Shown: positions 1 to 51,805 of the stretch, one piece after another
Numbering within the stretch: position 1 is the stretch's first letter
How the letters are laid out: each line of letters starts with the position of its first letter
Source: Hoeflea sp.
Lineage (GTDB): Bacteria > Pseudomonadota > Alphaproteobacteria > Rhizobiales > Rhizobiaceae
Assembly: GCF_030682515.1 (NCBI RefSeq)
Contig: NZ_JAUXOD010000135.1
Coordinates: 69,335-121,139 of the forward strand
Length of the DNA stretch: 51,805 nt
Direction of reading: 5' to 3'
The notes under the pieces: model-generated
What the model saw: the letters and a program-made list of their open reading frames with translations, nothing else
Told to the model about the DNA's origin: nothing
Database searches by the model: none
Position numbers and translations under genes: made by a program

Positions 1-452
1 ACCCGTTCCATTTCCGGACTTGCCGCCACGATGTCCTTGAACCCCGGGCCCTTGCGCAAGATCTTGGCCCCGATTCCGGTCCGCGACGCCTTGAGCGCGG
101 TGGAAAGCGACGACAGCAACCGTTCGGGCGAGACCGGCTTGACGACAAAGTCGAAGGCGCCTGCGCGCATGGCCTTGACCACGGTCTCGATGCCGCCCTG
201 CCCTGTCTGCACGATCACAGGAATCGAGATGCCCGCAGACCGCATGTGCTCCAGCAGTTGCAGCCCGTCCATTTCCGGCATCATCAGGTCAAGCACGACC
301 GCATCGGCCTGCAGGCCGGGATTGCTCAACCGGGCCAGCGCCAGGCGTCCGTTTTCAAACAGTTCGGCCACATAGCCGGCGCGCTCGGCCGCTGCCTTGA
401 GCAGACGGCGCTGCACTGGGTCGTCATCGACAATCAGGATTCGGTTGGACAC
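1..452 (-). CDS. Sigma-54-dependent response regulator (NtrC type), C-terminal part missing
   Basis: The gene is cut by the window edge, leaving about 150 N-terminal residues. A receiver domain fills residues 1-120: ILIVDDDP at the start, phospho-acceptor Asp55 in VVLDLMMPEMDG, and the conserved Lys105 in FVVKPVSPERL. After a short linker the sequence FKDIVAASPEMERV is the usual opening of a sigma-54 AAA+ activator domain, so a phosphorylation-controlled enhancer-binding protein is inferred. The ATPase and DNA-binding parts are not visible. The start is GTG at 452 (MSNRILIV); no better in-frame ATG gives a full receiver. It is divergent from the pepF gene, with about 180 bases between them that hold nothing I recognise. 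The target genes and partner kinase cannot be told from here. Confidence 0.85.
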   Translation of the reverse strand, partial: MSNRILIVDDDPVQRRLLKAAAERAGYVAELFENGRLALARLSNPGLQADAVVLDLMMPEMDGLQLLEHMRSAGISIPVIVQTGQGGIETVVKAMRAGAFDFVVKPVSPERLLSSLSTALKASRTGIGAKILRKGPGFKDIVAASPEMER

Positions 453-636
453 GGGCTTTGTTTCCTCACTCCAGAGCGGATGACGGTCAGGGCTTTCGTC
501 ATTTCCCGAGAGTGCCAGCAAAGCCTGAAAATCGGATTTCGAGAAACGTTTGCATTTTAATCGTCGCTGCCGGTAAAACCGGAAGGCCGCTTCGCCGATC
601 CGGTTTTGCCAAACCAAATTGAAAGTGAGTGCCCTC

Positions 637-2484
637 ATGCCGAAGTCAATTCTGGACCATGCGCCGGTCTGTTCTGCCGCTGCGGCCCAGGGAGCAATTG
701 CCGGGTTGGGGGACCTGCCCGCGTGGAATCTGGGCGATCTCTATGCCGCCCCCGACGCGCCCGAATTCAAGGCCGATCTCGCCGAGGCCAGGAACCGGGC
801 CGAGCAGTTTGAGGCGCGCTGGAAGGGCCGAATCCAGGAAGCCGCGATGGCCACGGGCGACGACGGCCTGGGCGCGGCCATCGAGGCCTTTGAAGAGCTT
901 GAAGAGCTGATGGGCCGGATCATTTCCTATGCCGGTCTCGCCTATTTCACCGACACGTCGGACACCAAGATCGCCAAGTTCTATGGCGACGTGCAGAGCG
1001 CGATGACCGACACCAGCGCGCATCTTCTGTTCTTTGCGCTGGAGCTCAACCGCATCGACGATTCGGTGATCGAGGACAGTCTGGGCCGGGATCCGCGCGC
1101 CGCCCGCTACAGGCCCTGGATCCACGACCTCCGGCTCGACCGGCCCTACCAGCTCGACGACCGGATCGAGCAATTGTTCCATGAAAAATCGATGACCGGC
1201 CACGCCGCCTGGAACCGGTTGTTCGACGAGACCATGGGCGGGCTTGAATTCACCATCGACGATGAAGTCATGCCGCTCGAGCAGACATTGTCCATGCTGC
1301 AGGATGCCGACGGGGCGCAGCGCAAGAAGGCCGGCCAGGCGCTTGCCGCGACGTTCAAGCAGCATCTGCGCACCTTCACCCTGATCACCAACACGCTCGC
1401 CAAGGACAAGGAAATCTCCGACCGCTGGCGCGGCTTCGAGGACATCGCCGACAGCCGTCATCTGGCCAACAGGGTCGAGCGACCGGTGGTGGATGCCCTG
1501 GCGCAGGCCGTGCGCGAAGCCGCTCCGCGGCTGTCGCACCGCTATTACGCGATGAAGGCGCGCTGGCTTGGCCTCGACAAACTGGAATTCTGGGACCGCA
1601 ACGCGCCCTTGCCCGAGACGCCCGGCGAAATCATCCCCTGGGACGAGGCGAAGAACACGGTCCTGTCCGCCTATCGCGGCTTCGCGCCTGAGATGGCCGA
1701 CATCGCCGGCCGCTTCTTCGACCGCCGCTGGATCGATGCGCCGAGCCGTCCCGGCAAGATGTCGGGCGCCTTCGCCCACCCGACAGTGCCCTCCGTCCAC
1801 CCCTATGTCCTCATCAATTACCTGGGCAAGCCGCGCGACGTGATGACGCTGGCGCATGAGCTCGGTCACGGCGTTCACCAGGTGCTCGCCGGCGCGCAGG
1901 GCGCGCTGATGTCCTCGACACCCCTGACGCTCGCCGAAACCGCCTCGGTGTTCGGCGAAATGCTGACCTTCCGGGCCCTGCTCGAGCGCACCACCAACCG
2001 CCGCGAGCGCAAGGCGATGCTGGCGCAGAAGGTCGAGGACATGATCAACACCGTGGTGCGCCAGATCGCGTTCTACGAGTTCGAAAGGCGGGTTCACACC
2101 GCCCGCCGCGAGGGCGAGCTGACCTCCGACCAGCTCGGCGCGCTCTGGCTTGACGTGCAGTCGGAAAGCCTAGGCCCGGCGGTGGCGCTGTCTGAAGGAT
2201 ATGAAACCTTCTGGGCCTACATCCCGCATTTCATCCACTCGCCGTTCTATGTCTATGCCTATGCCTTTGGCGATTGCCTCGTGAATTCGCTCTACTCGGT
2301 CTACCAGAACAGCCCGGCAGGGTTCCGCGAGCGCTATTTCGACATGCTCCGGGCCGGGGGAACCAAGCACCACACGGAACTTCTTGCCCCGTTCGGACTT
2401 GATGCCTCCGACCCTGGTTTCTGGAACCAGGGACTGTCGATGATCGAGGGATTGATCGACGAGCTCGAAGCCATGGACGCGTGA
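637..2484 (+). CDS. pepF: Oligoendopeptidase F family zinc metallopeptidase (M3)
   Basis: A 615-residue M3-family oligopeptidase, predicted cytoplasmic since no signal peptide is seen; it would degrade short peptides. The zinc site is clear: HELGH at residues 407-411 within LAHELGHGVH, with a third ligand Glu434 in ETASVFGEM. The C-terminal part (YETFWAYIPHFIHSPFYVYAYAFG, given here only as a landmark near residues 525-545) is characteristic of the PepF/M3B clade. In-frame TTG (619) and GTG (625) starts exist upstream; ATG 637 is preferred as the only ATG and has a GTGAG stretch in front. Length is normal for the family (about 600-620). It stands alone, about 100 bases before homospermidine synthase. 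Confidence 0.93.
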   Translation: MPKSILDHAPVCSAAAAQGAIAGLGDLPAWNLGDLYAAPDAPEFKADLAEARNRAEQFEARWKGRIQEAAMATGDDGLGAAIEAFEELEELMGRIISYAGLAYFTDTSDTKIAKFYGDVQSAMTDTSAHLLFFALELNRIDDSVIEDSLGRDPRAARYRPWIHDLRLDRPYQLDDRIEQLFHEKSMTGHAAWNRLFDETMGGLEFTIDDEVMPLEQTLSMLQDADGAQRKKAGQALAATFKQHLRTFTLITNTLAKDKEISDRWRGFEDIADSRHLANRVERPVVDALAQAVREAAPRLSHRYYAMKARWLGLDKLEFWDRNAPLPETPGEIIPWDEAKNTVLSAYRGFAPEMADIAGRFFDRRWIDAPSRPGKMSGAFAHPTVPSVHPYVLINYLGKPRDVMTLAHELGHGVHQVLAGAQGALMSSTPLTLAETASVFGEMLTFRALLERTTNRRERKAMLAQKVEDMINTVVRQIAFYEFERRVHTARREGELTSDQLGALWLDVQSESLGPAVALSEGYETFWAYIPHFIHSPFYVYAYAFGDCLVNSLYSVYQNSPAGFRERYFDMLRAGGTKHHTELLAPFGLDASDPGFWNQGLSMIEGLIDELEAMDA

Positions 2485-2580
2485 TCGGACCGGTTTTCGC
2501 TTTATTGTAACAGCGAAGTGTGGTTTACGCCGCCGCTAACGGCGCAGATGGCTGCGACAAGAGTTTACGGAGCGAATGAC

Positions 2581-4032
2581 ATGGCCCAGCAGGACTTTCC
2601 GGTCTATGGCGAAATCACCGGTCCGATCGTGATGATCGGATTTGGATCCATCGGGCGCGGCACCCTGCCGCTGATCGAGCGGCACTTCACCTTCGACAAG
2701 AGCCGCATGGTCGTCATCGATCCGCGCGACGACGCCGGCGACATGGAAATCCTGGCCAAGTACGGCATCCGTCACATCAAGGAACATGTCACCAAGGAAA
2801 ACTACAAGGAATTGCTCAAGCCGCTGCTGACCGATGGCGGAGGCCAGGGCTTCTGCGTCAACCTCTCGGTCGACACCGGCTCGGTCGATCTGATCAAGAT
2901 GTGCCGCAAGCTTGACGTGCTCTACATCGACACGGTCGTTGAGCCCTGGCTCGGCTTCTATTTCGACAAGTCCATGAAGAATTCCGAGCGCACCAACTAC
3001 GCGCTGCGCGAAACGCTCCGCCATGAGAAGAAAAAGAACCCCGGCGGCACCACGGCAGTGTCCACCTGCGGCGCCAATCCAGGCATGGTCTCCTGGTTCG
3101 TCAAGCAGGCGCTGGTCAACCTCGCCCATGACCTCGACATCAAGTTCGACGAGCCCGATCAGCATGACCGTGAAGGCTGGGCCAAGCTGATGAAGAAAGT
3201 CGGCGTCAAGGGCGTTCACATCGCCGAGCGCGACACGCAGCTGACCAAGAAGCCCAAGCCGCTCAACGTGTTCTGGAACACCTGGTCGGTGGAAGGCTTC
3301 ATTTCCGAAGGCCTGCAGCCGGCCGAGCTCGGCTGGGGCACCCATGAGAAGTGGATGCCCAAGAACGCCAAGAAGCACAAGAAGGGCTGCAAGGCGGCGA
3401 TCTATCTCGAGCAGCCCGGCGCCAACACCCGCGTGCGCACCTGGTGCCCGACGCCGGGCGCGCAATACGGCTTCCTCGTCACCCACAACGAGTCGATCTC
3501 GATTGCCGATTACTACACGGTCAAGGACAAGAACGGCGACGTCAGCTACCGCCCGACCTGCCATTACGCCTATCACCCCGCCAATGACGCGGTGCTGTCG
3601 CTGCACGAAATGTTCGGCAATGGCGGCACGGCCCAGCCGGTGCTGCACGTGCTCGACGAGAACGAACTGGTCGACGGCGTCGATGAACTGGGCGTTCTGC
3701 TCTATGGCCATGACAAGAACGCCTACTGGTACGGCTCGCGGCTGTCGCTTGAGGAAACCCGCAAGCTCGCGCCCTACCAGAACGCGACCGGCCTGCAGGT
3801 GACGTCGGCGGTGCTGGCCGGCATGGTCTGGGCGCTGGAAAACCCCAAGGCGGGAATCGTGGAGGCCGACGAGGTCGACTACAAGCGCTGCCTCGAGGTC
3901 CAGACACCCTATCTTGGGCCTGTCGAAGGCCACTACACCGACTGGACCCCGCTCGAGGGCCGCCCCGGCCTGTTCCCCGAGGACATTGACGACAGTGATC
4001 CGTGGCAGTTCCGCAACGTCCTGGTGCGTTAA
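2581..4032 (+). CDS. hss: Homospermidine synthase
   Basis: 483 residues. Bacterial homospermidine synthase uses NAD as a prosthetic group to make sym-homospermidine from two putrescines (or putrescine plus spermidine); homospermidine is a main polyamine of many rhizobia. The N-terminal Rossmann glycine motif GFGSIGRG lies at residues 20-27, and the sequence aligns from memory with rhizobial and Blastochloris enzymes over its whole length (MAQQDFPVYGEI start, STCGANPGMVSWFVKQAL near residue 160). The ATG at 2581 is favoured over an upstream GTG because it follows GGAG and gives the usual N-terminus. A G+C-rich hairpin follows the stop. Confidence 0.95.
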   Translation: MAQQDFPVYGEITGPIVMIGFGSIGRGTLPLIERHFTFDKSRMVVIDPRDDAGDMEILAKYGIRHIKEHVTKENYKELLKPLLTDGGGQGFCVNLSVDTGSVDLIKMCRKLDVLYIDTVVEPWLGFYFDKSMKNSERTNYALRETLRHEKKKNPGGTTAVSTCGANPGMVSWFVKQALVNLAHDLDIKFDEPDQHDREGWAKLMKKVGVKGVHIAERDTQLTKKPKPLNVFWNTWSVEGFISEGLQPAELGWGTHEKWMPKNAKKHKKGCKAAIYLEQPGANTRVRTWCPTPGAQYGFLVTHNESISIADYYTVKDKNGDVSYRPTCHYAYHPANDAVLSLHEMFGNGGTAQPVLHVLDENELVDGVDELGVLLYGHDKNAYWYGSRLSLEETRKLAPYQNATGLQVTSAVLAGMVWALENPKAGIVEADEVDYKRCLEVQTPYLGPVEGHYTDWTPLEGRPGLFPEDIDDSDPWQFRNVLVR

Positions 4033-4052
4033 GTCTATGGCATGCGCCGCTT

Positions 4053-4077
4053 CCCCTCCGCTGCATGGGCGGAGGGG
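4053..4077 (+). terminator. Hairpin after homospermidine synthase, terminator-like without T-run
   Basis: A perfect 8-bp inverted repeat, CCCCTCCG at 4053-4060 and CGGAGGGG at 4070-4077, with a 9-base loop, starts 20 bases after the hss stop. There is no T tract, so it is at best a weak or Rho-assisted terminator, or a 3'-end stabiliser. Confidence 0.4.
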
Positions 4078-4165
4078 GAGCGTGCGCCTTGCTTTCGGCG
4101 CATAGGCGCTGCATTCTTTCACATATGGAATCATTTTTGTGACGGATCGAGGGAAGCACCGCGCC

Positions 4166-4531
4166 ATGAACCTGTATCGAATGATCGCCACCGGCGCGCT
4201 TGCCGGCCTGCTGGCCTCGTGCCAGTCAGCCTCCTACAATCCGCGTCCATTGCCGCCGCAACCGCCTCAGGGCATCGAAGGTCAATGGACTGACCCCAAC
4301 GGCATCATCTCAAGCTTCTCCGGTGGCCGCTTCGAGACACGCACCACCGATACCAATTCGCTTCTGGCGGAAGGCACGTACCAGCAGGTCTCACCCCAGA
4401 TGGTCGAGATTCAACTGACGTCGCTGCTGCGTCAGACAACATCGCGGGTCAATTGCGCCCTGGCCACTCCGTCCCAGCTCAACTGCACCTCCTCGACCGG
4501 CGCGCAGTTCACCCTGGTGCGTCGCATCTAG
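4166..4531 (+). CDS. omp10: Outer-membrane lipoprotein of the Omp10 family
   Basis: 121 residues. A lipoprotein signal (LLASC, lipidated Cys19) is followed by a proline-rich spacer and one compact domain. The stretches GIEGQWTDPNGI, FETRTTDTNSLLAEGTY and RVNCALATPSQLNCTSS match the Brucella outer-membrane lipoprotein Omp10 closely, so the family call is firm; the exact function of Omp10 is unknown, but it is surface-exposed and affects envelope properties and virulence in Brucella. Two cysteines (in VNCAL and LNCTS) may form a disulfide. ATG 4166 is chosen over GTG 4139 because GAGGGAAG precedes it and it gives the correct lipoprotein signal. Confidence 0.9.
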   Translation: MNLYRMIATGALAGLLASCQSASYNPRPLPPQPPQGIEGQWTDPNGIISSFSGGRFETRTTDTNSLLAEGTYQQVSPQMVEIQLTSLLRQTTSRVNCALATPSQLNCTSSTGAQFTLVRRI

Positions 4532-4558
4532 AACCAGCAAGCGCGGGGCGCACGAGCC

Positions 4559-5812
4559 ATGAGCAGCCATTTCGATGACCGCGAGGTCCGTGCCCCCGAA
4601 GCCCGCGAGCGTGACACATTCGAAAGCCTGAGGGCCATGCTGGAGCGCAGCCTCAAGCGGCTTCCGGCGCTCGGTGCCTGGCTCGGTCATCCTGATCCCG
4701 CGTCGCTCACTGACCGCACCGCACTGGCCACACTTCCGGTGCTGCGCAAACCCCAGCTGATGGACATGCAGGAGGCGACCCCGCCCTTTGGCGGCCTGGC
4801 CGATCCGGACGCGCTCCGGGGCAACCGGGTGTTCCTGTCGCCCGGACCGGTGTGGGAGCCGCAGGGCCTTGGCGCCGACCCCTGGTCAGCAGCCCGCGCG
4901 CTGTTTGCCGCGGGGTTTCGGGCGGGCGACATCGTCCATAATTCCCTTGCCTATCACATGACGCCCGGTGGCTTCATTCTGGATGAAGGCGCCCGCGCGC
5001 TCGGGTGTCTGGTGTTTCCAGCCGGCGCCGGCAACACCGAGGCGCAGGTCGACGCCGGGGCCCGGCTCAAACCCTCCGGCTACACCGGCACGCCGGATTA
5101 CCTGAAGATCATTCTGGAGAAGGCCGATGAGCTCGGTCGCGATCTCACCTCGATCAGGCGGGCCCTGGTGTCGGGCGGCGCGCTGTTTCCGTCCCTGCGG
5201 CAGTATTACGCAGACCGGGGCGTGTCGGTGCTCCAATGCTATGCGACCGCCGATCTCGGCGTCATCGCCTATGAAAGCGCGGACGCAGACGGCGCACCCA
5301 ATCCCGGCATGATCGTCAATGAAGACATGATCGTCGAGATCGTCCGTCCCGGCACCGGTGACCCCGTGCCCGACGGCGAGGTCGGCGAACTCGTCGTCAC
5401 CACCCTCAATCCGGCCTATCCACTGGTCCGCTTCGGAACCGGCGATCTGTCGGCCATCCTGGCAGGCACGTCGCCTTGCGGCCGCACCGGGCTGCGGATC
5501 CAGGGATGGATGGGCCGGGCCGACCAGCGGACCAAGGTCAAGGGCATGTTTGTCGACCCCAAGCAGGTCGCCGAGGTGCTCAAGGCGCATCCCGGGATTG
5601 CCCGCGCCCGCCTGGTTGTCGCCCGTTCGGGCGATGCCGATGTGATGACGCTGAGGATCGAACCGACGCCCGGCACGGCGCCCGACAGGGGCGCAGTAGA
5701 GGCGACACTGGCGGCCATCTCCAAGCTGCGCGGAACCGTCGAGATCGTCGCCACGGGCAGCCTTCCCAATGACGGCAAGGTCATTGCCGACGAACGCGAT
5801 TATTCGGCCTGA
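4559..5812 (+). CDS. PaaK-like AMP-binding family protein (phenylacetate-CoA ligase family)
   Basis: 417 residues. The middle and C-terminal parts resemble PaaK-type adenylate-forming ligases: ALVSGGALFPSLRQYY, a Tyr-containing QCYATADLG, the FGTGDLS hinge region, and QGWMGRADQRTKVKGMFV leading to the small C-terminal domain. However, where PaaK enzymes carry the Ser/Thr/Gly-rich phosphate-binding loop, this protein reads FLSPGPVWEPQG. Catalysis as a CoA ligase is therefore uncertain. I recall rhizobial homologues sharing the SPGP form, suggesting a distinct subfamily. No other aromatic-degradation genes are nearby. It starts 27 bases after omp10 and may be cotranscribed with it. Family call sound, substrate unknown. 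Confidence 0.75.
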   Translation: MSSHFDDREVRAPEARERDTFESLRAMLERSLKRLPALGAWLGHPDPASLTDRTALATLPVLRKPQLMDMQEATPPFGGLADPDALRGNRVFLSPGPVWEPQGLGADPWSAARALFAAGFRAGDIVHNSLAYHMTPGGFILDEGARALGCLVFPAGAGNTEAQVDAGARLKPSGYTGTPDYLKIILEKADELGRDLTSIRRALVSGGALFPSLRQYYADRGVSVLQCYATADLGVIAYESADADGAPNPGMIVNEDMIVEIVRPGTGDPVPDGEVGELVVTTLNPAYPLVRFGTGDLSAILAGTSPCGRTGLRIQGWMGRADQRTKVKGMFVDPKQVAEVLKAHPGIARARLVVARSGDADVMTLRIEPTPGTAPDRGAVEATLAAISKLRGTVEIVATGSLPNDGKVIADERDYSA

Positions 5813-5951
5813 CGCCTGCGAAATCTCCGCCGGCGCTTCGCTTGGCTCTTGATGTTCGACCCCGATGATGAAACCATTGTTTTATCCCTGCCCAGAGCTC
5901 CGGAACACGGAATGCCGGCGGGCAGCGAGCACCAGAACAGGGAGCCATTCC

Positions 5952-7934
5952 ATGACCAGTTTCTTCACACGTGCGCTATTGTCGGTATCCGTCCTGGGCC
6001 TTAGCTCGGGTGCGGCGTTTGCCGACTACACATTGAACATCCTGCACATCAACGACCTGCATTCGCGCATCGAAGCGATCAACCGTTTCGACTCGACCTG
6101 CTCGGCGGAAGACGAAGGCAAGGGCGAGTGCTTCGGCGGCATCGCCCGGGTCAAGACCAAGATCGATGAGCGCCGCCAGGCCCTGACCGGTGAAGGGGCG
6201 AATGTCCTGGTGCTCGATGCCGGCGACCAGTTCCAGGGCTCCCTGTTCTACACGACCTACAAGGGCAAGGACACAGCCGAATTCATGAACGGCATCGGCT
6301 TTGACGCCATGGCCGTCGGCAATCATGAATTCGATGACGGACCGGAAGCCCTTCGCGACTTCATCGACATGGTCGAGTTCCCGGTGATCTCCGGCAACAC
6401 CATAAGCGGCGCCAATTCCGTCCTCGGCGACCGCGTCAAGCCCTATGTCATCAAGGAAGTCGGCGGCGAGAAGATCGCGCTCCTGTCGGTTCTGGCAGCG
6501 GACACCGTGGAAACCTCTTCGCCCGGACCTTCGGTTCTGATTCTCGACGAGATCGACTATCTCAAGGACGCCGTCAGCCAGATCGAGGCAGAGGGGATCA
6601 ACAAGATCATTCTGGTCTCCCATGTCGGCCTGTCCAAGGACCAGCAGATCGCGGCCGAAGTGGATGGCATCGACGTGATCGTCGGCGGCCACAGCCACAC
6701 ACTGCTGTCCAACACCGCGGAAGGTGCCGCGGGCCCTTACCCGACCATGGTGAACAACCCCTCGGGCGTCGCCGTCCCGATCGTGCAGGCCTATGCCTAT
6801 TCCAAATATGTGGGCGAAGTGAAGGTTACCTTCGACGATGACGGCAAGGTCGTCAGCGCCGAGGGCGAACCGCACCTTCTGGATGCCTCCGTGATCCCCG
6901 ACGAGGCCTTCGCGGCGCGCGTGACCGAGCTTGGCGCGCCGATCCAGGAACTCATGACCCAGGTGGTTTCCGAATCGACCGAGACCATCGATGGCTCCCG
7001 CGAAACCTGCCGCGCCACCGAATGCACCATGGGCAACCTCGTCGCTGACGCCATGGTCGATCGCGTCAAGGACCAGGGCGTGACCATCGCCATCCAGAAC
7101 GGCGGCGGCCTGCGCTCCTCCATTGATGCGGGCGAGATCACCATGGGCGAAGTGCTCAGCGTCCTGCCGTTCCAGAACACGCTGGCGACCTTCCAGCTCA
7201 AGGGATCCGACATCGTCGCCGCGCTTGAGAACGGCGCCAGCCAGATCGAGGAAGGCGCGGGACGCTTCGCCCAGGTCTCGGGCCTGCGCTACACCTTCGA
7301 CAAGGACGCTGCCGCGGGATCGCGCATCATGTCCGTGGAAGTGAAGGACGGGGACGGGTTCAAGCCGATCGACCCTGACGCCGTCTATTCGGTGGCCACC
7401 AACAACTACATGCGCGGTGGCGGCGACGGCTATGCGGTGTTCAAGACGGCCGGCATGAACGCCTATGACTTCGGTCCTGGCCTTGAGCAGGTCGTTGCGG
7501 ATTATCTGGCAAAGAATAAGCCTTACACGCCCTACACCGACGGCCGGGTGGCCGCTGCTGCCGCCACGACGGCGCCCGCTGAAGAAGCCGCACCGGCAGC
7601 CGAAGCGGCACCTGCTGCGGAAGCCGCACCGGCGGAGGAGCCGCTCGTTGTGGTTCCCGAGCCGCTTGCCGGCTCGAAGGAGTTGACAACGTCGGCGCCG
7701 GTGATTGCCGCAGAACCCGCCGCCGATGCGCCTGCAGCAACCGAAGCGCCGGCTGCCGAAGATGCCGCCATGGCAGCCAAGGAGCATGTCATTGTTTCCG
7801 GGGATACGCTGTGGGATCTTGCAGCGACCTATTACGGCGACGCGACGATGTGGAACAAGATCGCCGAGGCCAACCCCTCGGCATCCGCCAGGGGCCTGAC
7901 GATCGGCGAGACGCTGACCATCCCGGCCAAGTAG
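5952..7934 (+). CDS. Periplasmic 5'-nucleotidase / metallophosphoesterase (UshA-like) with C-terminal LysM domain
   Basis: 660 residues. A Sec signal ends at AAFA (residues 21-24). The calcineurin-like metal site is visible: Asp35 and His37 (HINDLHSR), Asp92 (DAGDQFQG), Asn124-His125 (GNHEFD), a later SHVG and GGHSHT. The 5'-nucleotidase C-terminal domain has NGGGLRSSIDAGEITMGEV, which binds the nucleotide base in UshA. After it comes an Ala/Pro/Glu-rich linker (about 530-610) and a LysM module (about 612-659, VSGDTLWDLAATYYGDATMW), a peptidoglycan-binding fold. The inference is a nucleotide-scavenging phosphatase held on the cell wall. ATG 5952 is chosen because GGGAG precedes it and the signal peptide starts there; the open frame extends upstream to 5865. 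A strong terminator follows. Confidence 0.9.
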   Translation: MTSFFTRALLSVSVLGLSSGAAFADYTLNILHINDLHSRIEAINRFDSTCSAEDEGKGECFGGIARVKTKIDERRQALTGEGANVLVLDAGDQFQGSLFYTTYKGKDTAEFMNGIGFDAMAVGNHEFDDGPEALRDFIDMVEFPVISGNTISGANSVLGDRVKPYVIKEVGGEKIALLSVLAADTVETSSPGPSVLILDEIDYLKDAVSQIEAEGINKIILVSHVGLSKDQQIAAEVDGIDVIVGGHSHTLLSNTAEGAAGPYPTMVNNPSGVAVPIVQAYAYSKYVGEVKVTFDDDGKVVSAEGEPHLLDASVIPDEAFAARVTELGAPIQELMTQVVSESTETIDGSRETCRATECTMGNLVADAMVDRVKDQGVTIAIQNGGGLRSSIDAGEITMGEVLSVLPFQNTLATFQLKGSDIVAALENGASQIEEGAGRFAQVSGLRYTFDKDAAAGSRIMSVEVKDGDGFKPIDPDAVYSVATNNYMRGGGDGYAVFKTAGMNAYDFGPGLEQVVADYLAKNKPYTPYTDGRVAAAAATTAPAEEAAPAAEAAPAAEAAPAEEPLVVVPEPLAGSKELTTSAPVIAAEPAADAPAATEAPAAEDAAMAAKEHVIVSGDTLWDLAATYYGDATMWNKIAEANPSASARGLTIGETLTIPAK

Positions 7935-7955
7935 ACGCTTCGGGACACCATTGCG

Positions 7956-7984
7956 AAAGGACCCGGATTTCCGGGTCCTTTTTG
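7956..7984 (+). terminator. Rho-independent terminator of the 5'-nucleotidase gene
   Basis: An 11-bp perfect stem (AAAGGACCCGG, 7956-7966; CCGGGTCCTTT, 7971-7981) with loop ATTT ends in a T-run. It starts 22 bases after the nucleotidase stop, before hemH. Confidence 0.92.
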
Positions 7985-8086
7985 CGTTTGCGGATAAACG
8001 AATGGACGTGGGGCGGGCGATTGATTTGTCGCGCCATGTCACTATGTTCCCAAGCAACAACGCACCTGTCCCGCAATGCACAAGAA

Positions 8087-9163
8087 ATGGACGCGACTTT
8101 GAACACCCGTGTGATCCTGTCTGACGAGGCCAGCCGAGCCGTGGGCGAACTCCCGCCCGGGCATGCTCCGGTGAAGATCCAGAAAATTGGCGTCCTGCTC
8201 GTCAATCTCGGCACGCCTGACGGCACCGACTACCGCTCCATGCGGCGCTATCTGAAGGAATTCCTCACCGACAAGCGGGTGATCGAGTGGCCGCGGGTGC
8301 TGTGGTACCCGATCCTGTTCGGCATCGTCCTCAACACACGGCCAAAGCGCGTCGGCAAGGCCTATGAGGAGATCTGGAACCACGATCTCGATGAAAGCTA
8401 TCTCAGGACCTACACCCGCAACCAGTCCGACCGGCTTGGCCAGGCCCTGTCTTCCCATCCCTCGGTGAGGGTCGACTGGGCGATGCGTTATGGCCAGCCC
8501 TCGATTCCCGACAAGATGCAGGCGCTCAAGGATGCCGGCTGCGACCGCATCGTGCTGTTCCCGCTCTATCCGCAGTATGCCGCGGCGACCACGGCGACGG
8601 TCAATGACAAGGCCTTCCAGGCCATGATGACCATGCGCTGGCAGCCCGCATTGCGCACCGTGCCGCCCTATCACGACGACCCGGCCTATATCGATGCCAT
8701 CGCCCAGTCGATCGAAAGCCATCTGGCCACGCTCGACTGGGAACCGGAAATCGTGCTGACCTCGTTTCACGGCATACCGCAATCCTATTTTCTCAAGGGC
8801 GACCCCTATCATTGCCAGTGCCTGAAAACCGCGCGGCTCGTGCGAGAACGGCTGGGCTGGCCGAAGGAGAAGCTGATGCCGACGTTTCAGTCCCGCTTCG
8901 GCCCGGAGGAATGGCTCCAGCCCTACACCGACAAGACCGTCGAGAAGCTGGCCCAGGAAGGCGTGAAGCGGATCGCGGTGATCAATCCCGGCTTCGTCTC
9001 CGATTGCCTGGAAACGCTGGAGGAAATCGCGGGCGAAGCCGGCGAATTGTTCCACGAGAACGGCGGCGAGCATTTCACCCACATCCCCTGCCTCAACGAC
9101 AGCGAGGCCGGCATGAACGTGCTCGAGTCCATCGTCAGGCGCGAACTGCAGGGCTGGATCTGA
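8087..9163 (+). CDS. hemH: Ferrochelatase
   Basis: 358 residues. Inserts ferrous iron into protoporphyrin IX, the last step of haem synthesis, at the cytoplasmic membrane. Family landmarks: KIGVLLVNLGTPDG near residue 27, the YRSMRRYLKEFLTD block, FPLYPQYAAATTATVND, and the catalytic-histidine motif SFHGIP (His228). ATG 8087 (MDATLNTR) gives the N-terminus common in rhizobial enzymes; the frame is open further upstream but would run through the preceding terminator. The gene stands alone; 262 bases without a recognisable element separate it from the SPFH gene. Confidence 0.95.
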   Translation: MDATLNTRVILSDEASRAVGELPPGHAPVKIQKIGVLLVNLGTPDGTDYRSMRRYLKEFLTDKRVIEWPRVLWYPILFGIVLNTRPKRVGKAYEEIWNHDLDESYLRTYTRNQSDRLGQALSSHPSVRVDWAMRYGQPSIPDKMQALKDAGCDRIVLFPLYPQYAAATTATVNDKAFQAMMTMRWQPALRTVPPYHDDPAYIDAIAQSIESHLATLDWEPEIVLTSFHGIPQSYFLKGDPYHCQCLKTARLVRERLGWPKEKLMPTFQSRFGPEEWLQPYTDKTVEKLAQEGVKRIAVINPGFVSDCLETLEEIAGEAGELFHENGGEHFTHIPCLNDSEAGMNVLESIVRRELQGWI

Positions 9164-9425
9164 GCCGCGCGCTCTGGCGCGGACGCGGCGCAGCTGCCCC
9201 GCACCGGGGCATGTCCAAACTTAGTCACCGGCAGTGATTGCAAGCTCTCGCCAGACCCACTACCTGTTGGATGGGAGCGGCGGCAAGCCGCAATCAAAGA
9301 ATCGGCTGCGGCATCGACCCGGATTTCCCTTGGGGCATTCGACACGTCTGATGCGCGGGCACTGTTAGCGAAAGCCGCTCTCGCGCCAGGATGGAGGCGA
9401 GAGGCGAGCCAGGGAGGTCTAGGGC

Positions 9426-10451
9426 ATGGTGGGACTGGATATCACGGTCATTGTCGTCGTCATCATCGCAATCCTGATCCTGTTTTCCGGGATCAAGACG
9501 GTGCCGCAAGGCTATGCCTACACGGTCGAGCGGTTTGGACGCTACACACGGACGCTTACGCCGGGACTGAACATCATTGTTCCCTTTGTCGACCGCGTCG
9601 GCCGCAAGATCAACATCATGGAACAGGTGCTCGACATCCCCGTCCAGGAGGTGATCACCCGCGACAATGCGTCGGTGTCCGCCGATGCGGTGTCCTTCTA
9701 CCAGGTGCTCAACGCCGCCGAGGCCGCCTATCAGGTGTCCGATCTCGAGCAGGCGCTGCTCAATCTGACCATGACCAACATCCGCTCCGTCATGGGGTCG
9801 ATGGATCTTGACGAGCTCCTGTCCAATCGCGATGCCATCAATGACCGCCTGCTGCGCGTCGTCGACCAGGCGGCAGCACCCTGGGGCATCAAGATCACGC
9901 GCGTCGAGATCAAGGACATCGCCCCGCCGGTGGATCTGGTCCAGTCGATGGGCCGGCAGATGAAGGCCGAGCGCGAGAAGCGCGCCGAGGTGCTCGAAGC
10001 CGAAGGCTTCCGCAATGCCCAGATCCTGCGCGCAGAGGGCGCCAAGCAATCGGCGATTCTCGAGGCCGAAGGCCGCAGGGACGCCGCCTTCCGTGACGCC
10101 GAGGCGCGCGAACGCCTGGCCGAAGCGGAAGCCAAGGCCACGCAGATGATGTCGATTGCCATCTCGGAGGGCGATCCTGCGGCGATCAACTACTTCGTCG
10201 CGCAGAAATACACCGAGGCGCTCGGCCAGATCGCCTCCGCCAAGAACCAGAAGGTGATCCTGATGCCGCTTGAGGCTTCGGCCCTGATCGGCACGCTGGG
10301 CGGAATCGGCGCGATTGCCCGCGAGGTCTTTGGCAGAGATGGCCATCAGCAGGATACCGACCCGGTTCGCGCGCCCGGCCAGCCGCCTCGCACGACGCGC
10401 GCCACGACGCCTGGCTATTCCACAGGCCCGAAAACGGACCCCGACGCATGA
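9426..10451 (+). CDS. SPFH/band 7 membrane protein (QmcA/paraslipin type)
   Basis: 341 residues. One N-terminal membrane segment (about 4-22) precedes an SPFH domain ([22 protein letters not shown], residues about 28-49, through the conserved VEIKDIAPP block), then a charged Ala/Glu/Arg coiled coil (about 180-250, [19 protein letters not shown]) and a flexible Pro-rich tail. Such proteins oligomerise in membrane microdomains and act as scaffolds or protease partners. Its stop overlaps the start of the NfeD gene by 4 bases, the classical SPFH-NfeD pair. Orthologous to the QmcA/stomatin-like-2 group rather than HflK/HflC, judging by the partner. Exact role unknown. Confidence 0.92.
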
Positions 10452-10906
10452 TTGCCGGGCTCGTAACAGAACTCGGGCCCTGGACCTGGTGGATCGTCGG
10501 CCTGATATTCCTTGGACTGGAAATCGTTGTCCCGGGCGTATTCCTGCTGTGGATCGGTCTGGCAGCCCTGGTCGTCGGAGGCCTGTCCTTCCCCCTGTGG
10601 GGATATGCGTTCTGGGGCTGGCAGACGCAGATGCTGGTATTCGCGGTGCTGGCCCTGGCGCTCGCGCTTGTCGGCCGGCGGATCTCGCGGGCCAACTTGG
10701 ACACCGATCAGCCGATGCTGAACCGGCGCCTCGAAGGCCTCGTGGGCCGGACGGCGACGCTGGAGGAACCGATCCGCGAGGGCAAGGGCCGGATCCGGCT
10801 GGATGACACCACCTGGATCGTGCAGGGCCCGGACATGCCCGCCGGCGCGCGCGTGCGCATCACCGTGGCTCAGGCGGGATGCCTGACCGTGGAGCCCGGC
10901 GCCTGA
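10448..10906 (+). CDS. NfeD family membrane protein
   Basis: 152 residues. Membrane helices at about 10-32 and 40-75 ([19 protein letters not shown] and following) are followed by a soluble OB-fold domain (about 90-150, [20 protein letters not shown]). This is the short NfeD1b form, which lacks a protease domain and partners an SPFH protein encoded next to it; the ATGA overlap indicates translational coupling. The pair is thought to help organise membrane domains or membrane-protein turnover. The downstream gene is convergent with only 21 bases between them. Confidence 0.9.
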
Positions 10907-10927
10907 CCGCAGTCGGAGCCTGGTGCT

Positions 10928-11923
10928 TCAGGCGACGCCGATCCTGAGCAGATCATGGAAATGAACGATGCCGACCGGCAGGCGATCCGCATCGGTGACG
11001 ATCAGCGCGCCGATGGCATTCTTGTTTAGGATCGCCATCGCCGTGCTGGCGAGTGCCGTGGGCGCAATGGTCTTGGGCTGGCTGGTCATGATGGCGTCGA
11101 TCGGCTGATCGATCAGGTTGCGGCCCAGATTGCGCGCCACGTCGCCATCCGTGACAATGCCGATCAGCCGCCCGCCCGGGCCGGTAATGCCGACACAGCC
11201 GAATTTGCGCTGGGACAGCGTCATGATCGCTTCGGGCGCGGGCGTGCCGGACGGCACCAGCGGCACCGAGTCGCCCGTGTGCATGACATCGGCCACATGC
11301 GCCAGGTTCGCGCCGAGCTGGCCGCCGGGATGGAAAGTGTGAAAATCGCCGGCGGTGAACCCCTTGGCCTCGAGCAGGGCCACGGCGAGCGCATCTCCCA
11401 GCGCCAGTTGCATCAGCGTCGAGGTGGTGGGTGCCAGGCCATGCGGGCAGGCTTCCTGCTCGCGCGGCAGCAGCATGACGATGTCGGCCTCGCGGGCCAG
11501 CGCCGACTGGGCGCCGGCGGTGAACGCGATCAGCGGGATCAGGAACCGGCGCGAATAGGCGACGATGCCCTTGAGCTCCGCGCTCTCCCCCGACCAGGAC
11601 AAGACGATGATTGCATCGTCATGGGCGATCATGCCGAGATCGCCATGGTTGGCTTCGGCCGGATGGACGAAATGCGACGGTGTTCCGGTTGAGGCCAGCG
11701 TCGCGGCGATCTTCGCGCCGATGTGCCCACTCTTGCCGACCCCAGTCACGATCACCCGGCCCGAAATGGAGCCGAGCGCCTCGACCGCGCGCACGAAAGG
11801 CTCCGCAAGCCCGTTCTCGAGGGCTGTGGCAAGAGCATCGAGCCCGCTCTTTTCCGTCAGGATCGTCCGCCGCGCGGACTGCACGATCTCATGGGCTGGG
11901 TAGTCTGGCAGGATCTTCTTCAT
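10928..11923 (-). CDS. kpsF: KpsF/GutQ family arabinose-5-phosphate isomerase
   Basis: 331 residues. A SIS sugar-isomerase domain (about 30-175; GVGKSGHIGAKIAATLASTG and HPAEANHGDLGM) is followed by a pair of CBS domains (about 200-325, ending VGIVHFHDLLR). The architecture is that of D-arabinose 5-phosphate isomerase, converting ribulose 5-phosphate to arabinose 5-phosphate, the first step to Kdo for lipopolysaccharide or capsule. CBS pairs in this family bind adenine nucleotides or CMP-Kdo. The frame is open to 11962, but ATG 11923 (MKKILPDYP) gives the usual N-terminus. Divergent from the beta-barrel gene; AT-richer sequence at 12004-12020 may hold the promoters. Confidence 0.9.
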   Translation of the reverse strand: MKKILPDYPAHEIVQSARRTILTEKSGLDALATALENGLAEPFVRAVEALGSISGRVIVTGVGKSGHIGAKIAATLASTGTPSHFVHPAEANHGDLGMIAHDDAIIVLSWSGESAELKGIVAYSRRFLIPLIAFTAGAQSALAREADIVMLLPREQEACPHGLAPTTSTLMQLALGDALAVALLEAKGFTAGDFHTFHPGGQLGANLAHVADVMHTGDSVPLVPSGTPAPEAIMTLSQRKFGCVGITGPGGRLIGIVTDGDVARNLGRNLIDQPIDAIMTSQPKTIAPTALASTAMAILNKNAIGALIVTDADRLPVGIVHFHDLLRIGVA

Positions 11924-12062
11924 GGCGCCGGAATATCGCGTTGCTGCCCGCCTGTCCATCAAGCACGAAGCTCTTCGGGCAAAGCGCCGGGCGGAAACCT
12001 TGCGTTAACCACAAGTGTTTACGGTTTGCAAAGATTTGGATGGCCCCGGACCCGAAAAACGC

Positions 12063-13667
12063 ATGCGCAACCGAGACACCACGGCACTGACTGAACCGGC
12101 GGCGCACCGTACGGGCGTGCGGGCCTGCGCCGCCGCCGCGGCCTGGCTCCTGGCGTCGATGTCCATGGCGCAGGCGCAGTCCGCCTCTGATCCGGAACCC
12201 ACCACCGAAGTCTACAGGTTGAGGGGCACGACGACAGCGTCCCCCTCCTCCCAATCAGCCGCCGCCGCGACCCTCTATGGCGCGCTGCCGGCAGCGCGAA
12301 GCGGCTCCTCCGCAACATCGGGAAGCGGTGGGACGAACAGCGCGGCGCTGGCCGGTCCCGGTTTTCAAGCCGGGACCGACGCGGATCTGGCGGAGGCCGA
12401 TACGCAGATTCAGACCGGAGCCATCGGCATCGAGTCGGATCTGAGCGAGGCAGACCGGGATTATGCCGCAAGCCTGGCGCGCCAGAACGATCGCATCGGA
12501 ACCGTCGATGAGCTGCCGCTCGATGCCGATCGGGATGACACCGCCGTGCCGGGATTCATGCTGGGATCGCTGCTGCTGCGGCCCACGCTTACCGAGCGGA
12601 TCATTCATGAATCCAACAGCTTTGGTGCGGCAAAGAGCAGCCGGGTCTACAGCGAAACGACCCTGTCGGGAACGCTGCAATCGGACTGGTCGCGGCATCA
12701 GCTCACTGTCGACGGATCCGCGACCTATCAGAAGAACCTCTCGGGCACCGGCACCGAACAACCCAGCGCCAATCTGGATGCCCGGCTGAACCTCGATCTG
12801 CTCAACGACATGACCGGGATCCTAGGCGCTGGCTACAGCTATTCCAGGGAAAGCAGAACCGATCCGAACGCCATCTCCGGCGCGACCACGCAATCGGGGA
12901 TCCACGAACTGCGCGCGAGCATCGGCCTGCAGAAGGACCTCGGTCTGCTCAGGGGTACGACCTCGCTCGATGTGACGCGCCGGGTCTATGGCGATGCGAC
13001 CTCGTCGACCGGCGGCAGCATTTTGGTCGACGACCGGGATACGCTCGGCGGTGAACTCACCGCGCGCATCGGCTATGTGATGTCGCCCGCGCTGATCCCC
13101 TTTCTGGAGGCCTCTATCGGCCGCGAGAGATACGATGTGCGCTTCGACAGCACCGGCGCCGAACGCTCGTCGACCACTATGGGCGGCCGCGGCGGAGCGG
13201 AATTCGATCTCGGCGAGAAGCTCTCGGGCGAGCTTGCAGCCGGGTATGTGCTCAGATCCATCGACGACGCCAACCTGAGCGACCTGGCGGGACTGACACT
13301 GGACGGCGAGATCAACTGGTCGCCCCGGCGCGGAACCGATCTCATGGCTGGCATGAACACGACGCTCGAATCCGCGACGGCGGCAGGCGAATCCGGCTCC
13401 GTCGTCTATGAATTCGACACCACGCTGACCCAGCGGATTCACAGCGCCGTGGTGGCGCGCCTCGGCGCCGAAGCAGGCCTGCGGGATTACGATTCCCGCA
13501 GCGGCCGCGGCAACCAGCGCAGCTATGGCGTCTCCACCGGGCTGACCTGGTCCATCAACCGCTACCTCGACCTCGACGCGGATGCGAGCTACACGCGCAC
13601 CCGGGAACCCGGCGTCACCGACGAGAAGACCGCCCGCGTCGGGCTGGGCCTCAGGCTGAGAAGATGA
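12063..13667 (+). CDS. Outer-membrane beta-barrel protein (BBP2-like, DUF2320)
   Basis: 534 residues. A long signal peptide ends near AQA (residue 38). Residues about 40-170 are low-complexity and Ser/Ala/Thr/Asp-rich; from about 180 onward the protein is a run of alternating amphipathic strands (for example SETTLSGTLQSDWSRHQLTV, then LTARIGYVMSPALIPFLEAS) ending in strand-like GLGLRLRR, as expected of a beta-barrel. It resembles rhizobial outer-membrane proteins linked to exopolysaccharide or surface polysaccharides; proximity to galU and kpsF is consistent, but transport substrate is unknown. ATG 12063 is preferred since it directly precedes the signal peptide. The terminal residue is Arg, not the usual aromatic. 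Confidence 0.75.
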   Translation: MRNRDTTALTEPAAHRTGVRACAAAAAWLLASMSMAQAQSASDPEPTTEVYRLRGTTTASPSSQSAAAATLYGALPAARSGSSATSGSGGTNSAALAGPGFQAGTDADLAEADTQIQTGAIGIESDLSEADRDYAASLARQNDRIGTVDELPLDADRDDTAVPGFMLGSLLLRPTLTERIIHESNSFGAAKSSRVYSETTLSGTLQSDWSRHQLTVDGSATYQKNLSGTGTEQPSANLDARLNLDLLNDMTGILGAGYSYSRESRTDPNAISGATTQSGIHELRASIGLQKDLGLLRGTTSLDVTRRVYGDATSSTGGSILVDDRDTLGGELTARIGYVMSPALIPFLEASIGRERYDVRFDSTGAERSSTTMGGRGGAEFDLGEKLSGELAAGYVLRSIDDANLSDLAGLTLDGEINWSPRRGTDLMAGMNTTLESATAAGESGSVVYEFDTTLTQRIHSAVVARLGAEAGLRDYDSRSGRGNQRSYGVSTGLTWSINRYLDLDADASYTRTREPGVTDEKTARVGLGLRLRR

Positions 13668-13736
13668 CGAGTCGGGCGCTCCCGCCCGTCCCACCCGTCC
13701 GGCCTTGGCTGCCTCGTGCAGGTCGAGGATGTCCCG

Positions 13737-14621
13737 TCAGGCGCCCGCGATCAGGCGTCGCAGACCGTCCGCGACCAGCGGCCTGATGTCGTCGCGCTCA
13801 AGCGCGAAGGCGACATTGGCGAGAATGAACCCTTCCTTCGAGCCGCAATCATAGGTCTGCCCGCCAAAGGGATATGCCGAAAACGGCTGCTGCGCCGCAA
13901 GCTTGAGCATCGCATCCGTCACCTGGATTTCGTTGCCGGCTCCCCGCTCCTGGTGCGACAGGATGTCAAAGATTTCCGGCTGCAGGATATAGCGGCCGTT
14001 GATGTAGAAATTCGAAGGCGCGGTTCCCTGGGCCGGCTTCTCGACCATTTCGGTGATGCGGAAGCCGCCGTCGAGAGCCTCGCCCTTGCCGACAATGCCG
14101 TATTTGTGGGCGAGTGAAGGATCGCATTCGCCCACCGCGACGATGTTGCCGCCCACCTTGTTGTAGAGTTCGACCATTCCAGAGAGGCATCCGACCTTGT
14201 CGCGCATCACCATGTCCGGAAGCAGCAGCGCGAACGGCTCGTCGCCGACGATGTCGCGCGCGCACCAGACGGCGTGGCCGAGACCGAGCGGCGCCTGCTG
14301 GCGGGTAAAGCTGGTCGCGCCGGCCTTGGGCAGCATGTACTCAAGCGAGCGCAATTCGACCGTCTTGCCGCGCTCGCGCAGCGTCGCCTCGAGTTCGACC
14401 TGAATGTCGAAGTGATCCTCGATCACTGCCTTGTTGCGACCGGTGACGAAAACGAAATGCTCGATGCCGGCCGCCATGGCCTCTTCAACCACGTATTGGA
14501 CAACCGGCTTGTCGACCACGGTCAGCATCTCTTTCGGCACGGCCTTGGTGGCGGGCAGGAACCGCGTTCCAAGTCCTGCGACCGGCAGAACGGCTTTTCT
14601 GATTTTGCGCGTCAATGTCAT
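13737..14621 (-). CDS. galU: UTP-glucose-1-phosphate uridylyltransferase
   Basis: 294 residues, normal length. Makes UDP-glucose from UTP and glucose 1-phosphate, for surface glycans. The nucleotidyltransferase motif [18 protein letters not shown] (residues about 16-33) and [13 protein letters not shown] follow the start; [20 protein letters not shown] and a YDCGSKEGF near the C-terminus are typical. ATG 14621 follows GAGGAAAAGAC, a good ribosome-binding site. It converges on the beta-barrel gene. A phosphoglucomutase that could supply its substrate is encoded in the glycogen operon of this window. Confidence 0.95.
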
Positions 14622-14816
14622 GTCTTTTCCTCATTTCTCATAAATGATCTTATCCGGTGCATCCCGGCGACAGTTACCGGCTATATGCGGCAACTCTTAG
14701 AAAATGGCAAAATCGACGCCGGGGCATCAGATATGGTAAACGTTTTGTTGACGGCTCGGAGCTAGGATCACCGTTCATTCACCCGAAAGAGCCTCAAACG
14801 ACAGGATGCTTGGAAC

Positions 14817-16034
14817 ATGATCCGAACACCCAGGAATATCATTCGCGCCGCCGGCCTGTGCCTTGTTGCCGGACTGCTGGCCCCGAACACCGCCCGGGCC
14901 GATGCGGGCTTTCAGGCTTGGATCGCCGGTTTTTACAGCACCGCCGCTCAATCCGGAATCACGCGCTCGACCTACGACAAGGCGTTCAGCGGCGTGACCT
15001 CGCCAGACCCGAAAGTGCTCGAGAAGGCGCGCTATCAACCGGAATTCACCACCAAGGTCTGGGACTATCTCGATTCCCGTGTCAACCCTTATACGATTGG
15101 CAAGGGACGCGAGATGAAGAAGCAGCATGCCCGAACCCTGGCGGCGATCGAGCGCCACTTCGGGGTGGAAGCATCGGTCTTGCTGGCCATCTGGTCGATG
15201 GAATCCAATTATGGGGAAATTCTCTCCAAGACCGATCGCCTCCATTATGTGCCGCAAGCTTTGGCCACCCTTGCCTATGCCGACAAGAAGCGCGCGAAAT
15301 TCGCACGCCAGCAGCTTGTCGCCGCTCTGCAGATTCTCCAGTCAGGCGATATCTCCTCCCGGGAAATGACCGGATCATGGGCAGGCGCGATGGGCCACAC
15401 CCAGTTCATTCCCACGAGCTACCTGGCCTACGCCATCGACGCCGATGGAAACGGCAATCGCGACATCTGGAACTCGATTCCGGACGCGCTCGCCACTGCG
15501 GCAAATCTTCTCAAGAAGAACGGCTGGCAAACCGGTCAGACCGGGGGTTACGAGGCTGTCGCGCCGCGCGGAGGCGCCAAATATGCCGGACAGACCAAGA
15601 CCCTGTCGCAATGGGCGGCGCTCGGCTTCGCCCGGCCCAACGGCAAGGCCTTTCCCGACGGCGGCCGGCGCGCCGAGCTCAAGATGCTGGGCGGCGCGAA
15701 CGGTCCGGCACATTTGATGACCAAGAACTTCTTCGTCATCAAGCGCTATAACAATTCCGATTCCTATGCTCTGGGCGTCGGTGTGCTGGCCGACGAGATC
15801 GCAGGCTTCGGCGGTGTCGATCAGCGCTGGCCGCGGCCGGAAGGCACGCTCGACGTCAAGGAAAAATTCGAACTGCAAACCCGGCTCAAGCAGTTGGGCT
15901 ATTACGACGGAGAGGTCGACGGCAACTTCGGATCGGGGTCGAAGGCAGCAATCGCGGCGTTCCAGTCGCGGGCTGGCTTGACCGGCGAGGCGATTCCGTC
16001 GCAAAAGGTACTGGACGCGATCCGCCGCTACTGA
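14817..16034 (+). CDS. Lytic murein transglycosylase, MltB type
   Basis: 405 residues. A Sec signal (LCLVAGLLAPNTARA, about 13-28) precedes an SLT_2 domain (about 30-320) with the catalytic Glu129 in IWSMESNYGEIL and the family blocks WAGAMGHTQFIPTSYLAYAID and DADGNGNRDIWNS. A C-terminal peptidoglycan-binding domain (about 343-403, LKQLGYYDGEVDGNFGSGS) follows. It would cleave the MurNAc-GlcNAc bond, leaving 1,6-anhydroMurNAc, in the periplasm. No lipobox is seen, so unlike E. coli MltB it appears soluble. The next gene starts 58 bases later on the same strand and may be cotranscribed. Confidence 0.92.
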   Translation: MIRTPRNIIRAAGLCLVAGLLAPNTARADAGFQAWIAGFYSTAAQSGITRSTYDKAFSGVTSPDPKVLEKARYQPEFTTKVWDYLDSRVNPYTIGKGREMKKQHARTLAAIERHFGVEASVLLAIWSMESNYGEILSKTDRLHYVPQALATLAYADKKRAKFARQQLVAALQILQSGDISSREMTGSWAGAMGHTQFIPTSYLAYAIDADGNGNRDIWNSIPDALATAANLLKKNGWQTGQTGGYEAVAPRGGAKYAGQTKTLSQWAALGFARPNGKAFPDGGRRAELKMLGGANGPAHLMTKNFFVIKRYNNSDSYALGVGVLADEIAGFGGVDQRWPRPEGTLDVKEKFELQTRLKQLGYYDGEVDGNFGSGSKAAIAAFQSRAGLTGEAIPSQKVLDAIRRY

Positions 16035-16092
16035 TCCCTTTCAAGCTGGCGGCTCGCAACCGGCCCGGGGCCGAAACGGAGATCGCATCCGC

Positions 16093-17259
16093 GTGCCAGA
16101 TCGCTTGCCACACCTGCGCCTTTTTGCTGTCCTGCTGATCGCGGCGATGGCAGGACTGGCTGTGCTGCAGGCGGTCCAGCCCGCCGCGGCCCAGGAACGG
16201 GTCGAACGCAAGTCCTTCATCCAGCTCCTGTTCGGCGGCGGCCGCAGCGCGCCCAAGGAGCCCAAGCCATCAGCGGAAGCGCCGCGCACCAGCCGGGTGA
16301 AAAAGCCCGTGCGCAGCGAAGTTGCGGCTCCCCCGCCGGAACCCGCGGTCGAGAAGCTTGAAGACGCGCGGAAGATCCTGGTGATCGGCGATTTTCTGGC
16401 CAACGGAGCGGCGGACGGATTGAGCGAGGCCTTTGCCAAGTCGCCGGGCGTGGTGGTGGTCGACCGGACCAATGGATCCTCGGGCCTGGTGCGCGCCGAT
16501 TACTACGACTGGATCGGAGAGGCGCCGGCGATCATCCAGGAAGTGCGGCCCTCGATCATCGTCGTGCAGATCGGCTCGAACGATCGCCAGCAGCTCATGG
16601 TCAATGGCGAGCGCGAAGCCGTTCGCTCCGTCAACTGGCTGGCCGAGTACGAGCGCCGCACCCAGCGGCTGATCTCGATCCTGCGCACCGGCAACGCGCC
16701 TCTGCTGTGGGTCGGACTGCCGGCCTTCAAATCCCCCGCCATGACAACCGACATCGTGGTCCTGAACGGCGTCCAGAGGAAGCTTGTTGAACTGGCCGGG
16801 GGCGAATTCATCGATATCTGGGACGGCTTTGTCGATGAAGAAGGCAAGTTCATCTTCACCGGGTCCGATATCAACGGACAGCAGGTGAGGCTGCGCGGGT
16901 CCGATGGCATCAACCTGACCAAGGCCGGCAAGCGGAAGATCGCTTTCTATGTCGAGAAATCGGCGCGACGGCTGCTCGGGGACGCCGCCGCGATCGGCGC
17001 GACGGCTTTTTCCTCTGACGATTTTCCGGAAATCCTGATGCCGCCCGCTCCTGGCGAGAATGCCACAGCCATCACCCGCACCATTCCGGTCGCCATGACG
17101 GACCCGGACCTAGACGGAGGCACGGCGCTGCTCGGTGATATGCCTGCCTCGGCGAGCCTCATCCGCTCGCCGCGCGATATCCTGGTGACGGACGGCATGC
17201 TGCCGGAGCCGCCAACCGGCCGTGTCGACAATTACGCATGGCCGCGCGGCAACCGCTGA
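16093..17259 (+). CDS. DUF459 (SGNH/GDSL-like) exported protein
   Basis: 388 residues. GTG 16093 opens a signal peptide ([19 protein letters not shown], about 10-28, ending AAAQ). After a basic, Pro-rich linker comes an SGNH-type domain: [16 protein letters not shown] (about 95-110) with Asp in the first-block position normally held by Ser, [12 protein letters not shown], and late [21 protein letters not shown]459 proteins are periplasmic; relatives of the SGNH fold deacetylate or deacylate envelope glycans. The GDF form instead of GDS means esterase activity is uncertain. Its position behind a transglycosylase suggests a role at the cell wall (inference). Confidence 0.82.
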
Positions 17260-17295
17260 ACCCCGACTGCCTGTGCCTGGCACCGATCAGCGGAT

Positions 17296-17319
17296 GTCCT
17301 GAACCGCTTGCGGCAGGAC
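17296..17319. repeat. Hairpin between the convergent DUF459 and gltD genes
   Basis: GTCCTG-aa-CCGC-tt-GCGG-CAGGAC folds into a 10-bp stem with a two-base bulge in the 85-base convergent gap. There is no T-run on either side, so its role as a bidirectional terminator is only possible. Confidence 0.4.
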
Positions 17320-17344
17320 GACACTCCCCGATCGGCTGCAGGCA

Positions 17345-18799
17345 TCAGCGCGGAAGGTCGGTGACGCCCATCAGGGTCAGGTCGATGTCCCGAGCCGCCT
17401 GGCGGCCTTCCCGGATCGCCCAGACAACGAGGCTCTGCCCGCGCCGCACATCGCCCGCAGCCCACAGCTTGTCGACCGACGTGCGATAGTCCTCTTCATT
17501 GGCGGCGACATTGGTCGACCCGCGCCGGTCGACATCGACCGACAATTTGTCGCCAAGTTCGCTGATCACGCCGGTGTCGAGCGCGCCGCGGAAGCCGATG
17601 GCGACAAAGACGAGATCCGCCTTGATCACGAACTCGGTTCCGGCGACCGGTCTGCGCCTTTCATCCACTTCGCAGCATTTGACGCCGCTCAGAATGCCGT
17701 TCTCGCCGATCAGTTCGAGCGTGCCCACCTGGAATTCACGCACGGCGCCTTCGGCCTGCGAGGAAGACGTGCGCATCTTGGTGGCCCAGTAGGGCCAGAC
17801 CGCGAGCTTGTCTTCCTTTTCGGGCGGCTGCGGCCGGATGTCGAGCTGGGTCACCCTGACCGCGCCCTGCCGGAACGCGGTGCCGACGCAGTCGGACGCC
17901 GTGTCGCCGCCGCCGATCACCACCACATGCTTGCCGCCGGCCATGACCGGGTCGGAAGGCCAGCCGACATTGTAGATGCTCTCGCGGGCGACGCGCTTGT
18001 TCTGCTGGACCAGATAGGGCATCGCGTCGTGCACGCCGATCAGATCGGCGCCGGGAATGCCGACATCGCGCGGCTTCTCTGAGCCGCCGGTGTAGAGCAC
18101 CGCGTCGTAAGTGCCGAGCAGCTCTTCGACGCTTTTGTCGACGCCGACATTGACATTGCAGAAGAAGGTGACGCCCTCGCCTTCCATCTGCTCGACGCGG
18201 CGGTCGATGAAATGCTTCTCCATCTTGAAGTCGGGAATGCCGTAGCGCAGCAACCCGCCCGGGCGGCTCTCCCGCTCGTAGACATGGACCTCATGGCCGG
18301 CGCGGCCAAGCTGCTGCGCCGCGGCCATGCCGGCAGGGCCGGAGCCGATGATGGCGACCTTCTTGCCGGTCTTGGTGGTCACCGCCTGCGGCACGATGAA
18401 GCCCAGCTCATAGGCCTTGTCGGCAATCGCCTGCTCGACGGTCTTGATGGCGACAGGCGCGTCCTCGAGATTGAGCGTGCAGGCTTCCTCGCAGGGCGCC
18501 GGGCAGATCCGGCCGGTGAATTCCGGGAAGTTGTTGGTCGAATGCAGGTTGCGGATCGCCTCTTCCCAATTGTCGTTGTAGACCAGATCGTTCCAGTCGG
18601 GGATCTGGTTGTGCACCGGGCAGCCGGTCGGGCCATGGCAATAGGGGATGCCGCAATCCATGCAGCGGGCCGCCTGTTTCTGGACCTCCTGGTCGCTCAT
18701 CCGGATGGTGAACTCGCGGAAATGCCGGATGCGGTCGGATGCCGGCTGATACTTCGCCGTCTGCCGGTCGATTTCGAGAAAACCCGTTACCTTGCCCAT
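17345..18799 (-). CDS. gltD: Glutamate synthase (NADPH) small subunit
   Basis: 484 residues. Passes electrons from NADPH through FAD and iron-sulfur clusters to GltB. N-terminal cysteine clusters: CMDCGIPYC with CPVHN, then [12 protein letters not shown]. The FAD site is [15 protein letters not shown] (about 150) and the NADPH site [14 protein letters not shown] (about 290-303). GAGGAAG lies before ATG 18799. It is the last gene of the gltB-small ORF-gltD operon and starts 15 bases after the stop of the small membrane peptide. GOGAT makes two glutamates from glutamine and 2-oxoglutarate, the main ammonium assimilation route together with glutamine synthetase. Confidence 0.96.
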
Positions 18800-18814
18800 A
18801 CTTTCTTCCTCACA

Positions 18815-18946
18815 TCAGAGTGGCGGCCACGAAGGCCCCCAGTACCAATAGGCCAGGCCAATGACCGCCCCCAGCACGATGAATTCCATGTCGAACCTGT
18901 CATTGACAGCATAGGCAACCGCCGGGACGGCGATTGCGATGGCCAT
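18815..18946 (-). CDS. Small membrane peptide between gltB and gltD (43 aa)
   Basis: Not a named family that I recognise. From ATG 18946 it encodes 43 residues with two short hydrophobic segments, AIAIAVPAVAYAV and EFIVLGAVIGLAYWYW, ending GPSWPPL. It fills the gap between gltB and gltD exactly, 15 bases ahead of gltD, so it is expected to be cotranslated with them. ATG 18946 lacks a good ribosome-binding site, whereas a strong GGAGGG sits 5 bases upstream of an in-frame ATT (18964), which would add IHRLLS at the front. Rhizobial gltBD loci, as I remember them, also have a small gene here. Possible roles are membrane tethering or regulation of GOGAT, both speculative. Confidence 0.65.
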   Translation of the reverse strand: MAIAIAVPAVAYAVNDRFDMEFIVLGAVIGLAYWYWGPSWPPL

Positions 18947-18978
18947 CGAGAGCAGCCGGTGAATGGCTGCCCTCCGCT

Positions 18979-23700
<4,722 letters not shown>

Positions 23701-23963
23701 CTGCATTCCTCCTTCATGACCGCCGCAGCGGCGTGTCCGGCCTGCCGTCCGCCACCGCCGTTGCGGCGACGCATTCGTTCCGGATGCATCTGTCGTCTGG
23801 CCTCGCGGGGCATTCGAGCCTCGCCGTTTCGATGGGCGCGCGGGCGCGCTTTGTATCATGAAGGGGCGATACGGTCACCTTGCGCAGGTGGATCGCTTGA
23901 TCTGAGACGGCAGCGCACCCCTTGTGTTCGCCAGGACCTCGGCCAGACGGCCCGGGCAGACAC

Positions 23964-23990
23964 AAATAGGACAGCAAGGCTGTCCTATTT
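23964..23990. promoter_or_regulatory. Perfect palindrome upstream of gltB, candidate operator
   Basis: AAATAGGACAG (23964-23974), five-base spacer CAAGG, CTGTCCTATTT (23980-23990): an 11-bp perfect inverted repeat about 265 bases before the gltB start. Symmetry and AT-rich ends suggest a dimeric repressor or activator site rather than a terminator, since no T-run follows the stem beyond the three in the arm. I do not recognise the regulator. Confidence 0.55.
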
Positions 23991-24160
23991 CCATTGTTCT
24001 ATGACAGAATGCTCCCGGTTGCGCAAGAGACCGGGTGTAAAAAACCTTGCCTCCGCGACCGTAAATGATCGACCGGATCACGATGGCGCAAGTTAATTGC
24101 GTTCAGGCGCCAGAATCCGACGTTTTGCTGTTGCGCCCCGCTAAACCGCAGGGATTGGAA

Positions 24161-24203
24161 GCAGGTGTCAGTGTCGCCACGCTGACAGGGCATCCACCCC
24201 TGC
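24161..24203 (+). promoter_or_regulatory. Structured leader element upstream of threonine aldolase
   Basis: A 9-bp stem, TGTCAGTGT (24166-24174) with ACGCTGACA (24179-24187, one G-U pair) and loop CGCC, is enclosed by GCAGG (24161-24165) pairing with CCTGC (24199-24203). It lies 78 bases before the start codon. It may be a leader RNA or just a protein-binding site; no known riboswitch class is recognised. Confidence 0.35.
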
Positions 24204-24280
24204 ACATCGTGCCTGGCGCTTTGAAAGCCAGCCAAATCATGCGATAGCCGGACCGCGACAAGCTTTGGAGATCCGCACGC

Positions 24281-25330
24281 ATGATTTTCACCTCTGACAA
24301 CTGGGCTGGCGCCCATCCGGCGATCGCCGCCTCGCTGTCGGCCCATTCGACCGGCTTCGCGCCTGCCTATGGCGCGAGCGAGCTTGACCGCAAGGTCGAG
24401 GCGAAATTCAACGAGATCTTCGGCCGGGAGGTCGCGGTCTTCTTCGTGGGCACCGGTACGGCGGCCAATTCCCTGGCCCTCTCCGCGATCATGAAGCCGG
24501 GCGGCGTCTCGTTTTGCCACCGGGAGGCCCATGTGGTTGCCGATGAATGCGGCGCTCCGGAGTTTTTCAGCCATGGCTCCCGGCTGGTCCCTGTCGACGG
24601 CGCCGAAGGCAAGATGGATCCGGCCAGTCTGGAGAGAGAGATTGCGCGTTTTCCGCAAGGTTTTGTCCACGCCGGCCAGCCCATGGCGATTACCCTGACC
24701 CAGGCGACCGAGGCGGGTACCGTCTATACCGTCGAGGAAATCCGTGCCATATCGGCGATCGCAAAGGCGCATGGCCTGCCGCTGCACATGGATGGCGCGC
24801 GCTTCGCCAATGCGCTGGTTGCGCTCGATCTCACGCCTGCACAGATGACCCACGAGCTCGGTGTCGACATCGTCTCCTTCGGCGGCACCAAGAACGGCTG
24901 CTGGTGCGCCGAAGCGCTCGTGTTTCTCGATCCCGGCATGGCTACCGAGGCGCCTTACATCCGCAAGCGCGCCGCACAGCTGTTCTCCAAGAGCCGCTTC
25001 ATCGCCGCCCAGTTCGACGCCTATTTCGAAAATGGCCTTTGGCTTGACACAGCCCGCCACGCCAACGCGATGGCGGCCAGGCTGCAGGCTGCGATCGAGA
25101 CGTCCAGCCAGGCGCGGCTTGCATGGAAAAGCCCTGCCAACGAGACCTTTCCGATTGTGCCGAAATCTCTCGCCAAGGAGCTCTCGGCCAAGGGCGCGCT
25201 GTTTTACGAATGGTCGCCGCCGCGCTCCGCCGCCCATCTCGTGGGCGCGGATGAAACCATGCTGAGGCTGGTCACCAGCTTCGCCACCACGCAAGACCAA
25301 GTGGATCGGTTCTCGGAATTGCTGGCCTAG
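24281..25330 (+). CDS. ltaE: Low-specificity L-threonine aldolase
   Basis: 349 residues. A PLP-dependent fold-type I lyase that splits threonine or allo-threonine to glycine and acetaldehyde. The start MIFTSDNWAG with AHSTGFAPAYGAS, the HVVADECGAPEFFSHGSRL region, the HMDGARFANAL motif and the Schiff-base Lys204 in SFGGTKNGCWCAEA all match. The family is also annotated as beta-eliminating lyase, so the substrate preference is not certain. A modest GGAG lies ten bases before ATG 24281. Divergent from gltB, separated by the long intergenic region; glycine production would link to one-carbon metabolism but not directly to the neighbours. Confidence 0.9.
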   Translation: MIFTSDNWAGAHPAIAASLSAHSTGFAPAYGASELDRKVEAKFNEIFGREVAVFFVGTGTAANSLALSAIMKPGGVSFCHREAHVVADECGAPEFFSHGSRLVPVDGAEGKMDPASLEREIARFPQGFVHAGQPMAITLTQATEAGTVYTVEEIRAISAIAKAHGLPLHMDGARFANALVALDLTPAQMTHELGVDIVSFGGTKNGCWCAEALVFLDPGMATEAPYIRKRAAQLFSKSRFIAAQFDAYFENGLWLDTARHANAMAARLQAAIETSSQARLAWKSPANETFPIVPKSLAKELSAKGALFYEWSPPRSAAHLVGADETMLRLVTSFATTQDQVDRFSELLA

Positions 25331-25512
25331 CCCGCATCCGCTGCAACACCGCCAGTTTACTCAAGTGCAAACCCAATCACTCCGGCCTCACACGCAAGTG
25401 ATGTCCGATAACGTGCGCTTGATTTCCACGTGATGCGACAATTTGCCATGGTTCTCCTGCCGGGACGAACAAACCCGGGGAACAGTTTCAGGACATCTTC
25501 AAGGAGAACACC

Positions 25513-25818
25513 ATGTCGCAGAAAACGCTCATTGGCGCGTCGGCTCTCGCCGGCGCAGTCGCTATGGCCATCTCGGGGGCCACCTTCCTCGCATCGACTG
25601 ACACAGCATCCGCCGCCACTGAAAAATGCTACGGCGTCGCCCTGGCCGGACAGAACGATTGCGCCGCCGGCCCCGGCACCACATGCGCGGGATCGTCCAA
25701 GGTCGACTACCAGGGCAATGCCTGGAAGACCGTCGACGCCGGCACCTGCGTCACCATGAGCCTCGATGGCGGTCGCACCGGCTCGCTCGAGCCGCTCGAG
25801 CGCGATCTTCCCGCCTGA
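25513..25818 (+). CDS. bufA1: Bufferin precursor BufA1 (DUF2282)
   Basis: 101 residues. A Sec signal peptide (about 1-34, ending TASA) doubles as leader. The mature part has exactly four cysteines, Cys39, Cys50, Cys58 and Cys79, in [19 protein letters not shown] and AGTC, the signature of DUF2282 proteins. These are now known as bufferins: periplasmic peptides in which central cysteines are oxidised to thiooxazoles by a DUF692 enzyme and which bind copper. The next three genes (bufB, bufC, doxX) complete the known operon. CAAGGAGAACACC gives a strong ribosome-binding site for ATG 25513. Copper binding here is inferred from family and context. Confidence 0.9.
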
Positions 25819-25849
25819 TTTTCCACCATGATGAAACGGGAGTTGCGAA

Positions 25850-26770
25850 ATGACGCAGTCCGCCCCCAAGTCGCCAGCCGCAGATAATTCCCGTTTCCCG
25901 AACGCCCCGCTCCCGCCTCGCGCGGGGGCGGGACTGAAGCTCGCGCATGTCGACCAGATCCTCTCCGATGCCCACCGGATCGGCTTCCTCGAGGTCCATG
26001 CGGAAAATTTCATGGGCGCCGGCGGCCCGGCGCATCGCGCACTCGCGGCCATCCGCGCCCGGTTTCCGGTGTCCATCCATGGCGTCGGACTGTCGATCGG
26101 CTCGGAGAGCGGCATCGATCCGGCGCATCTCGAACGCCTGGCCGGTGTTGTCGAACGCTACGAACCGGCCATGGTGTCGGAGCATCTGGCCTGGTCGAGC
26201 CACGACGCCGGCTATTTCAACGATCTGTTGCCCGTCCCCTACACGACCCAGACGCTTGAACGGGTGGTTTCCCACATCGACCGTGTTCAGTCCCGGCTCA
26301 AGCGCCCGATCCTGCTCGAAAATCCGTCCACCTATGTGGCCTTCGAGCAGACCATGATGAGCGAGACGGACTTCATCCGCGAGATCGCCCTCAAGTCCGG
26401 GTGCGGGCTGCTCCTCGACGTCAACAATGTCTTTGTCTCCGCCGTCAATCACGGGTTCAAGCCGCTGCAGTATCTGCGCGAGTTTCCGCTGGAGCTGGTT
26501 GAGGAAATCCATCTCGCCGGCCATGCCGAGGATCTCGACGATGAGGGCGACGCTCTGCTGATCGATGCCCATGACCGTCCGGTCGCCGACGCCGTCTGGA
26601 AGCTCTACGAGATCGTCATCAGCCAGACCGGGCCGCTCCCGACGCTGATCGAATGGGACAATGACGTGCCCGACTGGCCGGTCTTGCGCCGGGAGGCTCA
26701 ACTGGCCGACGCCATTCTCGATCGCCTTGGCCCCGCCTCCCTGCTTGGATCCCGTCATGCCGCCGAGTGA
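25850..26770 (+). CDS. bufB: Multinuclear non-heme iron oxidase BufB (MNIO, DUF692)
   Basis: 306 residues. A TIM-barrel DUF692 protein; the family oxidises peptide cysteines using clustered iron ions. Likely metal ligands are all present: Glu48/His50/Glu52 in EVHAENF, His77 in SIHGVG, His112 in SEHLAWS, Glu157-Asn158 in LENPSTY, Asp190-Asn192 in LDVNNVFVSAVNHG, His221/His225 in HLAGH, Asp239/His241 in IDAHDRP and Glu268 in LIEWD. By analogy it modifies the central cysteines of BufA1 in the cytoplasm before export. It lies 31 bases after bufA1 and overlaps bufC by 14 bases, a tight operon. The N-terminal 20 residues are a variable extension. Confidence 0.93.
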   Translation: MTQSAPKSPAADNSRFPNAPLPPRAGAGLKLAHVDQILSDAHRIGFLEVHAENFMGAGGPAHRALAAIRARFPVSIHGVGLSIGSESGIDPAHLERLAGVVERYEPAMVSEHLAWSSHDAGYFNDLLPVPYTTQTLERVVSHIDRVQSRLKRPILLENPSTYVAFEQTMMSETDFIREIALKSGCGLLLDVNNVFVSAVNHGFKPLQYLREFPLELVEEIHLAGHAEDLDDEGDALLIDAHDRPVADAVWKLYEIVISQTGPLPTLIEWDNDVPDWPVLRREAQLADAILDRLGPASLLGSRHAAE

Positions 26771-27560
26771 TCCCGCGCGCGGCGCGCGCCAGGCTGATTT
26801 CGTCGCGGCCCTGCTCGATCCGGACTTGCCCGTGCCCGAGGGCGTGGTGGGTCCAGGCGGCAAGCTGGCGCTGAAACGCTTCGCGGTCTACCGCAACAAT
26901 GTCACCATTGGCCTGGTCGACGCGCTCGCCGATATATTTCCCGCCGTGCAGCGGCTCGTGGGCAAGGATTTTTTTCGCACGATGGCGCGGCTCTACCTCG
27001 CCCAGGAGCCGCCCGCTTCGCCGGTGCTGAGCGAATATGGCGGCGGCTTCGCGGGTTTTCTCGACAGTTTCGAACCGCTGGCGCGATTTCCCTACCTGTC
27101 CGATGTCGCACGGCTTGAAAGGGCATGGCTCGATGCGTTTCACGCAGCCGACGCCGGGCCGCTGTCCCCCGAAGCCCTGGGGGCCATCCCGCCGGAGCAC
27201 TTGGGCGACGTCACATTCATCGTGCATCCGGCCACATACGTGCTCAAGAGCCGGTTCGCCGCCGTCTCCATCTTTTCAGCCAGTCGACAGGACCAGCCGC
27301 TGGACGGCATCAGGCCGCTTGATGCGGAAGACGCGCTGATCACGCGGCCGGACTTCGAGGTTCAGATCAGGTCCTTGCCGCCCGGCGCCGCGGATTTTTT
27401 CCAGGCGCTGATGGACGGGGACACTCTGGCGGGAGCCGCATCCCTCGCCCTCGAGCATCACCCGGGTTTCGATTTGCCATCGGCGATCTCGGCCCTGCTT
27501 GAATCCGGGGTCTTTTCAGCCTGTTCATCCAGCCAGACCATGACGGAGCACCTGCCATGA
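26757..27560 (+). CDS. bufC: BufC, DUF2063 partner of the DUF692 oxidase
   Basis: 267 residues. The N-terminal domain (about 10-100) has the DUF2063 signature RFAVYRNNVTIGLVDALADIF and VGKDFFRTMARLYL; the C-terminal part (about 150-250) matches the RiPP-recognition-like region of BufC/HvfC proteins. The partner protein is needed to present the precursor peptide to the MNIO enzyme. ATG 26757 lies inside the end of bufB, so the two are translationally coupled; the stop overlaps the doxX start by 4 bases (ATGA). There is no membrane segment. It is weakly conserved in sequence, as usual for this family. Confidence 0.88.
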   Translation: MPPSDPARGARQADFVAALLDPDLPVPEGVVGPGGKLALKRFAVYRNNVTIGLVDALADIFPAVQRLVGKDFFRTMARLYLAQEPPASPVLSEYGGGFAGFLDSFEPLARFPYLSDVARLERAWLDAFHAADAGPLSPEALGAIPPEHLGDVTFIVHPATYVLKSRFAAVSIFSASRQDQPLDGIRPLDAEDALITRPDFEVQIRSLPPGAADFFQALMDGDTLAGAASLALEHHPGFDLPSAISALLESGVFSACSSSQTMTEHLP

Positions 27561-28135
27561 CATCCGCAATCAACCGCCTTACCGGGTTTCACCAGCGTGT
27601 CTTTTCATCTGTCGAACGGATCGGCGACGCATGGCTGCTCGGGCTCATCGCGCGTTTCACCTTCGCAGCCGTCTTGTTGATCTATTTTCTCAATTCCGCC
27701 AACACCAAGGTCGGCGACGGGATAGCAGGATTCTTTTCGATTTCGCCCGGAGCCTATTATCAGATCGCCCTGCCGGCGGTCGAAGCCGCGGGCGGCGATG
27801 TCAATGCTGTCTCGTTCTTCCCCTGGGGACTGATCGTCGTCATGGGCACCTACGCCGAGTTCATCCTGCCGCTGTTGATCGTCATCGGTCTGTTTTCCCG
27901 GATCGCCGCGCTCGGCATGATCGGCTTCATCGCCGTGCAGACCTTCGTCGACATCACGGTTCACAAGATTGGCGCCGAGGCCACCGGCGCCTGGTTTGAC
28001 CGTTTCCCCGATGCGGTGATCGCCGACCAGCGCCTGCTCTGGCTCATGCCGCTGATCGTCCTGGCGATCAAGGGACCGGGGCTTCTCTCCGTGGACAGCC
28101 TCGTGGGGAAAATGTTGCCCCAGGCTCGCGCCTGA
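27557..28135 (+). CDS. DoxX family membrane protein of the bufferin operon
   Basis: 192 residues with four predicted membrane helices: about 25-45 (ARFTFAAVLLIYFLNSA), 85-110 (GLIVVMGTYAEFILPLLIVIG), 114-130 (IAALGMIGFIAVQTFVDI) and 155-172 (LLWLMPLIVLAIKG). DoxX proteins are frequent fourth members of DUF2282-DUF692-DUF2063 operons; their job there is not established, with a redox or quinone role suggested. The start overlaps the bufC stop. The next gene is convergent, and a strong hairpin separates them. Confidence 0.88.
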   Translation: MTSAINRLTGFHQRVFSSVERIGDAWLLGLIARFTFAAVLLIYFLNSANTKVGDGIAGFFSISPGAYYQIALPAVEAAGGDVNAVSFFPWGLIVVMGTYAEFILPLLIVIGLFSRIAALGMIGFIAVQTFVDITVHKIGAEATGAWFDRFPDAVIADQRLLWLMPLIVLAIKGPGLLSVDSLVGKMLPQARA

Positions 28136-28150
28136 CCGGCAAGTCCTCAA

Positions 28151-28180
28151 TAAAAATGGCGCCCAGTCTCCTGGGCGCCA
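28151..28180 (-). terminator. Terminator of the Hsp20 gene, possibly bidirectional
   Basis: A perfect 10-bp stem TGGCGCCCAG (28157-28166) / CTGGGCGCCA (28171-28180), loop TCTC. On the minus strand it is followed by a T-run (AAAAA at 28152-28156 on the plus strand), a classical terminator for the Hsp20 gene. On the plus strand, 21 bases after doxX, it lacks the T-run but may still stop the bufferin transcript. Confidence 0.88.
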
Positions 28181-28209
28181 CAAAGCCTTCTCCGCTTGGG
28201 GGGATGGGA

Positions 28210-28674
28210 TCAGGCCTTTGTTGCTTCGATCTGCTTGGGCTTGCCGGCGTCGCTGGAAATGGCGATGCGGCGCGGCTTCATGGCTTCGGGAAGCTCGCGG
28301 ACCAGATCGACATGCAGAAGACCGTTGCGCAGCGATGCGCCGGTGACCTCGACATGATCGGCCAGCTGGAAGCGACGCTCGAAAGCGCGCTTGGCAATGC
28401 CGCGATAGAGGAATTCCGAACCTTCGGACCCCTGTTCGTCGGCCTTCTCGCCCTTGACGGTCAGCACATGTTCGCGCGCTTCGATGGAAATCTCGGTTTC
28501 CGCGAAGCCGGCCACGGCCATGGTGATGCGATAGGTGTTATCGCCGGTGCGTTCGATGTTGTAGGGCGGGTAGGACTGGGCCTGTTCGGTCGGCGCAAGG
28601 CTGTCGAGCATGGTCAGCAACTTGTCGAAACCGACGGTGGAACGGTAGAGGGGGGAAAAATCAACGTGACGCAT
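28210..28674 (-). CDS. Small heat-shock protein, Hsp20 family
   Basis: 154 residues. The N-terminus MRHVDFSPLYRSTVGFDKLL and the alpha-crystallin domain (about 35-130: NIERTGDNTYRITMAVAGF, ending near GLLHVDLVREL) are those of class A rhizobial sHsps (IbpA/HspB type). It is an ATP-independent chaperone that holds unfolding proteins in the cytoplasm. The true start is ATG 28674, 6 bases after AAGGAGG; longer open frames up to 29001 run through the leader RNA. Expression is probably controlled twice, by a heat-shock sigma promoter and a ROSE RNA thermometer, both listed. Confidence 0.95.
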   Translation of the reverse strand: MRHVDFSPLYRSTVGFDKLLTMLDSLAPTEQAQSYPPYNIERTGDNTYRITMAVAGFAETEISIEAREHVLTVKGEKADEQGSEGSEFLYRGIAKRAFERRFQLADHVEVTGASLRNGLLHVDLVRELPEAMKPRRIAISSDAGKPKQIEATKA

Positions 28675-28774
28675 TTGTGTCCTCCTTAAGAGCAACATTG
28701 GTTTGGCGTTTTGGCTGTGGTCTGCCCCGCATTGGGCGGCATCCCGGCCAGCAGGCCCGGTAACCGGCGCCTGC
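28675..28774 (-). ncRNA. ROSE-type RNA thermometer in the Hsp20 leader
   Basis: The roughly 100-base leader ends in TTGCTCTTAAGGAGGACACAA before the ATG. The TTGCT (minus strand, opposite 28690-28695) next to the GGAGG (28681-28685) is the ROSE hallmark: the U(U/C)GCU motif pairs with the ribosome-binding site at low temperature and melts on heating. GC-rich hairpins upstream (CCGC/GCGG near 28730-28745) fit the remaining ROSE stems. ROSE elements are known before rhizobial sHsp genes. The exact fold was not computed. Confidence 0.78.
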
Positions 28775-28780
28775 AGGACC

Positions 28781-28810
28781 AATGTGGGAACTCCCCAAAG
28801 CGGGTTCAAG
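28781..28810 (-). promoter_or_regulatory. RpoH-like heat-shock promoter of the Hsp20 gene
   Basis: On the minus strand CTTGAA (28805-28810) and CCCACATT (28781-28788) are 16 bases apart, close to the heat-shock sigma pattern CTTGAA-CCCCAT. The start point predicted near 28774 gives a leader of about 100 bases, the usual ROSE length, which supports the assignment. Confidence 0.6.
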
Positions 28811-28987
28811 ATCTGCAATGCCCGGCGACCGGTTTCTTGCGCCTCGCAGCATTGGGAGAACCGGCCGTGAACCGGCGATGAACGGCCTGTTCGGTTCCGG
28901 TTCAGCCGGCCTCGGCCATGATCGGGACAGTCAGGCACTCCAGTCTGACCCGCACGGGGCATCCCGTCCCTTCTGTTCCGTGCTCCC

Positions 28988-29021
28988 GGCCGGATCCGCA
29001 TCGCTGCGGGTCCGGCCTTTT
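28988..29021 (+). terminator. Orphan rho-independent terminator upstream of the alpha/beta hydrolase
   Basis: A 13-bp stem with one G-U pair, GGCCGGATCCGCA (28988-29000) / TGCGGGTCCGGCC (29005-29017), loop TCGC, then TTTT. It points along the plus strand, yet the only gene upstream is Hsp20 on the minus strand, and doxX is more than 800 bases away behind another hairpin. It may end an unannotated small RNA or attenuate the next gene. Confidence 0.7.
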
Positions 29022-29083
29022 CGTGTCAGGCTCGGTTTTTTTCCTTTTGACCAAACAGCAGGGAAGCCCTAATCCGGATCACC

Positions 29084-30070
29084 ATGAGCGATGATCTCCC
29101 GAACCTGTTCGAGACCGACGGCAATCCCGTGCCGGGCAACTATATCGTGGGTTGGTTCAACGGTGCCGGCCGCAAGCGTTTGCGCTATGCGATCTTCAAA
29201 TCCGATGTGTCGGTGGCGCGCGGAACCGTGGTTCTGCTGCAGGGCCGCAATGAATGCATCGAGAAATACTACGAGACCATCCGGCATTTCACCGATCGCG
29301 GCCTGTGGGTGGCGACCTTCGACTGGCGCGGCCAGGGCCTGTCCGACCGGCTGTTGAAAAATCCCTTGCGCGGACACGTTCGCCGGTTCCGGGACCTGGA
29401 GAGGGATCTGGCGATCTTTCTCGAGACAATCGTGCTGCCCGAGACGCGGCTTCCCTTCTGCTTGGTGGCTCACTCCATGGGCGCCCTGGTGGCCTTGTCG
29501 TTGGCGCCGCGGCTCGCCAACCGGATTGACCGGATGGTCTTGACCGCGCCGTTTGTGGACCTGTCGAACCAGCCGATTCCCACTTGGGCGACGCGGCTCA
29601 TCACCCGGCTGATGCGCGTGTGCGGCCTTGGATGGCTCAGTTCCGGCAAGGACCGCTTTCCGCGGCCCTTCGAAGGCAATCCCCTGACGACGGATTTGGA
29701 GCGCTACGCCCGCAACCAGGCGCTCTACCTGGCGCATCCCGAGCTGCGGCTGGGCCCGCCCACGGTCCTCTGGGTCAATGAGATGCTCGGCGCCATGGAC
29801 CGTGTCGGCCGGTTTGACCATCTCGATCAGGTCAAGGTGCCCACCCTGCTGATCGGCGCCGGCAACGACCAGATCGTATCCCAGCAAACCATCGAAACCG
29901 TCAGCAACCGCTTCCGCGCCGGGCGCGCGATCTTCATTGATGGCGCGCGCCATGAACTGCTGCAGGAAGCCGACCGGTATCGGATGGCGGTGCTTGCGGC
30001 CATCGACGCGTTCATCCCGCCCGAGCAGCCACCGCTTCCGGCCACAGGCGCCGTCAGTCAGCCCGGTTGA
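29084..30070 (+). CDS. Alpha/beta hydrolase, lysophospholipase (PldB) type
   Basis: 328 residues. A serine hydrolase: nucleophile Ser131 in LVAHSMGALVAL, probable acid in LLIGAGNDQIV, and catalytic His in DGARHELLQEAD. The FDWRGQGLSDRLL block is typical of the lysophospholipase/monoglyceride lipase group (COG2267). No signal peptide is seen. The substrate is probably a lysophospholipid or monoacylglycerol, but not certain. Its 3' end overlaps the 3' end of the convergent hisN gene by 17 bases. Confidence 0.85.
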   Translation: MSDDLPNLFETDGNPVPGNYIVGWFNGAGRKRLRYAIFKSDVSVARGTVVLLQGRNECIEKYYETIRHFTDRGLWVATFDWRGQGLSDRLLKNPLRGHVRRFRDLERDLAIFLETIVLPETRLPFCLVAHSMGALVALSLAPRLANRIDRMVLTAPFVDLSNQPIPTWATRLITRLMRVCGLGWLSSGKDRFPRPFEGNPLTTDLERYARNQALYLAHPELRLGPPTVLWVNEMLGAMDRVGRFDHLDQVKVPTLLIGAGNDQIVSQQTIETVSNRFRAGRAIFIDGARHELLQEADRYRMAVLAAIDAFIPPEQPPLPATGAVSQPG

Positions 30071-30833
30071 GCATTTCCAGCGCCGCTTCATGCAATTCCG
30101 GCGATCCCGCCGCGACAATGTTGCCGCCATATTCGGGGCGTTCGCCGCTCCAGGTGGTCATGACGCCGCCCGCCTGCTCGATCAGCGGAATCAGGCCGCC
30201 CACATCATAGGCTTTCAGGCCGGACTCGATGACCAGATCAATATGTCCTGACGCGACCATCGCATAGGCATAGCAGTCACAGCCGTAACGGGCGAGTTGC
30301 ACCTGGCTCTCGACACGCCTGTAGGACGGCTCCAGCGCCTCGGGAAAGATCGATGGCGACGTGGTCATCATCGTCGCCTGCTCGAGCCTCACACCCGTCC
30401 GTGTCCGCAAAGGCGTGGTCTTGCCGTGGCGCCGGACCATCGCACTGCCTGGCTGGGCAACAAAGCGCTCCCCGGTAAAGGGTTGGTCCATCATCCCCAT
30501 CACCGCACGGCCCTCGTGGTACAGCCCCACCAGCGTGCCCCAGACTGGCAGTCCGGAAATGAAGGCCCTTGTGCCGTCTATCGGGTCAATCACCCAGACA
30601 TAGTCCCGGTCGAGGCCGACATCGCCATGCTCTTCGCCCAGAATGCCGTGATCGGGATACCGCTCGCTGATCAGCCGCCTTATGGCTCTTTCCGCTTCCT
30701 GGTCGGCTTCGGTGACGGGATCAAATCCGGTCGCGAGCTTGTTGTCGACGGAGACCGACATGCGGAACCGGGGAAGCGTTTCGGCCGCCGCGGCGTCGGC
30801 GATGGCGTCAAAGAATGCGAGATCAGGAAGCAC
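30054..30833 (-). CDS. hisN: Histidinol-phosphatase of the inositol monophosphatase family
   Basis: 259 residues. The metal site is intact: Glu67-Glu68 in ILGEEHGD, Asp83 and Asp86 in VIDPIDGTRAF, and the later Asp in LKAYDVGGLIPLIEQAGG. The sequence resembles HisN-type histidinol-phosphate phosphatase of actinobacteria and rhizobia rather than SuhB/CysQ, but a broader inositol- or sugar-phosphatase activity cannot be excluded. GTG 30833 follows GGAG by 6 bases and gives the usual N-terminus (LPDLAFFDA). An MmgR-like small RNA is transcribed divergently from its upstream region. Confidence 0.85.
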   Translation of the reverse strand: MLPDLAFFDAIADAAAAETLPRFRMSVSVDNKLATGFDPVTEADQEAERAIRRLISERYPDHGILGEEHGDVGLDRDYVWVIDPIDGTRAFISGLPVWGTLVGLYHEGRAVMGMMDQPFTGERFVAQPGSAMVRRHGKTTPLRTRTGVRLEQATMMTTSPSIFPEALEPSYRRVESQVQLARYGCDCYAYAMVASGHIDLVIESGLKAYDVGGLIPLIEQAGGVMTTWSGERPEYGGNIVAAGSPELHEAALEMLNRAD

Positions 30834-30967
30834 GACGAACTCCGGGCGATTTTCGTGATTGGGCGTTTGGCGCCCAAGTCGTGTACCGGCCGGGGCTGAA
30901 AAGCAAGGGTGGCGGGCGATCGCGACCGTCCGCTTCGCACATGCACAAAAAATCGCAAGCGGGCCAA

Positions 30968-30996
30968 TTGACTTTTGTGCATTGCAGCATTACAGT
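30968..30996 (+). promoter_or_regulatory. Promoter of the MmgR-like small RNA
   Basis: TTGACT (30968-30973) and TACAGT (30991-30996) are separated by 17 bases, a housekeeping-sigma arrangement. The start would lie near 31003-31004, just in front of the conserved RNA. Confidence 0.65.
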
Positions 30997-31003
30997 TCAA
31001 GGA

Positions 31004-31078
31004 CAGTCTTAGACTGTGAATGCCCTCCTTGGGCGTTTCCTCCCTAGACTTTACCGCGCTTCCTGCGCGGTTTTTTTT
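31004..31078 (+). ncRNA. mmgR: MmgR / alpha-r8 (suhB-type) trans-acting small RNA
   Basis: The stretch has the three parts known for this alphaproteobacterial RNA family (Rfam suhB, S. meliloti MmgR): ACTGTGAATGCCC-TCCTT-GGGC forming the first short hairpin (31022-31034), an unpaired pyrimidine core GTTTCCTCCCTAGACTT (31035-31051), and a terminator stem ACCGCGC/GCGCGGT (31053-31071) followed by eight T. The core is anti-ribosome-binding-site-like, fitting base-pairing with mRNA leaders, probably with Hfq. MmgR in S. meliloti restrains polyhydroxybutyrate granule accumulation. Position beside an inositol-monophosphatase-family gene fits the suhB name. Confidence 0.85.
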
Positions 31079-31105
31079 CGCCCGCCGATGACGACCCGGA
31101 GCGGG

Positions 31106-32014
31106 TTACTCGGCGGCCAGCCGGTCTTCTGAAAGATCCTGGCGCACAAAGGCCATCATCTGGCCAGCGAACTCGGTCAGATCGGCCTTGAGCAGATCAA
31201 ACCCCGTTGTCCGTGCAAGCGTTGCTTCATTGACGTAAAGCCCGCGATTGACCTCGACCTGAAGTGCGTGCAGTCCCCGCGCCGGACGGCCGTAATGCTC
31301 GGTGATGAACCCGCCCGCATAGGGCTTGTTGCGCACGACGCGATAGCCCAGTTCCGAAAGAAACGAGACCGCGGCGCGGGACAGATCGTGGGCGGCGCTG
31401 GCGCCATACCGGTCGCCGATGATGATATCGGGCCTTGGCTGGCCGCCGGCGACGCGGACATTGGCCGGCATTGAGTGGCAATCGATCAGAATGGCCTTGC
31501 CGAACTGGACATGGGTCTGGGCGATGATGCGGCGAAGGGTGGCGTGATAGGGACGGTACACCCGCTCGATCCGCGACAGACCCTCCTCGACGCTGAGCCG
31601 ATCCCGGTAGATATCCATGTTTTCGGCAACAAGGCGGGGAATGGTGCCCAATCCCCCCGCCACCCGCATGGATCCGATATTGGCAAAGGGCGGCAGGGCG
31701 CCGTCAAACATGCGCGGGTCGAGCTCGTAGGGCTCGCGGTTGACGTCGAGCCAGGCGCGCGGGAACTGAGCCGCCAGCAGGGGCGCCCCGAGCTGGATAA
31801 CCCCGGCAAACAGATCATCGACGTAATGGTCCTCGGAGCGGCGGATCGACATCCGGTCGAGCCGCGACATCTTCAGGAACGATTCGGGGTAGACCCGGCC
31901 TGAATGGGGCGAATTGAACACGAAGGGTTCGGTCTGATGCGCCGGACGGCGAATCTCGAAGGGCGCCACCGCTTCAGGCTCGCTTTCCGTTCCGCGCATG
32001 TCGGCTTCGCGCAT
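31106..32014 (-). CDS. N-formylglutamate amidohydrolase family protein
   Basis: 302 residues. Family blocks: VFNSPHSGRVYPESF (about 32-46), the YVDDLF and WLDVNREPYELDPRMF segments, IDCHSMP (about 175) and LQVEVNRGLYVNE near the C-terminus. N-formylglutamate amidohydrolase ends one of the histidine degradation routes, but no other hut gene is in the window, so this may be the conserved stand-alone paralogue seen next to cpdR in rhizobia, with unproven substrate. ATG 32014 follows GGGACAG; ATG 31999 is an alternative. Divergent from cpdR. Confidence 0.85.
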   Translation of the reverse strand: MREADMRGTESEPEAVAPFEIRRPAHQTEPFVFNSPHSGRVYPESFLKMSRLDRMSIRRSEDHYVDDLFAGVIQLGAPLLAAQFPRAWLDVNREPYELDPRMFDGALPPFANIGSMRVAGGLGTIPRLVAENMDIYRDRLSVEEGLSRIERVYRPYHATLRRIIAQTHVQFGKAILIDCHSMPANVRVAGGQPRPDIIIGDRYGASAAHDLSRAAVSFLSELGYRVVRNKPYAGGFITEHYGRPARGLHALQVEVNRGLYVNEATLARTTGFDLLKADLTEFAGQMMAFVRQDLSEDRLAAE

Positions 32015-32190
32015 GTCTGTCCCTTTGCCCCAGCAACTGCTTGAATCACCTTGCCAGTTGCCCCGATGGCTGTCCAGTCCGGCCCACGGCGGATCTCAAA
32101 ATCGCCATCATTCACCTGATGTTTACTGGAATGGCGTAGTGATGGCCAAAGCAGAGCTCCCCCGAGCACGAAGACAGGGCTGGAAACATA

Positions 32191-32556
32191 ATGACGCCGA
32201 AAATCCTCCTCGCCGAAGACGACAACGACATGCGCCGGTTCCTGGTCAAGGCGCTGGAAAAGGCCGGCTATGAAGTCCGGTCCTTCGACAATGGCGCAAG
32301 CGCCTATGACCGCCTTCGCGAAGAGCCCTTCTCGCTGCTGCTGACCGACATCGTGATGCCCGAGATGGACGGGATCGAACTGGCCCGCCGCGCCACCGAA
32401 CTCGATCCCGATCTCAAGGTCATGTTCATCACCGGCTTTGCCGCGGTCGCGCTCAATCCGGACTCCAAGGCCCCGCGCGACGCCAAGGTGCTCTCCAAGC
32501 CGTTCCACCTCCGTGACCTCGTCGACGAGGTCAACAAGATGATCCAGGCGGCCTGA
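32191..32556 (+). CDS. cpdR: Single-domain response regulator CpdR
   Basis: 121 residues, one receiver domain and no output domain. Acidic pair Glu9-Asp10-Asp11, phospho-acceptor Asp53 in LLLTDIVMPEMDG, and Lys103 in VLSKPFHL. It matches CpdR of Caulobacter and CpdR1 of S. meliloti, which when unphosphorylated recruits ClpXP to the pole and primes degradation of cell-cycle proteins; it is phosphorylated through the CckA-ChpT relay. The start follows GGAAACATA. A hairpin without T-run lies 25 bases after the stop. Confidence 0.93.
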   Translation: MTPKILLAEDDNDMRRFLVKALEKAGYEVRSFDNGASAYDRLREEPFSLLLTDIVMPEMDGIELARRATELDPDLKVMFITGFAAVALNPDSKAPRDAKVLSKPFHLRDLVDEVNKMIQAA

Positions 32557-32580
32557 CAAGGGTCGAGCCTGCCGCTGAGA

Positions 32581-32609
32581 CCTGCCTTGCGCACCCGAGC
32601 GCGGGCAGG
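32581..32609 (+). terminator. Hairpin after cpdR, terminator-like without T-run
   Basis: CCTGCC...GCGC (32581-32592) pairs with GCGC...GGCAGG (32599-32609), with a small asymmetry, starting 25 bases after cpdR. No T tract follows, so only a weak or Rho-assisted end is suggested. Confidence 0.35.
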
Positions 32610-32760
32610 CGTGTGTTACCAAGTTCCGTTGCTTGCCCGGCCTCGTGCCCGCGCGGTCGCCGCGCCGGATCGCGGTTCGCGCCGATCGACCCCTGTTGAA
32701 AAACCCGCTGATTCCATATTGACGCCGCCGCCCTTTGTGTGGTGTAAGCCCGCATCGGAT

Positions 32761-32835
32761 GGGCGTATAGCTCAGCGGGAGAGCACTACATTGACATTGT
32801 AGGGGTCACAGGTTCAATCCCTGTTACGCCCACCA
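32761..32835 (+). tRNA. tRNA-Val (GAC)
   Basis: A complete 75-base cloverleaf with encoded CCA: acceptor GGGCGTA pairs with TACGCCC, D-arm TAGCTCAGCGGGAGAGC, anticodon stem CTACA/TGTAG with loop TTGACAT (anticodon GAC), T-arm with GGTTCAATCC. It reads valine codons GUC/GUU. Confidence 0.97.
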
Positions 32836-33225
32836 TCCGGTCTCCTCCTCTTTGAATGCCCCTTGCATCGGCCCGGTTTGCGGCCTCCCTCGGCCATGTT
32901 TCCTCCAAATCCCGGACACCAGGCATGGGCTCAGGTCATCGACCGTGGCAAGCCTGGTGTATCCAGCCTGATTTCCATGCCGATGGGCATCGACTGCCGC
33001 TTGCCGTTCCAACCTGCCTGTTTTGGCGTCAATCCGGTGAGAAAGCGGGCGGCAACGGCATCACAGTGCCCCCGAAACTCCGCTGAAAATACCCAATCTA
33101 ATGGATTTAATTGCTGGATATTGACGATAAAATCATTCATTGCTTGGAGAGCCGCAGGCTCACGTCACTTCTTTGCGCGCTGACCCTGTCCGGCGTGCGC
33201 AGGCCCAAGATGAACGGGACAATAG
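32836..33225. other. Intergenic region before the glycogen operon
   Basis: 390 bases without a supportable gene. The last part (about 33086-33150) is much more AT-rich than its surroundings and holds TTGACG at 33121-33126, the likely promoter area of the glycogen operon, but no convincing -10 box could be assigned. It implies an mRNA leader of around 80 bases for glgP. Confidence 0.45.
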
Positions 33226-35697
33226 ATGATCACCAAGTCCGTTATTGCCGACCTTCCCTCCCCCGCTCCACGCAGCGCCGACCCGGCCACCCTGGCTGCC
33301 GAGATCATCGAGCGCCTGACCTATTCCATCGGCAAGGACGCCAAGGTCGCCAAGCCGCATGACTGGATGACCGCCACCATACTGGTCATCCGCGACCGGG
33401 TGATCGACCGCTGGATGGACTCCACCCGCCAGACCTACGAGAGTGGCGGCAAGCGGGTCTACTACCTCTCCCTTGAGTTCCTGATTGGCCGGCTGACCCG
33501 CGACGCCGTGTCCAATCTCGGCATGATCGAGGAAGTCCGCGCGGCGCTGAATTCCCTCGGCGTCGACTTTGACGCGGTTGCGGCGCTCGAACCCGATGCG
33601 GCGCTCGGCAATGGCGGCCTCGGCCGGCTGGCCGCCTGCTTCATGGAATCCATGGCCACGGTCGACATCCCCGCCTATGGCTACGGCATCCGCTATGTCC
33701 ACGGCCTGTTCCGCCAGCAGATGAGTGACGGCTGGCAGGTCGAGCTGCCCGAGACGTGGCTTGCCAATGGCAATCCGTGGGAATTCCAGCGCCGCGAGAG
33801 CGCCTACGAGATCGGCTTCGGCGGATCCGTCGACATCATCGGCAACGGCTCCGAGGAAACCCAGCGCTGCATCTGGAAGCCCCAGGAACGGATGATCGCC
33901 ACGGCCTACGACACGCCCGTGGTCGGTTGGCGCGCCAAGCGGGTCAACACGCTCAGGCTCTGGACCGCCCAGCCGATCGACCCGATCCTGCTCGACGCCT
34001 TCAATGCCGGCGACCATATCGGCGCGCTCAAGGAGAGCAACAAGGCCGAAGCGCTGGCCCGCGTGCTCTATCCGGCCGACCAGACGCCGGCAGGCCAGGA
34101 GTTGCGCCTGCGCCAGGAATATTTCTTCTCCTCCGCCTCGCTGCAGGACATCCTGCGCCGGCATCTCCAGCAGTTCGGCGACCTGCGCTCCCTGCCCGAC
34201 AAGGCCGCCATTCAGCTCAACGACACCCATCCGGCGGTCTCGGTCGCTGAAATGATGCGGCTGCTGATCGACATCCACCGCATGGATTTCGATCTCGCCT
34301 GGGACATCACCCGCAAGACCTTCAGCTACACCAACCACACGCTTCTGCCCGAAGCGCTGGAAAGCTGGCCCGTGCCGCTGTTCGAACGGCTGCTGCCCCG
34401 GCACATGCAGCTGGTCTACGCCATCAACGCCAAGGTGCTGCGCCATGCCCGCAAGGAGCGCGGCTACGACGAGGAACAGATCCGATCCGTCTCGCTGATC
34501 GACGAGGGTGGAGACCGGCGCGTGCGCATGGGAAACCTCGCCTTCCTCGGCTCCCATTCCATCAACGGCGTCTCAGCGCTGCACACCGAACTGATGAAGA
34601 AGACCGTGTTTTCCGATCTGCACGGGCTCTATCCCGAGCGCATCAACAACAAGACCAACGGCATCACGCCACGCCGCTGGCTGATGCAGTGCAATCCGGG
34701 CCTGTTCTCGTTGATCCGTGGGGCGATCGGCGACGAGTTCATGGATGATGCGGAAGCCCTGAAATCGCTTGAGCCTTTTGCGAAGGATGCCGAATTCCGG
34801 GCCCGGTTTGCGTCCGTCAAGCGCGACAACAAGGCGCGGCTGTCAAACCTCGTCGCCCGGCGCATGGGGATCAAGCTCGATCCGTCGGCCCTGTTCGACA
34901 TCCAGATCAAGCGAATCCACGAGTACAAGCGGCAACTGCTCAACATCATCGAGGCGGTGGCGCTCTACGATCAGATCCGCTCTCATCCGGAACTGGACTG
35001 GACGCCAAGGGTCAAATTCTTCGCCGGCAAGGCCGCCCCGAGCTATCACAACGCCAAGCTGATCATAAAGCTCGCCAATGACGTGGCCCGGGTCATCAAC
35101 AACGATCCGACCGTGCGCAACCTGCTCAAGATCGTGTTCATCCCCAACTACAATGTGTCGCTGGCCGAGGTGATGGTCCCGGCGGCCGATCTGTCCGAAC
35201 AGATTTCCACCGCCGGCATGGAAGCTTCGGGCACCGGCAACATGAAGTTCGCGCTCAACGGCGCGCTGACCATCGGCACGCTCGATGGCGCCAATGTCGA
35301 GATCCAGGAATGCGTCGGCGAAGACAACATCGTCATCTTCGGGCTGACCGCCGATGAGGTGACCGAGCGCCGCGCAAGCGGCCACGAGCCGCGCGCGATC
35401 ATCGAGGGCTCGCGCGAATTGTCGCAGGCGCTGACGGCAATTTCATCCGGCGTCTTCAGCCCCGACGACCGCGATCGCTTCAGCGATCTTATTGCCGGGC
35501 TTTATGATCATGACTGGTTCATGGTCACCGCCGATTTCGATGCTTATGCGAAGGCTCAGAGGCAGGTCGACAGTTTGTGGGTTGACGAAGAGGCCTGGTA
35601 TGGCCGTACTATCCTCAATACCGCGCGTGTCGGCTGGTTCTCCTCGGACCGCACGATACGCCAGTATGCAAAGGAAATATGGAAAGCCGGCCCATGA
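33226..35697 (+). CDS. glgP: Glycogen phosphorylase
   Basis: 823 residues, normal length. Releases glucose 1-phosphate from glycogen using pyridoxal phosphate. The PLP lysine is Lys674 in [18 protein letters not shown]; the N-terminal [12 protein letters not shown] and [14 protein letters not shown] motifs are standard. First gene of a six-gene operon (glgP, glgB, glgC, glgA, pgm, glgX); its stop overlaps the glgB start by 4 bases (ATGA at 35694). The combination of synthesis and breakdown genes in one transcript is typical of rhizobia. Confidence 0.97.
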
Positions 35698-37916
35698 CCC
35701 AAAAGGGAACCGTGCGCGACGCCGATAAGAAGGATTTTCACCTTCCGGCCGACGAAGCAGAAGCGATTGCTTCCGGCACGCATGGCAACCCCTTTTCCGT
35801 TCTCGGCGTCCAGGATTTTGAAAAAGGCTTTGTTGCCCGCGTCTTCGCCCCCGGCGCCGACGTCATCATGGCCCTGACCCTTGATGGAAAGCCCGCCGGG
35901 CAACTGCGGCAAGGCGCTGTCCCGGGTCTTTTCGAAGGCCCCATCGACATCACCCGGCGCCAGCCGCTGCGGTACGCCGCGGCCAATGCATCCGGCGCCT
36001 GGGACATCGAGGATCCCTACTCCTACGGCCCCGTGCTGGGCCCGATGGATGACTATTTCATCGCGGAAGGCTCGCATCTGCGGCTGTTCGACAAGCTCGG
36101 CGCCCATCTGATTCATCACGAGGGGTCCGACGGCGTCCATTTTGCGGTCTGGGCGCCCAATGCGCGCCGGGTCTCCGTCGTCGGCGATTTCAACGGCTGG
36201 GACGGGCGCCGCCATGTCATGCGCCTGCGCGCGGATGTCGGAATCTGGGAAATCTTCGCGCCGGGCGTCAACGCCGGCTCAGCCTACAAGTATGAGATCC
36301 TCGGGCCTGGCGGCGAAAGATTGCCGCTCAAGGCCGATCCCTTCGCCCGGCGGGCGGAACTGCGGCCCGCCACGGCCTCTATCGTCGCCAAGGACCTTGA
36401 GCACGAATGGGGGGACAGCGCCCACCGCGCCCACTGGAGCAAGGTCGACGCCCGCCGCCAGCCGATGTCGATCTACGAAGTTCATCCCGGATCCTGGCGC
36501 AGGCGCGCGGATGGATCCTTCATGTCCTGGGACGAGCTGGGCGACGAACTGATCCCCTATTGCGTGGAAATGGGCTTCACTCATATCGAATTCCTGCCGG
36601 TCTCCGAGCACCCCTATGATCCCTCCTGGGGCTACCAGACCACCGGGCTATTTGCCCCCTCCGCGCGCTTCGGAGAGCCCGAAGGCTTTGCCCGCTTCGT
36701 CGATGGCGCCCATCAGGTGGGCCTCGGCGTCATCCTCGACTGGGTGCCGGCGCATTTTCCGACCGACGCCCATGGGCTGTCCCATTTCGATGGCACGGCG
36801 CTCTATGAGCATGCCGATCCGCGCCAGGGATTCCACCCGGACTGGCAGACCGCGATCTACAATTTCGGCCGCCGCGAGGTCGCCTCCTTCCTTGTCAACA
36901 ACGCCCTGTTCTGGGCCGAGACCTATCACATCGATGGATTGCGCGTGGATGCCGTCGCCTCCATGCTCTACCTCGATTATTCGCGCAAGGAAGGCGAATG
37001 GATCCCCAACAAGGATGGCGGCCGGGAAAACCTCGACGCCGTCGAGTTCCTGCGGCAGATGAACAAGGCGGTCTATGGCAGTCATCCCGGCATCGTCACC
37101 ATCGCCGAGGAATCGACCTCCTGGCCCAAGGTCTCGGCCCCGGTGCACGAGGACGGGCTGGGCTTCGGGTTCAAATGGAACATGGGGTTCATGCACGACA
37201 CGCTGACCTATTTCCAGCGCGATCCGATCCACCGGCGTCATCACCACAATGACCTGACCTTCGGCCTGCTCTATGCCTTCTCGGAGAATTTCGTGCTGCC
37301 GATCAGCCACGACGAGGTGGTGCATGGCAAGGGCACGCTGCTGACCCGGATGGCCGGGGACGAATGGCAGAAATTCGCCAATCTCAGAGCCTATTTCGGC
37401 TTCATGTGGGGCTATCCCGGCAAGAAGCTGCTGTTCATGGGGCAGGAATTCGCCCAGCGCGGCGAATGGAGCGAGGCACGGCAGCTGGACTGGGACCATC
37501 TCGACGATCCGCGCCACTCAGGCATGCAGGACCTGGTGCGCGATCTCAACAGGCTCTATGCCCGGACCCCGGCCCTTCACGCGCGCGACTGCGAACCCGA
37601 AGGCTTCGAATGGCTCGTCGCCGACGACAGCCTCAATTCGGTCTATGCCTGGGTCCGCCGTGCGCCCGGAGAAAAGCCGGTGGTGATCGTTGCCAATTTG
37701 ACCCCCGCGTTCAGGACCGGCTACACATTGCCGATGCCCCAGGACGGGATCTGGCGTGAAATCTTCAATTCGGACGCAACCATTTACGGCGGCTCCGGCA
37801 AGGGCAATCTGGGTGAAGTGACTGCGCGCCTGGAGGGAGGGCGCGTGGTTGCGGAACTGACGCTGCCGCCATTGGCGACACTGATGTTCACGCCCGACCG
37901 GACCGGCGCCTGGTAA
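35694..37916 (+). CDS. glgB: 1,4-alpha-glucan branching enzyme
   Basis: 740 residues. A GH13 enzyme that makes alpha-1,6 branches in glycogen. An N-terminal domain (about 1-115) and CBM48 module ([19 protein letters not shown], about 150-170) precede the catalytic barrel with nucleophile Asp419 ([11 protein letters not shown]), acid/base Glu472 (TIAEEST) and a third Asp in [14 protein letters not shown] 35694 overlaps the glgP stop; the frame extends to 35679 but that start would add only five residues. The stop is 17 bases before glgC. Confidence 0.97.
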
Positions 37917-37933
37917 CCAAACGGGAGGAAAAG

Positions 37934-39201
37934 ATGGAGCAGAAGAGGGTACAGCCACTGGCGCGCGACGCCATGGCCTATGTGCTGGCGGGCGGCCGCG
38001 GCAGCCGGCTGAAGGAACTCACCAACCGTCGAGCCAAACCCGCAGTCTATTTTGGCGGCAAGACACGGATCATCGATTTCGCCCTGTCCAACGCTCTGAA
38101 CTCCGGCATCCGGCGCATTGGCGTGGCGACCCAATACAAGGCCCATTCGCTGATCCGGCATCTTCAGCACGGCTGGAACTTCCTGCGCCCCGAGCGAAAT
38201 GAAAGCTTCGACATCCTGCCCGCCAGCCAGCGCGTGTCGGAAACCCAGTGGTATGACGGAACAGCCGACGCCGTGTTCCAGAACATCGACATCATCGAAG
38301 GCCATAACCCCAAATTCATGGTCATTCTCGCCGGCGACCACATCTACAAGATGGACTATGAATTGATGCTGCAGCAGCATGTCAATTCCGGCGCGGACGT
38401 CACCGTCGGCTGCCTCGAGGTGCCGCGCCTTGAGGCGACGGGTTTCGGCGTCATGCATGTCAACGAGAAAGACGAGATCATCGCCTTTGTCGAAAAGCCC
38501 GCCGACCCGCCGGCCATGCCGGACAAGCCGGACATGTCACTGGCCTCGATGGGAATCTATGTCTTCAACACCGATTTCCTGTTTGACGAATTGCGCCGCG
38601 ATGCCGCCACGCCCGGCTCGAGCCGCGATTTCGGCAAGGACATCATCCCCTACATCGTCGAGAACGGCAAAGCCGTGGCGCACCGGTTTACCGAATCCTG
38701 CGTCCGGGAGACCCCGGAAAAGGAAGCCTACTGGCGGGACGTCGGAACCATCGATGCCTATTGGCAGGCCAATATCGATCTCACCGACATCCTGCCGGAG
38801 CTCGATCTTTACGACCGGACATGGCCGATCTGGACCTATGCGGAAATCAAGCCGCCGGCAAAATTCGTGCACAATGAAGACGGACGCCGCGGCACGGCGA
38901 TCTCCTCGCTGGTGTCGGGCGACTGCATCATCTCGGGATCCGAAGTGCAGCGCTCGCTCCTGTTCACCGGAGTCCTGTGCCGGTCCTATTCGAAGCTCAA
39001 CGAGGCGGTGGTGCTGCCAGAATGCGTCATCGGCCGGCACGCAAGCCTCTCCCGCGTGGTCATCGACCGGGGCGTCAAGATTCCCGCGGGCCTGGTTGTC
39101 GGCGAAGACCCGGAGCTCGACGCCAGCCGCTTTCACCGCAGCGAATCAGGCATCTGCCTGATCACCCAGGACATGCTGGACCGCGCCGGGCTGATCTACG
39201 A

Positions 39202-39205
<4 letters not shown>
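37934..39205 (+). CDS. glgC: Glucose-1-phosphate adenylyltransferase
   Basis: 423 residues. Makes ADP-glucose, the committed step of glycogen synthesis. Motifs: [23 protein letters not shown] (landmark near residue 16, nucleotide site), the ADP-glucose region [14 protein letters not shown], and FVEKPADPP. The C-terminal left-handed beta-helix (about 300-423) is the allosteric domain. A strong GGGAGGAAAAG precedes ATG 37934. Its stop overlaps the glgA start by 4 bases. Confidence 0.97.
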
Positions 39206-42280
<3,075 letters not shown>

Positions 42281-42281
<1 letters not shown>

Positions 42282-44254
42282 TGCGGGAGCCGAGTGACGT
42301 GGGCGTGCCCCCGAAACCCGGCGTGGAGATCAGCGCCGACGGCGTTCGTTTCACCGTCAGGGCGCCGTCGGCATCGAAGCTCACGCTCTGCCTGTTTGAC
42401 GGCGACGAACGGGAACTGGCGCGCCATGACCTGGCCAGCGCGGGTGACGGGCTGTTCTCCGGCTCCGTGCCGGGTGTTGGCGAAGGCGCGCGCTACGGGC
42501 TGCGCGCCGACGGGCCTTGGCAACCCGACGCCGGCCACCTGTTCGACCCTTCAAAGCTGCTGGTCGACCCCTATGCCACCCGCATCGAACGCCCGTTCCG
42601 CTACGATCCGCGGCTTGGGCAATATGGGGCAGATACGGAAGCCCTTGTGCCGAAGGCCATCGTCGAGACACCACTGCCGACGCTGAATCCGGGACGCCCC
42701 GCTTTCAGGCCGGGCGGGCTGATCTACGAACTGCCGGTGCGCGCCTTCACCCTCCTGCATCCCGACATTCCCGCAGCCGATCGCGGAACCCTGCGGGCGC
42801 TCGCCCATCCGGCAATCCTCGAGCATCTCCGCTCCCTGCATGTCAGCGCCGTCGAACTGATGCCAATCACGGCCTGGATCGACGAACGGCACCTGCCGCC
42901 CCTGGGCCTGACCAATGCCTGGGGCTACAATCCGGTGACGATGCTCGCGCTCGATCCGCGTCTGGCCCCGGGCGGCATCGCCGATCTGCGCTACGCGGTC
43001 GCCGCGCTTCAGGCGGCCGATATCAGCGTCATTCTCGACGTCGTCTTCAACCATACCGGCGAAAGCGACATCCACGGCCCGACGCTGTCGCTGCGCGGGC
43101 TCGGCAACAGGACCTGGTACCGCCACGACGACAGCGGCGCACTGCTCAATGACACCGGGTGCGGCAACACGCTGGCCTGCGATCAGCCCGCGGTCCAGGA
43201 CCTGGTGCTGGCGGCGATGCGCCACTTCGTGACCCAGGCCGGCATTGACGGCTTCCGCTTCGACCTGGCGCCGATCCTCGGCCGCGACCGGAACGGGTTT
43301 TCACCTGAGGCCGAGCTTCTGCGGCTGATTGCCGATGATCCCGTGCTCCACGACAGGATACTGATCGCCGAGCCCTGGGACATCGGTCCGGGCGGCTATC
43401 AGCTCGGCAATTTCGGCCCGCCCTGGCTTGAGTGGAACGACCGTGCCCGCGACGACATGCGCCGGTTCTGGCGCGGCGATGCGGGCATGACCGGGCCCAT
43501 GGCGACCAGGCTTGCGGGCTCATCCGACATTTTCGCGACCCATGGCGCCATCCGGACACGAAGCGTCAACTTCGTCGCCGCCCATGACGGGTTTCCCCTG
43601 GGCGATCTTGTTGCCTTCGAGGCAAAGCACAATGAAGCCAATGGCGAGGACAACCGCGACGGCCACGGCGCCAATCATTCCTGGAACAACGGAGTGGAAG
43701 GCCCCAGCGACGACGCGGCGATCCTGGCGGCCCGGGAGGTCGATGCCCGGGCGCTGATCGCCACCTTGCTTGCAAGCCGCGGAACAATCCTGCTCACGGC
43801 CGGAGACGAATTCGGCCACAGCCAGGGCGGCAACAACAATGCCTATGCCCAGGACAACCCCATCACCTGGCGGGACTGGGGCAAGCTCAATCAGGGCCGC
43901 CTCGATTTCACCCGCGCCTGGGCCGAGTTCAGGACCAGGTCCGGGCTCCTCATCCGGTCGCAATTCATGGAAGACGCCAACGGTTCCGGCGATCCGGATC
44001 ATGTCGCCTGGCTGACGCCGGACGGTCAGCCGATGACGCCTGCCGAGTGGGAGGATCCGGACAGGGATGCCTTCGTGATGGTCATCGGACCGCCGGAGGC
44101 ACGGATTGCGGTTGCATTCAACCGGGGCTGGCGCGAGATCCCCTTTGACCTCCCTGAAAGCCAGGGCACATGGCGCCCGGCCACGCCGGGGGCGACCGAT
44201 GACTGCCTCGTCCCGCCCCGATCCGTCCTCGGCTGGCAGGAAACCCCGGAATGA
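42281..44254 (+). CDS. glgX: Glycogen debranching enzyme
   Basis: 657 residues. A GH13 isoamylase-type enzyme that removes short branches left by phosphorylase. CBM48 at the N-terminus (about 15-95), then WGYNPVTMLALDPR, VVFNHTGESD, nucleophile Asp328 in GFRFDLAPILG, acid/base Glu364 in IAEPWDIGPGGYQLG, and FVAAHDGF. ATG 42281 shares its first base with the pgm stop. Last gene of the glycogen operon; 164 bases with only a weak hairpin (GCAAGG/CCTTGC near 44267-44284) separate it from the next gene. Confidence 0.96.
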
Positions 44255-44418
44255 TGTCCGGTCTGGCAAGGACCATCCCTTGCGATCAGGAATAAGACAC
44301 GCGGATCGGCTTGCCTTCATGCAAACGACACCACCCGATGCAAAGAAGTGATGCAATGATCGTGCTGACGCATTAAGGGACTGGCGAACCCATGTGTCAT
44401 TCAAACAGGGAGCCGTTC

Positions 44419-44907
44419 GTGCAAGGCGAGATCTCAATCACAGAAATCCCCGATCTGGTCGGCATGGAAGTCGGCATCTCGGATTGGATGGACATACCGC
44501 AATCGCGGATCGACATGTTCGCCGACGCCACGGACGATCACCAGTTCATCCACGTCGATCCGGTGCGCGCGGCCGAGACGCCCTTCGGCGGCACCATCGC
44601 CCATGGATTCCTGACCGTCTCGATGTTGTCGGCCATGCACGCCAACACCATCCCGAAATTGCGCGAAGACAATTTCGGCATCAATTACGGCTTCAACAAG
44701 ATCCGCTTCATGGCGCCGGTGCCGGCCGGCAGCCGCATCCGCGGCCGCTTCGTGCTCAAGGAAGCGCGGCTGCGCGGGCCCGGCCGGTTGATGATGACCT
44801 TCGATGTGACGGTCGAGATCGAGGGCGGCAGGAAGCCGGCCCTGACCGCGAGTTGGCTGACCATCATCCAGTTCGACCCCGAGATCTGGCCAAAGAGCAA
44901 AGACTGA
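44419..44907 (+). CDS. MaoC-like (R)-specific enoyl-CoA hydratase family protein
   Basis: 162 residues from GTG 44419. A single hot-dog fold with the hydratase motif ATDDHQFIHVDPVRA followed by TPFGGTIAHGFLTVSML, where Asp and His form the catalytic pair. Family members hydrate enoyl-CoA, often for polyhydroxyalkanoate or fatty acid metabolism; NodN belongs here too. Two starts are possible: ATG 44392 gives 171 residues but has no close ribosome-binding site, while GTG 44419 sits 6 bases after GGGAG and starts just before the conserved region. The substrate is unknown. Confidence 0.85.
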   Translation: MQGEISITEIPDLVGMEVGISDWMDIPQSRIDMFADATDDHQFIHVDPVRAAETPFGGTIAHGFLTVSMLSAMHANTIPKLREDNFGINYGFNKIRFMAPVPAGSRIRGRFVLKEARLRGPGRLMMTFDVTVEIEGGRKPALTASWLTIIQFDPEIWPKSKD

Positions 44908-44940
44908 CGGCTGAGTGTGCCGAGCCTTCCCCCGGACCTG

Positions 44941-45495
44941 TCAGGCGAGGCAGTCCCTGGCGCTTTCCGCCAGGAAGTCGAAGGCGTAGGTCGAGAACGA
45001 CCGCCAGCACTCGACACGGAACTCGGCTTCTCCGGTGCGGATGATCACCACCTCGATCTTGCCCATCACCGTGCGGCTTGCCCCACCGATCGGAAACACC
45101 GTGTCGCCGAGGTTCTGCGGACATCCCGATTCGAGCGTGGCGCGCGCGCCCTTGCCGGAGACCAGGATCGCGGTGTTGCGATGGGAGACATCGACCGCCG
45201 AGTGCAGCACCTTGGCCTTGCGCAGATCCGCAAGCGGATCGCCGGTCTCGTCGATGATCAGCCATTCATCCGGACCAAGCCAGGCGGCAAGCCGCCCGGG
45301 CAGCGTACCCGCCGAGGCTTTTGGCTTGAGCGGCAGGTCGAGGCCGAGCGCCTTGGACAAGGCCTTGGCGTCGGATGGATTGGCGCGCAGCGAGACCCGG
45401 GCCGCAGGAGCCGCGGGCGTGAGCTGCACGCCGGCGGCGCCGCCGGTGCGACCAGCAAGCGGTTGGCTGCGGACGGCTTGAGCGGATTTAGCCAT
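44941..45495 (-). CDS. soxG: Sarcosine oxidase gamma subunit
   Basis: 184 residues. The smallest but one subunit of heterotetrameric sarcosine oxidase, with a GcvT-like fold fragment: LGPDEWLIIDE, ALLVSG-type core (NTAILVSGKGARATLESGCPQ, from residue about 108) and a C-terminal EVECWRSF-like segment (FRVECWRSFSTYAFDFL). It overlaps the end of soxA by 8 bases. Last gene of soxBDAG. Assigned mainly by position plus these blocks. Confidence 0.9.
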   Translation of the reverse strand: MAKSAQAVRSQPLAGRTGGAAGVQLTPAAPAARVSLRANPSDAKALSKALGLDLPLKPKASAGTLPGRLAAWLGPDEWLIIDETGDPLADLRKAKVLHSAVDVSHRNTAILVSGKGARATLESGCPQNLGDTVFPIGGASRTVMGKIEVVIIRTGEAEFRVECWRSFSTYAFDFLAESARDCLA

Positions 45496-48484
45496 TCAGG
45501 CGCACTCCCTCTTTGTCGATAAATACGGTGTCTGTGACTTCAACTTCGATCGTCCGCTCGGGCATCGGCACATAAAGCGTCTTTCCCTTGAGCGATCGCC
45601 CGCCGGCCACCACGCCCATGGCGATGGACCGGCCGCAATTCTCCGACCAATAGGAGGAGGTGACATGGCCGATCATGGCCATCGGCACGCTCTGGTTCGG
45701 ATCGGCGACGATCTGCGCGCCTTCCTCCAGCACGATGTTCGGGTCCTTCGTGACGAGCCCCACCAGTTGCTTGCGTCCCGCTGCCAGAAGATCCGGCCGC
45801 GTCATGCCGCGGATGCCGACAAAGTCCGGCTTCTTCTTGGCCACCGCCCAGTTGAGCCCCGCGTCGTCCGGCGTCACCGTGCCGTCGGTGTCCTGGCCAA
45901 CGATGATGTAGCCCTTCTCGGCGCGGAGCACGTGCATGGTCTCGGTCCCGTAGGCACAGGCGCCCAGGGGTTCGGCCCGCGCCCACAGTGCCGCCCACAC
46001 CGCCTTGCCGTAATCGGCGGGCACGTTGACCTCGAAGCCGGTCTCGCCGGTGAAGGACATGCGGAACAGGCGCGTCGGCACGCCGCAGATCTTCCCCTCG
46101 CGCACGCTCATGTGCGGCATGGCCTCGTTGGACATGTCGATTTCCTCGACCAGCGGCGCGATGATCTCGCGCGCCTTCGGACCCTGGACCGCGATCACCG
46201 CCCATTGTTCGGTGGTCGATGTCAGCCAGACCCTGAGATGCGGGAATTCGGTCTGCAGGTAGTCTTCCATGTGGTGCATCACCCGCGGCGCGCCGCCGGT
46301 GGTGGTGGTCACGTGGAACCGGTCTTCCGCCATCCGCCCGACGACGCCGTCATCATAGATGAAGCCGTCCTCGCGCAGCATGATGCCGTATTTGCAGCGG
46401 CCCGGATCGAGCTTGTCCCATTTGTTGGTGTACATGAGATTGAGGAACTCGGCCGCGTCGGGGCCGACCACCTCGATCTTGCCGAGCGTCGAGGCGTCGA
46501 ACAGGCCCGCCGCTTCGCGCACCGTGCGGCATTCGCGGTTGACCGCCTGGTGCATGTCCTCGCCCGCGCGCGGATAGTACCAGGCGCGCTTCCATTGGCC
46601 GACATCCTCGAACACCGCGCCATGGGCTTCTTCCCAGTCGTGCATCGGCGTGCACCGCGTCGGATCGAACAGCGAGCCCCGCGAATGATTGACGATGGCG
46701 CCGAAGGTCACCGGCGTGTAGGGCGCGCGGAACGTGGTCAGTCCCACCTGCGGCAAGGGCTTGCCCAGCATCTCGGCGGCGATCGCCAGGCCGTGGATGT
46801 TGGAGGTCTTCCCCTGGTCGGTGGCCATGCCGTTGGTGGTGAAGCGCTTGACATGCTCGATGGAATGCATGCCTTCGCGGACGGCCAGGCGGATGTCCTT
46901 GGCGGTGACGTCGTTCTGGAAATCCACGAACGCCTTGACATTTGCCTCCGCGCCGGCGCCGCCGGCGGAACCCATCATGCTGCCGGCCCAGGAGGCGGCG
47001 GTCGTGGATTTGGGCGCGGTCCAGGCTTTCCCGGGCTTCGCGCCTGCTGCCCTGGCTGCCGCAAGACCGGCCTTGGCCGCATCCGCGAGACCGTCAGCCA
47101 GATCGTCAACGCCAGTGCAGGCGCCGACGCTCGTGCAGTCCTGCACGTTGCGGCCCGGCAGGAAGCGCTGGCTTGCCTCGTCCCAGACCACCTTGCCGCG
47201 GGACTGCGAATACATGTGCACCGAGGGAGTCCAGCCGGCCGACATGATCAGCGCGTCAATGGCGATGTCGCGGGTCGAGCCGCCGGACGCCCTGCCGACC
47301 TTCATCGACTTGACCCGCAGCTTGCCCGATGTGTCGAGCACCGACTGGCCCGCCAGCACCTCGATGCCGAGCTCCCTCGCCCGTGCCACCAGCGCCGGAT
47401 CGGGGTCCATGCGGACATCGACGATGGCAGGCACCGAAACGCCGGCCCTCTTGAGATCGAAGGCCGCCGCCCAGGCCGAATCGCAGGCCGTGTAGACGCC
47501 CACCTTCGCCCCGACAGCGACGCCGAAATGATTGAGGAAGGTCCGCGCCGCCGAGGCCAGCATGATGCCGGGCCGGTCGTTGTTGGCAAATACCATGTGC
47601 CGCTCGATCGCGCCGGTGGCGATCACCACCTGCTTGGCGCGCACCTGCCAGAGCCGCTCGCGTGGCAGCGACGGATCGGGATTGGCGAGATGCTCGGTCA
47701 CCCGCTCGACCAGCGCCACATGATTCTGCGCCTGGTAGCCGAAGGCGGTCGTCCGGTTGAGCACCCGGACATTGTCCATGGCGCGAAGCTCAGTTGTCAC
47801 CGTCCGCGCCCAGTCCCAGCCCGGCACGCCGTCGATGGTGGCATCGGTGTCGTGATGGAACGCGCCGCCGGTCTCGGGCTGCTCGTCGCACAGGATCACC
47901 TTGGCGCCCGCATGGGCGGCGGCCAGAGCGGCCGACAGGCCTGCGGCGCCGCCGCCGATCACCAGCACGTCGCAATGGACATGATGGTTGGCGTAGTGAT
48001 CCGGGTCGGGTTCGACGGGTGCGACGCCCAGGCCAGCCGCCGCGCGGATGATCGGCTCATACACCTTCTTCCAGGCGGCCTTCGGCCACATGAAGGTCTT
48101 GTAGTAGAACCCGGCGGCAAAAAGCGGCGAGGCGAAATTGTTGACCCCGCCGACATCGAAGGCGAGCGACGGCCAGCGGTTCTGCGACTTGGCCCGCATG
48201 CCGTCGAACACTTCCTGCACGGTGGCGCGCACATTCGGCGTGCGCCGTGCGGCGTCGCGGCTGATGTCGATGAGCGCGTTCGGTTCTTCCGGACCCGCCG
48301 ACAGCATGCCGCGCGGCCGGTGATACTTGTAGGACCGACCGGTGAGGTGAATGCCGTTGGCAATCAGCGCCGAGGCGAGCGTATCCCCCTCCACCGCTGT
48401 CAGCGGCTTGCCATCGAAGGTGAAACGCAGGGTCCTGGCGGGCGTCAGCCGGCCCTTGCCCTTGATCCGGTTCGCGCCGCTCAT
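45488..48484 (-). CDS. soxA: Sarcosine oxidase alpha subunit
   Basis: 998 residues. An N-terminal ferredoxin-like fragment and NAD-binding Rossmann domain (DVLVIGGGAAGLSAALAAA, about 173-191) are followed by a second nucleotide domain and a C-terminal GcvT-like domain (from about 610, HDWEEAHGAVFEDVGQWKR) that binds tetrahydrofolate. The enzyme oxidises sarcosine to glycine with formation of 5,10-methylene-tetrahydrofolate and hydrogen peroxide. It starts 4 bases inside the soxD stop. The conserved GYIIVGQDTDGTVTPDDAGL block is present near residue 855. Confidence 0.96.
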   Translation of the reverse strand: MSGANRIKGKGRLTPARTLRFTFDGKPLTAVEGDTLASALIANGIHLTGRSYKYHRPRGMLSAGPEEPNALIDISRDAARRTPNVRATVQEVFDGMRAKSQNRWPSLAFDVGGVNNFASPLFAAGFYYKTFMWPKAAWKKVYEPIIRAAAGLGVAPVEPDPDHYANHHVHCDVLVIGGGAAGLSAALAAAHAGAKVILCDEQPETGGAFHHDTDATIDGVPGWDWARTVTTELRAMDNVRVLNRTTAFGYQAQNHVALVERVTEHLANPDPSLPRERLWQVRAKQVVIATGAIERHMVFANNDRPGIMLASAARTFLNHFGVAVGAKVGVYTACDSAWAAAFDLKRAGVSVPAIVDVRMDPDPALVARARELGIEVLAGQSVLDTSGKLRVKSMKVGRASGGSTRDIAIDALIMSAGWTPSVHMYSQSRGKVVWDEASQRFLPGRNVQDCTSVGACTGVDDLADGLADAAKAGLAAARAAGAKPGKAWTAPKSTTAASWAGSMMGSAGGAGAEANVKAFVDFQNDVTAKDIRLAVREGMHSIEHVKRFTTNGMATDQGKTSNIHGLAIAAEMLGKPLPQVGLTTFRAPYTPVTFGAIVNHSRGSLFDPTRCTPMHDWEEAHGAVFEDVGQWKRAWYYPRAGEDMHQAVNRECRTVREAAGLFDASTLGKIEVVGPDAAEFLNLMYTNKWDKLDPGRCKYGIMLREDGFIYDDGVVGRMAEDRFHVTTTTGGAPRVMHHMEDYLQTEFPHLRVWLTSTTEQWAVIAVQGPKAREIIAPLVEEIDMSNEAMPHMSVREGKICGVPTRLFRMSFTGETGFEVNVPADYGKAVWAALWARAEPLGACAYGTETMHVLRAEKGYIIVGQDTDGTVTPDDAGLNWAVAKKKPDFVGIRGMTRPDLLAAGRKQLVGLVTKDPNIVLEEGAQIVADPNQSVPMAMIGHVTSSYWSENCGRSIAMGVVAGGRSLKGKTLYVPMPERTIEVEVTDTVFIDKEGVRLNG

Positions 48485-48804
48485 GATTGAGATTCCTTGA
48501 TCTGCAGGATGCCGTCCTCGCCGCGCTCCACCTCGACCCGGGGTGAGCCCGCCTTGTAGGTGGTGACGAACCTGTCGCTCACCGTGTCCCGTACCGCGTT
48601 GAAGAACCTGCCGCAGCCGTGGATATGCCGCCAGCGCTCATAGGTCACGCCCTTCGGGTTGGTCCGGATGAAGAAGAACTTTTCGAAGTCCGCATCACTG
48701 ATTGAGGCGATATCCTTCGGCCGCTCGATATGCGCTTCGCCCGTATTGCGGAACTCGAGCTCGGGCCGGTCTTCCTGGCAGTAGGGACATTGGATCAGAA
48801 GCAT
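48481..48804 (-). CDS. soxD: Sarcosine oxidase delta subunit
   Basis: 107 residues. A small zinc-binding subunit: CPYCQEDRPELEF at residues 6-18 and a later HIHGCGRFFNAVRDT, giving the Cys/His ligands known for SoxD. The C-terminus tapers into a charged tail. It lies 57 bases after soxB and overlaps soxA by 4 bases. Function is structural, within the alpha-beta-gamma-delta complex. Confidence 0.95.
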   Translation of the reverse strand: MLLIQCPYCQEDRPELEFRNTGEAHIERPKDIASISDADFEKFFFIRTNPKGVTYERWRHIHGCGRFFNAVRDTVSDRFVTTYKAGSPRVEVERGEDGILQIKESQS

Positions 48805-48861
48805 TGCTTGGTCCTTGGTCAGATCTTGGTTTTGACAGCGGTCTTGGTCACCGGACCGCCC

Positions 48862-50115
48862 TCAATGCGCCACGGCCGCGGCGGCGGCTTCGTCGATCAG
48901 TCGCCCGGTCTGGAACCGCTCCAGGTTGAAGGGCGCGTTGATCTTGTGCGGCTCGTCGCGGGCGATGGTGTGGGCGAACACATGCGCCGAGCCCGGCGTC
49001 GCCTTGAACCCGCCGGTGCCCCAGCCGCAATTCACGTAGAGCCCCTTGATCGGGGTCTTCGACAGGATCGGCGACCGGTCCGGCGTCACGTCGACAATGC
49101 CGCCCCAGGTCCTGAGCATCTTCATGCGGGTGAACATCGGGAACATCTCGCAGATGGCGTCGAGCGTGTGGCTCAAGATGTGCAGACCGCCGGTCTGGGA
49201 ATAGGAGGTGTACTGGTCGGTGCCCGCACCGATCACCAGTTCGCCCTTGTCCGACTGGGAGATATAGGCGTGCACGGTGTTCGACATCACCACGCAGGGG
49301 AAGATCGGCTTGACCGGCTCGGAGACCAGCGCCTGCAGCGGATAGCTTTCGAGCGGCATGCGGATGCCGGCCATCTCCATGATCACCGAGGTGTGGCCTG
49401 CGGCCACGACGCCGACCTTCTTCGCGCCGATGACGCCGCGGCTGGTGTCGACGCCCGTCACCGCGCCATCGGCCGAGCGGCGGATGCCGGTGACTTCGCA
49501 GTTCTGGATGATGTGGACGCCCATGGCCGCGGCTGCACGCGCATAGCCCCAGGCCACCGCGTCGTGACGCGCGGTGCCGCCCCTGCGCTGGAGCGCGGCG
49601 CCCATCACCGGATAGCGCGCCGACTGGTGAATGTTGAGCGGCGGACAGAACGCCTTGGCCTGTTCCGGCGTCAGCCATTCATTGTCGATGCCGTTCAACC
49701 GGTTGGCGTGGATATGGCGCTTGAACACCTGCGTGTCGTGCACATTGTGCGACAGCATCATCACGCCGCGCGCCGAGTACATCACATTGTAGTTGAGATC
49801 CTGGGACAGCCCGTCCCAGAGCTTGAGCGCATGGTCATACAGCCCCGCGCTTTCGTCGTAGAGGTAGTTGGAGCGGATGATGGTGGTGTTGCGCCCGGTG
49901 TTGCCGCCGCCGAGCCAGCCCTTCTCGATCACCGCGATATTGGTGATGCCATGTTCCTTGGCGAGGTAATAGGCCGTGCCCAGTCCGTGCCCCCCGGCGC
50001 CGACGATGATGACGTCGTAGTCCTTGCGGGGCTCCGGCGAGGTCCATTGCGCGGGCCAGCCCTTGTGGCCGCGCAGTGCCTCACGGGCGACAGCGAAAGC
50101 GGAGTATTTGCGCAT
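48862..50115 (-). CDS. soxB: Sarcosine oxidase beta subunit
   Basis: 417 residues, the usual length. A DAO-family flavoprotein: FAD site [19 protein letters not shown] (about 32-50), [14 protein letters not shown], and the [17 protein letters not shown] region, whose conserved His is near the covalent FMN site of the family. It carries the sarcosine dehydrogenation site. ATG 50115 ([14 protein letters not shown]) is used; the much longer open frame upstream (to 50805) runs through rpsU on the other strand and is spurious. First gene of the operon. Confidence 0.96.
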
Positions 50116-50191
50116 GGCTTCATGGCTCCAAACGGTTCGGGTCGACGTGCGCCAAGCAAGAGCAAATTCGTCACGCCCACATCGGCTCTTT

Positions 50192-50236
50192 TGCGACTTC
50201 CGGGAGGCCCGGAATGTCGCAGTGCGTTTTGTCGCA
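50192..50236. promoter_or_regulatory. Repeated TGTCGCA boxes upstream of soxB
   Basis: TGTCGCA occurs at 50215-50221 and 50230-50236 in direct orientation, 15 bases apart, and an inverted partner TGCGAC at 50192-50197 forms an imperfect dyad with CCGGG/CCCGG at its centre. The set lies 77-121 bases before soxB and about 210 bases before rpsU. Candidate operator, possibly for an AraC- or LysR-type regulator of sarcosine use; the regulator is not in the window. The rest of the 330-base gap shows nothing else firm. Confidence 0.45.
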
Positions 50237-50445
50237 GGCCGTATGAACACGGATGACCACCACGGATCGGCAACAGGATCGAAAAATACCCGGGCGGGGT
50301 CATTGTCAAGTTGCCGGGGACTGGACTTCGGGCTGCGAAACTGGTAATTGCCCACCAATCGTAACGCCCATGGCCGAACGGATGGGAGTTGTTTGTTTGC
50401 CAGGGTTGTTAGAACCAACCGAAAACTCGAAGGAACGGGATTAAC

Positions 50446-50682
50446 GTGCAGGTACTTGTCCGCGATAACAATGTCGATCAGGCGCTCCGCGCTCTCAAGA
50501 AGAAAATGCAGCGCGAAGGCATTTTCCGCGAAATGAAGATGCGTGATTTTTATGAGAAGCCGTCGCAGAAGCGCGCGCGCGAAAAGGCCGAAGCTGTTCG
50601 CCGAGTCCGCAAGCTTGCCCGCAAGCGCGCCCAGCGCGAAGGCCTTATCGGCGGTGGCCGTCCGGCAGCGCCTGCTCGTTGA
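50446..50682 (+). CDS. rpsU: 30S ribosomal protein S21
   Basis: 78 residues. [20 protein letters not shown] is the usual S21 start, followed by [20 protein letters not shown] and a very basic helix ([19 protein letters not shown]). It binds the small subunit near the 3' end of 16S rRNA and aids initiation. The start codon is GTG 50446. The Gly/Pro/Ala tail is common in alphaproteobacterial S21. A terminator follows 40 bases later. Confidence 0.96.
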
Positions 50683-50722
50683 TCCAGTCGTTTTTTCGCC
50701 CCTTTGGGGTTGCATGAATACG

Positions 50723-50754
50723 AGGCGGGGGCGATGAATCGTCTCCGCCTTTTT
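50723..50754 (+). terminator. Rho-independent terminator after rpsU
   Basis: AGGCGGGGGCGAT (50723-50735) pairs with ATCGTCTCCGCCT (50738-50750), two G-U pairs, loop GA plus closing bases, followed by TTTT. It separates rpsU from the TPR gene. Confidence 0.85.
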
Positions 50755-50804
50755 CAATGTGGCTGATCGGGCTGTTCCCGAATGATGACCTTGGGGCACA
50801 CGCA

Positions 50805-51668
50805 ATGCGGTTGATGGCAGCGATGGATACGAAAACTCGACCTACAGGCCCTGCCCGCGCCATGCTGCTGGCAGCTTTGTGGGCGGTCGCCATCGCTTTG
50901 TCAGGCTGCTCCACGACATCTCCTCCAGTCGACGCCATCTCGATCGACAAGACTCAGGGAACGACCGAGAACATTTCGTCCCTCACAGATGTGATCCGCC
51001 GCAACCCCAACGATCCCGAGGCCTACAATGTGCGCGGCGCCGCCTACGGACGCTCGGGCCAGTTCCGCAATGCGCTCGATGATTTCAACCGCGCCCTTCA
51101 GCTGAATGCCTCGTTCTATCAGGCCTATGCCAATCGTGCGCTAATCCACCGGTCGATGGGCAATGTCGCCGACGCGGCCAACGACTACAATCGCGCCCTG
51201 CAGATCAATCCGCGTTACGACGTGGCTTATATCGGGCGAGGCAATCTTTACCGCCAGGCAGGCCGGTTGAACGAGGCGATGACGGATTACAATCGCGCCA
51301 TCAACCTGCAGACCACAGATCCGCGCGCCTTCCACAATCGCGGCTTGATCAAGCAGGTTCGCGGACAGCATCCCCAGGCCATCGAGGATTTTTCCACCGC
51401 CATCTCGCTGGCGCCCAATTCACCCGAGCCCTACAACGGCCGGGGGATTTCCTATGTGGCGCTCAACGATGACGACAACGCTTTCGCTGATTTCAACCGC
51501 GCCATCGAACTCAACCAGAGCATCGCCGAATCATGGGCAAACCAGGCCCTGATCTACGAGCGCAAAGGCGACAAGGCACGCGCATCGAAATCCTACGGGC
51601 GCGCGGCGCAGCTTGATCCGAAGTATCGCCCGGCGGTCGACGGCCTTGCCCGGGTCCGCGGCAGCTAG
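50805..51668 (+). CDS. TPR-repeat lipoprotein (NlpI-like)
   Basis: 287 residues. A signal with lipobox (ALSGC, Cys35) predicts an envelope lipoprotein. Residues about 55-285 are six to seven tetratricopeptide repeats, with the regular pattern A-N-R-A-L ... DYNRAL-INP, for example [20 protein letters not shown]. Such proteins are protein-interaction scaffolds, as NlpI is for peptidoglycan hydrolases; the partner is unknown. ATG 50805 is the likeliest start, though ATG 50823 or the upstream frame to 50757 are possible; ribosome-binding sites are weak for all. The TAG stop (51666-51668) is part of the CTAG at the IS insertion point. Confidence 0.88.
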
Positions 51669-51805
51669 ATGTGGAACCTCAACAGGTTGTCCTCGGTCAG
51701 GCCGAGGCGACTGATGGGTGGTTTTGAGTTTAGACTGCCGTGCGGACGATGCCAATTGTACATGTGGGTCCAGTTTGGCAGGTGCGATTTTCTATAGTCC
51801 GATGA
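51664..51805. mobile_element. IS481-family insertion sequence, right part cut by window edge
   Basis: The element end begins at 51670 with TGTGGAACCTCAACAGGTTGT, which resembles the IS481 terminal repeat as I remember it (TGTGAAGATTCAATAGGTTGT). Immediately before it lies GCTAGA (51664-51669), matching the NCTAGN target that IS481 duplicates. The rest of the element, including the other end and the second target copy, lies outside the window. Confidence 0.8.
51665..51805 (-). CDS. IS481-family transposase, C-terminal fragment
   Basis: The last 46 residues and the stop are visible. They contain YNWHRPHGSLNSKPPISRL and a final [12 protein letters not shown], the typical C-terminus of IS481 (DDE, rve-type) transposases, where YN-RPH-sequences close the catalytic domain. 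The N-terminal helix-turn-helix and the DDE residues lie beyond the window edge. The stop TAG (51665-51667 on the plus strand as CTA) falls outside the terminal repeat, in the CTAG target, overlapping the TPR gene's own TAG tail to tail. Confidence 0.88.
   Translation of the reverse strand, partial: SSDYRKSHLPNWTHMYNWHRPHGSLNSKPPISRLGLTEDNLLRFHI

Follow-up and report, generated by a model that had tools for sequence, protein, structure and literature searches.

A Buf1-type bufferin operon in Hoeflea sp. and candidate CenR-like sites upstream of its promoter

Two questions are raised by the four adjacent genes at positions 25513–28135 of the 51,805-nucleotide stretch of Hoeflea sp. DNA that was analyzed (here called the window): what do these genes produce, and what controls them? 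We consider it very probable that they form a Buf1-type bufferin operon, as judged from homology, and that, as judged from motifs, they are under the control of an OmpR-type regulator, most likely CenR, instead of the sigmaF/NrsF system.

The ORF and HMM analysis gives the gene families and their order directly. The operon consists, all on the plus strand, of bufA1 (25513–25818, 101 aa), the bufferin precursor of family DUF2282; bufB (25850–26770, 306 aa), the MNIO maturase; bufC (26757–27560, 267 aa), a DUF2063 partner protein of PME type 1; and doxX (27557–28135, 192 aa), a membrane protein. The ORF coordinates agree with the order and the junctions given by a sequence-only reading of this DNA, namely a gap of 31 bases between bufA and bufB and overlaps of 14 bases (bufB–bufC) and 4 bases (bufC–doxX). 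The three families named there, DUF2282, MNIO (DUF692), and DUF2063, all score above their Pfam cut-offs, with 83.8 bits (cut-off 22.4) for DUF2282, 344.8 (25) for MbnB_TglH_ChrH, and 91.2 (27.2) for DUF2063. BufB is additionally matched by the NCBIfam model MNIO_BufB with 376.8 bits, above the cut-off of 310. The Pfam match of DoxX is barely above the cut-off (24.2 vs 23.6 bits), and the profile search returned zero NCBIfam matches for this protein. BufA lies below the threshold of the NCBIfam BufA2 model (20.4 bits, cut-off 60) and BufC below that of the HvfC model (35, cut-off 142); the length of BufC is close to the 250–260 aa of PME type 1 proteins (PMC12452194). The genome has a single MNIO gene and a single DUF2282 gene. 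The ribosome-binding site of bufA, AAGGAG (25501–25506, plus strand), is conserved in the promoter alignment, and no RNA element in 25300–28300 matched Rfam at the gathering score.

Conservation among the relatives was likewise observed directly. The order bufA, bufB, bufC is the same in 79/79 named loci having all three genes, and the four cysteines of BufA, Cys39, Cys50, Cys58, and Cys79 (codons 25627–25629, 25660–25662, 25684–25686, and 25747–25749, plus strand), are invariant in 83/83 aligned BufA sequences, so the arrangement is not due to chance, and the 101-aa precursor described earlier has its four cysteines at the correct positions. Tblastn detects a doxX homologue in 66 of the 80 named loci, and bufB is present in all 18 genomes of the genus, the present one counted. 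The earlier statement that BufB retains all likely iron ligands holds for the site-3 residues N193, D239, and H241, which are conserved in 80/80 aligned sequences; the other six candidate ligands, H77, H112, E157, D190, H221, and E268, are kept in at least 79/80. The site-3 residues were aligned with their HvfB counterparts N175, D242, and H244 (PMC13419390).

The first ~35 residues of BufA, read by eye, comprise a positively charged start, a long hydrophobic stretch, and an Ala-rich cut site. BufA would be synthesized with this putative Sec signal and held in the cytoplasm by BufC, where BufB would oxidize Cys50 and Cys58 to thiooxazoles; the modified peptide would then be exported through Sec, lose its signal, and close the Cys39–Cys79 disulfide, the mature form retaining excess copper in the periplasm and DoxX acting as a putative membrane partner. 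In Buf1, the two central cysteines are modified and the outer two are joined as a disulfide (PMC12452194); in the present peptide, Cys50 and Cys58 are the expected thiooxazole sites and Cys39–Cys79 the expected disulfide. The previous proposals that Cys50 and Cys58 are modified and that the product binds periplasmic copper are supported by the family assignment together with the Buf1 results of that study, from which we infer the chemistry, export, and copper role of BufA in this strain. BufA gave zero matches in the PDB at E 0.1.

The operon itself is ordinary, a standard copper-trapping peptide operon in a Hoeflea-like bacterium. The published survey, in which thousands of Buf1 loci have already been collected, lists these four genes, doxX among them, as core genes of bufferin clusters and describes the Sec signal as the rule for bufferins (PMC12452194). 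DoxX and the Sec leader, both called unusual in the sequence-only reading, are therefore not oddities among bufferins; the description of the role of DoxX as open is right. Among RiPPs at large, a Sec signal on the precursor is rare. The same order, DUF2282–DUF692–DUF2063–DoxX, occurs in buf1 of Caulobacter vibrioides (CC3254–3257 = CCNA_03363–03366; PMC3511200, PMC8224329). The gig operons of Cupriavidus metallidurans and Legionella, which respond to gold and copper, are likewise termed bufferin clusters (PMC12452194) and differ in that their hosts lie outside the Alphaproteobacteria. The captophorins (bufferins, oxazolin, fontiphorin, gonophorin, and bulbicupramide) have been proposed as a class of thiooxazole peptides that are associated with copper and produced by an MNIO together with a DUF2063 partner (PMC13097082); the class covers bufferins and DUF2282 precursors and hence includes the Hoeflea operon. 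Fontiphorin carries seven thiooxazoles, whereas two are expected in Hoeflea BufA.

Upstream of bufA, six TCAC/GTGA-type half-sites span 25377–25433 in steps of 11, 10, 11, 10, and 11 and are conserved across Hoeflea: TCAC at 25377, TCAC at 25388, TAAC at 25409, and TTGA at 25419 are each kept in 17/17 promoters of the genus, GTGA at 25398 in 16/17, and GTGA at 25430 in 14/17. The ladder contains an upstream CenR-like site, TCACACGCAAGTGAT (TCAC-N6-GTGA; 25388–25402, plus strand), and a proximal one, TAACGTGCGCTTGAT (25409–25423, plus strand), which score 11.9 and 9.2, respectively, with a matrix derived exclusively from 31 published Rhodobacter CenR sites; the median score of these training sites is 11.1. 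The alignment suggests a promoter (25424–25452, plus strand) with a –35 element TTCCAC at 25424–25429, a 17-base spacer, and a –10 element CATGGT at 25447–25452, and a transcription start near 25459. TTGATTT fits better into the proximal CenR-like site, as its second arm, than as an alternative –35 element. The exact pattern TCAC-N7-TCAC-N6-GTGATG matches once in the whole genome, and thus no regulon can be derived from it.

The CenR-like signal recurs among the relatives. TCAC-N6-GTGA is found in 8 of 37 cluster representatives, compared to a mean of 0.125 and a maximum of 2 in shuffles, in a scan that covered all spacings but was not blind, since it was run after the CenR site descriptions had been read and the pattern noticed in the alignment. 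With the CenR matrix, the bufA promoters of 28/37 representatives score at least 10; these representatives are not independent, because the clusters (75% BufB identity) stem from one query. The same score is reached by 0/12, 1/11, and 0/10 neighboring promoters and by 6.1% of 555 random windows. In a second set, composed of further loci of the class, 38/82 promoters score at least 10, compared to 2.6% of 492 windows, and the other 44/82 fall below 10, without a strong site. The control windows of both sets are mostly coding DNA, which only the neighboring-promoter control and the shuffles answer. The second set represents 90 of the 100 matches listed, leaving out the own locus and nine others, eight of these the weakest; 82 of the 90 have a usable start, with start codons picked by rule, and 200 bases, six near-duplicate pairs are included, and none of the 90 is near-identical (90% over 400 bases) to a locus of the first set. 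Column-permuted matrices did as well as the CenR matrix in 0/500 cases. Nine Rhizobium loci (L044 group) keep TTGATTT, and eight of them score below 9.

From these motifs, CenR, a regulator of envelope stress, is the predicted controller of bufferin production in this genome, presumably acting on the half-site ladder directly upstream of the promoter. CenR sites of the form T(C/G)(A/G)C-N6-GTGA beside a –35 element are described for the CenK–CenR regulons of Rhodobacter sphaeroides and Sinorhizobium meliloti (PMC9275681, PMC9561847), and the same form is found upstream of Hoeflea bufA at 25388–25402. The candidate cenR, L157 (G000:C3, ~7.2 kb), is OmpR-type and carries its Asp at residue 55, where it is also placed in CenR of S. 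meliloti and Brucella, the likeness being to the description of CenR only. Among the genes of this genome that were scored as counterparts of known CenR targets, rpoH scores 16.0, tolQ 5.2, ybgC 7.5, the candidate cenR promoter 8.3, and the SrlA-like gene 6.8 over just 54 upstream bases; no CenR site was found near the known target tolQ or near ybgC, nor TGA-N8-TGA or TCAC-N6-GTGA near tolQ. No bufferin gene is among the Rhodobacter targets in Table 1 of PMC9275681, the main text of which mentions none of DUF692, DoxX, and DUF2282; the words "motif" and "consensus" are absent from the text of the Brucella CenR paper.

It is possible, though rather doubtful, that the ladder is read by another OmpR-type regulator, such as the heavy-metal-like L151 or PhoB. 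The genome has eleven Trans_reg_C matches, and among the NCBIfam matches listed, which name ten of these eleven regulators, there is no CenR model; L151 reaches 231 bits with the cztR_silR_copR model, below the cut-off of 279, and the promoter of its gene reaches 12.4 with the CenR matrix. However, that matrix, built from CenR sites alone, transfers to the bufA promoters, and the half-sites and their spacing are identical in AGTCAC-NNCNNN-GTGACT, the CenR site of S. meliloti (PMC9561847). ChvI was rejected, its reported sites being GCC-N8-GCC, which do not fit the ladder, or TTGC-N3-GCAA (PMC9731502); a ChvI screen paper treats its consensus as unconfirmed. An ECF sigma factor of sigmaF type encoded elsewhere is a very unlikely controller, and we reject it for this genome. 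Such control is published for Caulobacter buf1, with the promoter GTAACC-N16-CGAA (PMC3511200), and the gene search for a sigmaF system in the present genome was by NrsF only. NrsF has zero matches in this genome (98.9% complete, 144 contigs), the Caulobacter control being positive, and is over the cut-off in 0/40 genomes of the best-ranked relatives (L023–L062), compared to 28/39 lower-ranked ones. The relaxed pattern GTAAC-N16-18-CG[AT][AT] occurs within 240 bases upstream of bufA in 0/41 loci (L003 and L023–L062) vs 18/37 of L063–L102. The present genome differs from Caulobacter, represented here by its published sigmaF site only, in lacking an NrsF gene and carrying the TCAC/GTGA ladder.

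As for the product, the operon might serve a metal or oxidant other than copper (gold, chromate, or cadmium), with an incidental role for copper, which we regard as improbable. Responses to gold, silver, chromate, and cadmium are described for homologous operons (PMC8224329, PMC3511200), the Legionella operon responds to gold and copper and not to silver (PMC5413113), and MerC fusions and other likely metals are mentioned for bufferins (PMC12452194); against this, Caulobacter buf1 is induced by copper, the sigF mutant is copper-sensitive, and the authors of PMC12452194 report that the Buf1 peptide chelates copper. That BufA stays unmodified and functions simply as a periplasmic protein with four cysteines is scarcely credible next to complete, adjacent bufB and bufC with conserved iron-site residues.

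The Hoeflea operon is one more Buf1 locus beside the thousands collected (PMC12452194), and the promoter result outweighs it, providing a named candidate regulator and exact bases for bufferin operons without sigmaF/NrsF. The new element may be this promoter, a possible target of an envelope-stress regulator, unlike the metal-stress sigma factor of Caulobacter; among the papers listed from the open-licence literature for DUF692, DUF2282, bufferins, or gold-induced genes, none brings in CenR. We give an even chance to the broader proposal that in many Alphaproteobacteria the CenK–CenR envelope-stress response includes bufferin production as one of its branches, CenR having fully replaced sigmaF/NrsF in Hoeflea and its Rhizobiaceae relatives and both acting together elsewhere, as in three Bradyrhizobium loci with CenR-like and sigmaF-type motifs upstream of bufA. 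If true, copper sequestration would be tied to envelope stress, the copper-trapping peptide being made also on envelope damage, with disulfide-repair, cell-wall, and heat-shock genes, and not on copper alone, and the CenR regulon could gain a gene (DUF2282) present in 84 of 240 sampled members of the class.

The bufferin operon occupies 25513-28135, and its bufA1-bufB-bufC-doxX positions and junctions, read from the window sequence, are as the sequence-only reading had them. The family assignments of that reading also held in the Pfam search, with matches to DUF2282, MbnB_TglH_ChrH and DUF2063 and with DoxX barely above the cut-off, while NCBIfam places BufB in MNIO_BufB, above the cut-off. 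The genome holds one MNIO gene and one DUF2282 gene, and its closest named relatives assign it to Hoeflea. BufB is present in all 18 Hoeflea genomes examined, including this one. A genome-contig search with BufB gave 429 confirmed places, the best 80 of which were retained as named loci. In the tblastn map of these 80, all have bufB and bufC, 79 have bufA, and 66 have a DoxX homologue; the order A-B-C is kept in 79/79. The high-ranking loci L023-L061 also share an aldolase-like gene (38/39), HSP20 (38/39), a hydrolase (35/39) and DoxX (39/39), and this kept neighbourhood points to vertical inheritance of the operon within the family.

The four cysteines of BufA are retained in 83/83 aligned sequences, and N193, D239 and H241 of BufB in 80/80. 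Through PDB 3bww, where the second and third positions are off by one, these BufB residues pair with N175, D242 and H244 of HvfB, which PMC13419390 gives as required for activity on the basis of mutation. The features of the operon are already known, because the core genes, Sec signals, cysteine roles and class are described in PMC12452194 and PMC13097082. The former gives the precursor, MNIO, DUF2063 and DoxX genes as the cluster core, Sec signals on the precursors, modified central cysteines and a disulphide between the outer two in Buf1, and DUF2282 genes in 4072 of >40,000 complete genomes; the latter includes bufferins in the wider class of captophorins and, in the part available, leaves the role of DoxX open. 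The operon is real and ordinary, the strain is one further member, and the bufferin function described for it is very probable. In six loci (L077, L078, L089, L091, L093 and L097), the apparent end of a second DUF2282-like frame lies just upstream of bufA, so that these operons seem to carry tandem precursor genes.

In Caulobacter, buf1 is transcribed by sigmaF at GTAACC-N16-CGAA, with NrsF as the anti-sigma factor (PMC3511200), and is copper-induced, disruption of sigF making the cells copper-sensitive (PMC8224329). NrsF has no match in the Hoeflea genome, the Caulobacter control being positive. Among the 79 genomes searched for the 80 loci, NrsF exceeds the cut-off in 0/40 for L023-L062 (three matches are sub-threshold) and in 28/39 for the lower-ranked L063-L102. 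The relaxed sigmaF pattern, sought in the 240 bases upstream of bufA, is found in 0/41 of L003 and L023-L062 and in 18/37 of L063-L102. Caulobacter-type control thus appears absent here, as judged by the NrsF gene and promoter pattern only. The doxX gene after bufC is of two kinds: a window-like one is found in 39/39 of L023-L061 (52-83% identity) and in 8 of 11 more distant NrsF-less genomes (46-57%), and in 26 of 28 NrsF-bearing genomes doxX is distant (27-33%) or not found, L101 and L102 being the exceptions.

Alignment of the sequences upstream of bufA in 17 Hoeflea loci reveals a block of near-invariant bases. These form a ladder whose half-sites, at 25377, 25388, 25398, 25409, 25419 and 25430, follow one another every 10-11 bases and are conserved in 17, 17, 16, 17, 17 and 14 of the 17 loci, respectively. 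A half-site scan over all spacings, which was not blind, being done after the descriptions of CenR sites were known, gave the tallest TCAC-Nk-GTGA peak at k=6 (31/83 loci and 8/37 representatives, against a shuffle mean of 0.125 and maximum of 2) and the tallest direct-repeat peak at k=7 (32/83 and 8/37; shuffles 0.235, maximum 2). Smaller peaks lie one and two helical turns further (inverted k=16-17, 6 and 21/83; direct k=28, 19/83) and at direct k=6 (7/83 loci, 6/37 representatives). The S. meliloti CenR site is AGTCAC-NNCNNN-GTGACT, adjoining a -35 element (PMC9561847). For R. sphaeroides, PMC9275681 lists 31 sites, which its authors describe as TGA-N8-TGA and which, when lined up and tallied, mostly read T(C/G)(A/G)C-N6-GTGA.

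A matrix built only from these 31 sites was scored over the 200 bases upstream of bufA. The mean best score of the 37 representatives, clusters that are not independent, is 10.96 versus 6.49 for shuffled sequences (s.d. 0.38, maximum 7.62, 60 shuffles), the median of the training sites being 11.1. Scores of at least 10 occur in 28/37 representative bufA promoters versus 6.1% of 555 random windows, and in 0/12 aldolase, 1/11 HSP20 and 0/10 hydrolase promoters of the representatives; over all loci the counts are 58/85 for bufA versus 2/41, 3/39 and 2/36, respectively. In a second set (240 genomes of the class sampled, 84 with DUF2282, 82 usable bufA promoters), 38/82 reach 10 versus 2.6% of 492 windows from the same loci. 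The commonest inverted spacing is once more TCAC-N6-GTGA (13/82; next 2), and among direct repeats k=7 ranks first here too (10/82; next 5, at k=8). Of 500 column-permuted matrices, none separated either set equally well. The other 44/82 promoters score below 10, so a CenR-like site is not universal; promoters with a sigmaF-type pattern reach 10 in 9/24 cases and those without it in 29/58. Within the window, the top score (12.6) falls at 28667-28681, at the start of the HSP20 gene and not before bufA; the HSP20 promoters of relatives do not score as a group. In the Bradyrhizobium loci L079, L083 and L090, bufA is preceded by a GTAAC element and, ~34 bases further upstream, by a near-perfect TCAC-N6-GTGA (15.3-15.9). 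NrsF is present in these genomes, and sigmaF-type and CenR-type control may act there on one promoter.

Genome-wide in this strain, TCAC-N6-GTGA occurs 37 times versus 8 for the reversed pattern. Some sites precede genes that would suit an envelope-stress regulon, namely rpoH (16.0), dsbD (13.9), a DUF882/M15 peptidase (12.6) and a DsbA-like lipoprotein (12.7, with a second site at 13.0), and the Rhodobacter CenR target list includes rpoH1 and dsbC (PMC9275681). The dsbD site shares bases with what is probably the ribosome-binding site of the adjoining regulator, and the rpoH site is located within a long hairpin, so both may have a reason other than CenR. Other sites precede genes for an acetyltransferase, a solute-binding protein and a chemotaxis receptor, which have no envelope-stress link. 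Of the 15 motif occurrences L104-L118, 12 lie inside open frames 100 aa or more in length. Counting against CenR, no good matrix site is found in this genome at tolQ (5.2), ybgC (7.5), the candidate cenR (8.3) or the SrlA-like DUF1223 gene (6.8, over 54 upstream bases only). 2AXO/SrlA is presumably a DUF1223 member.

Trans_reg_C has 11 matches in the genome. One of these regulators, L157, has Asp at position 55, where published descriptions place the Asp of CenR in S. meliloti and Brucella. It is a candidate CenR by Asp position and elimination only, the latter because the names CtrA, PhoB and ChvI are taken; CtrA and PhoB are assigned to other regulators above the NCBIfam cut-off, and ChvI we take to be another of them. 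Two further OmpR-type regulators, L151 and L153, lie ~10 kb apart on contig C48; L151 is similar to heavy-metal regulators, at 231 bits against a cut-off of 279, and its upstream region contains a CenR-like site (12.4). A hairpin found by eye at 28160-28181 (GGCGCCCAG-TCTC-CTGGGCGCC), in the stretch separating doxX from HSP20, has its T-run on the minus strand and is likely the terminator of the HSP20 gene. Among the open-licence papers listed by the literature search, none treats CenR together with bufferin genes; that CenR would control the bufferin operon is a prediction to which we give roughly even chances.
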